From Halorussus vallis (GTDB lineage Archaea > Halobacteriota > Halobacteria > Halobacteriales > Haladaptataceae), in NCBI RefSeq assembly GCF_024138165.1, contig NZ_CP100000.1, positions 2,170,001 to 2,234,000 of the forward strand: a DNA stretch of 64,000 nt, written 5' to 3'. Each line of letters opens with the position of its first letter. Positions within the stretch are counted from its first letter, which is position 1. This document shows positions 1 through 64,000 of the stretch, piece by piece. Position numbers and translations under genes: made by a program. The notes below the pieces were generated by a model. That model was not told the DNA's origin. It made no database searches and saw nothing but the letters and a program-made list of their open reading frames with translations.

Positions 1-2
1 TC

Positions 3-248
3 CGCACGGTCGGCACCGCCGCGGTGGCGACCAACCGCGGCGTGCTCTGTCACCCGAAGGCGACCGACGACCAACTCGACACGCTGGAGGACGTGCTGGG
101 CGTGCCCGCCGACATCGGCACCATCAACTACGGCGCGCCGCTGGTCGGGTCGGGCCTGCTCGCCAACGAGAACGACTACGTGGTCGGCCAGGACACGACC
201 GGTCCCGAGATGGGCCGCATCGAAGACGCGCTCGGCTACATCGACTGA
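3..248 (+). CDS. eif6: Translation initiation factor aIF6 (C-terminal part)
   Basis: The gene enters from the left edge, so only the last 81 codons are present. The visible part, with the segments [14 protein letters not shown] and [15 protein letters not shown], matches the end of the pentein-fold anti-association factor aIF6. This factor binds the large ribosomal subunit and keeps it from joining the small subunit until it is released. In archaea eif6 usually precedes rpl18a and prefoldin alpha, and both follow here after an inserted cassette. The stop is TGA at 246-248. The identification is firm because both the sequence and the neighbourhood agree. Confidence 0.93.
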
Positions 249-353
249 GTTCTCGCCTCGCCTTCTCGCGTTTTCGTCACTTCCCTCGTTTTCGTCACTT
301 TCGCGTTTCCATCTTCAGTCTCTCGCTCACTCGTCCTCCGTCTCCCGTTCGAG

Positions 354-399
354 CGTTGCGAGTGCCGCCGCGGCGGCACTCGCAACGTTTATCTGAATA
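354..399 (+). promoter_or_regulatory. 34-bp perfect palindrome next to the TATA box of the arsR-like gene
   Basis: Positions 354-387 read identically on both strands (two 17-bp arms, no spacer, centre between 370 and 371). The right arm runs directly into an AT-rich TATA-like element, CGTTTATCTGAATA, at 386-399. That element sits about 27 bp before the ATG at 420. The position just upstream of the TATA box suits an operator for the regulator encoded downstream. It could equally be the transcription terminator of eif6, since long GC-rich palindromes also follow other genes in this window. Confidence 0.55.
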
Positions 400-419
400 C
401 TTGTTCAACCGTTCTTCCA

Positions 420-830
420 ATGGCACAAGCCAACGACCGACTCCGGCGGCTGGTCGCCGACGAGGTCGGCGACTGCTGCGACGCCGACCTCGAAGCCCAC
501 CTCGACGACCTGCGGGCGCTCGACGGCGAAACCGACCCCGACGCGATTCCCGACCGGGTTCGCGTGCTCTCGGCGCTGGCGAGCGACACCCGGTACCGAA
601 TCGTCCAACTGCTCGCGGCCGCCGAGGAGGACCTCTGCGTCTGCGAGTTGACCCCGCTGCTCGACGTGAGCGACAGCGCGGTGAGTCACGCGCTCTCGGA
701 GCTAACCGACGCGGGACTCGTCTCGCGGCGCAAGCAGGGCAAGTGGCGCTACTACGGCGCGACCGAGCGCGCCGAGGCGCTGCTCGGCGCGCTCGGGGAT
801 GGCGCAGTGAGTGCGGAGGTCGAACGATGA
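420..830 (+). CDS. ArsR/SmtB-family metalloregulator
   Basis: This 136-residue winged-helix repressor belongs to the family that releases DNA when it binds arsenite or heavy metals. The core (about residues 45-125) contains the ArsR metal-binding helix motif ELCVCEL-like (DLCVCELTPLL), then a recognition helix (SDSAVSHALSELTDAGL) and a wing (RRKQGKWRYYG). An acidic N-terminal arm of about 40 residues includes a Cys pair (DCCDAD) that could add metal ligands. Its stop overlaps the start of the next gene (ATGA at 827-830), so it is translationally coupled to the arsenate-reductase-like gene. That coupling supports a role in arsenic or metal response. The inducer is an inference. Confidence 0.85.
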   Translation: MAQANDRLRRLVADEVGDCCDADLEAHLDDLRALDGETDPDAIPDRVRVLSALASDTRYRIVQLLAAAEEDLCVCELTPLLDVSDSAVSHALSELTDAGLVSRRKQGKWRYYGATERAEALLGALGDGAVSAEVER

Positions 831-1288
831 GCGAGCGCGTCGGAGTCGCGTTCGTCTGCGTCCAGAACGCGGGGCGAAGCCAGATGGCGACCGCGTTCGC
901 GGAGCGCGAGGTGCGCGAGCGCGGCCTCGACTGGCTCGACATCGTCACCGGTGGCACCGACCCCGCCGACCACGTCCACGAGGAGGTCGTCGAGGTGATG
1001 GCCGAGGAGGGAATCGACCTCTCGGAGCAGACCCCGCGAGAGGTGACCTTCGAGGAGTTGCAGGACTGCGACTACGTCGTCACGATGGGCTGTTCGGCCA
1101 AGGACGTCTGTCCCGCGACGTGGTCGGGCGAGAACCGCGACTGGGGCCTCGACGACCCCGACGGGAAGGACCTCGACGCGGTGCGCGCGATTCGGGACGA
1201 AATCGAGTCGCGGGTGGCGGCGCTGTTCGACGAACTGGAGGCCGAGCGTGGGTCGGAGGGCGAGAGCGAGCGCGACGCCGAACCATGA
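827..1288 (+). CDS. arsC: Low-molecular-weight phosphatase / arsenate reductase-like protein
   Basis: This 153-residue protein has the low-molecular-weight protein tyrosine phosphatase fold. The N-terminal P-loop C-V-Q-N-A-G-R-S fits the C-x5-R-S catalytic motif. A later segment, MGCSAKDVCP, supplies the second cysteines typical of the thioredoxin-coupled ArsC branch. These enzymes reduce arsenate to arsenite in the cytoplasm. The C-terminal 25 residues are an acidic tail. The gene overlaps both neighbours by four bases (ATGA), placing it in the middle of a three-gene cassette led by an ArsR-type regulator. No arsenite efflux gene is visible in the window, so resistance would need a transporter elsewhere. 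A phosphotyrosine phosphatase role is possible but less likely. Confidence 0.85.
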   Translation: MSERVGVAFVCVQNAGRSQMATAFAEREVRERGLDWLDIVTGGTDPADHVHEEVVEVMAEEGIDLSEQTPREVTFEELQDCDYVVTMGCSAKDVCPATWSGENRDWGLDDPDGKDLDAVRAIRDEIESRVAALFDELEAERGSEGESERDAEP

Positions 1289-1527
1289 GCGCCGAACCGG
1301 CGGAGGAGACGCTGGACTGCGTCGCGGGGTGTTCGCCGAGCGCCAAGTTGGTCTACAAACTGCTGGAGTACGGCGGGCCGCGGACCCAGTCTGAACTGGT
1401 CGACGCCGCGGGGTTGTCGCGGGACGCGATTCGCGCGGGCGCCGAGGCGCTCGTCCGGTGCGAGGCGGTGGAGGCGTATCGGGACCCGAGCGACGCCCGG
1501 CGGAAGGTGTACGAACTCCGCGACTGA
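1285..1527 (+). CDS. Small winged-helix DNA-binding protein
   Basis: An 80-residue protein with a MarR/TrmB-like winged helix filling most of its length: KLVYKLLEYGGPRTQSELVD forms the first helices, then LSRDAIRAGAEALVRCEAVE the recognition helix, then a basic wing (DPSDARRKVYEL). Two cysteines near the N-terminus (DCVAGC) could form a redox- or metal-sensing site. It overlaps the arsenate-reductase-like gene by four bases and ends the cassette. It could be a second regulator of the cassette or a haloarchaeal housekeeping HTH protein. The target is unknown. Confidence 0.75.
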   Translation: MSAEPAEETLDCVAGCSPSAKLVYKLLEYGGPRTQSELVDAAGLSRDAIRAGAEALVRCEAVEAYRDPSDARRKVYELRD

Positions 1528-1645
1528 GCCGGTGGGTCGACGGTTTCGGGTCGACGCGCGCCGCGAGCGGGAGCCGCCGACGCGAGTTCCGTCACGCCGT
1601 TTCCGAGTAGGAAGATTCTTCCCTCCGGGAACCCCACCTTCACGC

Positions 1646-1822
1646 ATGAGTGAGTTTACTGTTCGCGGTCGCTACCAGGACCGGGACGGCTGGCGGAACT
1701 TCGAAACCAGCGTCGAGGCCGAGAACGAGAACGTCGCGCGCGAACACGCCTACGCCAACTTCGGCGGACGCCACGGGCTCAAGCGTACCCAGCTCGAGGT
1801 CGAGGAGGTCGAAGCGCGATGA
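1646..1822 (+). CDS. rpl18a: Large ribosomal subunit protein L18a (LX/eL20)
   Basis: A 58-residue ribosomal protein with the typical start MSEFTVRGRYQDRDGW and the motif REHAYANFGGRHGLKR, which matches archaeal LX/eL20. It is a small component of the archaeal large subunit. The ATG at 1646 is chosen over an upstream in-frame start because the family begins with this MSEF-type strand. The stop overlaps the start of prefoldin alpha by four bases, a conserved archaeal arrangement. Confidence 0.93.
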   Translation: MSEFTVRGRYQDRDGWRNFETSVEAENENVAREHAYANFGGRHGLKRTQLEVEEVEAR

Positions 1823-2289
1823 TGGGTGGCGGCGGCAACCCCGAACTTCAGGAGCTCTCCCAGCAGCTCCAGCAGCTCGACGAGGAGAAGCAGGAACTCG
1901 AAGGCGAAATCGAAGAACTCCGAAACGAGAAGCAGGAGATGGGCGACGCCATCGACACCATCGAGGCGCTCGAAACCGGCTCGGTCGTCCAGGTGCCCCT
2001 CGGCGGCGGCGCGCACATCCGTGCGAAGGTTCAGGACATCGACGAACTCGTCGTGGAACTCGGCGGCGGCTACGCCGCGGAACACGAGCAGGACGACGCG
2101 GTCGAGACGCTCCAGAGCAAGCAGGACAACGTCGACCAGCGCATCTCCGAACTCCAGGACGACGTGGGCGAACTCGAGCAGGAGAGCTCCCAGCTCGAAC
2201 AGAAGGCCCAGCAGCTCCAGCAGCAACAGATGCAACAGCAGATGCAGCAGATGCAGGGACAGCAGGGGCAGAACGACGAGGACGAGTAA
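1819..2289 (+). CDS. pfdA: Prefoldin subunit alpha
   Basis: A 156-residue chaperone subunit. It has an N-terminal coiled coil (about 10-50), a central beta-hairpin segment (ETGSVVQVPLGGGAHIRAKV, about 54-75) and a C-terminal coiled coil (about 95-135). Prefoldin is an alpha2-beta4 hexamer that captures unfolded proteins and passes them to the thermosome. The C-terminus ends in an unusually glutamine-rich tail (repeated QQ and QQM, about 135-150), which is low complexity. The start overlaps rpl18a by four bases, and ftsY begins six bases downstream, so the three genes are probably co-transcribed. Confidence 0.93.
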   Translation: MMGGGGNPELQELSQQLQQLDEEKQELEGEIEELRNEKQEMGDAIDTIEALETGSVVQVPLGGGAHIRAKVQDIDELVVELGGGYAAEHEQDDAVETLQSKQDNVDQRISELQDDVGELEQESSQLEQKAQQLQQQQMQQQMQQMQGQQGQNDEDE

Positions 2290-2295
2290 CCGGCG

Positions 2296-3540
2296 ATGTT
2301 CGACAGTCTGAAGGATAAGCTCGGGAGTTTCCGCAAGAACGTCGAGGAGACGACCGAGGAGAAAGCGGAGGAAGCCGAGGCCGAGGCCGAAGCGGACGCG
2401 GCGGCCGAATCCGGGGCCGACGCGGAAACCGAGGCGAGCGCCGACGCCGCGGCGACCGACGCCGAAACCGCCGGGACCACCGGGTCCGACACCGCCGAGA
2501 CGTCCGACGCCGCGGTCGCGACGTCGAGCGTCGAACCGGCGACCGAACCCGAATCGGAACCCGAACCGGAGACGGAGACGCAGGACGAGCCGGAGACGGA
2601 GCCCGAACCGGAGTCCGACGACGCGTCGTCGGACTCCGAGTCGTCCGGCGGGAGCTTCATGAAGAAGGCGACCTCGTTCGCCAAGGGTCAGATCGTCATC
2701 GAGGAACAGGACCTCGAAGACCCGCTCTGGGAACTGGAGATGGCGCTGCTGGAGAGCGACGTCGAGATGAACGTCGCCAAGGAGATTCTAGAGAACATCC
2801 GCGAGGACCTCATTGGCGCGACCCGGTCGTTCAGCTCCGAAACCGGCGATGTGGTCCAGGAGGCGCTTGCCGACTCGCTGTTGCAGGTCATCTCGGTCGG
2901 CCAGTTCGACTTCGACGAGCGAATCCGACAGGCCGACAAGCCGGTGACCATCATCTTCACCGGCGTCAACGGCGTCGGGAAGACGACGTCCATCGCGAAG
3001 CTCTCGCGGTACTTCGAGGAACAGGGCCTCTCGACGGTGATGGCCAACGGCGACACCTACCGGGCGGGTGCCAACGAGCAGATCCAGGAACACGCCGACA
3101 ACCTCGGCACGAAGCTCATCACCCACGAGCAGGGCGGCGACCCCGCGGCGGTCATCTACGACGCCGTGGAGTACGCCAAGTCCCACGACGTCGACGTCGT
3201 ACTGGGCGACACCGCGGGTCGGCTTCACACCAACGAGGGCCTGATGGACCAGTTGGAGAAGATCGGCCGCGTGGTCGACCCCGACATGACCCTCTTCGTC
3301 GACGAGGCGGTCGCGGGCCAGGACGCGGTCCAGCGGGCCAAGCAGTTCAACGAGGCCGCCGAAATCGACGGTGCGGTTCTGACGAAGGCCGACGCCGACT
3401 CGCAGGGCGGCGCGGCCATCTCCATCGCCCACGTGACCGGCAAGCCCATCCTCTTCCTGGGCGTCGGCCAGGGCTACGACGACATCCAGCAGTTCGACCC
3501 CGAGGCGCTCGTCGACGACCTGCTTGCCGACGAGGAGTGA
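2296..3540 (+). CDS. ftsY: Signal recognition particle receptor FtsY
   Basis: A 414-residue SRP GTPase. Residues about 20-118 are an acidic Glu/Asp/Ala/Ser-rich spacer characteristic of halophilic FtsY. The N domain follows (about 130-200). The G domain has the P-loop GVNGVGKTT, the DTYRAGA segment, DTAGR and the specificity motif TKAD. It docks the SRP-ribosome complex at the membrane and acts with SRP54, encoded nearby at 4231. At the position where most FtsY proteins have D-A-(I/T)-x-G-Q it reads DEAVAGQ, a mild deviation. It lies just downstream of pfdA. Confidence 0.95.
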   Translation: MFDSLKDKLGSFRKNVEETTEEKAEEAEAEAEADAAAESGADAETEASADAAATDAETAGTTGSDTAETSDAAVATSSVEPATEPESEPEPETETQDEPETEPEPESDDASSDSESSGGSFMKKATSFAKGQIVIEEQDLEDPLWELEMALLESDVEMNVAKEILENIREDLIGATRSFSSETGDVVQEALADSLLQVISVGQFDFDERIRQADKPVTIIFTGVNGVGKTTSIAKLSRYFEEQGLSTVMANGDTYRAGANEQIQEHADNLGTKLITHEQGGDPAAVIYDAVEYAKSHDVDVVLGDTAGRLHTNEGLMDQLEKIGRVVDPDMTLFVDEAVAGQDAVQRAKQFNEAAEIDGAVLTKADADSQGGAAISIAHVTGKPILFLGVGQGYDDIQQFDPEALVDDLLADEE

Positions 3541-3720
3541 CCGCCGCGCGTCGGTTACCCCTGCCGTTTTTCGTTCGAGGCTTCCCGATGCTCACGAGCG
3601 TGACGAGTCGATGCGGAGAGCATCCAGCGGTCCGGCGGACGGGAGCCGGGAGAAATCGACGACGCGGAAATACGGAGGGAGGACGGTCGGGAGTCGAGCG
3701 GACGCGGAGAAGTGAGCCGG

Positions 3721-3987
3721 TCAGTAGCGGCCGTAGACCGCCACGAGGACGTTGACCGCGATGAGGGCCGACGCGACCAGCCCGAGCGTGAACCACTCGA
3801 CGGGGAGGTTCCGGAAGAGGAGCCAGTAGGAGAGCGCGAGGAAGACCAGCGCCACGACGATGTTGTAGGCGTCGGCCGCCAGTTCGCCCGCCAACCCCGA
3901 GTGCGCTCGCGGCCGGGGCTCGCCGGGCACCTCCTGTTCACCGTTCGCTGCCGCAGTGCCATTTTTGTTATTTAAGTCGCGTGCCAT
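3721..3987 (-). CDS. Small two-helix membrane protein, unknown function
   Basis: An 88-residue protein with a polar N-terminal half (MARDLNNKNG..., about 1-45) and two membrane segments: NIVVALVFLALSYWLLF (about 44-60) and the region following EWF (about 66-84). I start at the ATG at 3987, because an upstream in-frame ATG at 4020 would add a basic, non-conserved stretch and lies in the AT-rich promoter shared with srp54. It is divergent from srp54. I do not recognise the family. Confidence 0.6.
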   Translation of the reverse strand: MARDLNNKNGTAAANGEQEVPGEPRPRAHSGLAGELAADAYNIVVALVFLALSYWLLFRNLPVEWFTLGLVASALIAVNVLVAVYGRY

Positions 3988-4230
3988 GCATTGAATTCGG
4001 GGACGAGCGGGACTTTCCAAGGGAATACAATAAGTGTATCGGCCGGTTCGAGCGGAATCGGACGTTAACGGCGGCGAGACGCCGACACGTGTCGAACTGA
4101 AGTTCGGCTAGTGCCGAAGTTCGGGACGGCGGCTTCGGAAGGGGGTGTTTCCGAAACCGCGATTCGAACCTCGCACGCGGCCGTACGAGAAAAAGCCTTT
4201 AACGACTACGCGGCCTACTTCACCGTAACA

Positions 4231-5628
4231 ATGGTACTCGACGATCTGGGAACCTCCCTCCGCGGTACCCTCGGCAAACTCAGCGGGCAGACCCGCGTGA
4301 CCGAGGAGGACGTGGAGGAGGTCGTCAAAGAGATACAGCGGTCGCTGCTCCAGGCCGACGTCGAAGTCGGCATGGTGATGGACCTCTCGGAGTCCATCAA
4401 GACCCGCGCGCTCGAAGAGGAGTCGCCCGCGGGCACCTCGGCGCGCGACCACGTGCTACGCATCGTCTACGAGGAGATGGTCGACCTGGTCGGCGACTCC
4501 ACCGAGATTCCGCTGGAGGACCACACCATCCTGCTCGCCGGCCTCCAGGGGTCCGGTAAGACCACCACGTCCGCGAAGATGGCGGGGTGGTTCGCCAAGA
4601 AAGGACTGCGCCCGGCGGTCATCCAGACCGACACCTTCCGGCCCGGCGCCTACGACCAGGCCAAGGAGATGACCGAGCGTGCCGAGGTCGACTTCTACGG
4701 CGACCCCGACGGCGAGGACCCCGTCCAGATCGCCCGCGACGGCCTCGAAGCGACCGATGAGGCCGACGTGCACATCGTCGACACCGCCGGTCGCCACGCG
4801 CTCGAAGACGACCTCATCGACGAGATCGAGGAAATCGAAGACGCCGTCCAACCCGACATCTCGCTGCTCGTGCTCGACGCCGCCATCGGCCAGGGCGCGA
4901 AGGACCAGGCCCGCCAGTTCGAGGACTCCATCGGCATCGACGGCGTCGTCATCACGAAACTCGACGGGACGGCGAAGGGTGGCGGCGCGCTGACCGCGGT
5001 CAACGAAACCGACTCGTCCATCGCGTTCCTCGGGACCGGCGAGACCGTCAAGGACATCGAACGGTTCGAGCCCTCCGGATTCATCTCGCGACTGCTCGGC
5101 ATGGGCGACCTGAAACAGCTTCAGGAGCGCGTCGAGCGCGCGATGCAGGAAACCCAGGAGGACGACGAGGACTGGGACCCCGAGGACATGCTGAAGGGCG
5201 AGTTCACCCTGAAGGACATGCGCCGCCAGATGCAGGCGATGAACAACATGGGGCCGCTCGACCAGGTGATGGACATGATTCCCGGACTGGGCGGCGGCCT
5301 GATGGACGAACTGCCAGACGACGCGATGGACGTCACCCAGGACCGGATGCGGACCTTCGAGGTCATCATGGACTCGATGACCGAGGCCGAGATGGAGCAC
5401 CCCCGAGCCATCGGCGCGAGCCAGGTCGAACGCATCGCCCGCGGGAGCGGCACGGACGAAGAGCGGGTCCGCGAACTGCTCGAACAGCACAAGATGATGT
5501 CCCAGACCCTCAAGCAGTTCCAGGGGATGGGTCAGGGCAACATGGAGCGGATGATGAAGAAGATGCAGGGCGGCGGTGGCGGTGGCGGGATGGGCGGCAT
5601 GGGCGGCGGAGGCGGCCCGTTCGGATAG
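4231..5628 (+). CDS. srp54: Signal recognition particle 54 kDa protein
   Basis: A 465-residue GTPase of the signal recognition particle. The N domain (1 to about 90) is followed by the G domain with P-loop [21 protein letters not shown] and TKLDG. The methionine-rich M domain (about 300-430; many Met and a [14 protein letters not shown] stretch) binds 7S RNA and signal peptides. It ends in a Gly/Met-rich tail. The ATG at 4231 matches the family start, and a TATA-like CCTTTAAC at 4196-4203 lies about 30 bp upstream, giving an almost leaderless mRNA. It works with FtsY just upstream in the window. The SRP RNA is not in this window. Confidence 0.96.
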
Positions 5629-5685
5629 TCGCCTCGCCCGGTCGCGACCGTCTCCGATTCCTGCGGTCGGCGCGCGCCGACGCGG

Positions 5686-6201
5686 TCACTCGACGACGAT
5701 AGCGCCCTTCATCCCCATCGTCTTGTGGGGCAGACAGTAGTACTCGTAGGTTCCGGCGCTCTCGAAGGTGTGTTCGAACGTCGCGCCGCTCTTCGTGTGG
5801 TACTTGCTCTCGAAGCCGCCGCCTTTCGCGACGACGTTGTGGCTGCCACCGTCGCCGGTCCACTTCCAGACGACCGTGGTTCCCGGGGAAACTTTCACCG
5901 CCGCGGGGCCGAAGCCGTAGGCCGCGCCGTTGGCCCTCGTGCCGACCTTCACGGTGACCTCGTCGGAGCCGGTTCGGTCGACCACGCCGTCGAAGTTGCC
6001 GACGCCGTCGAACCACCCGCCGAAGTCTGTCGAGCCATCGCCGCCGCCGTTTCCGCCGTCTTCTCCGTCTCCGCCGCCGTTCGAGTCGGAACCCGCCGAC
6101 CCGCCGTCGCCGGAACAGCCCGCGAGCGCGGTCGTCACCGCGGCCGCGCCCGTCAGTTTCAGTACGGTCCGTCGGTCGAGTGCGTCGGCGTCGAGAGCCA
6201 T
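5686..6201 (-). CDS. Halocyanin-type blue copper protein
   Basis: A 171-residue exported electron carrier. The N-terminus has a Tat signal (RRTVLKLTGAAAV) and a lipobox LAGC, so the mature protein is probably lipid-anchored on the outside of the cell. A Gly/Asp/Ser-rich linker (about 30-65) leads to a cupredoxin domain. The expected copper ligands are visible: His in GGSHNVV, then Cys, His and Met in YYCLPHKTMGMKG. Halocyanins shuttle electrons to terminal oxidases or other membrane complexes. It is monocistronic and convergent with srp54. Confidence 0.92.
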   Translation of the reverse strand: MALDADALDRRTVLKLTGAAAVTTALAGCSGDGGSAGSDSNGGGDGEDGGNGGGDGSTDFGGWFDGVGNFDGVVDRTGSDEVTVKVGTRANGAAYGFGPAAVKVSPGTTVVWKWTGDGGSHNVVAKGGGFESKYHTKSGATFEHTFESAGTYEYYCLPHKTMGMKGAIVVE

Positions 6202-6360
6202 CGTACGTACGGTTCTTGCCGGGGCCCCTAAATGGAGCTACCTCCGATTCTCGGGACGCGGGAATCGGCCGGGGAGCCGCGAGCGCGTTCGACCGAACCG
6301 ACGAGGGCGCTCGGGCGGGACACGCCGGTTTTTTGAGCGCGGGCCGCAATCGTCCGGTAG

Positions 6361-6939
6361 ATGTCCGTTCGCGAGGTCGCCGCACAGGCCTACCGTGAAG
6401 CCCTCCCCGCGCTGACGGCGAGCGTCGTCGGCGGGCTGTTCGCGGGCGTGGTGTTGAGCGGAATGCGCGCGGAACTGCGGGCGGTGCCGGGGTTGTTGGT
6501 GCTCGTTCCCGCGCTGTTGGCGACCCGCGGGAACGTCTACGGCGCGCTCGGTGCGCGGCTCTCCAGCGGCCTCCACCAGGGGCTGGTCGAACCGACGTGG
6601 CGACCCGACAGGCGCGTTCGGGCGGCGGTGGCGGCCGCGCTGGGCAACGGCATCCTCGCCAGCCTCTTCGCCGCGGTGGTCGCCTACATCGTCCTCTCGT
6701 GGCTCGGCGACCCCGTCGCGCCGCTCCCGGTGCTGTTCGCCATCGCGCTGGTCGCGGGCCTGCTGTCGGGCGGCGCGCTAACCGTCGCGGTCGTCTCGGT
6801 CGTGTTCGCGGGGTTCGAGCGCGGTCACAACCCCGACACGCTGGTCGGCCCGCTGGTGACCACCACGGGCGACGTATTCGGCGTCTCGTTCCTGCTGCTC
6901 GCGGTCCGACTGGTGCTGGCGCTGACCGGAGGTGCGTAG
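6361..6939 (+). CDS. MgtE/SLC41-type divalent cation transporter, first half
   Basis: A 192-residue integral membrane protein with about five hydrophobic helices. The family hallmark is LLVLVPALLATRGNVYGALGARLSS, shown here by its core LLATRGNVYGALGARLSS, which resembles the MgtE transmembrane domain. MgtE and SLC41 proteins move Mg2+ or related cations. The usual cytosolic N and CBS domains are missing. The next gene begins immediately after this stop and encodes a homologous domain, so the two products probably form a heterodimer equivalent to a two-domain SLC41 transporter. Confidence 0.85.
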   Translation: MSVREVAAQAYREALPALTASVVGGLFAGVVLSGMRAELRAVPGLLVLVPALLATRGNVYGALGARLSSGLHQGLVEPTWRPDRRVRAAVAAALGNGILASLFAAVVAYIVLSWLGDPVAPLPVLFAIALVAGLLSGGALTVAVVSVVFAGFERGHNPDTLVGPLVTTTGDVFGVSFLLLAVRLVLALTGGA

Positions 6940-7500
6940 ATGCAGACGGAGTGGACCGTCCGGGCCATCACGCGGGCGATGCTCCCGGTGTTGCTCGCGC
7001 TGACGGTCGTCGAAATCGTGAGCGGGCTTGTCCTCGGGAGCTTCGAGGCGACCCTGCTGCGCTATCCCGCGCTGTTGACGCTGGTTCCGGTCGTCATCGG
7101 CACCGCCGGGAACCTCGGCAGCGTCCTCGCCGCCCGACTCTCGACCGCCTTCCACCTCGGGACGCTCTCGTTCGACCCGACCGACGAGGAACTGGCGGGT
7201 AACGCCGTCGCGACGGTGGCGCTCGCGCTCACGGTGTTCCCGGTGGTCGGCGCGGGCGCGTGGCTCGTCACGCTCGCGGTCGGCGGCACGCAGCTCGCGC
7301 TCTCGACGGTCGTGCTGGTCGCGCTCGCCAGCGGGGCCGCCCTCGCGGTGGTCGCCATCGGCGTGACGCTCGTGGCGACCTACGCCGCCTATCGGTTCGA
7401 GTTGGACCCCGACGACGTGGTGATTCCGGTCGTGACCAACACCTGCGACGTGCTCGGCGTGCTGGTGCTGTTCGTCGTGGTGCAACTGCTGATAACGTAA
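6940..7500 (+). CDS. MgtE/SLC41-type divalent cation transporter, second half
   Basis: A 186-residue membrane protein homologous to its upstream neighbour. It has the same early motif (LVPVVIGTAGNLGSVLAARLS) and the same closing motif, in which VTNTCDVLGVLVLF corresponds to VTTTGDVFGVSFLL of the first gene. The ATG follows the TAG of the first gene without a gap, so the pair is a single operon. The shared motifs suggest an ancient tandem duplication, with the halves kept as separate polypeptides. No CBS regulatory domain is encoded nearby. The transported ion (probably Mg2+) is inferred from the family. Confidence 0.85.
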   Translation: MQTEWTVRAITRAMLPVLLALTVVEIVSGLVLGSFEATLLRYPALLTLVPVVIGTAGNLGSVLAARLSTAFHLGTLSFDPTDEELAGNAVATVALALTVFPVVGAGAWLVTLAVGGTQLALSTVVLVALASGAALAVVAIGVTLVATYAAYRFELDPDDVVIPVVTNTCDVLGVLVLFVVVQLLIT

Positions 7501-7594
7501 TTCGCTAACGGGCGCCTCATCGGCCCAATCGCCTGAAATTCGGCGTTTTCTGGCCGGCGGTTTTAACAGCGAAAGGGTCGCCACCGTAATCGGA

Positions 7595-8422
7595 ATGCCA
7601 CAGAGTTGGGGCGACGAACTCCGCGAACAGGGGCGCGGAATCGCCGGTGCGCTGCTGGTCGTGGGCGTGACGTTTCTGTACACGATGGAGACGTGGTGGT
7701 GGGGGTGGACGCTTCCGACGGGCCATCTGCTCGTCTACGCCCTCGTCGGACTCGGCGTCGTACTGGCCATCACGCGGAAGGTCAGTTTTCGAGAGCCGGA
7801 CGACCAGAGCCTGGAGAACGACAACTCCATTCGAGAAACCCTGACCGACTTCGCCGACCTGGTGTTGCAGAGCTTCGTCGCCGCGTACGCGATGTTGCTC
7901 ACGTTCGGAATCATCGAGTTGGACGAACCCCTGTCGGCCATCGCCAGACTCAGACTCATGGAGGTCGTCCCGCTGGGGTTCGGCGCCGCGCTGGCCAATA
8001 AACTGTTCGCGGGGACCAAGCAGTCCGAGGACCGACCGCTGTCGTCGACCCTCGCCATCTACGCCACCGGCGCGATCTTCGTCGCGGGCGGTCTCTCGCC
8101 GACCCAGGAGATCGAGTTGCTGGCGGCGTACATGGGATGGACTCGTGGCCTGGTGCTCATCGCGCTCTCGGTGTTCGTGTCGTACCTGATGCTGTACGAA
8201 CTCGAGTTGCGCGGCCAGGAGGGTCGACTCCATGGACGTGACGCCATCTGGAACGTCGGGCACGCATTTCTCGTCTACGCGGTCGCCGTGGTCGTCGGGA
8301 CCGCGCTGCTCGCGGCGTTCGGCCACTTCATCGACACGAGGCCCGCGGTGATGGTCCAGATGATCGTCGTCGTCTCGTTCCCCACGTCCGTCGGGGCCAG
8401 CGCCGCGCAGGTGGTGATCTGA
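7595..8422 (+). CDS. TIGR02587-like integral membrane protein
   Basis: A 275-residue protein with about seven to eight hydrophobic segments. The start (RGIAGALLVVGVTFLYTMETWWWGW) and the pattern of helices resemble the uncharacterised TIGR02587 family. That family is usually followed by a TIGR02588 gene, as is the case here. A TATA-like TTTTAAC at 7561-7567 lies about 30 bp before the ATG. The stop overlaps the start of the next gene (TGATG at 8420-8424). No function is established. Confidence 0.75.
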   Translation: MPQSWGDELREQGRGIAGALLVVGVTFLYTMETWWWGWTLPTGHLLVYALVGLGVVLAITRKVSFREPDDQSLENDNSIRETLTDFADLVLQSFVAAYAMLLTFGIIELDEPLSAIARLRLMEVVPLGFGAALANKLFAGTKQSEDRPLSSTLAIYATGAIFVAGGLSPTQEIELLAAYMGWTRGLVLIALSVFVSYLMLYELELRGQEGRLHGRDAIWNVGHAFLVYAVAVVVGTALLAAFGHFIDTRPAVMVQMIVVVSFPTSVGASAAQVVI

Positions 8423-8904
8423 TGAGCGAACGGGACGGGCGCGACGACCGAGACGGGCGCGACGACCGAGACGAGCGCGACGACCGAAACCGACGGGACC
8501 GAAGCGACCGGGACGAACGGCGCGAGCAGGACGAATGGGACGAAGAGGGGCAGGGGGTGTCGACCGCCGAGAAAGTGCTGACGGTGATAAGCGTCGGGTT
8601 TACCATCCTGTTGTTCGGTTACGTCGCGTGGCAGGCGACCCAGCCCCCTAACAAGACGCTGCCGGAAGTCCGCGTCGTCGGCACCGAAACGACGGCCAAC
8701 GGAAGCGTCGTGGTCCACGTCCGGCTCATCAACCCGGGCGACGAGGGGCTCATCTCCGCCACGGTCGAATCCAACTGCACGCAACCGCCCCCGTCCGTGA
8801 CGTTGGACTACGTCCCTGCCGACGGCACCGCGCAGGGAACGCTCCTCTGTCCGCCGGGAACCTCCGAGCCGAGCGTGTCGGTCAGTTCGTGGGTGCCGAC
8901 GTAA
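8422..8904 (+). CDS. TIGR02588-like single-pass membrane protein
   Basis: A 160-residue partner of the preceding membrane protein. Residues 1 to about 45 are an extreme charged tract of Arg-Asp repeats (RDGRDDRDG-type), encoded by an 18-bp tandem DNA repeat. One transmembrane helix follows (VLTVISVGFTILLFGYVAW, about 53-71). The remaining 90 residues form an extracytoplasmic beta-rich domain resembling TIGR02588. The repeat tract would face the cytoplasm. The pairing of the two families is known from other genomes. The function is not known. Confidence 0.72.
   Translation: MSERDGRDDRDGRDDRDERDDRNRRDRSDRDERREQDEWDEEGQGVSTAEKVLTVISVGFTILLFGYVAWQATQPPNKTLPEVRVVGTETTANGSVVVHVRLINPGDEGLISATVESNCTQPPPSVTLDYVPADGTAQGTLLCPPGTSEPSVSVSSWVPT
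8434..8487 (+). repeat. 18-bp tandem repeat, three copies, inside a coding region
   Basis: The unit GACGGGCGCGACGACCGA occurs at 8434-8451 and 8452-8469, with a third copy at 8470-8487 differing at one base. It encodes alternating Arg and Asp residues in the cytoplasmic arm of the TIGR02588-like protein. The unit is a multiple of three, so changes in copy number would keep the frame. Confidence 0.9.
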
Positions 8905-9041
8905 TCGCGCGGCGGACCGCCACGTTGCGTCGCTTTCGGGTCCGCGGCGGCCTTCTGGCACACTGTTCTCGACGCCCCGGTTCGATTACGCGATTGATTC
9001 CGGCGCTCGAAATACTTTCGAGGTGACGGTTCCGACGACGG

Positions 9042-12000
9042 TCAGTCGCAACGGCGAACCGCGGCGAACAGTGCGCCGAATAGCGCGACCAGCGCAGTCG
9101 CAACGCCGAGTCCGGGGACGCCCCCGTCACCGCCGACATCGCCGTCTTCGCCACCGTCGCCGGACGAAGAGGCGCCACCGGTGGTCGTGGCGGCTCCGTC
9201 CCCGACGGACAGCGTTCCCGCCGAGACACCGCCGACCGCGACCGCGTGTTGGCCCGCGTCGAACGTGCGGGCGAACGTCACCGTCTTCGATTCACCCGCC
9301 GGAACCGCGACCTCCTTGGTGGCGACGGTTCGGCCGTCCACGGTGAGCCTCGCCTCGTAGGTGCCGTTGCCGTCGCCGGCGTTCTCGACCGTGGCGGTGA
9401 CCTCGACCGTTTCCCCGGATTCGACGCTCGTCTCCGCCAGGTTCGCGTCCGCGACTTCGAACGCGGGTCGTTCGACGCCGACCGCGAACGCGCCGACGCC
9501 CGCGGCGTCGGCGCGGAGGACGTACCGCCCGTCCTCGCGCCCCACGGCCGTCGTTTCGAGGCGGTTCCACGAACCGGCGTCGTAGCGGTACAGCGCGACG
9601 TTCTCGGGAGTCTCAACTTCGCTCTCGGCGACGGAGAACCGCATGCCGACCGAGTCGAGGTCGGCGTTCGTGACGTAGGTCGGCGTTGCGGTGAGGTAGC
9701 CCAGCGTCTCACCGTCGGGCGCGCCGACGCCCGACGGGGAGTCGGCGCTCGCCCGCAGTTCGACGAAGAACCGCGCCGTAGCGTCGACGCTCTTCGGGGT
9801 GACGACCAGATTCTCGAACGTGACCGCACCGCCGCGAAGGCCGTTCGTCGGCGAAATCTTGCCCGGCGAACCGCGACGGGCGCTGGTGACCTTCGCCGTG
9901 ACGTGGTCGTCGGTCACCGAACGAAGTTCGACGCGAACCGACGGCGGCGGCACGCTGCCACCGCCACCGCCACCGCCGCCGCCGCCGCCGGAGTCGCCAC
10001 CGCCGGTCGGGTCGGTGCTGACCGACGCCTCGGCGACGGTGAACGACTCCGTCACCTCTCGGCGATTGCCCGCGTCGTCGAAGACGACGAGCGTGGCGTC
10101 GTAGGTGCCCGCCGGGAGGTCGTCGCGGAAGGTCACCGACGAGTCGGTCACGCTCGCGGGCGTCACGACCACACCGTCGAGTCGGAGCGTGACGTTCTCG
10201 GCGCTCACCCCGGAGTAGCCGTCGGAGAACGTCGCGTCGAGCGTGACGCCGCCGACGGTCGGGGTGGCGTTCTTCGTCCCGAACGCGGTGACGTTCGGCT
10301 TGGCCGACTCCTTCTCGCCCGTGATGGCGTACGTCGAGAAGTGGGGTGCGTCCATCCGGTAGGTGTAGGTGTCGTCGGTCTGGCTTACCAGCGTCGCGTC
10401 CACTCGGTCCCAGCCGTCGCCGGCCGTCTCCTCGACCCAGAACTTCACCGACCGGGGTTTGACGAACCGCCGGTGGACGCGGGCCTCGTCGACGGTCACG
10501 GTGACCGTCGCGTTCGTGATGTCGGCGTTCGGAACGGTGGTGTTGATCTGCGGGAAGTACAGCGACGTCCCGTCGGGGGCGAACCGATTCGCTTCGGGGT
10601 TCTTCTTCGAGGTGCCGACCGTGACGTTGGCCGACTCTGTCGCGGCGTCGCCGGTATCGATCTCGACCGCCTCGACGTTCGCGTCGGCGACCTTGGCGGC
10701 GAGAGTACCGTTCGCGGTCCCGCGCAGCGTCGCCTCTCGGCCGACGCTGTACTCGTCGGTCTCGACCACCCGCTCGTTGCCCGCGCGGTCGCGGACGACC
10801 ACGCTGAAGGTGTGGTTGCCGAGGCGGTGGAACGCCGGAACCGGACCGGTCCAGTTCTTCTGTTGACCTGGCGCGAGTTCGGTGCCGGAATCCGTTCCGA
10901 CCGCGTGCTTCACGACGACCGCGGCCACGCCGCGGTCGTCTGCGGCGTTGACGACGACGCCGACGGGACGTTCGGGGAGAATCTCGTCCGTGCGGTTGAG
11001 TCCCGACTCCGGTTCGTTCACGGTCGGATTCGCGGTGTCGATGGCGAACTCGGTCGTGCCGTGGACTTCCCGGTTGCCCGCCGCGTCGACGCTGTAGAAC
11101 TCGACGGTGTAGTTGCCGTCCTCGGTTACCGTCGGCGGTTCCCCGTAGGACTGCCAGCCGGTCGTGCCGCCCGTGTAGGCGCTGCCGTTGATCCGGTACC
11201 ACGTCGCGGCCACGCCGCTGGTGGCGTCGGTCGCGTCCAGCGCGACGTCGACGTTCGAGCGGTACCAACCGTCATCGCCTTCGGTGCCGTTCAGCGTGAC
11301 GTCCGTCGTCGGTGCGACGGTGTCGACCTTCGCGGTCGTCCGCCCGGCCGTCTCGACGTTGCCGACCTCGTCGGTGCTTCGGTACTCGACGGTGTGAGTT
11401 CCCTCCGAGAGCGCGACGGGACCATCGTAGGTCCGCCACGACCCGCCGTCGATGCGGTACTCCGACGCGACGACCGCGGTCGTCGCGTCGGTCGCGTCGA
11501 GGGTCAGTTCGGGCGCTTCGGTGTACCACCCACTTGCGTTCAGGGTCCCGGCGAACGTCGCGGTGGTGTTCGGCGCGCGGGTGTCGAGGAGGAGTTCCTG
11601 GACTAGCAACGAGTCGCCCCCGTTTCCTGCCGCGTCGGTGGCGGTCGCGAAGACGGAGCGCGTCCCGTCGGAAACCGCCGACGCGTCGACGACGAACGAC
11701 CCCTCGTAGGTGCCGTCGTCGTCCGAATCGCTCAGCGCGACCGACCCGCCGCCGAGTGCCGAGGCGTCCAGCGTGACCCGCTCGACCCCGCTCAGTCCGT
11801 CGGTGACGGCGAGCGCCACCGTCACCGAGTCGCCGTCGGCGACCGCCCGGTCGTTTTTCTCCTCGGCGACCGACTCGACCGTGACGTTCGGCGCGTGACT
11901 GTCGACGACGGCGGTGTCCGACTGGCCGCTCGCACCGTCGTTGCCCTTGTCGTCGGTAACCGTCGTCAGCGTCGCCACGTACTCGCCGTCGCTCGTGAAG

Positions 12001-15000
12001 TTGTACGTCGCGTTGTAGGTGGTTCCCGACGCGGTGAAGTCACCCTCGGTCAGCGTCGCGCTCTCGGGGCCCGTCAGCGAAACCTCGACGTTCGACAGCG
12101 ACTCGTTCGCGTCGAAGGTGACGGCCACGGTCCCGTTCGAAAGGTGGGTCGCGTCGAAGTTCGAGACGTCGGGGCCGCGCGTGTCGACGGTCAGAGTCAA
12201 CAGTGCGCCGCCGGTCGCTTCGGTGCCTTCGACGTCCACCACGCGGTCGAGGGTGACGTCGAAAGAGCCGTCGCGACCGCTCGAAACGTCGGCGACGTAG
12301 GTGAACGTCCCCGACCGGTACGTCTCGGCAAAGTCGGCGCGAGAGAGGCTCCCGGTCACGTCGCCGCCGAGCGAGACGTTGAGTTCCGCGAGCGGTTCGC
12401 TCGTGTTCAGACGCACGTCCACGTCCTGTCCGTCGGCGACCAGCCTGAAGTCCGAGAGCGACGGTTCCGTCTGGTCGGGTTCGCCGAGCGCCACCGCGAT
12501 TTCGGCGTCGCTCGTCAGGTTCAGCCGTCGGACGTACGTTCGGTTGACGAACCGTTCGTCGCCCGCCGGGCGACTGACTTCGACGGTGAGATCGCCGGCG
12601 AACTCCATGCCCCGACGTCCGGTCGCGCGCGGGACCATGTACCCCTCCGCGTCCGTCGGAACCCGGATGAACCGCGCCGTCCCGCCGTCGTTGTGGTGCG
12701 AAACGTCGATGCTCGCGTTCTCGACGGGGACGCCGCTCTCGTTCACGACGCGCACGTCGAGTTCGTGGCCGACCGGGAGGTCGTAACCGCCGAGGTCGGT
12801 GTCGGACGTGACGTTCACGCGGTCGAGCACGTACATGTCGGGCGTCCCGTCCTTCGGATGCGGCGAGTCGGTGAACGTGTCCTGGTAGTACGTGAGGTTG
12901 TACGCCACGCCGGACACCGCCCGGGAGATGGCGAACGCGCCGGTCGCGCCGGTCTCGTCGTAGGGCCACTTCCGCGTGTCGTCGCTCTCGACTCGAACGA
13001 AGTCGTCGGCCGAGGCGCTCCCGTCGGGATGGTAGACCGTTCCGGTGAGGTTGACCGACGAGCGGAGCGTGACGGTGACCTCCCGGTCGCCGGTCACGTT
13101 GAGGTTCCGGACGTACTCCGTGTCGGCGTACGCCCGCTCGCCGTCCGGTGGCGTGACTTTCACCGTTACCGGACCGGCGACTTCGACGCCGGTCGTCGAC
13201 CCGGACGTGATGCGGCCGTCGCGTTCGGTGAAGTAGCCTTCGGAGATGTAGCCGGATCGGTCGCCTTCGGAGACGTGGTGTTGCACGGTCACCTTCGCGA
13301 ACGGCACGGCGTCACCGCTCTCGTCGACGACGGTGACGTTCAGGTCGTGGGCTTGCGGGAGCCGAGTCGCCCCGAGGTCCGACGACGAAGACCCGTTGAC
13401 GATGTCGAGGGCGTAGATGTCGGGCGACCCGTCGTCGGGCATGTACGTCTCGTCGTGCCGACTGGCGTTCGCCTGATAGTAGCCGACGACGTAATCGTCG
13501 GTCGTCTCGGTCGCCGTGACGGAGAACGCGCCGGTCGCGTTCGTGCGAGTCCCGGCGCTCCCGTCGCCGGAGAGTCGATAAGCACGAATCTCGTCGTCGG
13601 CCGCAGGGTCGCCGTCGGCTTCCGCGACGCTACCCGAGAGGTTCACGCGCTCGTCGGTCAGCGTGATCGTGACCGACCGGTCGCCGGTCACGTCGACGAT
13701 AGCGGTGTGATTCTGGCCCGAGTATCGACTGTGTTCGGGGGCCCGCGCGACCGCGCGGACTCGGCCCTCGACTTCGATTCCGAGCGACCCGTTCGTGACG
13801 ACCGTACCGTTCGACGCGGTTCGGAGGCCCTCGTAGTCGACGTACCCCGTGGTCGCGTCGGCGTACCGGAGAACTTCGACGCTGGCGTTCGGAATGGGGT
13901 CGCCCTCCTCGTCCACGACCGAGACGTTCAGCACGTGTCCCGTCGGGAGCGAACGAGCGCCGAGGTCGGACGATGAAGTGCCGTTGACCACGCCGAGTAT
14001 GCCGAAGTCGGCCACGCCGTCGTGGCCCTTCGGCGCGCGACGCGTCTTCGACCCGTCGTCGAGGTCGTTCTGGTAGTAGCCGACGATGTAGTCTTCGCGT
14101 GCGGACGCGACGGTCAGCGAGAAGTTCCCGTTCGCTCCGACCGTCTGTTCGGTGACCGTCCCCGCGGAGGTCGGATAGACGCCCAGCGTGTCGTCGTCAA
14201 CGCCGTGACCGCTCGAACTGACGTTTCCGGAGTAGGTGACGGTGTCGGGCATCGTTTCGGTGACGCCGGGAACCGCACCGTCGGCGTCCACCAGTCCGTA
14301 GCCGGTCAGATTGTTCGGTTCGTCGCCGCGGAGGGGGACCGCCGTCGAGCGAAGCCGCGACTTCACCTGCGCGGGCGAGAGGGTATCGTCGGCGCTCAGC
14401 ATGAGCGCGACGACGCCCGCGGTGTACGGCGTCGACGCCGAAGTGCCGTAGAAGCTATCGTACACCGAAGTCGTCACACCGTCGGGCGCCACCACGTCGG
14501 GCTTGATACGGCCGTCGATGGTCGGCCCGCGCGAGGAGAACGATTCCAACACGTTGTCGGAGTAGTGGGTCGCCCCGACCGCGATGACGTTCCGACCGGT
14601 CGCTGGAACCGTGACGGTCCGGGCGCGGGTCGCGAATTCGGGGTCGCCGCTGGACCGGAAGAAGGCGTCGAAGTCGGCGGTGCCGTTGGCGTCGTACGAT
14701 TCGATTCGGAGGTAGGCGCGCTCGCCGTCGGAGACGTAAGTCTGAACGCGTTCGGTCGGGGCGGCCGTGCCGTCCTGCACGTTCGTCGACTGGTCGAGAA
14801 TTGACCCGCTCCCGTCGACGAGGTACACGTCGTAGTCCTCGTGGCTCTTCGGCCAATCGTTCCAACTCACGTAGACGCTGACCGAACCGCTACCGTCGGC
14901 CGGGGTCACCTCCATCCGATTCTTCCCGTCCCGAAAGTCGAGGGAGCCATCGGCGTCCGCGTCCCGCCACGTCCCGTTCCAGTGGCTCCCCTCGCCGTCG

Positions 15001-15983
15001 TTCCCGGCGGAGCTGAGCCAGGTCGTTCCGTTCGCGACGGAGGCGTTGATGCGGTCGTTCATCGGCCCCGTCCCGTCGAGCGGGCCGGCGTTGTACCAAC
15101 TGAGCGACATCGTGACCACGTCGGTATCGGTGTTGGCCTCCAGCCAATCGATGGCCTCGTAGAATTCGACGCCGGTGCCGACCTTGACTGCGATTATCGA
15201 GGCGTTGGGCGCCGTATCGGCGACTAGTTCGGCGGTCGCGGTGCCGTGTTCGCCCGACCGGTTGCTCATCCGACGCGGGTCGGGCGAACTGAAGTTCCGC
15301 CAGTCCACGAGGTGGTCGGCTATCTCGGGGTTGGTCACGTCGAAACCGGTGTCGATGACCGCGACGGTGACGCCGTCCCCGGAGACGCCCGCGTCATGGA
15401 CGGCACCGACGTCCATGTTCGAGAGCCCTTCGCCGACGATTTCGTTCGTATCCGGGCGGCGGGGCTTCCGGACGAACGAGACGGCCGGCGACTCCGCGAA
15501 TGCGGAGACGGCCGCCTTCGGGACTCGCGCCTGTACGAGGGCGCCGTGGCGCGCCTGCACGTTTCCGCCGTTCTCGCCGACCAGTCCGGCGACGGCGTCT
15601 CCCCGGCCGGACTTCGCCTCCACGACGACCCGCACGAACTCGGGGCCGGTTCGACCGTCGGCGTCAGGGGTAGACGCCGAGACGGCCTCCGAAACCGCCG
15701 AGGAGAGCTTCGGGTTCGTCGGTTTCCCGGCGGCCGCCCGATTCTGGGACTCGGTCGTGGTCGCGGCAGTTTCGTTCGTCGTCGCGGTCGTAGCCGTCGC
15801 CCTCTCGTTGTCGGGGACGGTCGTCGCAGTCGTCACTGCGGTCGTGGTGTCGTTCCCGGAGACGTCGCCCGTCGTGCCGTCGTTGGCGACCGAGAGCGCA
15901 CTCGCCGGGATGGCCGCGGTCATCGTCGAGACGACCACGAGCAACGCGAGCGCGAGCGCCGAGAGGCGGTCGCGGTCGTTCAC
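9042..15983 (-). CDS. Giant secreted subtilisin-family (S8) serine protease with PGF-CTERM-like anchor
   Basis: A 2,313-residue exported protein with a signal peptide at 1-30 and a Thr-rich spacer to about 90. A prodomain follows at about 115-177. The S8 catalytic domain runs from about 190 to 560, with Asp211 (VIDTG), His246 (GEHGTAT), Asn328 (SSAGNDG) and Ser515 (YGTSASTP). It has an inserted beta domain at about 350-450. Then come three 200-residue carboxypeptidase-regulatory-like repeats (each with VVGYYQ-, VNGSSSSDLG- or D-L-N-V-like motifs), several Ig-like modules and two OmpL47-like repeats (GWYTEAPEL; GWYRSNVDV). The C-terminus has a Gly-run linker, a PGF-pre-PGF-like domain, a CARDB-like domain and the tail PGLGVATALVALFGALFA plus arginines. 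It is probably anchored to the S-layer by archaeosortase. The start overlaps the upstream lipoprotein stop by four bases. Confidence 0.93.
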   Translation of the reverse strand: MNDRDRLSALALALLVVVSTMTAAIPASALSVANDGTTGDVSGNDTTTAVTTATTVPDNERATATTATTNETAATTTESQNRAAAGKPTNPKLSSAVSEAVSASTPDADGRTGPEFVRVVVEAKSGRGDAVAGLVGENGGNVQARHGALVQARVPKAAVSAFAESPAVSFVRKPRRPDTNEIVGEGLSNMDVGAVHDAGVSGDGVTVAVIDTGFDVTNPEIADHLVDWRNFSSPDPRRMSNRSGEHGTATAELVADTAPNASIIAVKVGTGVEFYEAIDWLEANTDTDVVTMSLSWYNAGPLDGTGPMNDRINASVANGTTWLSSAGNDGEGSHWNGTWRDADADGSLDFRDGKNRMEVTPADGSGSVSVYVSWNDWPKSHEDYDVYLVDGSGSILDQSTNVQDGTAAPTERVQTYVSDGERAYLRIESYDANGTADFDAFFRSSGDPEFATRARTVTVPATGRNVIAVGATHYSDNVLESFSSRGPTIDGRIKPDVVAPDGVTTSVYDSFYGTSASTPYTAGVVALMLSADDTLSPAQVKSRLRSTAVPLRGDEPNNLTGYGLVDADGAVPGVTETMPDTVTYSGNVSSSGHGVDDDTLGVYPTSAGTVTEQTVGANGNFSLTVASAREDYIVGYYQNDLDDGSKTRRAPKGHDGVADFGILGVVNGTSSSDLGARSLPTGHVLNVSVVDEEGDPIPNASVEVLRYADATTGYVDYEGLRTASNGTVVTNGSLGIEVEGRVRAVARAPEHSRYSGQNHTAIVDVTGDRSVTITLTDERVNLSGSVAEADGDPAADDEIRAYRLSGDGSAGTRTNATGAFSVTATETTDDYVVGYYQANASRHDETYMPDDGSPDIYALDIVNGSSSSDLGATRLPQAHDLNVTVVDESGDAVPFAKVTVQHHVSEGDRSGYISEGYFTERDGRITSGSTTGVEVAGPVTVKVTPPDGERAYADTEYVRNLNVTGDREVTVTLRSSVNLTGTVYHPDGSASADDFVRVESDDTRKWPYDETGATGAFAISRAVSGVAYNLTYYQDTFTDSPHPKDGTPDMYVLDRVNVTSDTDLGGYDLPVGHELDVRVVNESGVPVENASIDVSHHNDGGTARFIRVPTDAEGYMVPRATGRRGMEFAGDLTVEVSRPAGDERFVNRTYVRRLNLTSDAEIAVALGEPDQTEPSLSDFRLVADGQDVDVRLNTSEPLAELNVSLGGDVTGSLSRADFAETYRSGTFTYVADVSSGRDGSFDVTLDRVVDVEGTEATGGALLTLTVDTRGPDVSNFDATHLSNGTVAVTFDANESLSNVEVSLTGPESATLTEGDFTASGTTYNATYNFTSDGEYVATLTTVTDDKGNDGASGQSDTAVVDSHAPNVTVESVAEEKNDRAVADGDSVTVALAVTDGLSGVERVTLDASALGGGSVALSDSDDDGTYEGSFVVDASAVSDGTRSVFATATDAAGNGGDSLLVQELLLDTRAPNTTATFAGTLNASGWYTEAPELTLDATDATTAVVASEYRIDGGSWRTYDGPVALSEGTHTVEYRSTDEVGNVETAGRTTAKVDTVAPTTDVTLNGTEGDDGWYRSNVDVALDATDATSGVAATWYRINGSAYTGGTTGWQSYGEPPTVTEDGNYTVEFYSVDAAGNREVHGTTEFAIDTANPTVNEPESGLNRTDEILPERPVGVVVNAADDRGVAAVVVKHAVGTDSGTELAPGQQKNWTGPVPAFHRLGNHTFSVVVRDRAGNERVVETDEYSVGREATLRGTANGTLAAKVADANVEAVEIDTGDAATESANVTVGTSKKNPEANRFAPDGTSLYFPQINTTVPNADITNATVTVTVDEARVHRRFVKPRSVKFWVEETAGDGWDRVDATLVSQTDDTYTYRMDAPHFSTYAITGEKESAKPNVTAFGTKNATPTVGGVTLDATFSDGYSGVSAENVTLRLDGVVVTPASVTDSSVTFRDDLPAGTYDATLVVFDDAGNRREVTESFTVAEASVSTDPTGGGDSGGGGGGGGGGGSVPPPSVRVELRSVTDDHVTAKVTSARRGSPGKISPTNGLRGGAVTFENLVVTPKSVDATARFFVELRASADSPSGVGAPDGETLGYLTATPTYVTNADLDSVGMRFSVAESEVETPENVALYRYDAGSWNRLETTAVGREDGRYVLRADAAGVGAFAVGVERPAFEVADANLAETSVESGETVEVTATVENAGDGNGTYEARLTVDGRTVATKEVAVPAGESKTVTFARTFDAGQHAVAVGGVSAGTLSVGDGAATTTGGASSSGDGGEDGDVGGDGGVPGLGVATALVALFGALFAAVRRCD

Positions 15984-16516
15984 GGGTTCACCCCCGTTTC
16001 GTCGGTGCTACCATCGTCGGCCGCGGGTCGGGCGGGCGCGCGGACGCGACTCACGTTCGCGTCGGCCGCGAGCGCCACGAGGTCCTCGAGTTCGACGAAC
16101 GCCTGTGCGAAATCGTCGTGCGACGCGGTGACGGTGGCGTCGTAGTCGGCGGGAAACGCGCGGTCGTCGCGCAACTCCGCGACGACCGCGACGCGACCGT
16201 CGCGAGTTCGGAGTCCGTGAGCCTCCGCGTAGGCGCGTCGGTCGTCGGTACGGAGATAGCCCGCGAGCGTCGCGCCGAGCGACGACGTACCCGCCGAATC
16301 AGGGGTGGTCGAGGTTTCGGCCGCGTAGTCGGCCGTCGTCCGGTCGTCCGACGGAGTCACCGTCGGCGGCTTCTCCGACGCTGTCGGCGAGTCACCGGAC
16401 ACTGGTGATCCACCGAGACAGCCCGCACAGACGACGAGCAGTCCGAGTGCGATCGATTCACCTCGAACGGATTTCGACCGATTATCATCAGAGATAATTG
16501 ATAATAATCCATTCAT
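15980..16516 (-). CDS. Lipoprotein with a stand-alone protease-prodomain-like C-terminus
   Basis: A 178-residue protein with a hydrophobic signal and a lipobox-like CAGC (Cys33), then a Ser/Thr/Pro-rich linker (about 35-85). The C-terminal domain (about 107-164) aligns without gaps to the prodomain of the adjacent protease: lipoprotein 131-164 against protease 144-177 gives 14 identical residues of 34 by hand, ending VSRVRAPARP versus VSFVRKPRRP. The stop overlaps the protease start (ATGA), so the two are co-translated. An inhibitor or folding-helper role is inferred. The ATG at 16516 is used; a GTG at 16468 would give a more compact signal peptide. The promoter region is very AT-rich (16485-16560). 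Confidence 0.75.
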   Translation of the reverse strand: MNGLLSIISDDNRSKSVRGESIALGLLVVCAGCLGGSPVSGDSPTASEKPPTVTPSDDRTTADYAAETSTTPDSAGTSSLGATLAGYLRTDDRRAYAEAHGLRTRDGRVAVVAELRDDRAFPADYDATVTASHDDFAQAFVELEDLVALAADANVSRVRAPARPAADDGSTDETGVNP

Positions 16517-16775
16517 TATCTAGAGCCATAAATCAAAAGATGATAAATTTTTTCGTATCGTCAACTTCGGGTCGTGGCGAACGATGATAGGAAAGCAGCG
16601 AATCTCGCAGAGAGGGGACGACGCTCCGAGATAGCGACCGAGAACCCAGCAGTCGTTTGGTTTCCCTCGCGACTACCGGGAACGAACGTGCGTTAACGAC
16701 GCGGGCCGCGCCGCGTTCGAGTAGTGCCAGCCGACAGAAAAGGGCCGAACGGTTCGAAGTGGGCGTGGTGTCTCG

Positions 16776-17192
16776 TCAGGAGTCCTCGTCCATAATCGGC
16801 TTGCCGTCCTCGGTCGGCGGCGCGATGTGGTCGACGAACTCGTCGATGCCGGGGTCCTCGACGCGCACTCGGACGTGGATGTCGCCGAGTTCGTCGGGGT
16901 TGCCCACCGCGAAGTTGACCACGCCCTCGAAGGCGGCCTGCTTCTTCAGGTCGAACGAGAAGGTGTCGCCGCGCCGCTCGGCGAAGAACTCTCCGCGAGC
17001 GGTGTCCAGGATCTCCTGGCGGTGGAGCAGTTCCGAGAAGTGGTCGAGCGCGTGGACCTCCGCCACCACTTCGCCGCGGCGCTCCTCGACGTCGGCGCCG
17101 GGGAAGATGTTGGTGACGGCGTCGGCCACCCGGTCGGTGAGTTCGGTGTCCGAGACGGGAGCCGTAATCTCGACGTCGACGCTGTAGATCAT
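16776..17192 (-). CDS. UPF0201-family RNA-binding-domain protein
   Basis: A 138-residue protein of the archaeal UPF0201 family, recognised by its start (MIYSVDVEITAPV), the central alpha/beta region (SELLHRQEILDTARG) and VNFAVGNPDELGDIHVRV. These proteins have an L5-like RNA-binding fold. The exact role is not established. Its start overlaps the stop of the UPF0200 kinase-like gene by four bases, and these two families are commonly paired in archaea, so a joint function is likely. Confidence 0.85.
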   Translation of the reverse strand: MIYSVDVEITAPVSDTELTDRVADAVTNIFPGADVEERRGEVVAEVHALDHFSELLHRQEILDTARGEFFAERRGDTFSFDLKKQAAFEGVVNFAVGNPDELGDIHVRVRVEDPGIDEFVDHIAPPTEDGKPIMDEDS

Positions 17193-17785
17193 ACCTCACC
17201 CTCCGGGGTGGGTCCGCTCTCCGACGTTCGCGCCCGTTCGAGGCCGGCGACACCGTCCTCGACGAGCGCCCGGATCTTCTCCTGGAACGACTCCAGCGAG
17301 GCGGTGTTCTCGACGGTGACCTCCGCGCGGGCGATGGCGTCGTCCATGCCGAACCCGCGCTCGCGCTCGTCGCGTTCGCGCAGGCTCTCGTCGTCGGTGT
17401 TGTCGCGGCCGCGCGACTCGACGCGCTCGGCCCGGAGTTCGAAGGGCGCTTCGACGCTGACCAGCGTGAACGCGTCGCCGAACGCCTCCTCGAAGCGCTG
17501 GACCTCCACGCCCGCGCGGATGCCGTCGACCAGCACGGTGTCGTTCTCCTCTAAGGCCTCCTCGATGACGGGTAGCGAACGCTGGGCGATGGCGTCGAGT
17601 CCGTTCTCCTCGCGGAGTTTCTGGGCGATTTCGCCGTGGTGGTCCGCGGGGTCAAGGCCGCGGTCGCGACACTCCCGTCGAATCACGTCGCCCATCGTGA
17701 CGACGGGGATGCCCATCTCCTCGGCGACGGCGGCGGCCTCGCTCTTGCCGCTGCCGGGCAACCCCACGATACCGATGACCTTCAT
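17189..17785 (-). CDS. UPF0200-family nucleotide kinase-like protein
   Basis: A 198-residue P-loop NTPase with the N-terminal Walker A motif GLPGSGKSEAAAVAEEMG, MGDVIRRE, and a nucleoside-kinase-like core (VLVDGIRAGVEVQRF; SVEAPFELRAERVESRGRDN). The family resembles dephospho-CoA and adenylate kinases. A role in CoA synthesis has been proposed for relatives, but the substrate is not proven. The ATG at 17785 is chosen because it directly precedes the first strand KVIGIVG. It is the first gene of a two-gene unit with the UPF0201 gene and is divergent from tRNA-Arg. Confidence 0.85.
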   Translation of the reverse strand: MKVIGIVGLPGSGKSEAAAVAEEMGIPVVTMGDVIRRECRDRGLDPADHHGEIAQKLREENGLDAIAQRSLPVIEEALEENDTVLVDGIRAGVEVQRFEEAFGDAFTLVSVEAPFELRAERVESRGRDNTDDESLRERDERERGFGMDDAIARAEVTVENTASLESFQEKIRALVEDGVAGLERARTSESGPTPEGEV

Positions 17786-17905
17786 TGAATTGGGATACTG
17801 GCGAGGCCCGCTTAAGCCCTGTGTTCGGGCGGGCGGAGAGGATTGTCTCGCGGACGCGGCGTGAAGCCGCATCGTTTTTTAACGGGCGGCCGAAAGGGAT
17901 TCTGA

Positions 17906-17980
17906 GGGCACGTAGCTCAGTCTGGATAGAGCGTCGGACTTCTAATCCGACGGTCGTGGGTTCGAATCCCATCGTGCCCG
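17906..17980 (+). tRNA. tRNA-Arg (anticodon TCT)
   Basis: A complete cloverleaf. Acceptor stem GGGCACG (17906-17912) pairs with CGTGCCC (17973-17979), with discriminator G at 17980. The anticodon stem TCGGA/TCCGA encloses the loop CTTCTAA with TCT at 17941-17943. The T arm has the loop TTCGAAT. There is no intron and no encoded CCA. A TATA-like TTTTTAAC at about 17876-17883 lies about 27 bp upstream. It decodes AGA (and AGG by wobble), codons that are rare in this high-GC genome. Confidence 0.96.
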
Positions 17981-18140
17981 TGCAGCGACGAGCGCGAGGC
18001 GCGAAGCGCCTCAAAAGCGTGAACGGCGAAGCCGTGAGCCGAGCGAGGAGTGAACCGGCGCGAAAGGGGATTCGAATCCTGCCAGTCGCGCGCAACGGAG
18101 TGAGCACGTCTGGCTCTGGTTCGAATCCCATCGTGCCCGT
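17959..18140 (+). repeat. 23-bp direct repeat of the tRNA-Arg 3' end (attachment-site-like)
   Basis: The last part of the tRNA gene, T arm plus acceptor (17959-17981), is repeated exactly at 18118-18140, 159 bp downstream. Between them is a second T-arm-like fragment, GGATTCGAATCC, at about 18068-18080. Such tRNA 3' duplications are the usual footprint of integrase-mediated insertion. The interval has no gene, so any element has been lost or reduced to a scar. Confidence 0.8.
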
Positions 18141-18246
18141 CTATTTCAGTCATATTTTGGCGTCAGGTACTGCTTAAGGTTTGGATGGCTTTCTGCAGAA
18201 CCCCAGAAGAATTCGTCCGCAGTCAACGACGAACGAACTCAGCGTC

Positions 18247-18396
18247 TCAGAAGAGCGCGCCGACGTCGGGGATGTCGGTCCGACAGAACGGACAGCAGTA
18301 ACTCGTCTGGAACTCGTTTCGCTGGGCGACGGTTCGGGTTTCGAGTTCGTGCATCGCGATGCTTCGACTGCAGTCTGGACACGATAATTTTGTCAT
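18247..18396 (-). CDS. Small double-CxxC zinc-ribbon protein
   Basis: A 49-residue open frame with two zinc-binding knuckles: CPDC at residues 6-9 and CCPFC at residues 34-38. The arrangement forms one treble-clef or ribbon site. The N-terminal MTKLSCPDCSRSIAMHELE is typical of tiny haloarchaeal zinc-finger proteins. An AT-rich element TTTAAG (reverse strand) at about 18418-18428 lies about 27 bp before the ATG, consistent with a leaderless mRNA. It is isolated, between the tRNA-Arg region and the aminopeptidase. The function is unknown; protein or nucleic acid binding is plausible. Confidence 0.75.
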   Translation of the reverse strand: MTKLSCPDCSRSIAMHELETRTVAQRNEFQTSYCCPFCRTDIPDVGALF

Positions 18397-18861
18397 GGAA
18401 CATCCGTCTCCGGCCCAAACACTTAAATCTCTGTGTAAGACTTTTAGAGAAATCTTTTGGCCACCGCCCGAAAGAACGACTCCGGGAGTCCGTGAAATCA
18501 GAAGAAGTTAGAAAAGCAAGGGCGTCTCTCGGTCCGAGTCGAGACAGTTCTAATCTCCGACACTCGGTCGGTTCGCGGGACGTAGGGGCCGGAAGACGTC
18601 ACTCGCCGAGACGCCAACCATGATTACGAAAACCTCGCTCCGAATCTCGTGGTTCGCGGGTCGTCGCTCGCTACTTCGTCATTCGCCGGACGCACTGCAT
18701 CCGGCGAATGACGCTATTCGCGGGTCGTCGCTGTGCTTCTCCTCGCTCGGTTCTTCGAGATTCTCGCTCGCTGGTGCTCGCTCTGAATCTCGCTGCTCGC
18801 GGCTTCGCCGCTCGCTAATCCGTGATTCGGTCGACGCGCATCGCGCGTCGACCGAATCACG
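18397..18861. repeat. Gene-free region with two strong inverted repeats
   Basis: No gene is visible in this 465-bp stretch. It holds two perfect inverted repeats: arms 18678-18690 and 18700-18712 (13 bp, 9-base loop), and arms 18822-18839 and 18843-18860 (18 bp, 3-base loop). The second lies immediately beside the aminopeptidase stop at 18862 and could act as its terminator. The phrase TTCGCGGGTCGTCGCT occurs twice (about 18655 and 18718), and the segment is rich in GCTCGC-type short repeats. Confidence 0.7.
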
Positions 18862-19956
18862 CTATCCCTCGAAGCCGTCCTCGAACCGGAACGTCCCGTC
18901 GCGCTGGACGATCTCGCCGTCGACCTCGATGAACGACTCCTCGGCCATGTCGACGATCATGTCGACGTGGACCGCGCTCTCGTTCGGTTCGGCGTCGTCG
19001 GGGACGCACTCGTCGTAGGCCCGGCCGACCGCGAGGTGGACGGTGTCACCCATCTTCTCGTCGAACAGCATGTTGTAGGTGAACCGGTCGATGTCGCGGT
19101 TCATCCCGATGCCGAGTTCGCCGAGTCGACGCGCGCCGTCGTCGGTGTTCAGGATGCTGCCGAGGACCTCCTCGTTCTTGGTCGCGCTGTACTCGACGAC
19201 CTCGCCGCCCTCGAACTCGAGGTAGGCGTTCTCGACCTCGTTGCCCTCGTGAACGAGCGGTTTGTCGAACAGCACGGTCCCCTCCACGGAGTCGGGCACC
19301 GGCGCGGTGAACACCTCGCCGGCGGGGAGGTTGTTCTTCGCGTGGTCGTTGACCGTGCTCATCCCCTCGATGCTCATCCGGAGGTCGGTGTCGTCGCCCG
19401 AGACGATGCGGACCTCCTCGCCCGCGTCGAGGAGGTCGACCATCTGGGCCTGGAACTCCTTCTGGGCCTGCCAGTCCTTGGTCACCGCCGACCAGACGAA
19501 GTCCTCGTACTCGGCGGTGCTCATCTCGGCCTTCTGGGCGTTGGCCGGCGCGGGGTACTGGGTCAACAGCCACCGCATGCCCAGGATTTCGTCCTGGACC
19601 GGCAGGTACGCCTTCCGGTGGGCCGCCATGGTTTCGCCCGAGACGGCGCTCATGTCGGCCATGTTGTCGTGGGCGCGGACGTGAATCCAGACGTCGGCCG
19701 CCTCGGCCAGCGCGAGTTCGTGGTCGGCGGTGTCGAGTTGCTCGGGGTCGATGGCCTGGAGGAACGCGGCGCGGGTCGCGTCGCGCCGGCCGCCGATGTG
19801 GAGGGGGTAGGCGCCGCGCTCGCCGACCGCTTCGCAGAGCGCGAGGGTCAGGTCCTGGGCGGCGGGCGGGGCGCTGATGACGACGTTGTCGCCGGCTTCG
19901 ACCTCGGTCGAGTGGTCGACGACGATCTCGGCGTGTTCGCGGATACGCGGATCCAT
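18862..19956 (-). CDS. M29-family aminopeptidase
   Basis: A 364-residue metallopeptidase resembling thermophilic aminopeptidase T. It starts MDPRIREHAEIVVDHSTEV with the family motif AGDNVVISAPP. Likely metal-ligand regions are YLEFEGGEVVEYSA, DTVHLAVGRAYDECV and HVDMIVDM in the C-terminal half. It would release N-terminal residues from peptides in the cytoplasm. The ATG at 19956 matches the family start. An upstream in-frame extension reads through the divergent promoter and is rejected. It is divergent from the threonine aldolase gene. Confidence 0.88.
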   Translation of the reverse strand: MDPRIREHAEIVVDHSTEVEAGDNVVISAPPAAQDLTLALCEAVGERGAYPLHIGGRRDATRAAFLQAIDPEQLDTADHELALAEAADVWIHVRAHDNMADMSAVSGETMAAHRKAYLPVQDEILGMRWLLTQYPAPANAQKAEMSTAEYEDFVWSAVTKDWQAQKEFQAQMVDLLDAGEEVRIVSGDDTDLRMSIEGMSTVNDHAKNNLPAGEVFTAPVPDSVEGTVLFDKPLVHEGNEVENAYLEFEGGEVVEYSATKNEEVLGSILNTDDGARRLGELGIGMNRDIDRFTYNMLFDEKMGDTVHLAVGRAYDECVPDDAEPNESAVHVDMIVDMAEESFIEVDGEIVQRDGTFRFEDGFEG

Positions 19957-20052
19957 GCCCGCAATTGTTGCCGAGGCCGGCAAACCGCTTTCGGTCTGTC
20001 GGTCCCGTCGCCACTGCGAGGATATTTCACTCGGCCCCCACAAGAGCCACCG

Positions 20053-21081
20053 ATGATAGACCTGCGGAGCGACACGGTGACGACGCCGAGCCAGGAGATG
20101 CGCGAGGCCGCCCGCGGCGCCGAGGTGGGCGACGATGTCTACGGCGAGGACCCGACGGTGAACGAACTCGAAGCCGCGGCCGCCAACCTCGTGGGGATGG
20201 AGGACGCCCTCTACGTCCCCTCGGGGACGATGGGCAACCAGATAGCGGTCCGGACCCACACCGACCGCGGCCAGGAGGTGCTGACCGAGCGCGAGAGCCA
20301 CGTCGTCAAGTGGGAACTCGGCGGGATGGCCCAGTTATCCCAGTTGCAGGTCCGGACGCTCGACGGCGGCGAGCGCGGAATTCCGACCCCCGATCAGGTC
20401 AGCGAGGGCTACGTCGAAGAGGACCTCCACCGGCCGGGAACCGGCCTCCTGACGCTTGAGAACACCCACAACAGCAAGGGCGGGGTCGCAATCGACCCCG
20501 AGAAGATAGACGCCGCGGCCGAGGCCGCTCGCGACCTGGACGTACCGGTCCACCTCGACGGCGCGCGGGTCTGCAACGCCGCGGTGGCCCGCGACGTGCC
20601 TGTAAGCCGAATGACCGAGAACGTCGACTCGGTGATGTTCTGCCTCTCGAAGGGACTCGGCGCGCCGGTCGGGTCGATGCTCGCGGGCACCGAGGAGTTC
20701 GTCACCCGCGCGCGCCGGACCAGGAAACTGTTCGGCGGCGGGATGCGCCAGGCCGGATTAATCGCCGCGCCGGGCCTGCTGGCGCTCGACAACGTCGAAC
20801 GCCTCGCCGAGGACCACGAGAACGCCCGCGCGCTCGCCGAGCGACTGGCCGACGTCGAGGGGTTGACCCCGGCGACGCCGGAGACGAACATCCTGCTCGT
20901 TGACACCGAGGACGCGGGCGTCTCCGCCGAGGCGTTCCTCGACGCCTGCGAGGACGCCGGCGTCCTCGGCACGCAGTTCGGCCCGACCGTCGCGCGATTC
21001 TGTACCCACTGGGACGTCGAGCGCGCCGACGTGACCGAGGCGGCCGAACGAGTCGCTCGGGCGGTTTCGACGCTGAAGTGA
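20053..21081 (+). CDS. ltaE: Low-specificity L-threonine aldolase
   Basis: A 342-residue fold-type I PLP enzyme that cleaves threonine or allo-threonine to glycine and acetaldehyde. The start MIDLRSDTVTTPSQEM, the motif LEAAAANLVGMEDALYVPSG, and the PLP-lysine region FCLSKGLGAPVGS are family hallmarks; HLDGAR carries the cofactor-binding Asp. The length fits the family. The ATG at 20053 opens the conserved first strand. It is divergently arranged with the aminopeptidase, with a 96-bp shared promoter. Confidence 0.93.
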   Translation: MIDLRSDTVTTPSQEMREAARGAEVGDDVYGEDPTVNELEAAAANLVGMEDALYVPSGTMGNQIAVRTHTDRGQEVLTERESHVVKWELGGMAQLSQLQVRTLDGGERGIPTPDQVSEGYVEEDLHRPGTGLLTLENTHNSKGGVAIDPEKIDAAAEAARDLDVPVHLDGARVCNAAVARDVPVSRMTENVDSVMFCLSKGLGAPVGSMLAGTEEFVTRARRTRKLFGGGMRQAGLIAAPGLLALDNVERLAEDHENARALAERLADVEGLTPATPETNILLVDTEDAGVSAEAFLDACEDAGVLGTQFGPTVARFCTHWDVERADVTEAAERVARAVSTLK

Positions 21082-21183
21082 GAGAACGGTAGTCCGACGG
21101 TCGGCGGCGGGCGTCTCCGACGCTCGCCGCCGACGGTTCGGCAGTACTTCTGGCGGCCGACGACCGCGACCCGCTCCGAAGAG

Positions 21184-21324
21184 CTACCGGCGACCGCTGT
21201 TGACGCCCTCGCGGAAGCCGGTGACGGTCCGGCGGATGAACAGGTACATGAACAGCACGAACCCGAGCATGACGACGATGAAGCCGGCGACGAGGGGGTT
21301 GCTGGAGACGAAATCCATAATCAT
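21184..21324 (-). CDS. Single-pass membrane micro-protein
   Basis: A 46-residue protein that is mostly one membrane helix (PLVAGFIVVMLGFVLFMYLF) followed by a short basic tail (RRTVTGFREGVNSGRR). I choose the ATG at 21324 because it gives a compact protein. An in-frame upstream start at 21372 would add 16 polar residues that overlap the likely promoter. Similar small proteins are common in haloarchaeal genomes, but the function is unknown. Confidence 0.6.
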   Translation of the reverse strand: MIMDFVSSNPLVAGFIVVMLGFVLFMYLFIRRTVTGFREGVNSGRR

Positions 21325-21416
21325 ACCGGACGTATTCGGTCGGGCGAACAAATTCGTTTCGACGCCCGTCACCGCCGACGAGATTATTTATACTTCTCGA
21401 CGGTTCCTTAGTTTAG

Positions 21417-21809
21417 ATGGACGTCACCCGGCGTAGTATCCTGTTCGGATTCAAGATTAGAACGTTCGTGACCCTTGCTGGCTGCCTTTCGTTCGGTGAC
21501 TCCGAGGTCAAACCGGGTTTCGTGAAGATTAGAAACAGGTCCTCCCGGTCGCATCGACTGAGATTCGGGCCGAGAAAACTCTCGACGGTGTACTACGGTA
21601 GGACGATCGAAGTCTCGTCCGATAGTGAATTCTCGGTCCGTTTGCTAGACGAATCGGGGAGATACACGATTCACGCGTGGGTAGACGGTGAGAAAATCGG
21701 CTCGGTTACGGTTCGCGTCGAGAGAAAGCACGGAGATGGACTGCTGAAAGGCCCGGGACTCGAACTCGTTATCGAGGGCGGTGGTAGTACGGTCTTCACG
21801 AGAGCATGA
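21417..21809 (+). CDS. Hypothetical exported lipoprotein-like protein
   Basis: A 130-residue protein with an N-terminal signal-like stretch (RRSILFGFKIRTFVTLAGC) ending in a lipobox LAGC at about residues 20-23. The rest is a small beta-rich domain (VKIRNRSSRSHRLRF; RYTIHAWVDGEKIGSVTV), reminiscent of transthyretin-like carrier folds. Base composition is lower in GC than its neighbours and codon use is more mixed, which suggests recent acquisition. I do not recognise the family. Confidence 0.55.
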   Translation: MDVTRRSILFGFKIRTFVTLAGCLSFGDSEVKPGFVKIRNRSSRSHRLRFGPRKLSTVYYGRTIEVSSDSEFSVRLLDESGRYTIHAWVDGEKIGSVTVRVERKHGDGLLKGPGLELVIEGGGSTVFTRA

Positions 21810-22040
21810 GGGCGGGAGTACAACCGCCGAGGGCGGCCTTCGTACCCTCATCGGTGTCTGGGATGCTCGTTCTCGCGCTCTCTGTTACCGCGTCGAAAGC
21901 TCACGAGAAGCGCCGAAATCCCGAGCGACCGAGACGGCCGCCTGACTCGCCGACAACGCCGGACGGGACGGGGTTGGTTTCGACGGACGTGTCTTCAGAC
22001 GAGAACAAGGTTCATAGCCCGGGGGTGTCTATGCGCACCC

Positions 22041-22688
22041 ATGGCCGACCTGCTTCCCTCCACTTCGGACGCGACGGCTCCCCAGACGGCGGAGCCGAGG
22101 GTCATCGGCGTCGACAGCGACGACGCCGACGACCTGCTCGGCGCGCTGTCCTCGTCGACGGCCCGCGAACTCCTCGCGGCGCTCCACGAGGACCCCGCCA
22201 CGCCGTCGGCGCTCGCCGACGCGGTCGACACCTCGCTCCAGAACGCCCAGTACCACCTCGGCAAACTCGAGGACGCCGACGTAATTCAGGTGATAGACAC
22301 CATCTACTCCGAGAAGGGTCGCGAGATGAAGGTGTACGCCCCGACCGACCGACCGCTGGTCGTGTTCGCGGGCAACGAGGAGAAGACGACCGGCCTGAAG
22401 GCGGCGCTCTCACGTCTGCTCGGGGCGTTCGGCGCGCTCGGCCTGCTGAGTATCGCGATTCAACTGGCGTTCGGCGACGGCCTGCCGTTCTTCGCGGCGA
22501 ACGGGAGCGAGGCGGGCGACCCCTCCGGCGGAGGCGGCGGCATGTCGGTCGCCTCGACCGAAACCGTTCGGGAGGCCGGCGGCGCCGCCGCGAGCGCGAT
22601 ACCGCCCGGCCTGCTGTTCTTCGCCGGCGGCGCGCTGGTACTCGCGCTCGGATTCGCCTACTGGTACGCGACTCGGCGCGGCGAGTGA
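22041..22688 (+). CDS. Membrane-anchored winged-helix (ArsR-like) regulator
   Basis: A 215-residue protein with an N-terminal winged helix (about 30-105: ALSSSTARELLAALHEDPAT, then SALADAVDTSLQNAQYHLGK, then a wing with IYSEKGREMKVYAP). Two membrane segments follow (about 128-148 and 186-206), separated by a Gly/Ser-rich loop. This is a haloarchaeal type of HTH protein tethered to the membrane, so it may respond to an envelope signal. It is monocistronic. The target genes are unknown. Confidence 0.78.
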   Translation: MADLLPSTSDATAPQTAEPRVIGVDSDDADDLLGALSSSTARELLAALHEDPATPSALADAVDTSLQNAQYHLGKLEDADVIQVIDTIYSEKGREMKVYAPTDRPLVVFAGNEEKTTGLKAALSRLLGAFGALGLLSIAIQLAFGDGLPFFAANGSEAGDPSGGGGGMSVASTETVREAGGAAASAIPPGLLFFAGGALVLALGFAYWYATRRGE

Positions 22689-23118
22689 GCTTCGGGCGGA
22701 GTTCGCGGGTTCGAGCGCCGGACGAGCCGATTTTCGAGATAGTCGACCGGGACCGCCGATAACTAAAATGCGTTTTTGAGCTTACGGGAAGTACTTGACA
22801 CACTGGACCGTAGGTCGAAGTGTCCCGCCCCACTGCGGTCCCCGCTGGTTCGGCCCTCCCTCCGTTCCGGTATCTGTCGTTCCCGTCCCCGCCGGTTCGG
22901 TCCCCTCCGTCTCGCCCCCTCCACCCGAGTCGGATTCCGCCACTCGAATCGGCTCCCTCCCCAATCGGTCTCTCTCCGATCCGCCGGACGAATCCACGCC
23001 CTCCCGAATCGGTTCCCCCCCGCCGATTCCGTCCCTCCGTCGCGGTCGGACCGCAGTCGACCGCCGTCGGCGGTCCGGGACGCCGCTCTCGATTACTCCC
23101 CGTTTCGGTCCGATTCCG
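22689..23118. other. Gene-free region with a pyrimidine-rich degenerate repeat tract
   Basis: No credible gene occurs in these 430 bp. From about 22840 to 23060 the plus strand is strongly enriched in C and T. It repeats short variants of CGAATCGG, CGATTCCG and GGTTCC separated by runs such as CCCTCC. The open frames across it have proline/serine-rich low-complexity translations typical of spurious reading. It separates the membrane HTH gene from the convergent phosphoesterase gene. Confidence 0.6.
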
Positions 23119-23628
23119 TCACTCCACCTCGAACGTCTCGACCACCGACCCGTCGCGGTGGCGAATTTCGCCGGCCAGGCCGCCGTCGTCCGCGGCGCGG
23201 AGTTCGACGTGGGTCGGCAGGCCGCCGCGCGGTTGTGCGTGGCTGCCGGGATTGAGCAGCAGCAGTTCGCCGGTGTCGACCACGGCGTGGCGGTGGGAGT
23301 GACCGAAGACGACGACGTCGGCGGCTTCCTGGCGGCCGAGCAGCGAGAGGCCGGTCTGGCTCCGGTCGTCGCCGTGGGTGAGGACGAATCGACGCCCCTC
23401 GGCTTCGAAGGTTCGTTCGGCGGGGAGTCGGTCGCGGACCTCCTGCGTCGCGTTGTTGCCGTAGACCGCGAACAGGCGGTCGGCGACATCTTCGAAGGCG
23501 TCGAGAGCCGCCTCGGTGTAGAAGTCCCCGGCGTGAACCACGAGGTCGGCCTCCCGGACGGCGTCGAGCGTTCGTCCCGACAGTTCGTGGCCCGACCGAC
23601 TGTGCGTGTCCGAGACGATGGCGATCAT
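23119..23628 (-). CDS. YfcE/MJ0936-like metallophosphoesterase
   Basis: A 169-residue calcineurin-like phosphodiesterase. All metal-binding motifs are visible: D-x-H in VSDTHS, GD in VVHAGDF, GNN in VYGNNA, and the His motifs FVLTHGDD and VVFGHSHRH, followed by LLLNPGSHAQPRGG. It hydrolyses phosphodiesters in the cytoplasm; the physiological substrate is unknown. The ATG at 23628 gives the family start MIAIVSDTH, and an upstream in-frame start would add 38 basic residues without similarity. Confidence 0.9.
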   Translation of the reverse strand: MIAIVSDTHSRSGHELSGRTLDAVREADLVVHAGDFYTEAALDAFEDVADRLFAVYGNNATQEVRDRLPAERTFEAEGRRFVLTHGDDRSQTGLSLLGRQEAADVVVFGHSHRHAVVDTGELLLLNPGSHAQPRGGLPTHVELRAADDGGLAGEIRHRDGSVVETFEVE

Positions 23629-23768
23629 GTCTCGACCGACGGACCCCAGTTTCCTGAGCGTTGCGTTCGGTGTCCGTGTTCTCACCCGGTGCGTCCCGGC
23701 ACCGCCGACCCCCGCGTCGCCGCGCCGCCCAACCACTTTCATATCCGGAGGTCGTCAACGAACACCCA

Positions 23769-24740
23769 ATGGCAGAGAGCAAGTCGGTCGTCATCGCCGC
23801 GCTCATCGCCAACGGTGCGATAGCCGTGCTGAAGTTCATCGGCTTCACGCTCACCGGCAGCGCGGCGATGCTCTCGGAGACGTACCACTCGATTTCCGAC
23901 ACCGGCAACCAGGTGTTCCTGCTCATCGGCATCCGGTACAGCGGTCGGGAGGCCAGCAGGTCCCACCCGTTCGGCTACGGGAAGGCCCAGTTCTTCTACA
24001 GCTTTCTGGTGAGCGTCCTGCTGTTCGGCATCGCCGGGTGGGAGAGCGCGAAGCACGGCTACGACGCCATCATGCACCCCCACGTTCCCGAGCAGGGGCC
24101 GGCCACCCTCCTCGGGTTCACGTTCCCCGGGGTGTGGGTCAACTACGGCGTGCTGATCGGCGCCATCGTGTTCGAGGGTTGGGCGCTGAAGAAGGCGTAC
24201 GCCGGGATGAAGAAGGACATCCAGCAACACGGCTGGAGCGGGTTGGTGGAGGCGTTCAGGAAGACCACCAACGTGACGACGCTGACCGCGTTCACCGAGG
24301 ACACCATCGCGCTGGTCGGGGCGGGCATCGCCCTGTTCGGTATCTACCTCTCGCGCGTCACTGGGAATCCGTTCTACGACGCGGTGTCGGCCCTGCTCAT
24401 CGGCATCATGTTGATGGGGTTCGCGGTGGCGCTGGCGTGGGAGAACAAGCGCCTCCTGCTCGGCGAGAGCCTCCCGAAATCCGAGGAACAGCAACTGCGG
24501 AAGATAATCGAAGAGTGGGACGATGTGGTGAACATCGTCGACTTCCGGACGGTCGTCTTCGGTCCGGAGGACGCCATCCTCACCGCCGACGTCGCCTTCG
24601 GCACGAACCTCGATACGGCCGAGATGGACGACAAGATTACCGCGATAGAGGACGCTATGATGGACGCCAACGGGAGCGTCTCCAAGGTGTACATCGAACC
24701 CGAGACGCGGTGGCGGAGCAAGAAGGAGACGGCGGAGTAA
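23769..24740 (+). CDS. Cation diffusion facilitator (CDF) family transporter
   Basis: A 323-residue transporter with six predicted helices. The second contains the metal-site motif SETYHSISDTGNQ, and a later helix carries an equivalent H/D pattern (TAFTEDTIALVGAG). The C-terminal cytosolic domain (about 230-310; ILTADVAFGTNLDTAEMDDK) has the ferredoxin-like fold of CDF proteins. It exports Zn2+, Fe2+, Mn2+ or a similar ion in exchange for protons; the specificity cannot be read from the sequence. It is divergent from the phosphoesterase gene. Confidence 0.9.
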   Translation: MAESKSVVIAALIANGAIAVLKFIGFTLTGSAAMLSETYHSISDTGNQVFLLIGIRYSGREASRSHPFGYGKAQFFYSFLVSVLLFGIAGWESAKHGYDAIMHPHVPEQGPATLLGFTFPGVWVNYGVLIGAIVFEGWALKKAYAGMKKDIQQHGWSGLVEAFRKTTNVTTLTAFTEDTIALVGAGIALFGIYLSRVTGNPFYDAVSALLIGIMLMGFAVALAWENKRLLLGESLPKSEEQQLRKIIEEWDDVVNIVDFRTVVFGPEDAILTADVAFGTNLDTAEMDDKITAIEDAMMDANGSVSKVYIEPETRWRSKKETAE

Positions 24741-25000
24741 CTGCCGTGAAACGATAGATTTGCATCTCATTGAGAGCGTTACCATCTCAAAGAGACACTC
24801 GCGATAATTTTGGACACGTTCTCGTACTCGTGGGACTTCCGAGACGGAGCAATCACTCGGGGGGTAGCATCGTCTCTAACCGTTTACTCTTCAGGGTGTG
24901 ATAGCCTTCACCAGTACAGCGGGAAGTCATTCCGGAACACACCTACGTCACGGAACGGTCGAATCAGTACGTTTATCCATAATCCAATCAGGAGGGGAAT

Positions 25001-25186
25001 ATGGATCGAACGGATCGGCTTCTCACCCTCGTCGTCTTCTTACTCGCTCTGATTACTCTTGAGCTTGTTTCGCCAGCGACCTCGGATACGTTTCGGACCC
25101 TCGCTTCGGGGACGGCGATGTTAGTGATCTACGGGATGCCATTCTACCTCCTCTTCCAGTTCATCGCGTCTCGGACGAGCGAATAG
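25001..25186 (+). CDS. Two-helix membrane micro-protein
   Basis: A 61-residue protein with two hydrophobic helices: LLTLVVFLLALITLELV (about 7-23) and MLVIYGMPFYLLFQFIA (about 40-56). A TATA-like GTTTATCC lies at 24971-24978, about 27 bp before the ATG, and a GGAGGGG stretch lies just upstream of the start. Both support it as a real gene. The function is unknown. The 260 bp before it (24741-25000) hold nothing else I can identify. Confidence 0.6.
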   Translation: MDRTDRLLTLVVFLLALITLELVSPATSDTFRTLASGTAMLVIYGMPFYLLFQFIASRTSE

Positions 25187-25335
25187 CTGCTCTTCGTTCG
25201 TCTCGAACGGCGATTTAGGGTCGCGCCTTCCAATCTAGCTATCGGAGTTTCGACGATATCAGCGCGTTCTGCTAATCAGACACACTTCCGGTCCAGAGCG
25301 AGAGTTTAAACGTCGAGCCGCGCAAACCCTACGCC

Positions 25336-27516
25336 GTGGCAGAGACGAACGGGTACACCCGGTTCTTCCCCTACGACGCGCCCTACGACAACCAGCGGGA
25401 GGCGATGGACCGCATCTACAACGCCTTCGCCCGCGGCCAGGACGTGCTGTTCGAGGGGGCCTGCGGGACCGGCAAGACGCTCTCGTCGCTGGTGCCAGCC
25501 CTGGAGTACGCCCGCGAGGAGGACAAGACGGTCGTCATCACGACCAACGTCCACCAGCAGATGCGCCAGTTCGTCACCGAAGCCCGCCAGATAACCCGCG
25601 AGGAGCCGATTCGGGCGGTGGTCTTCCGCGGGAAGGGTTCGATGTGTCACATCGACGTGGGCTTCGAGGAGTGTCAGGTCCTGCGGGACAACACCTACGA
25701 ACTCGTCGACGAGGAGCGCGACCTCCGGGAGTTGGAGGAGCGCCAGCGCGAACTCCTGGAGGCCAGCCAGGACGGCGACGAGCGCGCCGCCGAGGCCCGC
25801 AGTGCGGTGATGGACGAGCTCTCGTCGGTCCAGGAAACCGTCGAGAGCCTGGAGGAGCAGAACACCTGCGAGTACTACTACAACAACCTGATCGGCGACA
25901 ACGACGAGTTCTACTCGTGGCTCTACGACGACGTCCGCACGCCCGACGACATCTACGACTTCGCCGAGGAGCGGACCCTCTGCGGCTACGAACTACTGAA
26001 AGACGGCATGGAAGGCGTCGACCTCGTCGTCTGCAACTACCACCACCTGCTCGACCCGATGATACGCGAGCAGTTCTTCCGGTGGCTCGGCCGCGACCCC
26101 GACGACGTCATCGCCATCTTCGACGAGGCCCACAACATCGAGGGCACCGCTCGCGAACACGCCAGTCGGACCCTGACCGAGAACACCCTCGACTCGGCGC
26201 TCGACGAACTCCAGGACTCCGACGACGCCCGGAGCGACCCCGCGTACAACGTCATCGCGGCGTTCCGTCGGGCGCTGGCGAACGTCTACGAGGACTCGTT
26301 CGGCTTCGGCGACCGCGAGAAGGTCGGCGACAACTGGGAGGACGTCGCCATCCAGAACGAGGGCAAGCGCGACGACCTCACCCTTGAGTTCCTCCAGGAG
26401 TACACCGGCAAGGGCATCGACACCGAACTCGAACTCGCGGTCCACCTCGGCCGGGAGTTGGACGAACAGTACGAGGAGGCATACAAGGAAGGTCAGGCGA
26501 CGACCCGCCAGGACTGCCAGACCCTGCACGCCGCCCAGTTCATCCAGTCGTTCATGGCCGAAGGCACGGAGTTGGGCCAGTACCCCGTGGTGTCGGTGCG
26601 CCGCGACGAGGGCACCGACGAGGTGTACGGCCGGGCGGAACTGTACACCTGCATCCCGCGGGAGGTCACCGAAGACCTCTTCTCGGAGGTGTACGCGACG
26701 GTGCTGATGAGCGCGACGCTCCGGCCGTTCGACGTGCTCTCGGACGTGCTGGGGCTGACCGACCCGGTTTCGATGGCCTACGGACTCCAGTTCCCCGAGG
26801 AGAACCGCCGGACCTTCGCCGTCGAGTCGCCGGCGCTCTTCTCGAGCGAGCGCGACGACCCCGATACCCAGGAGGTCATCGCGGGCGTGCTCCGGGACGC
26901 GGTGGAGTTCACCGCGGGCAACACCCTGCTGTTCTTCCCGAGTTACGCCGAGGCCGAGCGCTACTACGAGCGACTGAACCGGGAACTCGACGCCACCATC
27001 CTCATCGACGAACCCGGCACCTCCGTCGAGGAACTGCGCCAGCGGTTCGTCGCCGACGACGACGCCGCGCTGTTCACCTCGCTGTGGGGCACGCTCGCGG
27101 AGGGCGTGAGTTTCGACGGCGACGACGCCCGGACCGTGGTCGTAGTCGGCGTGCCGTACCCGCATCTGGACGACCGGATGGACGCGGTCCAGGACGCCTA
27201 CGACCAGGCGTTCGCCGACCGCTCTGGCCGCGACTCCGGGTGGGAGTACGCCGTCGAGATTCCGACGATTCGCAAGACCCGCCAGGCGCTCGGTCGGGTG
27301 ATTCGCGCGCCCGAGGACTTCGGAGTCCGCGTACTGGTCGACAAGCGCTACACCCAGGACGGCCGGCGCGAGATGGGCAAGTACAGCGTCCGCGAGACGT
27401 TCCCCGCCGAGGAGCGCTCGGAGATGCTCGACATCGGACCCGAGAAGCTGAAGTTCGCGATGCTGAACTTCTTCTCCGACAACGATGCGTGGGACGGCCC
27501 GCCGCCGACCCCGTAA
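25336..27516 (+). CDS. XPD/Rad3-family ATP-dependent DNA helicase
   Basis: A 726-residue SF2 helicase. Residues about 35-45 hold the Walker A motif GACGTGKT. The Fe-S cluster cysteines lie in SMCHIDVGFEEC, NTCEYYY and RTLCGYELL. The DEAH box (IFDEAHN), ATVLMSATLRP (motif III), LFFPSYAEAERYY (motif IV), SLWGTLAEGVSFDG (motif V) and RQALGRVIRAPEDFG (motif VI) follow in order. It unwinds DNA 5' to 3', probably in repair. The start is GTG at 25336, supported by TTTAAA at 25305-25310, 26-31 bp upstream. Archaeal XPD and the DinG-like branch are similar; the haloarchaeal paralog cannot be specified. Confidence 0.92.
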   Translation: MAETNGYTRFFPYDAPYDNQREAMDRIYNAFARGQDVLFEGACGTGKTLSSLVPALEYAREEDKTVVITTNVHQQMRQFVTEARQITREEPIRAVVFRGKGSMCHIDVGFEECQVLRDNTYELVDEERDLRELEERQRELLEASQDGDERAAEARSAVMDELSSVQETVESLEEQNTCEYYYNNLIGDNDEFYSWLYDDVRTPDDIYDFAEERTLCGYELLKDGMEGVDLVVCNYHHLLDPMIREQFFRWLGRDPDDVIAIFDEAHNIEGTAREHASRTLTENTLDSALDELQDSDDARSDPAYNVIAAFRRALANVYEDSFGFGDREKVGDNWEDVAIQNEGKRDDLTLEFLQEYTGKGIDTELELAVHLGRELDEQYEEAYKEGQATTRQDCQTLHAAQFIQSFMAEGTELGQYPVVSVRRDEGTDEVYGRAELYTCIPREVTEDLFSEVYATVLMSATLRPFDVLSDVLGLTDPVSMAYGLQFPEENRRTFAVESPALFSSERDDPDTQEVIAGVLRDAVEFTAGNTLLFFPSYAEAERYYERLNRELDATILIDEPGTSVEELRQRFVADDDAALFTSLWGTLAEGVSFDGDDARTVVVVGVPYPHLDDRMDAVQDAYDQAFADRSGRDSGWEYAVEIPTIRKTRQALGRVIRAPEDFGVRVLVDKRYTQDGRREMGKYSVRETFPAEERSEMLDIGPEKLKFAMLNFFSDNDAWDGPPPTP

Positions 27517-28019
27517 ACGTCGAGTCGCCCTCCAGAGTCGTGAGTAGAGTTGCTGGGAGAGAGGGGCCTCACTCACACTCGGTATTCGAGGACGTTTGTC
27601 CGAATGAGTGTTCTACTCGCACACGCTAGCGAGGGAGTTCAGTTCGAAGAAGCGTCCTGCTCGCACGATTCGAATGAGTACCCGCACCGCCACAGCCACA
27701 CGCCTCCCCAACCGATTGCGGTCCTCGGCCTCCGGCCTGCGGTCCTCATCCCTCGCACGATGATGGCGCGACATGAAGTCGCGCCAGCGCGCGCCATGCC
27801 CTGAAGTCCGTATCTCGAATCTTCACCTACCTCCGGCGCGCGCGCGGCCCCTCGTGAGCCGACCATTCCGCGCGAGGGATGAGCGAGTGAGCGCCAGCGA
27901 ACGAGCGAATCGGCTGGGGAGGGTTGTGGCTGCGGTGCTCATTTGTGGAGTGCTAGTTCGCTTCATCTCCGAAGAAGACCGATTACTGCTTGCAATGTAA
28001 CGACCGATGGCAGGATTAC
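27517..28019. repeat. Gene-free region with a large imperfect inverted repeat
   Basis: No credible gene is seen in these 500 bp. Positions 27673-27759 and 27870-27943 form an imperfect inverted repeat of about 75-87 bp per arm. Both arms contain an AATGAG...CCGC...CCTCCCCA(A/G)CCGATT...CTCATCCCTCGC(A/G)CG series when read inward. The central loop (about 110 bp) carries a small hairpin GCGCGAC/GTCGCGC at 27766-27784. The structure resembles a non-autonomous palindromic element, though no transposase or target duplication is visible. Confidence 0.6.
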
Positions 28020-28526
28020 TTAGGCCGGCAAAGAGAAGCTAGCGACTTCCTCCTCGTACTTCGAATCCCAGAGTGCCAGCCGCGAGGCAGTCCAGGCCAC
28101 CGGTTCGACCTCCCGCTCGGCGAGCCGCCGAGCCGCCGCAACATCGCCACCGCGAGCCAGCGTCACGTGGGGCGTGTAGTCGTCGCCCTCCATCTCCTCA
28201 ACGGGCGGAAACTCGTCCAGCAGTCGCTCGTGGACCGCGTACAGGCCCGGGCTCTCGACCGCGAGATAGACGACCGGTCCTTCCCCGCGAGTCGGATACT
28301 CGAAGCAGTCGATGCCGGCGAGACGGACCTCGAACGCGGGCGCGCCCGCGAGCGCCGTCCGGACCTGTTCGCGCAGGCGCGCAACTCCGCCTGCGGGGGC
28401 GTCTCCGAGGCGCTTGCAGAGGAGGGTGTGGCGCTCCCGTATCGAGTCGAAGCCGAAGAGTTGGGGGCGAAGCGCCTCGGCGAGGCGTTCGACTTCGCCC
28501 GGAACGGGGACGTTGAGGCTGTACAC
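28020..28526 (-). CDS. 2H-phosphoesterase (2'-5' RNA ligase-like)
   Basis: A 168-residue protein with the two HxTx motifs of the 2H superfamily, spaced in the usual way: H33-T-L-L (in RERHTLLCKRL) and H120-V-T-L (in DYTPHVTLARG). These enzymes act on 2'-5' or cyclic phosphate ends of RNA. The substrate of the haloarchaeal members is not defined. The length is typical. It is transcribed away from the argG region. Confidence 0.85.
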   Translation of the reverse strand: MYSLNVPVPGEVERLAEALRPQLFGFDSIRERHTLLCKRLGDAPAGGVARLREQVRTALAGAPAFEVRLAGIDCFEYPTRGEGPVVYLAVESPGLYAVHERLLDEFPPVEEMEGDDYTPHVTLARGGDVAAARRLAEREVEPVAWTASRLALWDSKYEEEVASFSLPA

Positions 28527-28763
28527 GGTCGAGTTTCGAACGAGACGGCTATGAAAGTGGCGACCGGCCGCGAGCCGGTCAGAAGGGGAACCGAACGTCA
28601 GGGGGACGGAAGTCGAACGTCGTTACAGGCCGCCCGTCGACGGGTCGTTCCCGATGAACATGTCGTAGGTGAGCGTGCGTTGGCTCCCTAAGCACGGTTC
28701 CACACGACCCCGTCCTGACAGAGAACCCCACGCACGGTCGGCAAACCCTGCATAGACGAAAGC

Positions 28764-28895
28764 CATTAATAGGCGAGCCACACTACGCAGTAGCAACGAT
28801 GCAACCTCGCGCCATCGCTGGCACGCCCGCCGAGGCCGCCAGCGGCGCGACTGCGCTCTTCTTCCCGCGACGACGACCGGGGCTTTTCTAGCCCC
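28764..28895 (+). promoter_or_regulatory. argG leader: promoter, Arg-rich leader peptide and hairpin
   Basis: A TATA-like ATTAATA at 28765-28771 is the only clear promoter element upstream of argG, over 240 bp before its ATG. At 28799-28891, about 30 bp after the TATA box, lies a 30-codon open frame whose end is FFPRRRPGLF with three consecutive CGA Arg codons. A hairpin GGGGCT-TTTCT-AGCCCC (28879-28895) overlaps its last codons and stop. This is the layout expected of a leader-peptide attenuator sensing arginyl-tRNA, placed before an arginine-synthesis gene. The function is inferred. Confidence 0.5.
28799..28891 (+). CDS. Putative 30-residue argG leader peptide
   Basis: An ATG-started frame of 30 codons (begins MQPRAIAGTPAEAASG, ends PRRRPGLF) located where a leaderless transcript from the TATA box at 28765-28771 would begin. 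Four of its 30 residues are Arg, three of them in a row just before a hairpin at the stop codon. It has no similarity to a known protein. Its interest is regulatory, as translation speed over CGA-CGA-CGA could report the charging of tRNA-Arg. Confidence 0.45.
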   Translation: MQPRAIAGTPAEAASGATALFFPRRRPGLF

Positions 28896-29016
28896 ACTAT
28901 TACCTAATCCACCGAACCCGTTGGCTTCGCTCTCGACGAGGTCACCCGTATCGTCCGCGAACTGACCCGGAGTCACCAGACACCACATCACCGCGACCCC
29001 ACACATCATCCAACAC

Positions 29017-30285
29017 ATGACAGACCACAACACAGATTCGAAAGTTGCACTCGCCTTCTCGGGCGGACTCGACACCACCGTATGCGTCCCGCTGCTCGAA
29101 GAGGAGTACGGCCACGACGAGGTCATCGGCGTCACCGTCGACGTCGGCCAGCCAGACGAGGAGTTCGCCGAGGCCGAGGAAACCGCCGAGGCGCTCGACC
29201 TCGAACACTACGTCGTCGACACCAAGGAGGCGTTCGCCGACCAGTGTCTCGACGCCGTGAAGGCCAACGCGACCTACCAGGGCTACCCGCTGGGCACCGC
29301 GCTCGCGCGCCCGGTCATCGCCGAGGCCATCCTCGAAGTCGCCGAGGAGCACGACTGCGACGCCGTCGCCCACGGTTGCACCGGCAAGGGCAACGACCAA
29401 CTCCGCTTCGAGGCGGTCTGGCGCGCCTCCGACCTCGACGTCATCGCGCCCGTGCGCGAACTCGGCCTGACCCGCAACTGGGAGATGGAGTACGCCGAGA
29501 AGAAGGACCTCCCCGTCGAGGGCGGCAACGAGGGCGACTGGAGCATCGACACCAACCTCTGGAGTCGCTCGGTCGAGGGCGACGAACTCGAAGACCCCGG
29601 CTACGTCCCGCCGGAGGACATCTACGAGTGGACCGAGACGCCCGGCGGCAAGGACGTCGAAACCATCGAAATCGCCTTCGAGGAGGGCGTCCCCGTCGGC
29701 ATCGACGGCGAGGAGTACGGCAGCGTCGAACTCATCGAGTACCTCAACGACCTCGCGGGGAGCCACGGCGTGGGCCGCACCGACATGATGGAAGACCGCA
29801 TGCTCGGCCTGAAGGTCCGCGAGAACTACGAGCACCCCGCCGCCACGACCCTGCTGAACGCCCACGAGGCGCTCGAAGGCCTCGTCCTCACCGAGGAGGA
29901 GCGCGCGTTCAAACAGCAGGTCGACCAGCAGTGGTCCGAGAAGGCCTACGAGGGCCTGCTGTCGGCGCCGCTCGTGGACGCGCTCGACGGCTTCGTCGAC
30001 GCGACCCAGGAGAAGGTCACCGGCACCGTGACCGTCAAGTTCGAGGGCGGACAGGCCCGCCCGGTCGGCCGCGAGAGCGAGTTCGCGGTCTACTCCGAAT
30101 CGGCCGCCTCGTTCAACACCGAGTCGGTGGGCGACATCGCCCAGGACGACGCGACCGGCGTGGCGAAGTACCACGGCTTCCAGTCGCGCCTGGCCGCCGA
30201 AGTCTCCGAGAACGCCGAGGCGAAGAAGGCCGAACTGCTCGCCGACGGCGGCGAGGACGACGACGAGCAGCATGAGGACGAGTAG
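29017..30285 (+). CDS. argG: Argininosuccinate synthase
   Basis: A 422-residue enzyme that joins citrulline and aspartate using ATP, the penultimate step of arginine synthesis. The N-terminal PP-loop ALAFSGGLDTTVCV and the motifs GCTGKGNDQLRFE, EYAEKKDLPVEGGNEGDWSID and SLWSRS-like NLWSRSVEG identify it. The C-terminus is an acidic tail. It is followed after one base by argH. The mRNA probably has a leader of over 200 nt, since no TATA box lies close to the ATG. Confidence 0.97.
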   Translation: MTDHNTDSKVALAFSGGLDTTVCVPLLEEEYGHDEVIGVTVDVGQPDEEFAEAEETAEALDLEHYVVDTKEAFADQCLDAVKANATYQGYPLGTALARPVIAEAILEVAEEHDCDAVAHGCTGKGNDQLRFEAVWRASDLDVIAPVRELGLTRNWEMEYAEKKDLPVEGGNEGDWSIDTNLWSRSVEGDELEDPGYVPPEDIYEWTETPGGKDVETIEIAFEEGVPVGIDGEEYGSVELIEYLNDLAGSHGVGRTDMMEDRMLGLKVRENYEHPAATTLLNAHEALEGLVLTEEERAFKQQVDQQWSEKAYEGLLSAPLVDALDGFVDATQEKVTGTVTVKFEGGQARPVGRESEFAVYSESAASFNTESVGDIAQDDATGVAKYHGFQSRLAAEVSENAEAKKAELLADGGEDDDEQHEDE

Positions 30286-30286
30286 A

Positions 30287-31750
30287 ATGAGCGAGGAGAA
30301 CGAACTCGCGGGCGACTCGGACGTGGTGCGCCGCGACCGCTTCAGCGGCGGCCCCGCCCGGGAGTTCCTCTCCTCGATGGACGACGACGCGCGCATCTTC
30401 GCCGCGGACCTCGCGGTCGACCGCGCGCACGTGGTGATGCTCGAAGAACAGGGCATCGTCGGCGACGACGAGGCCGCCGCCATCCTCGACGCGCTGGACG
30501 ACGTCGAGGCGGCGGGCTTCGAGGCGCTCCCCGACGGTGAGGATGTCCACGCCGCCATCGAGACGGCTGTCGTCTCGCGGGCGGGCGACGTTGGCGGAAA
30601 GATGCACACCGCCCGGTCGCGCAACGACGAGGTGGCGACCTGCATCCGCTACCGCCTGCGCGAGGACCTACTCGACGCCGTCGAGGCGACGCTGGTCCTC
30701 CGGGGTGCACTCGCCGAGGCGGCGAGCGCGCACGCCGAGACGGTGATGCCTGGTTACACCCACCTCCAGCCCGCACAGCCCACGACCGTCGGCCACTACC
30801 TGCTGTCCTACGAGCAGGCGGTCGCCCGCGACACCGAGCGCCTGCTCGACGCCTACGGCCGGACGAACCGTTCGCCGCTCGGCGCGGCGGCGTTCGCGGG
30901 CACGCCATTCGACGTGAATCGGGAGCGCACCGCCGAACTGCTCGGCTTCGACGGCGTCGTGACGAACTCGATGGACGCCTCCTCGACCCGGGACTTCCTG
31001 TTCGAGTCGGTCGCGGCGCTGTCGAACCTGGCGGTGACGGTGTCGGGCCTCGCGGAGGACCTCGTGGTCTTCTCGAACAAGGGACTGGTCGAACTCTCGG
31101 ACGACTACGCCTCGACCTCCTCGATCATGCCCCAGAAGAAGAACCCCGACACGCTCGAACTCGTCCGGGCGACCGCCGGGGACGCCGCCGCGGGGCTGAA
31201 CGGCCTGCTGACGACGCTGAAGGGCCTGCCCCGCGCGTACAACCGCGACCTGCAGAACGCGACGCCCCACGCCTGGGAAACCGTCGACGCGGTGTCGGAG
31301 GCCGCGGAGGTCGCGGCTGGCGCGGTCGCCACGGCGTCGTGGGACGAGGCGGCGCTCGCCGACGCGGCGGGCGAGGGCTTCTCGACGGCGACGGGGGTCG
31401 CCGACCTGCTCGCGATGGCCGGCGTCCCCTTCCGGAAGGCCCACGAGATGGTGGCCCTCGCGGCGGAGGAAGGCGCCGACTACGCCGCGCTCGACGCCGC
31501 TGCCGAGGATGTGCTGGGCGATTCGCTGTCGGCGTACGTCGAGCGCGAGGCCGTGGAAGACGCGCTCGACCCCGAAGAGAGCGTGGCGATGCGCGACTCC
31601 GCTGGCGGTCCCGCCGCCGAAGCGGTCGCCGCCCAGATTTCGGCCGCCGAGGAGGGCGTCGCCGACGACGAGGACGCCCTCGAGACGAGACGCGGCGCGC
31701 TGGCGGCGGCCGCCGACCGACTCCGGCAGGAGGTGAACAGATATAATTGA
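30287..31750 (+). CDS. argH: Argininosuccinate lyase
   Basis: A 487-residue fumarase/aspartase superfamily enzyme that splits argininosuccinate into arginine and fumarate. The family signature TSSIMPQKKNPD (catalytic Ser loop), KMHTARSRNDEVAT and the motif GYTHLQPAQPTT are all present. I choose the ATG at 30287, one base after the argG stop, over the in-frame ATG at 30272 inside argG. The hairpin GGTCCC-CTCC-GGGACC at about 31759-31774 may end the argGH transcript. Confidence 0.97.
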   Translation: MSEENELAGDSDVVRRDRFSGGPAREFLSSMDDDARIFAADLAVDRAHVVMLEEQGIVGDDEAAAILDALDDVEAAGFEALPDGEDVHAAIETAVVSRAGDVGGKMHTARSRNDEVATCIRYRLREDLLDAVEATLVLRGALAEAASAHAETVMPGYTHLQPAQPTTVGHYLLSYEQAVARDTERLLDAYGRTNRSPLGAAAFAGTPFDVNRERTAELLGFDGVVTNSMDASSTRDFLFESVAALSNLAVTVSGLAEDLVVFSNKGLVELSDDYASTSSIMPQKKNPDTLELVRATAGDAAAGLNGLLTTLKGLPRAYNRDLQNATPHAWETVDAVSEAAEVAAGAVATASWDEAALADAAGEGFSTATGVADLLAMAGVPFRKAHEMVALAAEEGADYAALDAAAEDVLGDSLSAYVEREAVEDALDPEESVAMRDSAGGPAAEAVAAQISAAEEGVADDEDALETRRGALAAAADRLRQEVNRYN

Positions 31751-31887
31751 ACTTCCACCGGTCCCCTCCGGGACCACATTTATAACCTGTCGAAATCCGA
31801 CACCGGATTTCGTTTGACGCGGTATTTGCCATTCCCGGGCGCTTAGACGTTAGTTTGTAAAATAATGCTTTGTTGACAGGTTCGAAG

Positions 31888-31895
31888 TCTTTAAG
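31888..31895 (+). promoter_or_regulatory. TATA box of the lysW-argXCBDEF operon
   Basis: TCTTTAAG at 31888-31895 is centred about 31 bp before the lysW ATG (31923). Together with the hairpin after argH, it indicates that lysW and the genes behind it form a transcription unit separate from argGH. A second AT-rich element, ATTTATAA (about 31779-31786), lies further upstream. Confidence 0.6.
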
Positions 31896-31922
31896 TGGAT
31901 AGCCGAGAGAGGGAGAAGTACA

Positions 31923-32087
31923 ATGACCGAATGCGTCCAGTGCGGGGACGACGTGACCCTGCACGACGATGCGGAAGTCGGAGAGATAGTCGATTGCACG
32001 ACCTGCGGCGCGGAACTCGAAGTCGTCGACCAGAACCCGCCAGTCCTCGACCGAGCCCCGGAGCTCGAAGAGGACTGGGGGGAGTAA
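31923..32087 (+). CDS. lysW: Amino-group carrier protein LysW
   Basis: A 54-residue acidic carrier with a zinc ribbon (CVQC at 4-7; CTTC at 25-28) and the obligatory C-terminal motif EDWGE. The gamma-carboxyl of its last Glu is the attachment site for the alpha-amino group of glutamate, which protects the intermediate during ornithine (or lysine) synthesis. The acidic surface is recognised by the later enzymes. It is the first gene of the operon and ends two bases before argX. Confidence 0.95.
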   Translation: MTECVQCGDDVTLHDDAEVGEIVDCTTCGAELEVVDQNPPVLDRAPELEEDWGE

Positions 32088-32088
32088 A

Positions 32089-32955
32089 TTGCAGATTGGA
32101 CTGCTCTACTCCCGGATCCGTAAAGACGAGAAACTGCTGCTCGGCGAGCTACGCGACCGCGGCCACGACGTCGTGAAGATCGACGTGCGCAAGCACCAGT
32201 TCGGGCTGTCGGACGGCCCCGACGAACTGACCGAGTGCGACCTCGTAGTCGACCGCTGTCTGGCCACGAGTCGGAGCATCTACGCCACGCAGTTCTGCGA
32301 GGCGTACGACGTGCCCGTCGTCAACTCGCCCGAGACGGCCCAGACGTGCGCCGACAAGGTGAAGAACAGCCTGGCGCTCGAAGCCGCGGGCGTGCCCACG
32401 CCCAACACCGACGTGGCGTTCACCAAGGAGTCGGCGATGGAATCCATCGAGAAGTTCGGCTACCCCTGCGTGCTCAAGCCCGTCGTCGGGTCGTGGGGGC
32501 GGCTGATGGCCAAGATCGATTCGGAGAGCGCCGCCGAGGCGATTCTGGAACACAAGGCAACGCTCGGCCACTACGAGCACAAGGTGTTCTACGTCCAGGA
32601 GTTCGTCGAGAAGCCCGGCCGCGACATCCGCGTGCTGGCGACCGACGGCGAACCCGTGGCGGCGATGACGCGCAGTTCGGACCACTGGCTCACCAACGCC
32701 GCGAAGGGCGGCGAGACGGCCGCGTTCGAACTCGACGACGAGGCTGAGAAACTCGTGAAGGAGGCCAGCGACGCGGTCGGCGGCGGCCTGCTCGGCGTCG
32801 ACCTGATGGAAACCGGCGACTCCTACACCGTCCACGAGGTCAACCACACGGTCGAGTTCAAGGCGCTCAACGACGCCGTCGAAACCGACGTGCCTGCCGC
32901 GGTGGTCGACTGGCTCGAATCGCAGGCCGGCCAGACGGTGGAGGTGACCGCCTGA
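32089..32955 (+). CDS. argX: Glutamate--LysW ligase ArgX
   Basis: A 288-residue ATP-grasp ligase that couples glutamate to the C-terminal Glu of LysW, the committed step. ATP-grasp features visible are KPVVGSWGRLMAKI, YVQEFVEKPGRDIRVLATDG and the metal-binding VHEVNHTVEFKAL. The start is TTG at 32089, one base after the lysW stop, because the family begins Q/K-I-G-L-L-Y-S-R-I-R exactly here. LysX (for lysine) is the homologue. The presence of argF, argG and argH argues for ArgX, although dual use cannot be excluded. Confidence 0.92.
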   Translation: MQIGLLYSRIRKDEKLLLGELRDRGHDVVKIDVRKHQFGLSDGPDELTECDLVVDRCLATSRSIYATQFCEAYDVPVVNSPETAQTCADKVKNSLALEAAGVPTPNTDVAFTKESAMESIEKFGYPCVLKPVVGSWGRLMAKIDSESAAEAILEHKATLGHYEHKVFYVQEFVEKPGRDIRVLATDGEPVAAMTRSSDHWLTNAAKGGETAAFELDDEAEKLVKEASDAVGGGLLGVDLMETGDSYTVHEVNHTVEFKALNDAVETDVPAAVVDWLESQAGQTVEVTA

Positions 32956-34031
32956 TGGCGGTCGAAGGAGAGATAGACGCGGTCGACGCGACCGAGACGG
33001 TCACCGCGACCGTCGTCGGCGCGAGCGGGTTCACCGGCGGGGAACTCCTGCGCATCCTCGCGGGCCACCCCAACGTCGAATTCGCAGGCGCGACCAGCCG
33101 CGAGTACGCCGGCAAGTCGGTCGGCTCGGTCCACCCGAACATGCGCGGGTCCGACCTGCGCTTCACCGAACCCGGCGACCTCGAATCGGTCGACCTGCTC
33201 TTCGCCGCGACGCCTCACGGCGTCTCGATGGAGCACGTCGAGGAGTTCACCGACGTCGCCGACACCGTCGTCGACCTCTCGGCGGACTTCCGCCTGGAAA
33301 CCGAGGAGCAGTACGACGAGTGGTACGACGGCCACGTCGCGCCCGAGTACCTCGAAGAGTCGGTCTACGCCCTGCCGGAACTCCACCGCGAGGAACTGCC
33401 CGGCGCGGACCTCATCGCGGCCGGGGGCTGTAACGCCACCGCGACGCTGCTGGGGCTGTACCCCCTCTTCGACGCGGACATCCTCGAAGGCCAGTCCGAC
33501 GTGGTCGTGGACGTGAAGGTCGGCTCCTCGGAGGGCGGCGCGGGCGCGAGCAAGGCCTCCTCGCACGCCGAGCGCTCGGGCGTCGTCCGGCCGTACGCGC
33601 CGACCGGCCACCGCCACGAGGCCGAAATCGAGCAGGAACTCGGCACCTCGGTGTCGTTCACCGCCCACGCCGTGGACATGGTCCGCGGTGCGAGCGCGAC
33701 CTGCCACGTCTTCCCCGACGAACCGGTTTCGACCGGCGACCTCTGGGGCGCGTTCCGCGGGGCCTACGACGACGAACCGTTCGTCCGGATGGCCGCCGGG
33801 GGAAGCGGCGTCTACCGCTACCCCGAACCCAAGGCGGTCGCCGGGACGAACTACGCCGAGGTCGGTTTCGAAGTCGACCCGACGAACGAGCGCATCGTGG
33901 TCTTCTCGGCCATCGACAACATGGTGAAGGGGTCGGCCGGCCAGGCGGTCCACGCCGCCAACGTCGCGCTCGGCTTCGAGGAGACGGCCGGACTGGAGTT
34001 CCAGGGACTCCACCCCGTGGGGGCGCCGTGA
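32955..34031 (+). CDS. argC: LysW-gamma-glutamyl phosphate reductase (ArgC/LysY type)
   Basis: A 358-residue NADP-dependent reductase that converts the LysW-linked glutamyl phosphate to the semialdehyde. It has the Rossmann motif VVGASGFTGGELLRIL, the catalytic Cys in AAGGCNATATLLGL and the family segment VKVGSSEGGAGA. The start ATG is in the last base of the argX stop (TGATG), so translation is coupled. It has an acidic 13-residue N-terminal arm not needed for the fold. Confidence 0.94.
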   Translation: MAVEGEIDAVDATETVTATVVGASGFTGGELLRILAGHPNVEFAGATSREYAGKSVGSVHPNMRGSDLRFTEPGDLESVDLLFAATPHGVSMEHVEEFTDVADTVVDLSADFRLETEEQYDEWYDGHVAPEYLEESVYALPELHREELPGADLIAAGGCNATATLLGLYPLFDADILEGQSDVVVDVKVGSSEGGAGASKASSHAERSGVVRPYAPTGHRHEAEIEQELGTSVSFTAHAVDMVRGASATCHVFPDEPVSTGDLWGAFRGAYDDEPFVRMAAGGSGVYRYPEPKAVAGTNYAEVGFEVDPTNERIVVFSAIDNMVKGSAGQAVHAANVALGFEETAGLEFQGLHPVGAP

Positions 34032-35035
34032 CGATGACCCGCGAATACACCGAGGCGGAACTGGAGGCCGCCCACGCCGAGCTCATCGACAACGACGAGG
34101 TTTCCGAAGACGGCCTTCGGACCGATGGCGGAAGCGTCGGCGTCGAGGAAGAGGAAACCGACGCCCCCGTCGTCGTGAAGATCGGCGGCGCGCGCGCCGT
34201 CGACCCCGAGGGCGCGCTGGCCGACGTGGCCCACCTCACCGCCAACGGCGAGGACGTAGTGGTCGTCCACGGCGGGTCGACCGCCGTGGACGACACGCTC
34301 GAACGCCTGGGCGAGGAACCCGAGTACGTCGAAACCCCCGACGGCGTCGTCGGGCGGTTCACCGACGAAACCACGATGGAGGTGTTCGAGATGGTCCTTC
34401 CGGGCAAACTCAACACCGACCTCGTGGCAGGCCTCCAGAACCAGGGGGTCAACGCGGTCGGCCTGTCGGGCGTCGACGGCCAGCTTCTGACCGGCCCGCG
34501 CAAGTCGGCCGTGAAGGTGGTCGAGGACGGCCGCAAGAAGATACGGCGCGGCGACCACTCCGGGAAGATAACCTCGGTCAACGCCGACCTGCTGGAGACG
34601 CTGTTCGCGGGCGGCTATGTGCCGGTCGTGACGGTGCCCGCGCTCGCCGAGGAGAAAGAGGGCGGCTACACGCCGGTCAACGCCGACGCCGACCGCGCGG
34701 CCGCCGCGGTGGCGGCCGCGGTCGGCGGCGACCTCGTGGTGCTGACCGACGTGCCGGGCGTGCTCGAAGACCCCGACGACGTCGAGACGCTCATCGAGAC
34801 GGTCGAGACGCCCGCCGACCTCGACGCGGTCGAGGACGCCGCCGAGGGGTTCATGACGAAGAAGGTCATGGCCGCCGTCGAGGCGCTGGAGGGCGGCGCG
34901 CGCTCGGTGACGGTCGCCGACGCGAACAACCGCGACCCCATCACGGCCGCCCGGACCGGCCACGGGACGACGTTCGAACCCGGCGCGGTCGGCGCCGACG
35001 AGTCGGCCGAGGAGACGGAGGTGGTCGGTAAATGA
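34028..35035 (+). CDS. argB: LysW-linked glutamate kinase (ArgB/LysZ type)
   Basis: A 335-residue amino-acid kinase that phosphorylates the gamma-carboxyl of LysW-glutamate. The kinase domain starts near residue 45 (VVVKIGGARAV) and shows VVVHGGSTAVDDTLE, NADADRAAAAVAAA and the closing GHGTTFEPG. The first 45 residues are an acidic extension (EYTEAELEAAHAEL...) that is unusual for the family. The start is GTG at 34028 overlapping the argC stop, or ATG at 34034 two codons later. The acidic extension could contact partner enzymes; that is speculation. Confidence 0.92.
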   Translation: MTMTREYTEAELEAAHAELIDNDEVSEDGLRTDGGSVGVEEEETDAPVVVKIGGARAVDPEGALADVAHLTANGEDVVVVHGGSTAVDDTLERLGEEPEYVETPDGVVGRFTDETTMEVFEMVLPGKLNTDLVAGLQNQGVNAVGLSGVDGQLLTGPRKSAVKVVEDGRKKIRRGDHSGKITSVNADLLETLFAGGYVPVVTVPALAEEKEGGYTPVNADADRAAAAVAAAVGGDLVVLTDVPGVLEDPDDVETLIETVETPADLDAVEDAAEGFMTKKVMAAVEALEGGARSVTVADANNRDPITAARTGHGTTFEPGAVGADESAEETEVVGK

Positions 35036-36168
35036 GCGGCTTCGTCTATTCCGAGAAGCCCATCCGCATCGAGCGCGGCGAGGACGTCTACCTCTACGAC
35101 GACGCGGGCAACGAGTACCTCGACTTCGGCGCGAGCTACGGCGTCGCCGCGGTCGGCCACTCCCATCCCGCGGTCGTCGACGCGGTCCAGGAACAGGTCG
35201 AGAAGCTCACCTTCGTCCAGGCCAGCTATCCGAATTCCGCCCGCGACGCGCTGTACGAGAAGCTCGCGGCGGTTTCGCCGGGCGACCTCGACAACGTCTG
35301 GCTCTGCAACTCCGGGACCGAAGCCAACGAGGCGGCCATCAAGTTCGCCCGGAGCGCCACCGGGAATTCGAAGGTCGTCGCGGCCCAGCGGGGCTTCCAC
35401 GGCCGGACGATGGGGTCGCTGGCGGCGACCTGGAAGCCCAAGTACAAGGCGCCGTTCGAACCCCTCGCCCAGGACTTCGAGTTCGTCCCCTACGGCGACG
35501 AGGACGCCCTCGCGGAGGCCGTAGACGACGACACCGCCGCGGTCCTACTCGAACCCGTCCAGGGCGAGGGCGGGGTCAACCCCGCGCCCGAGGGCTACCT
35601 GCAGGCGGCCCGCGAGGTCACCGAGGAGACGGGCGCGGCGCTCGTCTTCGACGAGATCCAGACCGGCCTCGGCCGGACCGGCGCGCTGTGGGCCTGCGAG
35701 AAGCGCGACGTGGTGCCCGACGTACTCACGTCCGCGAAGGGACTCGGCGGCGGCCTCCCGGTCGGCGCGACGGTCTGCGCCGACTGGGTCGCCGAGGAGT
35801 CCGGTCCCCACGGGTCGACGTTCTCGGGCGGCCCGGTCGTGAGCGCCGCCGCGGAGGCGACGCTCTCGACCATCGTCGAGGAGGACCTGCCCGGAAACGC
35901 GGCCGAAATCGGGAGTCACCTCCAGTCGAAACTAAGGGGTTCAGAGTTACCGATTCGCACGGTTCGCGGCGAGGGGCTCATCCTCGGCGTCGAGGTCAAG
36001 CGCGGCGCCAACCGGATGCTGAAGGAACTCGCGCTGAACCACGGCGTGCTGGCGCTGCCGGCGGGCCGGACCGTCGTGCGCCTGCTCCCGCCGCTGACGG
36101 TCACGGAGGAGCACGCCGACCACGTCATCGAGGCGCTGACCGACGTACTCGCGGAGGCCCAGGCGTGA
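35032..36168 (+). CDS. argD: LysW-semialdehyde aminotransferase (ArgD/LysJ type)
   Basis: A 378-residue class III PLP aminotransferase that converts the LysW-linked semialdehyde to the amine. Motifs: NSGTEANEAAIKFAR, FHGRTMGSLAAT, FDEIQTGLGRTG and the PLP lysine in TSAKGLGGGLPVGA. The ATG overlaps the argB stop by four bases. The length fits the short archaeal form. It uses glutamate as amino donor in this pathway by family knowledge. Confidence 0.94.
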   Translation: MSGFVYSEKPIRIERGEDVYLYDDAGNEYLDFGASYGVAAVGHSHPAVVDAVQEQVEKLTFVQASYPNSARDALYEKLAAVSPGDLDNVWLCNSGTEANEAAIKFARSATGNSKVVAAQRGFHGRTMGSLAATWKPKYKAPFEPLAQDFEFVPYGDEDALAEAVDDDTAAVLLEPVQGEGGVNPAPEGYLQAAREVTEETGAALVFDEIQTGLGRTGALWACEKRDVVPDVLTSAKGLGGGLPVGATVCADWVAEESGPHGSTFSGGPVVSAAAEATLSTIVEEDLPGNAAEIGSHLQSKLRGSELPIRTVRGEGLILGVEVKRGANRMLKELALNHGVLALPAGRTVVRLLPPLTVTEEHADHVIEALTDVLAEAQA

Positions 36169-37298
36169 ACGCGAACGAAGCGACGGAGCAGGACGAGGAA
36201 GCGACGACCGACGCCGCCGACTCGTCGGCGGCGTCGGTCGGCGACGCAGTGGTCGACGACGAGGCGGCCCGCGAACTGCTCGCGGGCCTCGTCTCGATTC
36301 CCTCGCCGACCGGCGAGGAGCGGGCGGCCGCCGAGCGCCTCGTCGAGTTCTTCGAGGCCCACGGCCGCGAGGTCTGGATAGACGAAGTCGGGAACGTCCG
36401 CGCGCCCGCCGACGACTCGGTGCTGCTCACGTCGCACGTCGACACCGTGCCCGGCGAGATTCTGGTGCGGGTCGACGACGAGGGGAACCTCTGGGGCCGC
36501 GGGAGCGTCGACGCCACGGGGCCGCTCGCCGCGATGGCCGTCGCGGCCGTCCGGACGGGCGTCAGTTTCGTCGGCGTCGTCGGCGAGGAAACCGACTCGC
36601 GCGGCGCCCGGTTCCTCGTGGAAGACCGCGAGGCCCCCGACGCCGTGGTCAACGGCGAACCCTCGGGCTGGGACGGCGTCACCCTGGGCTACCGGGGCTT
36701 CCTGGCAGGGACCTACTCGGCCAGCACCGCGTCGGGCCACACCTCGCGGCCGGACGCCAACGCGATCCAGAAAGCGATGACGTGGTGGCGGGAGGTCGAA
36801 GGAGCGTTCGCAGCCGATGAGAGTGGAGACGGTGACGACGGCGAGACGCCCGTCTTCGAGCAGGTGACCGCCAAACCCGTCGAGTTCGACGGCGGCACCG
36901 CCGCCGACGGCCTGTCGGTCGGCGCCGATGTGGAGGCACAGTTCCGGATTCCCCCCGGCGAGACGGCCGCGGGCATCCGGGAGACGGTCGAGGACGCGCT
37001 CAACTGCGGCGACGTCGACTGGCGCGAACCGATTCCGCCGGTGATGGAGAGTCCGCGGACCGAGGTGGCCCGCGCGTTCCGCGTCGCGATTCGACGAGCG
37101 GGGGGCGACCCTCGCTTACTACGCAAGACCGGAACCAGCGACATGAATCTCTACGCCGAGGCCTGGGACTGCCCGATGGCGACCTACGGCCCCGGCGACT
37201 CCGACCTGGACCACGCGCCGAACGAACACCTCGCCCTCGACGAGTTCGACCGCGCCGTCGGCGTGCTCGAATCCGTCGCGGCCGACCTGCAAGAATGA
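36165..37298 (+). CDS. argE: LysW-ornithine hydrolase (ArgE/LysK type)
   Basis: A 377-residue M20-family metallopeptidase that releases ornithine from LysW. Metal-binding motifs: LLTSHVDTVPG, GRGSVDATGPLAAM (bridging Asp), GVVGEETDSRGAR and the C-terminal His region DLDHAPNEHLALDEF. The GTG at 36165 overlaps the argD stop (GTGA) and gives an acidic N-terminal arm of about 35 residues before the catalytic domain. The released LysW is recycled by ArgX. Confidence 0.92.
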   Translation: MNANEATEQDEEATTDAADSSAASVGDAVVDDEAARELLAGLVSIPSPTGEERAAAERLVEFFEAHGREVWIDEVGNVRAPADDSVLLTSHVDTVPGEILVRVDDEGNLWGRGSVDATGPLAAMAVAAVRTGVSFVGVVGEETDSRGARFLVEDREAPDAVVNGEPSGWDGVTLGYRGFLAGTYSASTASGHTSRPDANAIQKAMTWWREVEGAFAADESGDGDDGETPVFEQVTAKPVEFDGGTAADGLSVGADVEAQFRIPPGETAAGIRETVEDALNCGDVDWREPIPPVMESPRTEVARAFRVAIRRAGGDPRLLRKTGTSDMNLYAEAWDCPMATYGPGDSDLDHAPNEHLALDEFDRAVGVLESVAADLQE

Positions 37299-38248
37299 GC
37301 CACCACGCCACATCCACGACCATGCAACCGACCACCGAATCGCCGCCGGACCACTTCCTCGACGTCGACGACCTCGACGAGGAGTCGCTCGCCGAAGTGT
37401 TCTCGACCGCCGAGGAGTTCAAGGACGCCCACCGCAACCGCGAACCGCACGCGGTCCTGCCCAACAGGACCCTCGCGATGCTGTTCGAGAAGCCGAGCAC
37501 CCGCACCCGAGTCTCCTTCGAAACCGGGATGACCCAACTGGGCGGCCACGCCGTCTTCCTCGGTCCGGAGAACACCCACCTCGACCGCGGAGAGCCGGTT
37601 TCGGACACCGCGCGGGCGCTCTCGCGGTACGTCGACGGGGTGATGGCCCGGGTCTTCGACCACGGCAACCTCGAAGCGATGGCGGCCCACTCGTCGGTGC
37701 CGGTCGTCAACGGCCTCTCGGACGACGCCCACCCGTGCCAGACGCTCGCCGACCTGTTCACCATCTACGAGGCGTTCGGCGACTTCGAGGACGTGACCGC
37801 GGCGTGGGTCGGCGACGGCAACAACGTCGCCCAGTCGTTCGCGGTCGGGTGTGCGATGACCGGCATCGACCTGACGATGGCGACGCCCGAGGGCCGCGAA
37901 CCGGACGACGACTGCCTCGCGCGGGCCGCCGACTGTGGAGCCGCGCCCGAAGTCGTCAACGACCCCGAAGCCGCGGTCGAAGGCGCCGACGTGGTCTACA
38001 CCGACGTGTGGGTCAGCATGGGCCAGGAGGACGAACGCGAGGCGAAACTCGCCGACTTCGAGGGATTCCAGGTGAACGACGACCTGCTCGCGGCCGCACC
38101 CGACGCGGTCGTGATGCACTGCCTGCCCGCCCACCGGGGCGAGGAGATCACGGGCGATGTGCTGGAGAGCGAGAACGCCGTCGTCTGGGAGCAGGCCGAG
38201 AACCGGATGCACACCCAGAAGGCGCTGTTGGCCCAGCTAATCGAGTAG
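37295..38248 (+). CDS. argF: Ornithine carbamoyltransferase
   Basis: A 317-residue enzyme that forms citrulline from ornithine and carbamoyl phosphate. The carbamoyl-phosphate motif KPSTRTRVSFE, the ornithine-side SMG loop (DVWVSMGQE) and HCLPAHRGEEIT are all present. Its ATG overlaps the argE stop by four bases, and it ends the operon. The first 20 residues are a Ser/Thr/Pro-rich arm, so an internal ATG at codon 10 is a possible alternative start. Its product feeds ArgG, closing the pathway within this window. Confidence 0.95.
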   Translation: MSHHATSTTMQPTTESPPDHFLDVDDLDEESLAEVFSTAEEFKDAHRNREPHAVLPNRTLAMLFEKPSTRTRVSFETGMTQLGGHAVFLGPENTHLDRGEPVSDTARALSRYVDGVMARVFDHGNLEAMAAHSSVPVVNGLSDDAHPCQTLADLFTIYEAFGDFEDVTAAWVGDGNNVAQSFAVGCAMTGIDLTMATPEGREPDDDCLARAADCGAAPEVVNDPEAAVEGADVVYTDVWVSMGQEDEREAKLADFEGFQVNDDLLAAAPDAVVMHCLPAHRGEEITGDVLESENAVVWEQAENRMHTQKALLAQLIE

Positions 38249-38513
38249 TCGTCGCGCAATTTCCGGAAGACGGCCGTCGTTTTCCTTCGACCCGAAACGG
38301 AGTAGACGCTTCGAGAGACGGCACTCGACGCCGGCGGTCGTCGGCCAGGTACGCACATCCCGACCGAAAGTTCGCCCATCACGAGAACGCGTTTTCCAAA
38401 TACGACCGTTTTCGAGCGAACTACCACCCAGTTTTTAACTAGCCGTAAATAAACGTCAATAGCCAAAACTGCTTACGGGAGTGTCGTTGACTAGCACTGC
38501 GGGGGAAACGAAG

Positions 38514-39338
38514 ATGTTCTACCACGACAACGAACTCCAATACGAAGTCGAAGTCGAAGAGCCGGACCCGTACTTCGCAAAGATGCTCCAGCAGGCTATC
38601 GGCGGCGTCGAAGGGGAGATGCGCGTCGCCCTGCAGTACATGTTCCAGTCGTTCAGCGTGCCCAAGGAACAACAGGAGTACCGGAACTTACTGATGGAAA
38701 CCGCGGCCGAGGAACTGGGCCACATCGAAATGCTCGCGACTGCCGTCTCGAAGAACCTCCAGGGCGCGCCCGAGGAGATGCGCCGGGAGGCCCGCGAGAA
38801 CGACGCCGTCATCGACGCGATGATGAGCGGCGGCCAGCCCCGGCAGGCGCTCTCGGCGGGACTGCACGCGATGCCGGTCGACGCGAACGGCAACCCGTTC
38901 AGCGGAAACTTCGTGGTCGCGAGCGGTAACCTCGCCGCCGACATGTACGCCAACATCATGGCCGAGGCGACGGGGCGCCTGCTGGCGACGCGGCTGTACG
39001 AGATGACCGACGACCAGGGGATGAAGGACATGCTGGCGTACCTCATCGCCCGCGACACGATGCACCAGAACCAGTGGCACGCGGTGCTGGAGGACCTGGG
39101 CGAGACGCTCCCGGTTCCCGCGAGCTTCCCGCAGGAGAAGGAGAACCAGGAGTTCAACTACACGTTCATGTCCACGTTCCGCGAAGAGCGCGAGAACCCC
39201 CACGAGCCGTGGACCGAAGGGGCGTCCGTCGACGGCAAGGGCGAGTTCTCGTTCGGCACCCAGCCCGGCGGCGGCAACCCGCAACTCGACAAGGTCATCG
39301 AGGAGATGCACAACGAGGCGAACCCGCAGAGCGAGTAG
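38514..39338 (+). CDS. Manganese catalase
   Basis: A 274-residue di-manganese catalase that degrades hydrogen peroxide. It begins MFYHDNELQYEVEVEEPDPY, as the family does. Likely ligands are Glu in GGVEGEMRVALQY, Glu and His in TAAEELGHIEM, Glu in NIMAEATGRL and His in RDTMHQNQWHAVLE. I choose the ATG at 38514. An in-frame GTG at 38481 would add 11 residues and is better spaced from the AT-rich TAAATAAAC at about 38445-38453, so it is a real alternative. It is monocistronic. Confidence 0.93.
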   Translation: MFYHDNELQYEVEVEEPDPYFAKMLQQAIGGVEGEMRVALQYMFQSFSVPKEQQEYRNLLMETAAEELGHIEMLATAVSKNLQGAPEEMRREARENDAVIDAMMSGGQPRQALSAGLHAMPVDANGNPFSGNFVVASGNLAADMYANIMAEATGRLLATRLYEMTDDQGMKDMLAYLIARDTMHQNQWHAVLEDLGETLPVPASFPQEKENQEFNYTFMSTFREERENPHEPWTEGASVDGKGEFSFGTQPGGGNPQLDKVIEEMHNEANPQSE

Positions 39339-39489
39339 AACCGCCGGACGACGAACAGGCGAATTCCGAGGGATCGACGCCGACAGTTCTTTTTGGAGCC
39401 GGTCGCGGGTCGAGCCGCCGGCGAATCGAGCGACCGGACCGGGCGCTTTTGCACAGTCATCTCCAAACGAAACGGAGGGGTGTGAGCCG

Positions 39490-40485
39490 ATGACACGACT
39501 GGGATTCACCGGGGACGTGATGCTCGGACGCCTCGTCGACGAACGCCAGCGGCGGCGACCCGCCGCGGCCGTCTGGGGCGATGTCCTCGACCGACTCCGC
39601 GCGCTCGACGGCCTGTTCGTCAACCTGGAGTGCTGTCTCTCGACGCGGGGCGGCCCGTGGACCGAGACGTACCGGCCGTTTCACTTCCGGGCCGACCCCG
39701 ACCGGGCGGTGTCCGCCCTCGAACGCGCGGGCGTCGACTGGGCGAACCTGGCGAACAACCACCTGATGGACTTCGGGGAAACCGCGCTTCTCGACACCGT
39801 GAGACGCCTCGACGAGGCCGGAATCGCCCACTCGGGCGCGGGAAGGAACCTCCGGGCCGCCCGCGAACCGGCGGTAGTCGACGTTGGCGACCCGGAGGCC
39901 GCCGGCCTCCGGGTCGGGTTCGTCTCGGCGACCGACAACACCCCGGAGTTCGCGGCGACCGAGGCGAACCTCGGGACGGCGTACCTCGACCTCCGGGACG
40001 AATCCGCGGCGCGCGAGGTGCTGGCGGCCCAGTTGGCCCGCGCCCGCGAGCGCGACCCCGACCTGCTGGTCGCGTCGCTCCACTGGGGGCCGAACATGGT
40101 CGAGGAACCGCCCGAGCGATTCCGACGACTCGCGCGCTGGCTGGTCGAGCAGGGCATCGACGTGGTCCACGGCCACAGCGCCCACGTCTTCCAGGGTGTC
40201 GAGGTCCGAGACGGGTCGGTGATTCTGTACGACTGCGGCGACTTCGTCGACGACTACGCGGTCGATTCGACGCTTCGCAACGACCGGAGTTTCCTCTTCG
40301 AGATGTCGGTCGAAGAGGACGGGGTCACGTCGCTGCGGTTGCTGCCGACCGAGATCTCGAACTTGGCGGTCCACCAGACGAGTCCGAGCACGGCTGAGTG
40401 GAGCAGACGCCGGATGCGGGCGCTCTCGGCGCCGTTCGGTACCGAGTTCGAGCGCGACGGTGAGGTGCTGGTGGTGCAGCCCTGA
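39490..40485 (+). CDS. CapA-family (poly-gamma-glutamate synthesis-like) metallophosphatase
   Basis: A 331-residue protein of the CapA/PgsA type, calcineurin-like. Motifs: GFTGDVMLGRLVDE (metal site), FVNLECCLST, WANLANNHLMDFGE, IAHSGAGRNL, VASLHWGPNMVEEPP and VVHGHSAHVFQGVEV. Bacterial relatives take part in polyglutamate or capsule synthesis. No signal peptide or other capsule gene is present, so this copy may be a cytoplasmic enzyme of unknown substrate. It is preceded by a 150-bp intergenic region after the catalase gene. Confidence 0.85.
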   Translation: MTRLGFTGDVMLGRLVDERQRRRPAAAVWGDVLDRLRALDGLFVNLECCLSTRGGPWTETYRPFHFRADPDRAVSALERAGVDWANLANNHLMDFGETALLDTVRRLDEAGIAHSGAGRNLRAAREPAVVDVGDPEAAGLRVGFVSATDNTPEFAATEANLGTAYLDLRDESAAREVLAAQLARARERDPDLLVASLHWGPNMVEEPPERFRRLARWLVEQGIDVVHGHSAHVFQGVEVRDGSVILYDCGDFVDDYAVDSTLRNDRSFLFEMSVEEDGVTSLRLLPTEISNLAVHQTSPSTAEWSRRRMRALSAPFGTEFERDGEVLVVQP

Positions 40486-40682
40486 GCCGCCATAAACTCG
40501 CATTCGCTATACTAAATGTAGCATCGAACGGTGCGCGGGGGACTCGCGAATCGGACCAGAGAGAGCCGGTGGCTTACGATTTCGAGGGGTTCGAGCGAAT
40601 CGTCGCACGTGCAGTGACGCCGGCCGTCGTTCGAAACCGGAACCGAGTACGGCGGGGGACACCGCCAGTTCGTGCACGACCG

Positions 40683-42245
40683 TCAACCGGATACCGAGAC
40701 GTCCGAGCACGAGTAGCGGCCGAGTTCGACCCGCCGGGTCGGCTCGGGGCCGTCGAGTCGGGTCGGCTGGGCGACGAAGTACACCGCGAGTCGGGTCAGT
40801 TCGTCGTCGCGGTTGCGATTCCAGCGCTCGCAGAGGAATCCGGCGAACGAGCGTCGCTGGGCAGCGTACTCCGACCGGCGAACGTTCGTCAGGTACTTTC
40901 GCCATCGTGCGGTGGGGTAGGACCGCGCCACGTCGGTCGGGCGGTCCCACCGGACCGGTCGGCGGTGGAAGGCGTCGACGCGGTCGCCGGAGGCCAGTTC
41001 GGCCGGAACCACGTACCAGCCGTCGGTCTGCATCGGCTCCGGGGCGAACATGCCCCAGGGAGTGTCGTCGGCGCTTGCGACCTCGTTCGAACCACCGTCC
41101 ACGAGTACGGCGGCGTTCCAGCCCAGCAGGGCGACGAGCAGACACGCCGCGACCAACGGGGCCAACCGGGACGCCCACCGGGAGAGCGAGCGTGGAACGC
41201 CGGGCCGGGTAATCGTCGAAGACGGAACGACCGTTGCGAGGCGACCGAACCGCCGCGAGTCGGCCGGCGACCGCACCGACTCGCCCGCGTCCTCGCCGCC
41301 CCGGGAGTTCGGACTCGCGAAATTCGACTCCAGTACATCCCAGACGGACGACGGGAGGAACGCGAGCAAGGCCGCGACCGAAATCAGCGGGAAGAGCCCC
41401 AACCGCATGGTGAGCGCCATCCCGAGGTGCGTCCCGACGAACAGCGCGACGAAGCCGGTCCGCGCGCGGCCGGTCAGCGCGATCAGCAGGACCGAGCAGA
41501 CGAGCATGCCGAGCCAGAGCCGGTCGACGACGCCGAGCAGGGTGGGGTAGTTCGCGAGAACGTCGCCGAGCAGGACGGTGAACTGGTCGAGGCTGAGAAC
41601 GTACCGGACGGCCTCGCCGCGCAGCCACAGGTCGCCGCGGAGTTTGAGACCGGCGTTGACGGTGTAGACCAGGACGACCTGCACGAGCAGGGCGGCCGAC
41701 GCGACGCTCGCCACGCGGCGCCGCGGAGCGGCGTCGTCGCTCGGGGCGCCGCGACGCCGGAGCGCGTCCGCCGACCAGCGCTCGCCGAGCGGCAAGAACA
41801 GCCCCCAGAACAGCAACCGGCGGAGCAGCGCGTCCCCGCCGTTGAGCACGAGCGGGTTGCGGGCGTGCAGCGACACCAGCAGGACGAGCGACCCCGCCGT
41901 CGCCAACCGGGTACGGTACCCCGACAGCAGCGCGAGGCCGAACACGACCGCGACCGTCAGCAGCGCCGCCTGCACCAGCGGGGAGCCCGAGAGCGCGTGG
42001 AGCGAGAACCTGGCCAGGAGCGGATAGCTCTCCCGGAGGGCGGCCCGCGGGAGGACGCCCGCGTCGGTGTAGAACGCGACCAGGTTGCGCGACCGCCCGA
42101 GCGCGTCGGCGATCAGGAGGAGTCCGAGTGAAATCCGGAGCGCCGCCAGCGCTCGGGCGTCGACGCCGAACCGCCGGGCCAGCGCGTCTCGACCGCGACT
42201 CCGAAGGCGCCGCGCCGGCGTTCCCGGGGTCGAATCCGTCGTCAT
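40683..42245 (-). CDS. HTTM-domain (vitamin K-dependent carboxylase-like) membrane protein
   Basis: A 520-residue membrane protein. The N-terminal half has about eight helices with the HTTM pattern (ALAALRISLGLLLIADAL; ARNPLVLNGGDALLRRLLFW). The C-terminal third is an extracytoplasmic domain starting near DTPWGMFAPEPMQTDGWYVV. The HTTM module is shared with gamma-glutamyl carboxylase, but catalytic conservation cannot be judged here. The ATG at 42245 opens a short basic arm before the first helix; longer upstream in-frame extensions are low-complexity and rejected. It is convergent with the CapA-like gene. Confidence 0.8.
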   Translation of the reverse strand: MTTDSTPGTPARRLRSRGRDALARRFGVDARALAALRISLGLLLIADALGRSRNLVAFYTDAGVLPRAALRESYPLLARFSLHALSGSPLVQAALLTVAVVFGLALLSGYRTRLATAGSLVLLVSLHARNPLVLNGGDALLRRLLFWGLFLPLGERWSADALRRRGAPSDDAAPRRRVASVASAALLVQVVLVYTVNAGLKLRGDLWLRGEAVRYVLSLDQFTVLLGDVLANYPTLLGVVDRLWLGMLVCSVLLIALTGRARTGFVALFVGTHLGMALTMRLGLFPLISVAALLAFLPSSVWDVLESNFASPNSRGGEDAGESVRSPADSRRFGRLATVVPSSTITRPGVPRSLSRWASRLAPLVAACLLVALLGWNAAVLVDGGSNEVASADDTPWGMFAPEPMQTDGWYVVPAELASGDRVDAFHRRPVRWDRPTDVARSYPTARWRKYLTNVRRSEYAAQRRSFAGFLCERWNRNRDDELTRLAVYFVAQPTRLDGPEPTRRVELGRYSCSDVSVSG

Positions 42246-42537
42246 CTGCGACTCTCGACCGAACGCCGTCAAAGGTCTTGTGGACTGCCGCGTCGGGTCG
42301 CGAAGCGCCGACCGAATCCGCACGACCGGGGACCGTTCTCGGCAGAACGCCGGAGCCGACGCCGAAGACGACCGAGTGGGAGGGACGTGTGAGCGATTCC
42401 ACGGAGTACTCGGCGTCCAGGCCGGATTCGTCCGCGGCAGTAGCGGCGACTTCGTCGGGTCGTCGGACAACGGACGGGCGTCGGTAAATCTGCCCCCGAC
42501 CGACCCCTTTTTGGGCGTCGGTCGCCTTCCCCCGCCA

Positions 42538-43812
42538 ATGACCGACCTGACGCTGGCCGACGCCGGAGTCGAGTCCCCGCCGGACGGAGCAGACGACGGC
42601 GTCTGGCTGACCTGCATCGAGTGCGACTGGAGCGGAGCGCCGTTCGAGGAGGTCCGCTACCGCTGTCCGGAGTGCTCGGGACTGCTCGAAGTGCGGTACG
42701 CGGAACTCCCCACCTTCGAGGACTTCGAGGCCACCGGGCGGCGGGGCGTCTGGCGCTACGCCGCCGCGCTTCCCTTCGAAGAGGGCGTGAGCATCGAGGA
42801 GGGCGACACGCCGCTCTACTCGGTGCCGACCATCGAGGACGAAGTCGGCGTCACCGACCTCCGAGTGAAACACGAGGGGATGAACCCCACGGGGAGTTTC
42901 AAGGACCGCGGGATGACCGTGGGCGTCCGGGTCGCCCAGGAGTTGGGCGTGGGTCGTCTCGCGTGCGCGAGCACGGGTAACACGAGCGCGGCGCTGGCGT
43001 GCTACGGCGCGCGGGCGGGGACCGAGGTGCTGGTCCTCCTGCCCGCGGGCAAGGTCGCGGCGGGCAAGGTCGCGCAGGCGAGCCTCCACGGCGCGCGCAT
43101 CCTGGAGGTCGACGGCAACTTCGACGCCTGCCTCGATATCGTCTCGGAACTGGCCGACCGCGGGGAGGCCTACCTGCTGAACTCGCTGAACCCCTTCCGC
43201 CTGGAGGGTCAGAAGACCATCGGCCTCGAGATTCTGGAGCAGTTCCACGACCAGACCGGTGACCTCCCCGACCGCATCGTCCTTCCCGTCGGCAACGCCG
43301 GCAACACCAGCGCGCTCTACAAGGCGTTCCGGGAACTGGTCGCCGCCGGCGAACTCGAACCCGAAGAGGTTCCCACGCTGACCGGCGTCCAGGCCGAGGG
43401 CGCCGCGCCGATGGTCGAGGCCATCGAGAACGGGGCCGACGAAGTCCGGCGCTGGGACGAAGTCGAAACCCGCGCGACCGCCATCCGCATCGGCAATCCG
43501 GTCAACGCCCCGAAGGCGTTGCCGGGCATCCGCGAAACCGGCGGCACCGCAGTCGCCGTGTCGGACGAAGAGATCACCGACGCCCAGCGCGCGCTCGCCC
43601 GAGACGGCGTGGGCGTCGAACCCGCGAGCGCGGCCTCCGTGGCGGGCCTCCGGAAACTCCGCAAGTCGGGCGAGATAGGCGCCGACGAGCAGGTCGTCTG
43701 TCTGACCACGGGCCACCTGCTGAAGGACCCCGACGCCGCGGCCGCGGCGGGCGCCGACCCCGAACCCGTGCCGGCCGACACCGAGGGCGTGCTGGAGCAC
43801 CTCGCGGAGTAG
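42538..43812 (+). CDS. thrC: Threonine synthase
   Basis: A 424-residue PLP lyase that makes threonine from O-phosphohomoserine. An N-terminal zinc ribbon (CIECDW and CPECSG, about 24-44) precedes the fold-type II domain with the PLP lysine in PTGSFKDRGMTVG and the phosphate loops ASTGNTSAALACYGA and PVGNAGNTSALYKA. The ATG at 42538 is the first in the frame that fits the family. The 290 bp upstream (42246-42537) hold no gene, only the two divergent promoters. Confidence 0.95.
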   Translation: MTDLTLADAGVESPPDGADDGVWLTCIECDWSGAPFEEVRYRCPECSGLLEVRYAELPTFEDFEATGRRGVWRYAAALPFEEGVSIEEGDTPLYSVPTIEDEVGVTDLRVKHEGMNPTGSFKDRGMTVGVRVAQELGVGRLACASTGNTSAALACYGARAGTEVLVLLPAGKVAAGKVAQASLHGARILEVDGNFDACLDIVSELADRGEAYLLNSLNPFRLEGQKTIGLEILEQFHDQTGDLPDRIVLPVGNAGNTSALYKAFRELVAAGELEPEEVPTLTGVQAEGAAPMVEAIENGADEVRRWDEVETRATAIRIGNPVNAPKALPGIRETGGTAVAVSDEEITDAQRALARDGVGVEPASAASVAGLRKLRKSGEIGADEQVVCLTTGHLLKDPDAAAAAGADPEPVPADTEGVLEHLAE

Positions 43813-43830
43813 TCCTCGCGCAGTTTTTAG

Positions 43831-43860
43831 CCGCGGGCCGCGCCGAGGCGCGGCCCGCGG
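43831..43860. terminator. Perfect 14-bp-arm palindrome between thrC and the GlpA-like gene
   Basis: CCGCGGGCCGCGCC (43831-43844) and GGCGCGGCCCGCGG (43847-43860) are exact inverted repeats with a 2-base centre. A TTTTT run lies just before it at 43824-43828. The position 19 bp after the thrC stop suggests transcription termination. Confidence 0.6.
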
Positions 43861-43919
43861 ACGACGCGTTTTTCGCGCGGCCGACAGACCGATGCGGGTC
43901 GCGTCCCGAGTCTCGTCCG

Positions 43920-45146
43920 ATGGGGGAGACACGAACTACCGACGAGACGACGGTCCTCGTCGTCGGGGGCGGGGCGACTGGCGTCGGTATCGCGCGGGAC
44001 CTGAGCATGCGCGGGGTCGAAACCAGGGTCGTCGAGCGCGGGAACCTGACCAGCGGCGCGACCGGTCACACCCACGGGGTCCTGCACAGCGGCGCGCGCT
44101 ACGCGGTCGCCGACCCGGACAGCGCGGCCGAGTGCATCGCGGAGAACCGCATCCTGCGCGACGTCGCGGCGGGGTGCGTGCGGGAAACCGGCGGCTACTT
44201 CCTCGACCTGCCGGGCGACCCCGAGGAGTACTTCGAGCGCAAGGTCGACGCCTGCCGCGAGGCCGGCATCGACGTCGAGACGGTCGACGGCGACGACCTC
44301 CGGGAGGACCGGCCGTGGTTGACGCCCGAGATCGAGCGCGCGCTCCGGGTTCCCGACGGCGTCGTGGACGCGTACAAGTTGACGGTCGCCAACGCCGTCG
44401 ACGCTCGCGAACACGGCGCGACGGTCACCACGGGGGCCGAGGTCGTCGACTTCCACGCCGAGGACGGTCGACTCGCGGGCGCGACCGTCCGGACCGACGA
44501 GGGGACCGAGCGAATCGACGCCGACCACGTCGTCAACGCCGCGGGCGCGTGGGCGGGCGAGGTCGCCGCGCTCGCCGGCGTCGAGGTACCGATGAAACCC
44601 TCGAAGGGCGTGATGGTCGTGGTGGACTTCGAGGGCGTCGACGCGGTGTACAACCGGTGTCGGCCGACCGCCGACGGCGACATCGTCGTGCCGCGGCCCG
44701 ACTCGGTCGTCCTCGGCACGACGAGCGAGGAGGTTTCGGACCCCGACGACTACCCGACCGAGCGCGAGGAGGTCGACCGGATGGTCGCGGAGGGGAGCGA
44801 GATGATACCCGACCTCCGGGACGCCGCGGTCCGGGAGGCCTACTGGGGCGTCCGGCCGCTGTTCGGCGGGACCGAGCGGACGTTCGCCGACGGCCGGGCG
44901 CTCACCCGGAGTTACACGCTGTTGGACCACGCGACTCGCGACGACCTCGCCGGGTTCTCGACCATCGTCGGCGGAAAGCTCACGACCTACCGGCTGATGG
45001 CCGAGTCGGTCGCGGACGCGGTCTGCGACCGACTCGGCGTCTCGGGCGAGTGCCGGACCGCCGACGAACCGCTTCCGGGACCGGGCGACGAGGCGTTCGA
45101 GGCCGCGCTGGCAGAGTTCGGCCCGCGCCCGCCCGCCGCGGAGTAG
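43920..45146 (+). CDS. GlpA-like FAD-dependent glycerol-3-phosphate dehydrogenase, short form
   Basis: A 408-residue FAD enzyme. The N-terminal dinucleotide fold VLVVGGGATGVGIARDLSMRG, the motif SGATGHTHGVLHSGARYAV and the late segment STIVGGKLTTYRLMAE match the catalytic domain of GlpA/GlpD. GlpA subunits normally run to about 550-590 residues, with a C-terminal Fe-S domain; here the protein ends after the DAO domain and no glpB or glpC follows. It may therefore be a paralog with another substrate, such as a hydroxy acid. The start is the ATG at 43920. Confidence 0.8.
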   Translation: MGETRTTDETTVLVVGGGATGVGIARDLSMRGVETRVVERGNLTSGATGHTHGVLHSGARYAVADPDSAAECIAENRILRDVAAGCVRETGGYFLDLPGDPEEYFERKVDACREAGIDVETVDGDDLREDRPWLTPEIERALRVPDGVVDAYKLTVANAVDAREHGATVTTGAEVVDFHAEDGRLAGATVRTDEGTERIDADHVVNAAGAWAGEVAALAGVEVPMKPSKGVMVVVDFEGVDAVYNRCRPTADGDIVVPRPDSVVLGTTSEEVSDPDDYPTEREEVDRMVAEGSEMIPDLRDAAVREAYWGVRPLFGGTERTFADGRALTRSYTLLDHATRDDLAGFSTIVGGKLTTYRLMAESVADAVCDRLGVSGECRTADEPLPGPGDEAFEAALAEFGPRPPAAE

Positions 45147-45163
45147 CGACGTCGCGCACGACT

Positions 45164-45204
45164 GACATCGACGACGGCGGCGACTCGCCGCCGTCGTCGA
45201 TGTC
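45164..45204. terminator. Perfect 20-bp-arm palindrome after the GlpA-like gene
   Basis: The arms 45164-45183 and 45185-45204 are exact inverted repeats with a single-base centre (GACATCGACGACGG... mirrored). It starts 18 bp after the GlpA-like stop. No long T run follows directly, though CCCCTCTATTT lies just downstream. Confidence 0.6.
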
Positions 45205-45279
45205 GCCAACCCCTCTATTTCGCCTGGAGAGCCCGACACCGATTTGACTACGAAAGCCCGGGTGGCTTAAGGCAGGACG

Positions 45280-45331
45280 CGCGCGAGACGGGCGTCTGAC
45301 GGCGTCAGACGCCCGTCTCGCGCGGCTTTTT
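45280..45331 (+). terminator. Perfect 21-bp-arm hairpin followed by a T run
   Basis: Arms 45280-45300 and 45304-45324 (CGCGCGAGACGG... mirrored) with a 3-base loop are followed by TTTTT at 45327-45331. This is a strong intrinsic-terminator-like structure. It lies only about 27 bp before the GTG of the next gene, so it could also regulate that gene. Confidence 0.65.
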
Positions 45332-45357
45332 GGGGTTTCGGCCCGTGTTACTCGTTC

Positions 45358-45834
45358 GTGAGCACCGATACCCCCGAGAACGCTCACGACCCGACTGCCC
45401 GGAGGGTGAACGCAGGCGAAACGGAGGACGAACGCGTGGTGGAGGACGTGGGAGACGGAGAACCAGCGGTCGACGACGCCGACGACCTGGTGGTGGTCGT
45501 CTGCCCGCAGGACACCCGCGAGCGACTCCGACCCGAACTGGAGGAGGGTCGCGCACAGCTCTACGAACGATACGAACGGAAGTACGAGGACCTGCTGGCC
45601 GAGCGCGCCCAACTGGAAGACGAGGTGTCGTGTCTCGAACGCCAGTTGGCCCACAAGGAGGCCCAACTCGACGCCGTGGTCGCCCGCAACGAGCGAATCC
45701 TCTCGGAGCGAACCGAGTCGTTCCGCAGGGAAATCGCCGACCGGCGCGACGAGACGGGAACCGACGGATTCCAGTGGACCGGACGCAAGCGCGCGCCCGG
45801 CCTGCTCGCCCGGCTGAAGCGGTGGCTCCCCTGA
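45358..45834 (+). CDS. Coiled-coil protein of unknown function
   Basis: A 158-residue protein. Residues 1 to about 50 are acidic and disordered, with an LVVVVCPQDTRERLRPELEE segment at about 43-62. Residues about 60-125 form a heptad-rich coiled coil (YEDLLAERAQLEDEVSCLERQ). A short basic C-terminus ends in LLARLKRWLP, which could associate with the membrane. The start is GTG at 45358. It resembles no family I know. Codon use is normal for the chromosome. Confidence 0.6.
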   Translation: MSTDTPENAHDPTARRVNAGETEDERVVEDVGDGEPAVDDADDLVVVVCPQDTRERLRPELEEGRAQLYERYERKYEDLLAERAQLEDEVSCLERQLAHKEAQLDAVVARNERILSERTESFRREIADRRDETGTDGFQWTGRKRAPGLLARLKRWLP

Positions 45835-45859
45835 CGGCCGGCCCTTTTTCGCCGCCCGC

Positions 45860-47077
45860 CTACTCGGTTCGCGCCAACCAGACCACGACCAGCGCGCCGA
45901 CCGCGAGACAGCCGAGCAGTCCGGCGAACGCCGTCTCGTAGGAGGTCCGGCCGGCGACGTAGCCGACGTAGCTCGGTCCGAGACTGCCGACGCCGATGTA
46001 GACGGTCCGGGTCGCGCCGAGGTCGCCGCCCATGCTTCCCTCGGGGAACGCGTCCATGAGGAACGCTTGCATCACCGGCGGGTAGGCCATCAGTCCGGCG
46101 GCGAAGACGACGACGCCGACCGAAACCGCGACCGTCCCCGAGGCGAGCAGGACGCCGGTCAGCGCCGCGGCCGCGAGCGCGAGCGCGGCCGCGGCGACCT
46201 TCGAGCGCCCGAACCGGTCGCCCAGCGATCCCGCGACCGGCTTGACCAGCGCGCCGACGACGAACAGCGCGGCGAACCCGCCGCCCGCGAGTCCCGGCGG
46301 GAAGTCCTTCGCCCGCTGGAGGAACGTGGGGAGGAAACCGGCGGCGCTCTGCCAGGTGAACGCGTAGAGGGCGTACGCCAACAGCAACCACCGCAGCCGA
46401 CGCTGGTCGAGGAGTCGTCGACCGGTCGAGAGCGCGTCGGCGAGGCCGTCGGCGACCGCCTCGCTGTCGATTTCGGGGAGCGTGTAGCGCTCGCGGGCCC
46501 AGAGGTGGAGCGCTAACGCGACGCCGACGACCACGGCGACGACCGGGAGGTAGGCGGCCCGCCAGGTGGCGACCGCCAGGACCGCGACCGCGAGGCCGGC
46601 CGCAGCGGCCCCGCCCACGTCGCCGGAGGCGGTGTGGAGGCCGAACGCCTGCCCGCGACGCTCGACGAACAAGTCCGAGACGAGCGCCCGCGCGGGCGTC
46701 GGGTAGAGCCCCGCGCCGGTGCCGACGACGGCCGCCCCGAGCAGGAAGACGGGGTAGCCCGGCGCGGTCGCGAGGACGCTGAAGCCGACCGCGAGCAGGA
46801 CGAGGCCGGCCACCAGCAGGGTCTTGCGCGTCAGGCGATCTGAGAGGCGACCGCTCGGGTACTGACAGAGCGCGTAGAGCCCCCACAGCGTGGTGAACGC
46901 CACGCCGGACTGGAAATCGGTGATGGCGAGTTTCTGCATCACGGTCGGCAACAGCGGCGAGAGGACGAGTCGGCCAGCCTGAATCGCGGCCCAGCCGAGC
47001 GACGCCGCGAGCAAGAGGCGGCCGGAGTAGCCGGTCAACAGGCGCTCGCTCGACTCCTCGGCGTGACCGTGGGACAC
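45860..47077 (-). CDS. Major facilitator superfamily permease
   Basis: A 405-residue permease with twelve predicted helices. The loop 2-3 motif SGRLSDRLTRKTLLV and its second-half equivalent AGSLGDRFGRSKVAAA are MFS signatures. The start is GTG at 47077, giving a short polar N-terminus SHGHAEESSERLLTG before the first helix. The in-frame upstream extension is basic and low-similarity. The substrate is unknown. It is convergent with the coiled-coil gene. Confidence 0.85.
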   Translation of the reverse strand: MSHGHAEESSERLLTGYSGRLLLAASLGWAAIQAGRLVLSPLLPTVMQKLAITDFQSGVAFTTLWGLYALCQYPSGRLSDRLTRKTLLVAGLVLLAVGFSVLATAPGYPVFLLGAAVVGTGAGLYPTPARALVSDLFVERRGQAFGLHTASGDVGGAAAAGLAVAVLAVATWRAAYLPVVAVVVGVALALHLWARERYTLPEIDSEAVADGLADALSTGRRLLDQRRLRWLLLAYALYAFTWQSAAGFLPTFLQRAKDFPPGLAGGGFAALFVVGALVKPVAGSLGDRFGRSKVAAAALALAAAALTGVLLASGTVAVSVGVVVFAAGLMAYPPVMQAFLMDAFPEGSMGGDLGATRTVYIGVGSLGPSYVGYVAGRTSYETAFAGLLGCLAVGALVVVWLARTE

Positions 47078-47410
47078 GTCGGAGGAACGCGGCGGAGCTA
47101 TTTGAGTTCGGCTCTTCCGGCAGGCGCGTCGGATTTTTGCTGAACGATGTCCGACAGTATCCGCATCGTTCCCGACCAACGCCGGTTCCCCCGCGGCTCC
47201 TTCGAGTACCACCGGATTGTCTTGGGTGGTACGTTCGTATCATCCCCTCCGATCGTGACGTGAGAGCCGTCCCTGGCCGTACCTAGACAACGTAGAGTTC
47301 AACGGGCCGAGAGATATACCTTCATTCGAACGTTAGTCCGGCGTAGACTGTATCGACTATGCATTGGGAGAACAAAGACATTATATTATTTGGCAGCTCA
47401 TGTTGGCGAT

Positions 47411-47905
47411 ATGGATAGAAGAGATTTTTTAAAGGTGGTGTCCGCGTGTGGAGTTCTAGTGACGAGTGGTTGTAGTTCGTCTATTGCCGGACCGGATCTC
47501 CCACTGAGAATGATTAGGGTGGTGAATACTCTCGGAAATAGTATAAGGGTAAGAGTGGAAGTTATGGACGGTAACGGGGATACGGCCCTTCGGAAATCGG
47601 AGCGTCTTCGTGCAATATCTCCCGATGGACACGCCGAAGAACTGGTTATTTACCCCGAGCAATTCGAACGGGTGAAAAACCATACGTTCAGTTTATACGT
47701 TGACGGGACACAGGTATCCTCGATTACCGGAGAGACCATCAGACAACGTCACATAGAGGACGCGACTCGAGACTCTTGTGTTGGACAGCATTGGTTAGTA
47801 TGGGATAAGACCTCAAGGGGCACTCTTAAAATCAGTTCATCATCGGAACTTTTCGAGAACTGCAACATCCCACGACCCAGTAATTCGACGAAGAGTCTCA
47901 CCTAA
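47411..47905 (+). CDS. Lower-GC exported lipoprotein, unknown function
   Basis: A 164-residue protein with a Tat-like twin-arginine start (MDRRDFLKVVSACGVLVTSGC) and a lipobox-like TSGC, then a small beta-rich domain (IRVVNTLGNSIRVRVEVMDG) resembling transthyretin-like surface domains. A TATA-like ATTATATTATTTGG at about 47378-47391 lies about 27 bp upstream. Composition is clearly lower in GC with many AT-ending codons, so it was probably acquired by transfer. No family is recognised. Confidence 0.6.
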   Translation: MDRRDFLKVVSACGVLVTSGCSSSIAGPDLPLRMIRVVNTLGNSIRVRVEVMDGNGDTALRKSERLRAISPDGHAEELVIYPEQFERVKNHTFSLYVDGTQVSSITGETIRQRHIEDATRDSCVGQHWLVWDKTSRGTLKISSSSELFENCNIPRPSNSTKSLT

Positions 47906-48078
47906 ATAGAACGGAGTCCGCGTCTCAGCGCTCAGTTCATCGTTCCGAACAGCAAACCGAGGATACAAGAAGAGAACAGCATCGGTGTTCCAACGCTCCA
48001 CGGACACGCGCAAGGTAGAAGCGTTTTATCTCACCGCTCGGGATTTTCACAGTCGTAGCGAGAAGAAGAGTGAGGGCG

Positions 48079-49185
48079 TTACTGGGTCGTCTTGTTTCGA
48101 GAGACGATTTTAGTCGGCGGATTGAGCGCGATCCTCGTAAGCTCACCGTCAACTTGCTCGGACAGTCGCTTCACGCGAGTGCTCAAGTGGCTAGTGGTTT
48201 TAACTATCGGGTCGTCAACCTGTCCACCGGATACGTTGACGATGCCGTATCGCTCCTTCTCTTCGGCCGTAAATCGACCCGTAGGGGATGTCGACGTTCC
48301 AGATGCCAGAACACTGCCACCGCCCGTGTCCCACGTATACACGTCGTACTCTGTTTCCCACGACTCGCCTCGGCCGGAATAGCCACTGGTAACATGGAGG
48401 TCTACACCGCCCTTCGGATCTCCCATTCGCGTCTGAACGCGATCGTAGTGACCCATCTTGCTCGTGTACTCGGTGGTGTGCTCTTGGCCGAAGAGATTCT
48501 TGTCGAACGTCACTTCGATCCCGCTTCGTCCGTCCACACTAATATTCGATTGACCGTCTTCTTTCGCTAGTTTGTCCATAATGCTTTCTGCTCCGAGTGC
48601 GATTGTGGCGGCTGCTCCGGTGTACGGGTTGGAGGTCGCCGCAGCGGTGAGAAGACTGGTCGCCGTTTTGAAAGCGGGTTCCACCCAGCCAGGGAGTGTC
48701 GGCGTCGTCCCACCTTTCGGGAAGAATCCTCGGTAACCTGCTTCGGGGTCAATTTGGCCGTACGACGAGTCGCCGTTGACCCATTTCATCGTGGTTCGTC
48801 CGATGTTGCTGATTTCCTCCCAAGTTTGCGGCTGGTATTCGCTCGACTTCATCCTGTAGTTCCGGGTTACAGAACAACCACACAGCCCGACGTACGCTTG
48901 CCAGCCGTACGTGTCCGTTTCGAAAACGTCCAGAATCCGTACTTCGGATCCGCCGAAGGAGTAGTTGAAAAGGTCGGTCGAACTTGGGTCCTTGCCGGCG
49001 TCCCAGTTGTAAGACAGCTCTTTCGAGTTAGAATCGACTGTAGACTCGATCGTCGGGTTCGTTTGAAGGGCTCGTGTGACGTTGACTCGTCGTTTCTTCG
49101 ATGCTCCGACGACTTGTGACGTTGATCCAATTCCGATTCCTGTCGCTGCAACCTGACGGAGGAAATTTCTTCTTCCTTTCGACAT
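48079..49185 (-). CDS. Tat-exported protein of unknown function
   Basis: A 368-residue protein with a Tat signal (RRNFLRQVAATGIGIG, cleavage near residue 28). The N-terminal half is polar and beta-rich with a CGC motif (VGLCGCSVTRNYRMKSSEYQ). A central amphipathic Ala/Thr-rich helix region (about 170-215: KTATSLLTAAATSNPYTGAA) follows. The C-terminal half contains VDGRSGIEVTFDK and GGVDLHVTSGYSG. The central helix is compatible with membrane interaction, as in secreted antimicrobial proteins, but there is no homology to support it. Composition is lower in GC, like its neighbour. Confidence 0.6.
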   Translation of the reverse strand: MSKGRRNFLRQVAATGIGIGSTSQVVGASKKRRVNVTRALQTNPTIESTVDSNSKELSYNWDAGKDPSSTDLFNYSFGGSEVRILDVFETDTYGWQAYVGLCGCSVTRNYRMKSSEYQPQTWEEISNIGRTTMKWVNGDSSYGQIDPEAGYRGFFPKGGTTPTLPGWVEPAFKTATSLLTAAATSNPYTGAAATIALGAESIMDKLAKEDGQSNISVDGRSGIEVTFDKNLFGQEHTTEYTSKMGHYDRVQTRMGDPKGGVDLHVTSGYSGRGESWETEYDVYTWDTGGGSVLASGTSTSPTGRFTAEEKERYGIVNVSGGQVDDPIVKTTSHLSTRVKRLSEQVDGELTRIALNPPTKIVSRNKTTQ

Positions 49186-49927
49186 TGCAATTTTCTGTGC
49201 TTGCTAGTCATATATATTATTTACTAACCATATTAGTATTTAAAGTAATGAAAATTCTATAAATATAACATTGTTCTCGGATGATAGAAATGGGGGGAGT
49301 CCTTACCCCTACGCCGGTTAAGGAAATTACAAAGGCCCAGTGTACGACTCACGATTTGAACTCGTTAAGGGCTGGCCGAGAGTCGGAGGTACAGACTCGG
49401 TATCGCCTCTTCTCTTGGCGATGAGTATTCGATGTTCAAAGTAAACGGATGGATGCAGATTGAGCCTAGGCGCTGACTGGACAGTACCGTCGACGGTGGA
49501 CGGTCGAGAACGAGTAAAAGTCGATTAAGGCTAGCTTTCTGCCGACCGCGACTAGGGCTACTGCATCCGATTCCAGATATCGTCGTGGAGTCGGCAACGG
49601 TTCACACCGAACAGAAATCACCGCAGTACCGGTCTTGCCGAATTTGGAGTGTCCATGCACGTCCGTATCGACCGAAAAGGAAATTTAGTATAGCACTATC
49701 AAGTTTACCTTCGGGTCCTCCCGATTTGGAGGTGCGCTGTGCGAAAGCGGTAGAAACGGCGAACGACCTTCTGACGGCGTTCGAGAGCCTCGGTCGGGCG
49801 AGGGGCGACGAGCAGTTCGTGATCCCGAGACGACCGAACCGGCCGCGGAGCTATTGAGATCGAGTCAATCCGCCGGTCGACTACCAGTCTGCGTGTTCGA
49901 GAAGAAGCGAGACGTCGGCCGAACCGC
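49186..49927. other. Gene-poor lower-GC stretch with a possible gene fragment
   Basis: About 740 bp without a convincing gene. Positions 49200-49275 are very AT-rich (ATATATATTATTTAC and neighbours) and probably contain the promoter of the exported-protein gene at 49185. At about 49722-49857 (plus strand) one frame regains GC-rich third positions and reads EVRCAKAVETANDLLTAFES before an Arg-rich end. It has no proper start, so it may be the 3' remnant of a decayed gene. Confidence 0.45.
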
Positions 49928-51514
49928 CTACTCCGCGCCGTTAAGTTCGATGTACTGGACGCCGATGATGCGCTCGTCGCTCTCCAGGGCCGCCTTGGCG
50001 TCGTCGGGCACCTGCTCGTCGAGCGTGTAGACGGTCAGCGCCTCGCCGCCGATGGTTTCGCGGGCGTTGAACATCCCCGCGATGTTGACCTCGTGGTCGC
50101 CCAGCACCGTGCCGATGAAGCCGATGACGCCCGGAGCGTCCTTGTTGCGCGCGACCAGCATGTGGCCGTGCGGGATGGCGTCGACCCGGTAGTCGTCGAT
50201 GCGGACGATGCGCGGGTCGTCGCCCGCGAACAGAGTACCCTCGACGCTCACCGAATCGTCGTCGCTCTGGACGGTGACGCGCACGAGGCTCTGGAAGTCC
50301 TCGGTCTGGCGGGTCTTGGACTCGGTAACCTCGACGCCGCGGTCCTCGGCTATCTGCGGGGCGTTGACCGCGTTGACCTGCCACTCCAGGGGCCGGAAGA
50401 CGCCCTTCTGGGCGCTGGCGGTGACGAGTTCGACGTCCTCCTCGGCGATGTCGCCCTCGTAGTGGATCTCGATGGACTCGATGCGCTCGTCGAGCAGTTG
50501 GGTGGCAATCTTGCCGGCAGTTTCCGCGAGGCCGATGTACGGCTCGACGCGGGGGAACGCGCTCTCGTCGATGGAGGGCGCGTTCAGCGCGTTGATGACC
50601 GGCTGTTCCTCGAACGCCGCGACCACCTGGTCGGCGGTGCTGGTGGCGACGTTCTCCTGGGCCGCCGAAGTGCTCGCGCCGAGGTGGGGCGTCACGACCA
50701 CGTCCTCGACCGAGAGCAGCGGGTTGTCCTCCGAGACGGGTTCGTCGGCGAAGACGTCGACCGCCGCGCCCGCGAGGACGCCGTCTTCGACGGCCTCGGC
50801 GAGCGCCGCCTCGTCGACGACGCCGCCGCGGGCACAGTTGACCACGTAGCCGCCCTCCAGTTGGGCGAGTTCCGCCTCGCTGATGAGGTCCTCCGTCTCG
50901 GGCGTGAGCGGGGTGTGGACCGTCAGGAAGTCGGCGCGGTCGAGACACTCGTCGAGGTCGACCAGTTCCGCACCGAGCTGGTCGGCCCGGTCCTCGCTGA
51001 TGTAGGGGTCGTAGGCCACGAGTTCCATGCCGAGCGAATCGAGCTTCTTCGCGACCTCCTGGCCGACGCGGCCGAGTCCGACGACGCCGAGGGTCTTGCC
51101 GTTGACCTCGGTGCCGAGATAGTCGCCCTTCGCCCACTCACCGTTCTTGAGTCGCGTGTGGGCCTGCGGGATGGACCGCGCCGCGGCGAACGCCATGGCG
51201 ACGGTGTGTTCGGCGGCCGCCCGGACGTTGCCTTCGGGCGCGTTGGCGACGATGACGCCGTGTTCGGTCGCGGCGTCGATGTCGATGTTGTCGACGCCGA
51301 TGCCCGCCCGACCCACGATGACGAGGTCCGGCGCGGCCTCGAAGACGTCGGCGGTCACCTCGGTGCCCGACCGGACGACGAGCGCGTTGGCGTCCGAGAC
51401 GGCCGAGAGGAGCGCGTCTCCCTCGACGTCGTAGGCTGTTTCGACGTCGTGGCCCGCCTCCCTGATGCGTTCTAACCCTGCGTCGGCGATGGGGTCCGTG
51501 ACGAGGACTTTCAT
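49928..51514 (-). CDS. serA: D-3-phosphoglycerate dehydrogenase
   Basis: A 528-residue enzyme for the first step of serine synthesis. It begins MKVLVTDPIADAGLERI and shows the NAD-binding motif GVVGLGRVGQEVAKKL (about 145-160), the catalytic Arg/Glu/His regions (NCARGGVVDE; TPHLGAST), an intervening ASB domain (about 310-440) and a C-terminal ACT domain (DAPGVIGFIGTVLGDHEVNIA). The three-domain length is the long form typical of haloarchaea. The ATG at 51514 is favoured over one at 51526, because the family starts at MKVLVTD. Confidence 0.96.
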   Translation of the reverse strand: MKVLVTDPIADAGLERIREAGHDVETAYDVEGDALLSAVSDANALVVRSGTEVTADVFEAAPDLVIVGRAGIGVDNIDIDAATEHGVIVANAPEGNVRAAAEHTVAMAFAAARSIPQAHTRLKNGEWAKGDYLGTEVNGKTLGVVGLGRVGQEVAKKLDSLGMELVAYDPYISEDRADQLGAELVDLDECLDRADFLTVHTPLTPETEDLISEAELAQLEGGYVVNCARGGVVDEAALAEAVEDGVLAGAAVDVFADEPVSEDNPLLSVEDVVVTPHLGASTSAAQENVATSTADQVVAAFEEQPVINALNAPSIDESAFPRVEPYIGLAETAGKIATQLLDERIESIEIHYEGDIAEEDVELVTASAQKGVFRPLEWQVNAVNAPQIAEDRGVEVTESKTRQTEDFQSLVRVTVQSDDDSVSVEGTLFAGDDPRIVRIDDYRVDAIPHGHMLVARNKDAPGVIGFIGTVLGDHEVNIAGMFNARETIGGEALTVYTLDEQVPDDAKAALESDERIIGVQYIELNGAE

Positions 51515-51778
51515 GGCTATGAACACTCATTCCGGCGGGATAATCCTTTCCTCGTCCGTGCATTTTGCCGACCGGCGGTCGAGTCGTTCGACCGGAGCCG
51601 CTGGCGTCAACCTCCGCCCGAACTTCGTACCCGCCGCAGCGACGGTGACCGCGTCCCTCGTCTTCCGGTACGCACCGATTCCCTGATGAACGATTCTACA
51701 GAAAACTAGCACGTGACGTCCGGTTACGCGGTCGGCGAACCGCCACCATTTAAACGGATTTCGTACGTTGTATCGAAC

Positions 51779-52990
51779 GTGCCAAGTCTACTCCTCCTCG
51801 TCGGTCTCGCGGTCGCGGTCTTCGTCGGGTTCAACATCGGCGGTTCCTCGACGGGCGTCGCGTTCGGCCCGGCGGTCGGCAGTCGCGTCGTCGGGAAACT
51901 CGGCGCGGCGGTGCTGATGGCCGGGTTCGCACTGTTGGGCGGCTGGACGGTCGGTCGGAACGTCGTCGCCACGATGGGCGGCGACATCGTCTCCTCGACC
52001 CTGTTCACGCTCCCCGCGAGCGTCGGCGTACTGTTCTTCGTGGGGCTGGCGCTACTCGTCTCGAACCTCTTCGGCGTGCCGGCCTCCACGTCGATGACCG
52101 CCGTCGGCGCCATCGCCGGCCTCGGCGTCGCCGCGGGCGACATCGACTGGGGCGTGATGGGCCGCATCGTCTCGTGGTGGCTGGTCGCGCCCATCGTCGC
52201 CTTCTGGGTCTGCGCGGTCATCGGTCGGTACCTCTACCCGTACCTGGACGTGTGGTTCCGCGTCGACCAGTCCGAAGGCCCGCTGCTGGAGTACAACCGC
52301 GTCGGGTCGCTTCCGTACCCGACCATCGGAACCAACACCACGCGGCGCGAACTGGTTAGCAGCGTCCTCGTGGTCGCCATCGGCTGTTACATGGCGTTCT
52401 CGGCGGGCGCGAGCAACGTCGCCAACGCCGTCGCGCCGCTCATCGGGAGCGACGCGATCGGGATGGACCAGGGCATCCTGCTGGCGGCCGGCGCCATCGC
52501 GCTCGGGGCGTTCACCATCGCGCGGCGCACCCTCGACACGGTGGGCAACGACCTCACCGACCTGCCCCTGCTGGCGGCGCTCATCGTGGAAGTGGTGTCG
52601 GCGTCGCTCATCACGTTCCTCTCGGTCCTGGGAATCCCGGCGAGTCTGGCAGTGAGCGCGACGATGTGCATCATCGGCCTCGGCTGGGGTCGGGCGACCC
52701 GCGCCGTGCGGGTCCGGGACGCCGCGGCCGCCGCGGTCCGCGGCGACGGCGAGAGCGGCGCAGACGGTGACTCCGGCGACGGCGAGTCGAAGATGTCGGT
52801 CAACGCGCTCACCGCCGAACCCGAAGAGGAGGTCCGGCGAATCGGCGAGGACGACCCCTCCCAACTCCAGACCGCCGACCTGTTCGACCCGGCGGCGACC
52901 GGTCGGGTCATCATGCTCTGGATTCTCACCCCGACCATCTCGGCGCTCGCGTCGTTCCTCCTGTTCGAGTTCTTTCCGCTCTATCGGTAG
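51779..52990 (+). CDS. PiT-family inorganic phosphate permease
   Basis: A 403-residue transporter with the two PiT signatures: FVGFNIGGSSTGVAFGPAVG near the N-terminus and MAFSAGASNVANAVAPLIG in the second half, about ten helices in all. A cytosolic acidic loop (about 310-365) interrupts the last helices. The GTG at 51779 is chosen because the TATA box ATTTAAAC at 51748-51755 lies 24-31 bp upstream; an in-frame start at 51713 lies upstream of that box. It takes up phosphate with a coupling ion. Confidence 0.92.
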   Translation: MPSLLLLVGLAVAVFVGFNIGGSSTGVAFGPAVGSRVVGKLGAAVLMAGFALLGGWTVGRNVVATMGGDIVSSTLFTLPASVGVLFFVGLALLVSNLFGVPASTSMTAVGAIAGLGVAAGDIDWGVMGRIVSWWLVAPIVAFWVCAVIGRYLYPYLDVWFRVDQSEGPLLEYNRVGSLPYPTIGTNTTRRELVSSVLVVAIGCYMAFSAGASNVANAVAPLIGSDAIGMDQGILLAAGAIALGAFTIARRTLDTVGNDLTDLPLLAALIVEVVSASLITFLSVLGIPASLAVSATMCIIGLGWGRATRAVRVRDAAAAAVRGDGESGADGDSGDGESKMSVNALTAEPEEEVRRIGEDDPSQLQTADLFDPAATGRVIMLWILTPTISALASFLLFEFFPLYR

Positions 52991-53098
52991 ACCACCGCCT
53001 GATTTTTCCCGATTTATCAGTAGGTTCGACGCTCGACGCCGGGCAAAACGGACTGGAAACAATAACTACTAACCTTCCCGCGGACGAACCACGACGTG

Positions 53099-53488
53099 AT
53101 GCCAACCGTAGAATACCTCAACTACGAAGTGCTGGACGACCAGGGCTGGGACATGGACGACGACGACCTCTTCGAGCAGGCCGCCGACGCCGACCTCGGC
53201 GACGAGGACTACGGCACGCTCGACGTGGGCGAGGGCGAGTACATCCTCGAGGCCGCCGAGGCCCAGGGCTACGACTGGCCCTTCTCGTGCCGCGCCGGCG
53301 CCTGCGCGAACTGCGCGGCCATCGTCACGGATGGCGAAATCGACATGGACATGCAGCAAATCCTCAGCGACGAGGAGGTCGAGGAGAAGAACGTTCGCCT
53401 CACCTGTATCGGCAGCGCGGCGACCGACGAGGTCCAGATCGTCTACAACGCCAAGCACCTCGACTACCTCCAGAACCGCGTCATCTAA
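53099..53488 (+). CDS. fdx: Halobacterial-type [2Fe-2S] ferredoxin
   Basis: A 129-residue plant-type ferredoxin with the cluster cysteines in CRAGACANC and a fourth in LTCIG. As in known halophilic ferredoxins, an acidic segment of about 30 residues ([20 protein letters not shown]) is inserted near the N-terminus. It serves as electron carrier for 2-oxoacid oxidoreductases. The ATG at 53099 gives the family start [10 protein letters not shown]; the GTG one codon earlier is less likely. Confidence 0.95.
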
Positions 53489-53496
53489 TCAACGGC

Positions 53497-53525
53497 GTTA
53501 AACGCCCGTTTAACATTCGGGCGTT
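53497..53525. terminator. Two overlapping hairpins after the ferredoxin gene
   Basis: GTTAAACG/CGTTTAAC (53497-53504 with 53507-53514) and AACGCCCG/CGGGCGTT (53501-53508 with 53518-53525) overlap and are mutually exclusive. They lie 9 bp after the ferredoxin stop and probably mark its transcript end. Confidence 0.55.
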
Positions 53526-53559
53526 GACCTTCCACCGATTTTCATCGGAGCGTTAGAAT

Positions 53560-53875
53560 TCAATCCCCTCAGCCCCGCTATTGCCGATTGAGTGCTGAGG
53601 CTGGGACTGACCTCATATTACCTGAGTGGGGTTAGCCCGGTCACCCACTGTCTGGAGCCACATCCTGTTGATGTATTAATGTGATGAAGCAGTGAATCAC
53701 CACCCCTCAGTTTCCGCTGAGACCAAATTTCTCCGAGCGTGGGACGGATGACCCATACGAGCGTGTTCGATGTCTCTCGTCGAGCGTGGTCGCCGTCAGA
53801 ATCGAGAGCAGCGTGAAGTGGACTCTACGTGCGAGCGTGGGAGCCGGTTGACCCGGGGCCGAACCACCTTACCAT
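53560..53875. repeat. Iteron-like GAGCGTG repeats in a gene-free region
   Basis: The heptamer GAGCGTG occurs four times in the same orientation at 53735-53741, 53759-53765, 53782-53788 and 53833-53839, spaced 24, 23 and 51 bp. The first and last copies share a longer context (GAGCGTGGGA followed after a few bases by TGACCC). The preceding 53560-53640 can fold around CCTCAG/CTGAGG. No gene is seen. The position at the left end of the replication genes suits an origin or partition site. Confidence 0.5.
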
Positions 53876-54097
53876 CTACCCACAAATCGTGTTGAACATC
53901 GGTCCCGGGTACCAGTCTCCACTTCGATTGTTCGGCCGCTGGAGCCAACCCTTCGATTCCATCTCGTTCATCGTCCGCCGCACCGTATGTTTTCGTTCAT
54001 CAGAGAACCCGAGGTCAGCAAGACGTAGTGGCTCGTCGTCGTCGAGGTTCGACAGCGCGACGAGAACCGCGTGCCACGCATCGTCCCGTACTGTCAT
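53876..54097 (-). CDS. Small winged-helix regulator of the element
   Basis: A 73-residue single-domain winged helix: AWHAVLVALSNLDDDEP, then LRLADLGFSDERKHTVRRTM as the recognition region, then the wing GWLQRPNNRSGDWY. I start at the ATG at 54097, which has an AT-rich CTTTAGG (reverse strand) about 27 bp upstream; an in-frame ATG at 54148 overlaps that promoter. It is divergent from the replication operon and separated from it by a strong inverted repeat, so it may be the element's repressor. Confidence 0.6.
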   Translation of the reverse strand: MTVRDDAWHAVLVALSNLDDDEPLRLADLGFSDERKHTVRRTMNEMESKGWLQRPNNRSGDWYPGPMFNTICG

Positions 54098-54172
54098 ATC
54101 TGTGTAACCCCTTTGAAGCATCCTAAAGCTTCCGACGATTGGTTCCAACGGTACTCGTCATTAGCGGTTGCA

Positions 54173-54274
54173 TATATTCTAGGGGTTTCTACCACCCCGG
54201 GGGTGTGCGAGGAAGTTCGAAATATAATCGAATATTCTCTGACACCCGGGGGGTGGTAAATACCCCTAGATATA
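54173..54274. repeat. Long inverted repeat flanking an AT-rich core
   Basis: The left arm (54173-54206, containing TCTAGGGG then TACCACCCC and GGGGGTGT) is mirrored by the right arm (54242-54274, reading TCTAGGGGTATTTACCACCC on the reverse strand), about 30 bp with a few mismatches. Between them is an AT-rich core with its own palindrome, TTCGA-AATATAA-TCGAA. The C- and G-runs next to an AT-rich centre recall archaeal origin (ORB-like) or operator architecture. The site lies between the divergent regulator and the replication operon. Confidence 0.6.
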
Positions 54275-54466
54275 CTGGAGCGGAAATCATGTGAACCGGT
54301 GACAATAGCAACCCTGACCCCGAACGAGGTATTGTGGATAGACTCTCGGTAATTCACTGAAGCACTGAATCACTACTTCTCTACGCTACTGAATAGGTGA
54401 TGTTGCTCATGGTACAATGCTGGGCAACGCTTATGCCCCGACCCTGAGTTAACCATATATGCAAGT

Positions 54467-54664
54467 ATGGTCCGAGACCAAAACACCTCCCGGCCGAACC
54501 GCGCCGAAAAGCGGACGGTATCGGGGCGAAAACGGCAAGTATCGATTCCAGCAGATATGCACGATGATGCACTGAACGGTTCGAAGCACGTCCTTATCGA
54601 GGACTGCGGAGACCACTTGCGTTTCTACGGTTACGACGCAGATAGCGAGGGCTCGGAGGACTAG
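54467..54664 (+). CDS. AbrB/SpoVT-like small DNA-binding protein
   Basis: A 65-residue protein whose centre (KRTVSGRKRQVSIPADMHDD) matches the swapped-hairpin AbrB/SpoVT pattern (basic strand, then Q-V-S-I-P), followed by KHVLIEDCGDHLRFYG. It probably binds DNA as a dimer and may autoregulate the operon or act as an antitoxin. It opens the replication operon and ends four bases before the next gene. No toxin-like partner is evident. Confidence 0.6.
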   Translation: MVRDQNTSRPNRAEKRTVSGRKRQVSIPADMHDDALNGSKHVLIEDCGDHLRFYGYDADSEGSED

Positions 54665-54668
54665 GAAA

Positions 54669-55631
54669 ATGGATGGGCAAAATCCAACTAAAGTTACGGA
54701 GTACGACGGTATAGAGGTTTCGGAGAGTTCGGACCTCACGACTGTCTGGGGTATGAAAATCGCCCCGGGCATCGAAAAGACGGATGACCCGGACAGGCAG
54801 TCAGAACTCGCGGAAGACTTCGTTCGCCTCATGGTTGAGGTCGAATCCTCTGAGGGAATCCTGATGACAAAGGACAAGTGGAAGAACCGATTGTCCGATT
54901 CTCTCGGGGTCAATAAGTCTCAAATAAACGAAATCTACTCGCACGTCGAGCAAGAACTCGGGACCGACGACGAGGCCGACGACGACATTAACCGAGTCCC
55001 AGTCGACGAGTTCCTCCGAGAACACGTCGATGAACTCGTTGTTCTCCGGTCCACGGACAGTCACGAGGACGCACGGTATCAGTGGCACTTCGACACGGGT
55101 GACGTCATCGAGACGAAGAAGGAATGGAAACAGGAGCACCTGATGAAGGAGGTCCTGTTCGACCGCGCAGGAGTGTTCGCGGCCGACGCACGGGTTGACC
55201 AGTACGGGAAGTGGGTCAAGTCGTGGGTTATGGTCAACAAGACTGAGCAGGTCGACACTGGCCCACGTACGGCCGCCGCCGAGGAACTGAAGTCGCGGAT
55301 TGAGATGCAACCGGCTCTCTCAGATGAAGTCAAGGCCCTTCAGCAGGACGTAGCATTCATTGAGAGCGCTGATGCTGACGTGGTTGAGGTCACGAATACC
55401 GTTATCAAGCGCATCTGCGACAACGCTGCCATCGAACCTCGTGCCCTCTCTGCGGAACTCAAGTCGATGGGAGTCCGCCGAGGAGGTGTTCGTCGTACTT
55501 CGTACGACGACGTGGCGAACGCTACTTGGTGGCGCATTGACGCAGACTGGGCAACTCCCTCTGAGGTCATCGACCCGGGGGACGAAGCTGATGACTCTGA
55601 CGACGCGCTCATCGGGGGTGACGGTGAATGA
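54669..55631 (+). CDS. Replication-operon protein of unknown function
   Basis: A 320-residue acidic protein. Residues about 45-95 contain a helix-rich segment (LMTKDKWKNRLSDSLGVNKSQ) that could be a winged helix. A middle region (about 120-195) has RYQWHFDTGDVIETKKEWKQ. The C-terminal part (about 225-300) reads like a second DNA-binding domain (VTNTVIKRICDNAAIEPRAL; VRRGGVRRTSYDDVANATWW). The TGA overlaps the start of the UvrD-like gene (ATGA), and this tight coupling with helicase and primase suggests a replication accessory, such as an initiator or loader. No family is recognised. Confidence 0.6.
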   Translation: MDGQNPTKVTEYDGIEVSESSDLTTVWGMKIAPGIEKTDDPDRQSELAEDFVRLMVEVESSEGILMTKDKWKNRLSDSLGVNKSQINEIYSHVEQELGTDDEADDDINRVPVDEFLREHVDELVVLRSTDSHEDARYQWHFDTGDVIETKKEWKQEHLMKEVLFDRAGVFAADARVDQYGKWVKSWVMVNKTEQVDTGPRTAAAEELKSRIEMQPALSDEVKALQQDVAFIESADADVVEVTNTVIKRICDNAAIEPRALSAELKSMGVRRGGVRRTSYDDVANATWWRIDADWATPSEVIDPGDEADDSDDALIGGDGE

Positions 55632-57412
55632 CTGACGTTGCCCTTGACGAAGTCGACCTCGTCGGTCCAGACGTCGACGAAAGCGTGAAAATCGAAGGCC
55701 CACCCGGAACCGGGAAGACGACGACGTGTGCAGCCCGCGTCGCGCGACTGGTCGAGGAACACGGTGTCGACCTTGACGACGTGGTCTGGGTCACTTACCG
55801 TCGCTCCCTCGCTGAGGACACTCTCGAACGACTCTCCGAGTGGGATGTCATCACCGAGTATGAGGTCGAGAACCCCCGGTCGGGTCGGACGAAGTGGATT
55901 TCGACCTGCCACGCTACCGCCAACCGGGTTGCCGGAGACTCTCTAAAAGGAACGGTGGCCACAGGGTCTGACCTCTGGGACTTCTACCTTACCACCTACA
56001 ACGTACCGTACGACGGTGACACGCGCTCTCCCGGCAAGGCGGCGTCGGATGTGCTCCAGTGGCTGGTCCACAATCAGAAACCTCTCTCACAGGCGTACGA
56101 GTCCCCTGCGTATGACTCCCTGAGTAGGGAGTGGCCGAACCATCCACATCTGATGGAGATTCGGGAGAAATGGGAGTCGTACAAGACCGAGAATAAGCTG
56201 TACGACTACCATCAGATGTTGCAGGCGGCGTTGGAGACTGATGAACTCCCGGGTGAGTCAACGTCCCCGTCCGTCGTCGTCGCCGACGAGTATCACGACG
56301 TGTACCCGTTGATGGATGACGTTCTCCGTAAATGGCTCCGAAATGCGGACATTGCGGTGGTCGCAGGTGACCCGCGTCAGGTTGTTAATTCGCACGAAGG
56401 GTCGTCGCCACGGTATTTCGAGCGCATTAACTTGCCGTCGGTTACCCTCCCCCGGTCGTATCGCGTACCGGTCGACCACTGGGATGCAGCGACGTCCGTA
56501 CTCGAACGGACGCACTCGTCACCCTCTATCGAAATCAGCGGTGAGGGTGTGATTTCGCGCCATGAATCTGCCACGTTCGAGTATGACGAAGATTCGGACA
56601 CGTGGGATGTGCCGGTCGACGACTCGCGTTCGCCAGCCAACCTCTCGCGCGACGCAGACGGGTCAGTGCTGTTCTTGGCACGGACGCGGATGATGGCCGA
56701 AGGTGTTGCGGCTGCCCTCCGACACGGCGGGGTCGTCTACACAGGTCAGGGGGGAGCGGGCGGCTGGGCGCGGAACGATAAACGTCGCCACTTGTTCAAT
56801 TCCCTGACCAAGTTCAGTGGAATCGAGGTCACGGGTGAGACGTCGTGGACGGGCGACTACGACCTCTCTGACCCTGATGTCGACATCACAGGTGAGGAAG
56901 CCTACGAACTGCTCAAACACTCCTCTGCCCAACACGCGGGTATCTCTGGGGATGAGTTGTTGAAGCACGCAGGTCGTCTGAAGGGTATGTCGTCCGTCAC
57001 TGCGGAAACCATCGCGTCGGTCGTTGAACCCAAATGGTGGGGGGTATACACTCACGGTCCTGTTGCTGCACGCGACCTCGTTGGTGTCGAAGACGATGAC
57101 CGAGTCGCAATCCAACGGGCCGGAGAACACTACGACGAACCTATCAAGCCGGGCGACATCGACGTGCAGGTTCTCACGATACACGCCAGTAAGGGATACG
57201 AGGCTGACACCGTCGTCGTCTACGATGGCGTCACCGAGCGCATCAAGCAGGGAATGCAATCGTCTCCAGCAACCCGAGCGAACGAGGACCGGACTTGGTA
57301 CGTCGCCCTCACTCGGGCGAAGGAACGGCTGGTCATCATGGACCACGCGTTCGACTGGGCTACCGGATACGTCCCGTACATGGTCGGTCGCATCGGGGGT
57401 GAGTCGGCATGA
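55628..57412 (+). CDS. UvrD/PcrA-like superfamily 1 helicase
   Basis: A 594-residue SF1 helicase with Walker A GPPGTGKT (24-31), Ia-like VWVTYRRSLAEDTLE, motif II VVADEYHD (variant of D-E-x-Q with Tyr and His), motif III VVAGDPRQVV, motif IV-like LPRSYRVP, motif V TIHASKGYEADTVVVYDG and motif VI WYVALTRAKERLVIM. The usual N-terminal Q motif (L-N-x-x-Q) is missing, as the protein starts only 23 residues before Walker A. It is sandwiched by four-base overlaps between the unknown replication protein and the primase-polymerase, so it probably unwinds the element's DNA. Confidence 0.85.
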   Translation: MTDVALDEVDLVGPDVDESVKIEGPPGTGKTTTCAARVARLVEEHGVDLDDVVWVTYRRSLAEDTLERLSEWDVITEYEVENPRSGRTKWISTCHATANRVAGDSLKGTVATGSDLWDFYLTTYNVPYDGDTRSPGKAASDVLQWLVHNQKPLSQAYESPAYDSLSREWPNHPHLMEIREKWESYKTENKLYDYHQMLQAALETDELPGESTSPSVVVADEYHDVYPLMDDVLRKWLRNADIAVVAGDPRQVVNSHEGSSPRYFERINLPSVTLPRSYRVPVDHWDAATSVLERTHSSPSIEISGEGVISRHESATFEYDEDSDTWDVPVDDSRSPANLSRDADGSVLFLARTRMMAEGVAAALRHGGVVYTGQGGAGGWARNDKRRHLFNSLTKFSGIEVTGETSWTGDYDLSDPDVDITGEEAYELLKHSSAQHAGISGDELLKHAGRLKGMSSVTAETIASVVEPKWWGVYTHGPVAARDLVGVEDDDRVAIQRAGEHYDEPIKPGDIDVQVLTIHASKGYEADTVVVYDGVTERIKQGMQSSPATRANEDRTWYVALTRAKERLVIMDHAFDWATGYVPYMVGRIGGESA

Positions 57413-58842
57413 ACGTCGAGGATGTCGACTGGGACAGTGTCCGAGACGACCTGAAGACTCGTGTCGACGGCATCCGACCCCCAGAGTACATGGAACTGTG
57501 CGACGCGCTCGAAGCCACGCACGAAGACCTCAGTGGGATGGCGGCTGGAGGTCTCGTCGAATCCGCGGTATACAACGGTCTCCTGCAGGAGAAGAGCGAG
57601 AGTCACTACGCGTTCACGTTGAACGCTATCGATGCACTCGACGAAGTCGAGGAAATGGTCGACCCCATCGAGCCCGTCGACATCAACCTAGACGAGTCCA
57701 CCGAGACGGATACAGTGGTCTATCCGTCCCTGATGAAGCAGACCAAGCAGTGGATTTGCTGGATGGGGAGCAAGCAACCCCGGGCACCGTGGCAGGGCCA
57801 TGCGTACCCAGTCAAGTGGGGCGCGCAACTCGAAGCAGATGAGCGCCCGAACGTGGACTTCGGGACGGCACAGCACTGGCTGGAGCCGTATGAGGGCACG
57901 AACATCGACTGGCCGGAGGACGCATCACGGGACCTCCGTCTTGGCTACCTGCTCCCCCATGAACCGGGAGAGAACGACGTCTCCCTGATTGACCTTGACG
58001 ACGTCCGAGACCCCGAAACGGGAAAAGTGCACCCCGTCGCCCTCGGAATCATCGAACAGGCAGGGTCCTACGCTGAGATTTCCCAATCCGGTGAGGGCAT
58101 CCACGTGTTTGTGGTCGGAACCTTACCAGACGGTCTCGGCAAGGTCGTCGAGAAGATAGACGATGAGCCGTTCGTCGGAGATGAAATCCCGAAGGTCGAG
58201 GTCTACGACCACGGCCGAGTGGTCGCGATGACTGGCCAGCACGTCGAGTGCACGCCTACGGAGGTCGCGGAGAACCAGCAGGTCATCGATGACATCGTAG
58301 ATACCTACGTCGACTACGAGGAACCCGAGAGAACCGTCGACGACGTGGTCGACGAGATGCTGAACCATGAGGAGGGCACTTCGTCTAACTCCGAGTATAG
58401 CCCTTACTACAACCTTCACCCGGCCAAGCTCAACGGGGTCGGCGGCTCGGACTGGGACGATAAGGGTCACCGTATCCGTGGCCCACATCCGGCTCACGGG
58501 TCTTCGAACAACGACAACTGCGACATCTCGGATGACGGTACATGGTACTGTTTCCGTCACGATGTTGGGGGGCGAGGTCTCAAGCTACTCGCAGTCGTCG
58601 AGGGATACATTAACTGTGGAGACGCCGGGTCAGATGCGTTCGACCACCTCACCGATGGCCAGTTCTTGAAACTGTGCCTGACGGCCCGCGACGAGTACGG
58701 GGTGGCCGGGAAGCCCCCGTACCGGGCACTGTTGACGGTCGCCGAGAAGCTGTACCTCGTTGACGAGGGCGACGAGCGACTCGGAGAAATGTACGACATC
58801 GCCCGCGACGCCTACGACGAGATGACCGTCGGCGATGTCTGA
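57409..58842 (+). CDS. Primase-polymerase (NrS-1/PrimPol-like) replication protein
   Basis: A 477-residue protein. The N-terminal 95 residues look like a small HTH arm. The PrimPol core shows KQWICWMGSKQPRAPW (113-128), the catalytic acids in SLIDLDDV (192-199), the Ser-His motif ISQSGEGIHVFVVG (about 224-237) and VEVYDHGRVVAMTG (263-276). A C-terminal segment has a Cys/His cluster (DNCDISDDGTWYCFRHD) resembling a primase zinc site. Such enzymes prime and extend DNA synthesis in archaeal plasmids and viruses. Its start overlaps the helicase stop by four bases, and it ends the operon. The family assignment rests on motifs seen by eye. Confidence 0.75.
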   Translation: MNVEDVDWDSVRDDLKTRVDGIRPPEYMELCDALEATHEDLSGMAAGGLVESAVYNGLLQEKSESHYAFTLNAIDALDEVEEMVDPIEPVDINLDESTETDTVVYPSLMKQTKQWICWMGSKQPRAPWQGHAYPVKWGAQLEADERPNVDFGTAQHWLEPYEGTNIDWPEDASRDLRLGYLLPHEPGENDVSLIDLDDVRDPETGKVHPVALGIIEQAGSYAEISQSGEGIHVFVVGTLPDGLGKVVEKIDDEPFVGDEIPKVEVYDHGRVVAMTGQHVECTPTEVAENQQVIDDIVDTYVDYEEPERTVDDVVDEMLNHEEGTSSNSEYSPYYNLHPAKLNGVGGSDWDDKGHRIRGPHPAHGSSNNDNCDISDDGTWYCFRHDVGGRGLKLLAVVEGYINCGDAGSDAFDHLTDGQFLKLCLTARDEYGVAGKPPYRALLTVAEKLYLVDEGDERLGEMYDIARDAYDEMTVGDV

Positions 58843-58963
58843 GTTCTCTCTTTTTTCTACTTTGTTGAATCATTGATGTACTGCTTCTACCATACGCATA
58901 TAAACTATCAAATGCCATAGTAGTGTCAGAGTAAGACTAAGTCAAACTCTGGAGAGAAAACCA

Positions 58964-59185
58964 ATGTCGAAAATACGTACGGAAGGCGACTACGACAGTG
59001 CGGTTGTGACAATCCCTGCCGACCAAGCCGAAGAAGCAGGACTCGGCTCAGGAGACGCTGTAACCATCGTCGGCATCGAACCGGGTGTCGCGGTCGTGAT
59101 GTCGGACGAACAGCTTAGTGTGGACGACCAACTGAACATCCAGTCCTCTCTCGTGGACCTCTCGAACACGGGTGACTCGGAATGA
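58964..59185 (+). CDS. AbrB/SpoVT-like small protein
   Basis: A 73-residue protein with the AbrB-type fold pattern (SAVVTIPADQAEEAGLGSGD, then AVTIVGIEPGVAVVM). It is the second such protein in the element. A TATATAAAC-like stretch at about 58897-58905 and a purine-rich GGAGAGAAAA before the ATG suggest a short 5' leader. It overlaps the next gene by four bases, and together they resemble a two-gene regulatory or antitoxin-like unit. Confidence 0.6.
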   Translation: MSKIRTEGDYDSAVVTIPADQAEEAGLGSGDAVTIVGIEPGVAVVMSDEQLSVDDQLNIQSSLVDLSNTGDSE

Positions 59186-59346
59186 CTGACGAAGCGACTC
59201 TCCAAGCCATCGACCGCCTTGTCGAGTCTGGGTGGCACTCGTCACCGTCTTCGTCGACAAAATCAAGCACGGAGCAATCTGGGCGGTCTCACACTCATCA
59301 TGCCCACCCGCTGTCGAACGTAGTGTGGTGGGAGCGGGAAGCCTGA
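59182..59346 (+). CDS. 54-residue protein with HPLxNxxWW[ED]REA tail
   Basis: The start overlaps the AbrB-like gene stop (ATGA at 59182-59185). The N-terminus (TLQAIDRLVESGWH) is a short helix, the middle is Ser/Thr-rich, and the C-terminus reads HPLSNVVWWEREA. The same tail, HPLGNSIWWDREA, ends the protein at 61045-61227, and the N-terminal helices also match (AIDRLVESG against RIDALVKSG). The two are therefore paralogs. The function is unknown; the conserved tail suggests a docking motif. Confidence 0.55.
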   Translation: MTDEATLQAIDRLVESGWHSSPSSSTKSSTEQSGRSHTHHAHPLSNVVWWEREA

Positions 59347-59518
59347 CCGACCTGCAGTTCACCTTTTTCTCACCCTCGACTCGGCCCGGTTCCTTCTGAA
59401 CGCAACGTCGTCACGAGAGAACTCTATCTACCCTCTCGATTTATCTAAATGTTATTTGCATACTTAAACTATTGGGAATTTACCTTTGGGGTAGGGGGAT
59501 GACATATATGACACAGTC

Positions 59519-59782
59519 ATGATGGGACAAACCCAAACTGACGGCGGGAAGGTATCGACGACGAACAAGACGCAGACGGAAATCGCGTGGGAAGCCCTGC
59601 GGGAACACCTGCAGGCGCACGAAGCGGTGACAGTGTGGGACCTCAAACGTCAGGCCAATTTCGACGTCAACGACTGGGCCGCGCGTCAGGTTCTGAACGA
59701 CGCGGTCGAAATGGGGGCATTGTCGGTCGAGCAGACTGGCCGTGCTAATTGGTACTTCGTCGAGCACGAGGTGTTCTACTAA
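59519..59782 (+). CDS. Small winged-helix protein
   Basis: An 87-residue protein. After a polar N-terminus of about 20 residues, the single winged helix reads IAWEALREHLQAHEAVTVWD, then LKRQANFDVNDWAARQVLND, then GALSVEQTGRANWYFVEHEV. Two ATG codons in tandem (59519 and 59522) are possible starts. It begins a nine-gene run with overlapping junctions; the next ATG shares its TAA (TAATG at 59780-59784). An AT-rich promoter (TACTTAAACTATT) lies at about 59461-59473. Confidence 0.6.
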   Translation: MMGQTQTDGGKVSTTNKTQTEIAWEALREHLQAHEAVTVWDLKRQANFDVNDWAARQVLNDAVEMGALSVEQTGRANWYFVEHEVFY

Positions 59783-59964
59783 TGGCGCAGTCATCTACAT
59801 CATCTGACGTAGCAGATACGGACATCTGCCCCGTGTGTGGTGATGTCTACGATGAGTTCACGACTGGGACTATTCGTGGCGGTGGCCGGATTTGTCACGG
59901 AGCAGGAGAGGGTGCCTACGTTCACGAACAGGGCTTTGATACGGTCTACGGTGATGGACAATGA
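59782..59964 (+). CDS. 60-residue zinc-finger-like protein
   Basis: The N-terminus carries CPVCGDVYDEF, one zinc knuckle, followed by TTGTIRGGGRICHGAGEGAY with a further Cys-x-His (RICHG). The set Cys-Cys-Cys-His could bind a single zinc. It starts within the previous stop codon and overlaps the next start (ATGA). The function is unknown. Confidence 0.5.
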   Translation: MAQSSTSSDVADTDICPVCGDVYDEFTTGTIRGGGRICHGAGEGAYVHEQGFDTVYGDGQ

Positions 59965-60083
59965 GCCTGTTTCAGAGCGTCCGGGTCACTGGTGGTCAGG
60001 CTTGCCCCGAATGCGGGTCATCCGATGTGGAGACGGGCTCGACGTGCCGGTGCAACGACTGTGATTGGGAGGTGGATGTCTGA
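59961..60083 (+). CDS. 40-residue zinc-ribbon protein
   Basis: A tiny protein with CPECGS (residues 15-20) and CRCNDCDW (residues 29-36), the classical C-x2-C...C-x2-C ribbon. The start overlaps the upstream stop (ATGA at 59961-59964), and its TGA overlaps the next ATG (TGATG at 60081-60085). The overlaps and the intact ribbon are the main evidence that it is real. Confidence 0.55.
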   Translation: MSLFQSVRVTGGQACPECGSSDVETGSTCRCNDCDWEVDV

Positions 60084-60229
60084 TGTCTCTGGACGTCAAC
60101 ATGGCGTTCCATAGTGGCCGCGAGTGGAGGGACCACGACTTCCACGCTCTGGGTCAGCAGGTCTGGGCGTACGCTGACTGGTCGTATGGGTGCACGGCAG
60201 ACGCACCTGAACGAGGTGACGAGCGATGA
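60083..60229 (+). CDS. 48-residue hypothetical protein
   Basis: A short His/Trp-rich protein (SGREWRDHDFHALGQQVWAY, then ADWSYGCTADAPERGDER). It is linked to both neighbours by overlapping stop and start codons (TGATG at 60081-60085 and ATGA at 60226-60229). No domain is recognised. Junction architecture is the main support. Confidence 0.45.
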   Translation: MSLDVNMAFHSGREWRDHDFHALGQQVWAYADWSYGCTADAPERGDER

Positions 60230-60456
60230 CGAAGAGTAGTATCACCCGCTCTGAGGCTATCTGGATGGTCATTGGTCGAGATTACATCCAGACCTGTGAC
60301 GTCGTCGAAGCAGTCCCTGCACATCGACGTACAGTTCAGCGGGAACTCCGGGGGATGGAGGACGAGGGCTGGTTGACGCGTGACGGTGACGGGTACGTCG
60401 CTGGCCCACGGACAGAGCGGTTTGTCGAAGACATCATCCGGGAGGGGGAGCGATGA
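60226..60456 (+). CDS. Small winged-helix protein
   Basis: A 76-residue single winged helix: RSEAIWMVIGRDYIQTCDVV, then EAVPAHRRTVQRELRGMEDE (recognition helix), then the wing GWLTRDGDGYVAGPRTERF. The architecture is the same as its neighbours at 59519 and 60824, but the sequences are diverged. It overlaps both neighbours by four bases. Confidence 0.6.
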   Translation: MTKSSITRSEAIWMVIGRDYIQTCDVVEAVPAHRRTVQRELRGMEDEGWLTRDGDGYVAGPRTERFVEDIIREGER

Positions 60457-60827
60457 CACAGTCCCAACTGAACGGCGAGCCAGCCGACCCCGAGAAGCTC
60501 AAAGATGGGTACCACGACTGGCAGACGGTCGACGAAATCAAGCGGCAGTCGTCCGGCTGGATAGATGTCGACGAGCACGACTATGGGCAGACGTTCGAAG
60601 CCCGTCTCGGGGCGTGCTTCGGCGAAGACCCCGGTGAATACGATACGACTGAGACGCTGACTATTGATAGCGTCGAACTTGAAATCGAGAAGAAGACGTT
60701 CAGTCGTCTCAATAACGGGGAACTTCGGTATGTGGCCCATTTCGCATGTGGTGAGACTGCAGGTGTTCGTACAGACAACGACCTGCGTACTGAATCCACA
60801 AAGGTTCGGTTTGGTGGTTCACGATGA
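60453..60827 (+). CDS. 124-residue hypothetical protein
   Basis: An acidic protein with an N-terminal helical half (PEKLKDGYHDWQTVDEIKRQ) and a C-terminal beta-rich half (TLTIDSVELEIEKKTFSRL; ELRYVAHFACGETAGV). It contains two cysteines and no recognised motif. It overlaps both neighbours (ATGA), so it belongs to the same polycistron as the winged-helix genes. The function is unknown. Confidence 0.5.
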   Translation: MTQSQLNGEPADPEKLKDGYHDWQTVDEIKRQSSGWIDVDEHDYGQTFEARLGACFGEDPGEYDTTETLTIDSVELEIEKKTFSRLNNGELRYVAHFACGETAGVRTDNDLRTESTKVRFGGSR

Positions 60828-61045
60828 CCCACGAGGTCCGCTCAGAAAACCTCGCGACGGCAGTCGACCTACTGCGCTTCCACGGGTCGTTCAGAGCGTC
60901 CGATGTCGCGATGGAACTTCCACGAGAGTCTGAGTCTGACGTTGAAGAGCAGCTTGAGGCGCTCGTGAGTAACGGATGGCTGGAGCAGGACGGAGTGTAC
61001 TACTCGGCCGGCGTCCCGGTTGAGACGCCCCGGGAGGTCTGCTGA
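60824..61045 (+). CDS. Small winged-helix protein
   Basis: A 73-residue winged helix: LATAVDLLRFHGSFRASDVA, then MELPRESESDVEEQLEALVS, then GWLEQDGVYYSAGVPVE. It starts with an ATGA overlap, and its TGA is shared with the next ATG (TGATG at 61043-61047). It may regulate the element or a host function; the target is unknown. Confidence 0.6.
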   Translation: MTHEVRSENLATAVDLLRFHGSFRASDVAMELPRESESDVEEQLEALVSNGWLEQDGVYYSAGVPVETPREVC

Positions 61046-61227
61046 TGTATCACGGCCGCCCAGACGACGTGGACGCTCGCATCGACGCGCTCGTGAAGTC
61101 GGGCTCGGACCCGGACGACGAGCGAGCGGTCGAAGACGACGAGGACGAGGACGAGGACTCGGGTTCGAGGTCTCACTCGACTCACCACCCTCTTGGGAAC
61201 TCAATTTGGTGGGACCGGGAGGCTTGA
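61045..61227 (+). CDS. 60-residue protein with HPLxNxxWW[ED]REA tail
   Basis: A paralog of the protein at 59182-59346. The N-terminal helix is ARIDALVKSGSD, a very acidic stretch (EDDEDEDEDSG) follows, then a His-rich segment and the tail HPLGNSIWWDREA at the extreme C-terminus. Being last in the polycistron mirrors the other copy, which also ends its unit. The function is unknown. Confidence 0.55.
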   Translation: MYHGRPDDVDARIDALVKSGSDPDDERAVEDDEDEDEDSGSRSHSTHHPLGNSIWWDREA

Positions 61228-61449
61228 CGGCCACCCCGCTTTCCGCTCGCCGAACCCCCCTCGTTTCTGCTGCAGTTCTGATACTCAGATGCCCATTTGT
61301 GCTTAGCAACGTCGCTATCAGGGTAGTAGCACCAGACTGCAGATGTGCAGCTTGAACAATCGGGTAGATATATTTGTGTGAACTCCAGCGGTCGTCATGC
61401 TCGATGCACCCAACGCCTAAGCAGTATTTCTCACAATTTTCTTACCAGT

Positions 61450-62502
61450 ATGGCAGAAGAGAAAGAATCGATGGACCCTGACCGGTCTGTCGACGAAATC
61501 CAAGACGACCTTGACTCGTACAGTATCTCAGATGAAACTCGGGACGCGGTGCGTTCGGACGCACGCTCGAACGGACACGGCGGTGGCTCCATCGTTACGA
61601 AGCCCCAGTTGTGTGGGGACTACTGTAGCGGTTGTCCTCACGGACCCTACTCATGGCTGGTCGACGATGACGGGTGGCACTACCTAGGAAGAGTTTCCGG
61701 GACGGGGTCTGATGCAGAGATTGTGACTGGCCAGTCATCTGGTGGGGACGGCTCGACGGAAGAAGTCAAGAACGAGTTTGCTGAACTTCCTGATGAACAC
61801 CAAGACCTCGCTGAAGTACTCGCTGACCTCAACCTTACCAAATCGGAAGTGAGTGTGCGTGGGGGCGACGGGAACCCGGTGAAATCCCAGTACGTGGTCG
61901 ATGCAGAGACACTCGACGGGGACACGCAGCCGGTCGGGATTGTGACCGAAGCTGATGGTGGGTTCTCCATCGTGGCCGGTGGGTCACAGTACGAGTTTGA
62001 TGACGGTTATCCTGCTGAGTCAATCGTCCGACTGGCAACTGGACAGGACGACCGAGTGGAGTCGGACATCCATGCTGGAGGTCTCGACGATGGTCTGCGT
62101 ATCAGGTCAGAGTCGGAGGAAGCCACGCTGAGTATCTCCAACCGGAGCGGGGGATTGGGGGCTCGAATCCAGCCCCCAGAAGACGGTCCGTTCGACGACG
62201 ACTACATAGCCACGGAACAGCGTGTAGATTCGTTTGTGAGTGGGTTCAAACGCTACTCTGAAGGACGTCAGAAGGGTTCAGACATCATCGCAGGGCAGGT
62301 CGTTGACGAGTATGGTGGGAAGGTCTTGCTCGACTCACCGTTTGAGGCCAAGGACGACATCAAGGACCTTGACTGGGATGACACTCACCGGGAGTGGAAG
62401 GCAGATGCCGACGCGTGGGCAGTTGATGTTGGCAGCATCAGTCAAGTAGAAGATGAACTTCGGGATGAGGGGTGGGATGTGTATACTGGAGACCTCGGGT
62501 AG
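61450..62502 (+). CDS. 350-residue protein of unknown function with Cys cluster
   Basis: An acidic protein with three parts: a region at about 55-85 with CGDYCSGCPHGPYSWLVDDD, where the cysteines and His could bind zinc; a middle (about 110-230) with a repeated beta pattern (SQYVVDAETLDGDTQPVGIV); and a C-terminal alpha/beta domain (about 250-350; DIIAGQVVDEYGGKVLLDSP; WKADADAWAVDVGS). The ATG at 61450 is preferred because an in-frame start at 61345 adds 35 residues with no support. The upstream 220 bp (61228-61449) contain no gene. No family is recognised. Confidence 0.55.
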   Translation: MAEEKESMDPDRSVDEIQDDLDSYSISDETRDAVRSDARSNGHGGGSIVTKPQLCGDYCSGCPHGPYSWLVDDDGWHYLGRVSGTGSDAEIVTGQSSGGDGSTEEVKNEFAELPDEHQDLAEVLADLNLTKSEVSVRGGDGNPVKSQYVVDAETLDGDTQPVGIVTEADGGFSIVAGGSQYEFDDGYPAESIVRLATGQDDRVESDIHAGGLDDGLRIRSESEEATLSISNRSGGLGARIQPPEDGPFDDDYIATEQRVDSFVSGFKRYSEGRQKGSDIIAGQVVDEYGGKVLLDSPFEAKDDIKDLDWDDTHREWKADADAWAVDVGSISQVEDELRDEGWDVYTGDLG

Positions 62503-62601
62503 CCCAGTCTAAGTTCCGTTTCGGCTCTTTCTACTGTATTATACACATACTAATCGGGTGAAAGTATATATGCTACCAGCAACAACACATATGATGAAGC
62601 C

Positions 62602-62991
62602 ATGACGGAAGCAACCGACGCGAACGACGGAGACGCACAGATTACGACTGAAGAAATTGCGGAAGAAGCGCTTGAAGCAGCAATCCAGAACGGAGCATCC
62701 CGCGACCCGGTAGGGGCAGTCGGCTACCCCCCAGCGTGGGTGTCAGTCTACGCTGACCCAGATGACGTTGACGACGTCGTCGACGCCATCCAGTTTGTCG
62801 CAGGACGGATTGACGCTAGCACTGAGACCTTCATCAAGACGTATGATGACATAGTCAACGAAATCGACGAGGAATACCGGCAGCGGGTCAAGGATTGGGA
62901 GAACGGGGAAACCTTCACCGACATCAAACCCACGAAGGGAGAGCCCTACATCCCCAAGGGAACTGTCGGAATCTACGTCGAGTTCAAATGA
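62602..62991 (+). CDS. 129-residue hypothetical acidic protein
   Basis: A mostly helical acidic protein (TTEEIAEEALEAAIQNGASR; DDVDDVVDAIQFVAGRIDAS) ending in a short beta segment (KGTVGIYVEFK). A TATA-like AGTATATATG at about 62563-62572 precedes it. The TGA overlaps the next ATG (ATGA), so the two are a unit. No recognised family. Confidence 0.5.
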   Translation: MTEATDANDGDAQITTEEIAEEALEAAIQNGASRDPVGAVGYPPAWVSVYADPDDVDDVVDAIQFVAGRIDASTETFIKTYDDIVNEIDEEYRQRVKDWENGETFTDIKPTKGEPYIPKGTVGIYVEFK

Positions 62992-63227
62992 GCACAGCAC
63001 TAACTGGTCGGGACAAGGTCTGGAACGCCACGCTGCAGGCCATCTCAGAGGCTAACCGAGACTACATCACGTCTGACGACGTCCGGGCTCATCTCGACGA
63101 TGACGACGTCGACAACATGACGCGTGAACGCACGATGTGGTCGATGGTCGACCTCGGGTACCTCTCCCACGAGAAACGGGCGAAGAAGTGGTTCATCGCG
63201 GCAGACGTCGACGTCCAGTTCGACTAA
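62988..63227 (+). CDS. Small winged-helix protein
   Basis: A 79-residue single winged helix: RDKVWNATLQAISEANRDYI, then TSDDVRAHLDDDDVDNMTRE, then MVDLGYLSHEKRAKKWFIAA. The architecture is the same as the element's other small wHTH proteins. The ATG overlaps the stop of the upstream gene, and the 5' extension in this frame is rejected for that reason. Confidence 0.6.
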   Translation: MSTALTGRDKVWNATLQAISEANRDYITSDDVRAHLDDDDVDNMTRERTMWSMVDLGYLSHEKRAKKWFIAADVDVQFD

Positions 63228-63577
63228 CTCCCCTTTTCAGATTCACTCACTCAACCAGAAACATCTATCCGACCCACCCGGTCGCGGCCAGTTGCCCTCC
63301 TTACCAATCCGACCGCTTGCCCGAACCGACCCAACGGTTAAGCAGTCGATTGAACGATACTTACAGCGCAGGCTCATCGAAACAAAACCTGCCTGTCACT
63401 CGCGGTGCATCGCTCGCTAACAAGATACCCTCGTCCGTTTGCTTGAATTCCACTGGGGCGCGTGCTGTACTCGCGTCCCACTTACGCTTCATTGCTTCTA
63501 GGGTCGGGGGCTGCTCCCTCGATTCCCGGATTCTACAGCCGCCCAAGACCTTAGCAGTCGGTCTGAGATACTGTAAT
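63228..63577. other. Gene-poor interval with one weak reverse-strand frame
   Basis: 350 bp without a clear plus-strand gene. On the minus strand a frame ending at 63361 could encode a 43-residue peptide from an ATG at about 63492 (MKRKWDAST..., ...SDAPRVTGRFCFDEPAL). Its translation looks protein-like, but there is no promoter close to the start and no known domain, so I do not call it a gene. Confidence 0.35.
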
Positions 63578-63730
63578 ATGCCCTACAACCCCCAAGAATC
63601 CGATGTTGGAGAGTGGTGGCCGTGGACCGATGCAAATGGCCGTGTTAAGACGATAAACGCCCTTAAACGGGTCTATCCTAAGTATGGTCGCGGCTACGAC
63701 GAGTTTGCTGACCCACTTCCCCGAGACTGA
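63578..63730 (+). CDS. 50-residue hypothetical protein
   Basis: A small aromatic-rich protein (MPYNPQESDVGEWWPWTDAN, then GRVKTINALKRVYPKYGRGY, ending in DEFADPLPRD). The ATG at 63578 follows a TACTGTAATA stretch. No motif is recognised. Its end is 50 bp before the next gene, which has its own AT-rich start region. Confidence 0.45.
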   Translation: MPYNPQESDVGEWWPWTDANGRVKTINALKRVYPKYGRGYDEFADPLPRD

Positions 63731-63780
63731 CCCTGCACAACGACTATAGTCATCCTTTTTTGCGTAGTATTAACGCAAGA

Positions 63781-64000
63781 ATGGTAAGCACAAACTACAA
63801 CTTCCGGGAAGCGCTCACGCCTCTGCTCGGGATGATTTTCTTCATCGCAGGGGTTGAGACGTTCGGAATCGGCAGTTTCAGTCTGTCGGGATTCGACCTC
63901 GGCGCGACACTGTCCACGGCTGGCGGACAGTCGATTACACTTGCGCCCTTCGTCGGTCTCGGGATGCTTGTCGGTGGGTATGCGCTTAACGACCGCGACT
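63781..64000 (+). CDS. Membrane protein, truncated by the window edge
   Basis: Only the first 73 codons are present. They show two hydrophobic segments (LTPLLGMIFFIAGVETFGIG and ITLAPFVGLGMLVGGYAL) separated by a Ser/Gly-rich loop. A TTGCGTAGTATTAACG stretch upstream may contain the promoter. It could be a virion or plasmid membrane protein, but the remaining sequence is needed to say more. Confidence 0.55.
   Translation, partial: MVSTNYNFREALTPLLGMIFFIAGVETFGIGSFSLSGFDLGATLSTAGGQSITLAPFVGLGMLVGGYALNDRD

Follow-up and report, generated by a model that had tools for sequence, protein, structure and literature searches.

Stand-alone inhibitors of MEROPS family I9 include POIA1, the yeast protease B inhibitor and Arabidopsis SPI-1. 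In known prodomain complexes, the tail following strand 4 of the prodomain occupies the active-site groove of the protease. SUB1-ProM is a stand-alone propeptide-like protein whose locus lies beside subtilase genes, and it acts as a potent inhibitor (PMC6993865). In Aeromonas, ORF2 is encoded beside the propeptide-deficient protease ASP and has been described as chaperone and temporary inhibitor of this enzyme (PMC5638518). The prodomain of the clostridial protease CspB, supplied in trans, folds and blocks its protease via residues P3-P1 (PMC3567191). In Treponema denticola, prcB is the first gene of the prcB-prcA-prtP operon; PrcB interacts with the S8 protease PrtP, which is undetectable in the absence of PrcB, and no PrcB homologues have been reported outside oral treponemes (PMC8167434). 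No description of an archaeal or membrane-tethered stand-alone prodomain mimic was found in the open-licence papers searched, an absence which is no proof of novelty.

The window analyzed here is a stretch of 64,000 nucleotides from the 5.05 Mb genome of Halorussus vallis. It harbors a gene for a small lipoprotein that directly precedes the gene for a giant S8 protease. A previous sequence-only reading had described both genes and their four-base overlap with the lipoprotein first, and its coordinates, strand and frames are right. The locus consists of the following features:

16776..17872, minus strand: genes for a small conserved protein and a nucleotide kinase-like protein upstream of the pair, used as locus markers in other Halorussus genomes
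15980..16516, minus strand: stand-alone prodomain-like lipoprotein gene, 178 amino acids (open reading frame and translation; 16 homologues in other haloarchaeal genomes)
16418..16516, minus strand: N-terminal signal segment with the lipobox-like motif CAGC at its end and Cys33 as predicted lipid attachment site (sequence)
16280..16417, minus strand: Thr/Ser/Pro-rich linker from the lipid anchor to the domain (sequence; low-confidence start of the AlphaFold model)
16025..16279, minus strand: predicted prodomain-like domain, residues 80-164 (AlphaFold core with pLDDT >90; best structural matches are S8 prodomains)
15983..16024, minus strand: acidic C-terminal tail of the lipoprotein, residues 165-178 (sequence; tail comparison)
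15980..15983, minus strand: four-base stop/start overlap GTGA, lipoprotein gene first and protease gene second (sequence)
9042..15983, minus strand: giant S8 protease gene, 2313 amino acids, GTG start (Pfam PF00082, E 1e-34)
15453..15641, minus strand: own (cis) prodomain of the protease, residues about 115-177 (AlphaFold; weak profile matches)
14439..15353, minus strand: catalytic span Asp211-Ser515 including His246 and Asn328 (D/H/N/S alignment columns; AlphaFold model)
about 14655-14984, minus strand: beta-sandwich insert in the catalytic domain (AlphaFold strands, model residues 241-350)

The protease comprises an N-terminal signal, the prodomain, the catalytic domain with its beta-sandwich insert, an extended series of Ig-like and related domains, and a PGF-CTERM-like C-terminus, which is indicated by a match to NCBIfam PGF-pre-PGF (2.7e-14) and a sub-threshold match to PGF_CTERM. 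Its best Foldseek matches are the Csp proteins, which are clostridial germination proteases. In the AlphaFold model, the cis prodomain has the canonical order strand-helix-strand-strand-helix-strand, and its profile has weak matches in the PDB (E 0.14-0.6) to the propeptides of subtilisin BPN', subtilisin E and Tk-subtilisin. The genome contains 16 Pfam S8 matches, some of which are parts of one gene. The GTGA overlap points to a tight translational coupling of lipoprotein and protease.

The 178-residue lipoprotein is a separate gene product that contains no protease domain, and this also applies to its homologues. It matches no Pfam or NCBIfam family above cut-off, and the curated Pfam model Inhibitor_I9 (PF05922) is matched by none of 17 stand-alone domains and none of 28 prodomains. 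According to the AlphaFold model, its domain consists of helices at residues 82-89, 93-100 and 143-150 and of strands at residues 108-115, 127-133, 136-142 and 155-159. In the tail comparison, the C-terminal tail extends beyond the position equivalent to the end of a cleaved prodomain.

The sequence-only reading had based its claim of relatedness on 14 identities in an ungapped alignment of lipoprotein residues 131-164 with protease residues 144-177, and this count of 14/34 is exact. As single-pair evidence it is only modestly unusual, since 2 of 200 shuffles yielded a 34-mer with as many identities. By Smith-Waterman the pair scores 92, more than any of 1000 shuffles (mean 46, sd 8, max 88), but low-complexity Thr/Ser tracts contribute to this score. 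Stronger indications come from family profiles. An HMM built from four lipoproteins matches the prodomain of the window protease at E 1e-6 in a whole-genome search, and with an HMM of 17 stand-alone domains the prodomain is the best match in 16 of 16 paired proteases with a readable prodomain, several of these matches being weak (E 0.04-0.3). The protease of genome G004, whose frame is interrupted upstream of the catalytic domain, was left out of this test; a prodomain is present on its upstream piece (L100). Comparison of the profile of the 17 stand-alone domains with the prodomain profile by hhalign resulted in a probability of 97.4% (E 1.3e-11), compared to 0.2% for the catalytic domain as control. 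The upstream strand match VAVVAEL/VRVVVEA, which had also been proposed, falls inside this profile alignment. The strongest motif common to stand-alone and cis domains is V-R-x-P at the end of strand 4, which is found in its strict form in 12 of 17 stand-alone and 18 of 28 cis domains. A search of PDB sequences with the stand-alone profile gave no prodomain matches. Judged by sequence profiles, the homology of the lipoprotein domain to S8 protease prodomains is real, and it is the family profile evidence, not the single pair, that settles it.

Among solved structures, the titles of the 33 best VIA-align matches of the lipoprotein domain identify all of them as S8 proteases that include a prodomain or as prodomain chains, among them Tk-SP, Tk-subtilisin, subtilisins E and BPN', PCSK9, cucumisin, furin/PC1 and CspB. 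The Z scores, mostly 5-8, are not decisive alone; the fold assignment becomes decisive because the matches are unanimous and are joined by independent sequence evidence. The predicted folds of the two segments, whose comparison had been named as a check, agree. The model of the lipoprotein domain has no helix between strands 1 and 2 and has two helices before strand 1; the domain is a variant of the prodomain fold in which helix 1 has shifted to the N-terminus. In known prodomains the helices point away from the enzyme, so that this rearrangement need not affect the binding face.

In a tree of 76 domains, which is based on about 90 columns and weak in its deep branches, the haloarchaeal stand-alone domains fall into a single clade (96/88) that is separate from haloarchaeal prodomains and adjoins the stand-alone domains of Methanophagales and Bipolaricaulota. 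A recent copying of the neighboring prodomain is unlikely for the window and was rejected on the basis of this tree. Of the suggestion that the lipoprotein carries a copy of the neighboring prodomain, homology and fold were confirmed; the domain is instead an older parallel lineage traveling with the protease, with its own clade and a rearranged first helix. In two haloarchaeal S8 proteases of another clade, L092 (G255) and L095 (G306), a domain of the stand-alone type serves as own prodomain, which ties this type to S8 enzymes independently.

The proposed gene pair recurs in other haloarchaea. At least 17 of 392 genomes of the haloarchaeal order, in five family codes, encode a stand-alone homologue; these counts are lower bounds because the search scored a limited number of candidates per genome, and the 392 genomes represent a sample. 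All 17 stand-alone proteins are encoded beside an S8 protease of one subfamily. The S8 frame is located directly downstream in 15 of the 17, it is also downstream in L083, and it is divergent upstream in L082. In 13 of the 17 pairs, the protease starts at -20 to +1 relative to the stop of the partner, and this tight coupling agrees with the earlier view that the lipoprotein is made in step with the protease. The other four pairs stand apart as a group, their genes being divergent or separated by some 200-580 bases. None of the 17 paired proteases has lost a catalytic residue (D, H, N or S), and the own prodomain is kept in all 16 with a readable N-terminus. The protease frame is interrupted just before or inside the catalytic domain in L068/L100 (G004) and L102/L233 (G614).

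Above a score gap at E 1e-100, the 392 genomes contain 29 proteases of this subfamily, 16 paired and 13 without partner. Seven unpaired Halorussus proteases (L084-L090) lie behind the two genes that also precede the pair in the window, and no trace of the partner gene was found at these seven syntenic loci. On the protease tree, pairing requires about nine changes, which implies repeated loss or gain of the partner. The dependence is one-way: stand-alone homologues without the protease were not found (0/17), but 13 of 29 proteases have no partner. The sequence-only reading had named solitary proteases together with solitary lipoproteins as a refutation; the former exist, the latter were not found. 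Divergence of stand-alone and catalytic domains is correlated in Mantel tests with r 0.84 (n=17) and, for ten non-redundant group I pairs, r 0.48 (p 0.003), both values including shared host ancestry.

Outside the haloarchaea, a pair is encoded in Methanophagales (L102/G614) and in G449 and G670, two other genomes of the phylum, and all stand-alone homologues found in these three archaeal genomes adjoin an S8 protease of the one subfamily. In seven Bipolaricaulota/Acetothermia contigs with the pair, the domain forms the end of a longer secreted protein. These proteins (L116, L146, L106, L111, L121, L104, L162) have roughly 250-320 amino acids with an unnamed N-terminal part and the domain at the C-terminus, and their genes lie directly before the S8 protease gene. 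In the deltaproteobacterial contig L167, the pair has a lipobox-like LGC and the domain is closest to the neighboring prodomain; this gene probably originated from an independent duplication of the prodomain of its own protease. Weak profile matches to other proteins (about 1e-4) were taken as chance; the one examined, in G226, belongs by reading to a DHH/OB-type protein without S8 domain.

Membrane tethering, as the sequence-only reading had proposed for the window, is predicted for nearly all homologues. A lipobox-like motif is present at the end of the signal in 16 of 17 haloarchaeal proteins, and the exception, L080, has a C-terminal transmembrane helix instead. Such a helix also replaces the lipobox in the non-haloarchaeal archaea (G449, G670 and G614; loci L231, L232 and L233). 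Four paired proteases, L070, L081, L082 and L083 (G096, G208, G303 and G211), have no recognizable signal peptide, whereas their partners have signal and lipobox. A meeting at the surface is therefore not assured in this group, and a surface model does not account for it. Secretion without signal peptide has been reported for PopC of Myxococcus (PMC6434023), which offers a comparison. Genes neighboring signal-less proteases encode a protein with macroglobulin-like MG2 and filamin-like domains (L081, 6871-9201, minus strand) and a repetitive adhesin-like protein without Pfam family above cut-off (L083, 8342-10222, plus strand).

The best explanation for these findings is that the lipoprotein is a tethered in-trans inhibitor of the neighboring S8 protease, for which a probability of roughly one half (0.52) is estimated. 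Computation provides the homology, the fold, the gene coupling and the one-way dependence of the partner on the protease. A lipid-tethered relative of the prodomain would be synthesized immediately ahead of a surface S8 protease and in coupling with it, and this protease has a cis prodomain as well. After lipidation and at the cell surface, the tethered domain would bind the matured catalytic domain as a cleaved prodomain does, with its sheet against two surface helices of the enzyme and its tail in the non-primed substrate sites. The resulting local and possibly reversible inhibition in trans could restrain the protease near the membrane of the producer and could thereby serve self-protection.

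Tail lengths bear on this model. The stand-alone proteins L072, L075, L076, L079, L082 and L083 end 8-10 residues past the strand-4 valine, and by reading this is also the case for L116, L146 and L167. With the end of the BPN' propeptide as comparison, the position of these ends suggests an approximate match to the expected cut of the cis prodomain, where the AlphaFold model is disordered at PDTNEI. The window lipoprotein has 20 residues after the strand-4 valine, about ten more than the shorter homologues. Its tail thus does not end at a product-like position, which counts against inhibition, as does the fact that most Halorussus relatives do without the partner at the same locus.

A folding chaperone acting in trans, whose tethered domain aids folding or maturation on the outer face of the membrane with inhibition as an incidental effect, would resemble Aeromonas ORF2. 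The ORF2 structure (3wqb) is among the fold matches of the lipoprotein domain (Z 4.1), and a partner required while the protease is synthesized could well be encoded upstream and tightly coupled, as is the case here. The paired proteases, unlike ASP, keep their own prodomain, so that folding help is already supplied in cis, and the 13 of 29 close relatives without partner indicate that it is dispensable, an optional accessory and not a required folding factor. Partner-free proteases speak against an obligatory chaperone and are consistent with an inhibitor that is optional. As the cis prodomain is present, partner-free relatives exist and the partner was never found without the protease, inhibition is favored over an obligatory chaperone; a chaperone is considered unlikely but is a serious rival. 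Alternatively, the prodomain-like fold could retain or stabilize the protease in a membrane complex as a surface assembly or anchoring partner. The requirement of PrtP for PrcB would be a precedent, and tethering is the trait that persists most across anchor types. The window protease has, however, its own C-terminal PGF-CTERM-like anchor, and the conserved V-R-x-P strand with its tail suggests contact with the active-site face instead of generic anchoring. This role has a similarly small probability and is a serious rival as well.

It is still more improbable that the fold has been kept to inhibit foreign or other endogenous S8 proteases and that linkage reflects joint transfer only. The S8 matches elsewhere in the genome would offer such targets, and a role in antagonism has been reported for secreted haloarchaeal proteases (PMC12893001), but the partner is linked without exception to one protease subfamily; this applies to 17 of 17 haloarchaeal cases and again to the pairs of other archaea and bacteria. 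A resemblance by chance or low complexity, with a lipoprotein unrelated to prodomains, has a negligible probability: it could appeal to the modest single-pair statistics and to Pfam, which names neither the lipoprotein domain nor the cis prodomain, and it is contradicted by the agreement of profile, fold and register evidence.

Inhibition by the tethered lipoprotein could tentatively be extended to a 'two-cap' principle by which prokaryotes control surface subtilases in general, with a cis cap for folding and a second, membrane-tethered cap encoded in the same operon. Conserved as a gene pair from haloarchaea to Bipolaricaulota, the tethered cap might then keep the matured enzyme off near the producer's own membrane as the immunity partner of an exported protease, a possible and still doubtful generalization. 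If this recurrent tethered partner restrains the protease, it would illustrate how a potent surface protease can be produced without harm to the cell, and it would represent a genetically encoded, enzyme-specific protease inhibitor working in high salt. The gene pair also opens a direct route to the study of the giant surface proteases of archaea.

Several known systems share parts of this arrangement. Clostridial Csp proteins such as CspB, the best fold matches of the window protease, likewise have a beta-sandwich inserted in the catalytic domain, and the Csp prodomain works in trans, as is proposed for the lipoprotein. In contrast to the pair described here, the Csp prodomain is encoded in cis and stays bound, the Csp proteases are spore proteins, and the CspB study describes no lipoprotein partner (PMC3567191). 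As in the window, where acylation of the cysteine is predicted, the gene of the dentilisin lipoprotein PrcB precedes that of an S8 protease which carries a propeptide itself; PrcB-PrcA-PrtP is, however, a three-gene operon, and the likeness drawn here is one of gene layout. Aeromonas ASP-ORF2 also consists of an S8 protease and a small, structurally comparable protein encoded beside it, and ORF2 acts on ASP in trans, the mode proposed for the lipoprotein. ORF2 is encoded downstream of a propeptide-deficient protease, whereas the haloarchaeal protease keeps its prodomain and has a tethered partner upstream. The stand-alone inhibitors of family I9 likewise have a prodomain-like fold without a protease domain. 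They differ from the lipoprotein, a putative inhibitor, which has no Pfam match, carries helix 1 at the N-terminus and is genetically coupled to one protease. With SUB1-ProM, the lipoprotein shares a stand-alone gene adjoining subtilase genes, the propeptide fold and a partner enzyme with its own propeptide. SUB1-ProM is a eukaryotic and proven inhibitor not described as tethered, in contrast to the prokaryotic protein with its lipid or helix tether, translational coupling and presumed inhibitory function. Eukaryotic stand-alone prodomain mimics and a few bacterial chaperones of this kind are already known, and the lipoprotein described here adds a new, prokaryotic variant with a predicted membrane tether.

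Follow-up and report, generated by a model that had tools for sequence, protein, structure and literature searches.

Attenuation is a textbook form of bacterial gene control, in which amino-acid genes are turned on when that amino acid is scarce. An archaeal example is absent from the literature searched, and no leader-peptide attenuator was reported for archaea in that search, which covered mostly journals outside subscription. This agrees with a preliminary description of a 64,000-nucleotide stretch of the Halorussus vallis genome (the window), which called such systems rarely described in archaea and proposed one of them, an arginine attenuator, upstream of argG. The locus poses the question of whether a short arginine-rich reading frame controls an archaeal arginine operon by the movement of the ribosome that translates it.

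The candidate leader sits between a divergent gene (28020-28526, minus strand), with a weak match to proteins of the RNA 2′,3′-cyclic phosphodiesterase type, and argG (29017..30285, plus strand; NCBIfam NF010392, 5e-198), which encodes argininosuccinate synthase and is the first gene of its operon. The window's ArgG is 85-87% identical to ArgG from named Halorussus species. Downstream on the same strand lie argH (30272..31750; TIGR00838, 2.6e-139), a lysW/argW carrier protein gene (31923..32087; TIGR01206, 3e-17), argX, encoding a LysX-type ligase (32089..32955; TIGR02144, 4e-85), and argC (32955..34031; TIGR01850, 3.9e-111), giving the order argG-argH-lysW-argX-argC. Searches of a plasmid set returned no tblastn match for the leader peptide and none for argG at E<=1e-100.

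All leader features are on the plus strand. The promoter (28757..28771) combines a TATA-like ATTAATA (28765-28771) with a BRE-like CGAAAGCC directly before it. The upstream open reading frame (uORF) of 30 codons, MQPRAIAGTPAEAASGATALFFPRRRPGLF, occupies 28799..28891 including its stop codon TAG (28889-28891); its ATG is 33 nt past the start of TTAATA and 218 nt 5′ of the argG ATG at 29017, and the argG start lies 125 nt beyond the uORF stop. Codons 24-26 are CGA CGA CGA (28868..28876), the proposed arginine sensor, and a hairpin that we call P2, GGGGCT-TTTCT-AGCCCC (28879..28895), follows with its arms at 28879-28884 and 28890-28895, such that the stop codon falls in the loop and 3′ arm. The TATA box, the frame, the CGA run and the hairpin at the stop can be read directly from the sequence, and the preliminary description had located and described them correctly. 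On a single sequence the evidence for such a leader is weak, and it is conservation that decides against chance.

We therefore rely on an automatic test, applied to the 420 nt 5′ of argG, that looks for a frame opened by ATG in which a minimum of 3 of the 8 codons preceding a hairpin of at least 5 bp encode Arg, with a stop near that hairpin. The argG loci comprised the best 80 of 122 from named genomes, a further 29, 20 of the 23 remaining at order level and 20 chosen outside the order. This architecture is present in 111/128 halobacterial argG leaders, compared with 20/1280 dinucleotide shuffles and 65/3053 other 420-nt stretches from the same loci; with at least 2 Arg, the corresponding counts are 122/128, 44/1280 and 116/3053. 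The 128 leaders include near-duplicates (for example L009 and L085) and omit L032, for which upstream sequence is absent. None of the 21 argG leaders outside this set has the architecture, 20 of them being from other phylum groups and one from a divergent member of the order (L133, 59% identical), which has no leader frame and was counted as outside. The preliminary description had made its proposal depend on conservation of the frame and Arg codons in close relatives, and the idea survived: across Halobacteria, the ATG frame keeps its distance from the promoter, and both the in-frame Arg run and the hairpin are retained.

Depending on the criterion, the uORF is retained in 111-124 of the 128 leaders, including those of the genus Haloferax (loci L016, L018, L031 and others), of the halophile recorded as Actinarchaeum halophilum (L049), and of its relative L048. 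Common peptide tails are RRRPGR, RRPGL, RRRAL and RRPRRPG, and three related leaders (L056, L065 and L071) have an Arg-rich frame from which the usual terminal motif is absent. A curated set of 124 leaders leaves out L056, L071, L099 and L100, the last two despite visibly bearing the motif. In L015 and L025 the uORF is extended by GC-rich repeat insertions, with the Arg tail and hairpin retained; no ATG-started frame was found for L025 in the scanned span. An element closer to argG, GTATCGTCCGCGAACT (28948..28963, plus strand), is kept only in eight Halorussus-like leaders, according to an alignment of those eight.

The position of the uORF relative to its promoter is also conserved. Among 119 ATG-started frames, an A/T-rich box begins 30-33 nt 5′ of the ATG in 107, and 12 have no box in the scanned window; only 42/2020 random positions have a box at a comparable distance. 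Because the test took the box nearest 31 nt, the spread comes out one or two nucleotides too narrow. At the box-to-start distance that is usual in archaea, the transcript would start 0-5 nt 5′ of the uORF ATG, and the argG-leader mRNA is thus probably leaderless or nearly so. This constant spacing makes translation of the uORF from a leaderless mRNA probable. A second TATA-like box occurs 24-59 nt before argG in 70/124 curated leaders, and therefore in those other lineages the leader would control one of two transcripts. The window's leader is not among them; its lineage shows no further promoter close to argG, and therefore the entire operon would be under the leader's control. Haloferacales leaders (for example L031, L041, L069 and L074) carry a conserved CTATAGGCATCTCT block 5′ of the second, argG-proximal TATA box, which may be a regulator site.

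The arginine codons themselves show a strong bias. Across the curated leaders, CGA accounts for 353/476 (74%) of Arg codons near the hairpin, but for 11% in 21 window genes and 2% in argG genes, and this disparity indicates selection on the codon rather than the residue. Such a choice of a rare codon is what would be expected where ribosome speed or tRNA supply is the signal, which the pattern suggests, whereas the preference for CGA may instead reflect an effect on RNA structure. CGN triplets 5′ of the hairpin number 496/149/107 in frames 0/1/2, with frame 0 being that of the ATG and stop. Furthermore, in 122/124 curated leaders the start of the last Arg codon precedes the hairpin's 5′ arm by 0-5 nt, and this distance also holds in leaders whose stop is past the hairpin (L012, L013, L020, L030, L036 and L060). 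A pattern search of 13 genomes for more Arg or Ile/Val leaders used an Arg pattern with a gap too short for the window's own argG leader.

The first part of the leader peptide evolves fast with a slight synonymous excess (synonymous fraction.287 in frame versus.217/.231 in the other frames; 60 pairs) and is weakly constrained, making it unlikely that the peptide acts in trans. A short arginine-rich peptide 5′ of an arginine gene, with a recurrent C-terminal RRRPG-type motif, might nevertheless arrest its own ribosome in response to free arginine and repress at high arginine, as the fungal arginine attenuator peptide does. We regard this as very improbable, given a variable N-terminus, last residues that are dictated by the hairpin sequence, selection on the synonymous choice of CGA and the recurrence of this layout at ilvB with Ile/Val and at pheS with Phe. 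The fungal peptide (arg-2/CPA1) acts by its sequence at high arginine; a uORF controls an arginine gene in the fungal case and would do so in haloarchaea, but the fungal uORF has neither an Arg-codon run nor a hairpin over its stop. Assignment to the fungal type, in which the peptide would be conserved independently of codon, was rejected, as the haloarchaeal peptides vary outside the Arg run and prefer CGA.

Two hairpins are predicted within the leader. P1 (28807..28850), in the 5′ half of the uORF, is a possible pause hairpin, whereas P2 is the proposed conditional terminator. When the hairpins were aligned with plain MAFFT, their arms were not brought into line (61.6% of cells paired, with a slid register scoring higher), and permutation of fixed windows was therefore used on 51 non-redundant leaders, with kinship among leaders ignored and with L057, L065 and L107, in which a different hairpin was picked, excluded. 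P1 arms pair better with their own partners than with permuted ones (-22.4 versus -18.1 kcal/mol; 0/2000 permutations as good), and P2 arms, of which 16 stem types occur among the leaders, covary likewise (-12.72 versus -10.71 kcal/mol; 0/2000). Folding z-scores average -1.39 for uORF frames and -0.23 for argG coding controls. In the window, the minimum-free-energy structure predicted for the region around P2 is P2 itself (-12.1 kcal/mol), a hairpin that is unremarkable by itself (z -1.42), while the whole leader folds more stably than 200/200 shuffles (z -3.32). An Rfam search of the window gave a single tRNA at the gathering threshold and no match to the argG leader.

Strong nucleotide conservation around the Arg run would also be seen if the conserved CGACGACCGGGCC block were a transcription-factor site on DNA and the frame incidental. 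That reading is scarcely credible when the arms covary as RNA pairs through the 16 stem types, the Arg triplets are in frame with the ATG and stop, and the ATG keeps a fixed spacing from the promoter.

Directly 3′ of P2 lies a G-free C/T/A tract (28896..28912). Over positions 1-17 after P2 the G content is around 3% in 121 argG leaders, and at most 2 G occur in the 25 nt after P2 in 49% of leaders, as opposed to 0.8% of 6600 random 25-mers. No T run is found 3′ of P2. In a Haloferax volcanii reporter, a T stretch gave 95% termination and a hairpin 59%, the strong terminators of haloarchaea being stretches of T (PMC7237163); archaeal termination is described more generally as relying on U tracts and aCPSF1/FttA (PMC8116511, PMC8716108). 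The missing T run counts against termination at P2, and the result for the tested hairpin lends it indirect support. A nuclease or RNA-binding protein could equally make use of the conserved hairpins and the unpaired G-free tract. In that reading, a stalled ribosome and the hairpins would protect the leader from ribonucleases or lay it open to them, and arginine supply would set the mRNA half-life rather than termination. The Haloarcula-like leaders, with a possible pseudoknot closer to argG, fit this as well. Control of stability or processing nonetheless seems unlikely to us: it explains the fixed short distance from Arg codons to P2 no better than termination does.

The strands of that putative H-type pseudoknot, CCGCCC..GTCGGGT..GGGCGG..ACCCGAC, lie between the uORF and argG in ten Haloarcula-like leaders (L039, L047, L052, L055, L057, L063, L066, L070, L072 and L081), with apparent compensatory changes in L066.

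No antiterminator was found. Pairing of the P1 3′ arm with the Arg run and P2 5′ arm is no better between own partners than between permuted ones (-13.86 versus -14.21 kcal/mol; 1848/2000 permutations as good). Long-range pairing of the Arg run and 5′ arm with the downstream leader was also rejected: it beats shuffles (mean z -0.68), but species-swapped partners do equally well (mean rank 0.496). This bears on translational control, in which the state of the uORF would alter ribosome access to the argG start through reinitiation or refolding. Such control is improbable: the argG start is 125 nt away from the uORF stop in a G-poor region that is unpaired in the predicted fold, and the Arg run and hairpin arms show no covarying pairing downstream, although in single-promoter lineages the lack of a second TATA-like box would place the uORF and argG on one transcript, which is in its favour.

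The reading that we prefer, at a probability of roughly 65%, is that the argG leader is a ribosome-mediated attenuator acting by direct occlusion of the hairpin. That translation of the uORF senses arginine supply in cis is likely; that the result is termination of transcription, brought about by direct occlusion, is more likely than not. In this model a leaderless or near-leaderless transcript begins at the uORF, and P1 may slow RNA polymerase and let a ribosome keep up behind. When arginyl-tRNA is scarce, the ribosome would halt on the rare CGA run, and its leading edge would mask the P2 5′ arm, which begins 0-5 nt further on. Because the stalled ribosome covers this arm, P2 could not form and transcription would continue into argG. 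When arginine is ample, the ribosome would reach the stop codon within P2 and depart, leaving P2 free to form and, with the G-free tract behind it, to promote termination before argG, either intrinsically or through aCPSF1/FttA. Direct masking of this kind would require no antiterminator. Given the size of the ribosome footprint, the P2 5′ arm is within reach of a ribosome on the Arg codons in 122/124 leaders by geometry alone. The uORF translation, ribosome stalling, termination and arginine dependence of this scheme are all inferred from the conserved frame, spacing, codons and structure.

Similar leaders precede other operons. At ilvB, 30 loci were gathered and 24 (L157-L180) examined, of which 22, including the window's own genome (L157), have promoter-spaced frames ending in IIVGA, IVGAL or IIVGV and a hairpin, GTAGGGGC/GCCCCTAC, that spans the stop codon. 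GTA encodes the Val preceding GGG in 22/22 cases and ATT encodes Ile in 25/37; in window genes these codons make up 3% and 10% of those for Val and Ile, respectively. A P1-like pairing is present (0/1000 permutations as good), as is a similar G-poor tract (12% G over 25 nt). Among the exceptions, L154-L156 have no clear motif, L166 has none and L179 carries the variant LVLVGAL; L181-L183 are paralogues under the family cut-off. At pheS, frames of the M(A/P)SEP...GFGFFFA type occur in 21/30 loci (leaders L423-L450; own genome L436). When frames were picked solely for their distance from the promoter, Arg made up 39.5% of the ten C-terminal residues at argG, Ile 13.2% and Val 21.2% at ilvB, and Phe 31.9% at pheS. 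The attenuator-like arginine control of the preliminary description is largely supported, as a reading of sequence, by conservation, the rare CGA bias, covarying hairpins and these parallels at ilvB and pheS.

Around a hairpin 3′ of the pheS uORF, GGTGGAnTCC...GACGAAACC forms an RNA element different from that of argG, possibly kink-turn-like. Rfam searches of seven ilvB and pheS loci gave no match at E<=1.

Promoter-spaced frames are few at carA (5/29 loci), hom (5/26), trpD (3/27), hisG (1/25) and trpE (2/29), and neither the architecture test nor the promoter-spacing scan found a conserved cognate leader at these five genes. In Haloferax mediterranei and H. larsenii, a frame of 23 residues containing Trp-Arg-Trp lies 5′ of a trpS paralogue on a plasmid, and a short frame with Trp codons precedes plasmid trpS at L455, L460, L461, L456-L458 and L462; in some of these leaders GGAAGTGGACA can pair with TGTCCACTTCC at the frame start. 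The length of 23 residues equals that of the frame listed by Babski et al. for H. volcanii trpS HVO_A0127 (PMC4983044). At leuA, 22/30 loci (L244-L273; for example L261 and L264) have a promoter-spaced ATG frame in one constant register relative to LeuA. This frame overlaps a conserved N-terminus in the LeuA frame (EFFQGTL or RIEEVGATRLGAKF), the start codon of which is often missing, with none at all in 4/22. The arrangement resembles programmed +1 frameshifting, for which an Arg codon may be the site (GAT CGA GTT to GAT C GAG TT).

We lean, by a small measure, towards a general haloarchaeal class of amino-acid-sensing leaderless uORFs comprising argG, ilvB, pheS and perhaps trpS2 (Trp). Its members would have rare or cognate end codons and direct hairpin masking with no antiterminator, would couple translation to archaeal termination, and probably evolved independently of bacterial attenuation.

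Short frames in long 5′ untranslated regions of Haloferax volcanii, including those before pheS and a trpS, were reported previously (Babski 2016, PMC4983044). The uORF table of that study contains acidic peptides only, with argG and ilvB absent, an omission that counts against the attenuator reading, and its account of these frames does not link them to codon content or attenuation (PMC4983044). The introduction of the uORF4u paper makes the general statement that uORFs are at work in archaea as well (PMC10219788). The Corynebacterium ilvB-II uORF motif, as described, places a uORF with branched-chain amino-acid codons and an RNA structure before ilvB, with attenuation proposed (PMC10272879). 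The likeness to it is one of description: ilvB-II is bacterial, whereas the haloarchaeal ilvB leader ends in IVG(A/V) with GTAGGGGC/GCCCCTAC over the stop.

The argG leader would be a variant of the bacterial attenuation mechanism, none having been found for archaea in the literature searched. If this is true, archaea couple ribosome movement to regulated transcription termination with a eukaryote-like polymerase and leaderless mRNAs, and amino-acid-sensing leader peptides originated more than once. The leader would also be a natural minimal design, with one decisive hairpin and no antiterminator, that is accessible in Haloferax volcanii.

Among known systems, the enterobacterial trp, his, leu and pheST leaders are ribosome-mediated transcription attenuators, and the haloarchaeal pheS leader is a parallel to pheST. 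Trp-type and argG leaders share a short leader peptide in whose frame codons for the end product form a run, a hairpin inside the leader frame and a second hairpin before the first gene. Clustered end-product codons 5′ of the operon are found in 111/128 argG leaders; the covarying P1 corresponds structurally to the 1:2 hairpin, with a putative pause role; and P2, the candidate for the 3:4 terminator, covaries and is followed by the G-free tract rather than a U run. The argG uORF differs in being archaeal and leaderless, in having its sensor codons just before the second hairpin rather than in the first as in bacteria, and in placing its stop codon within the hairpin. Strict trp-type membership was ruled out by the missing 2:3 antiterminator, and because of this absence the argG leader is classed as working like a trp-type attenuator rather than being one. 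In E. coli pyrBI attenuation, the position of the ribosome blocks the terminator hairpin, and UTP is sensed via polymerase pausing. The argG leader matches this direct-occlusion scheme on geometry, with a footprint that would extend over the P2 5′ arm. Both systems would thus rely on direct prevention of a hairpin by the ribosome with no antiterminator, the signal being UTP in pyrBI and charged tRNA in the proposed argG leader.
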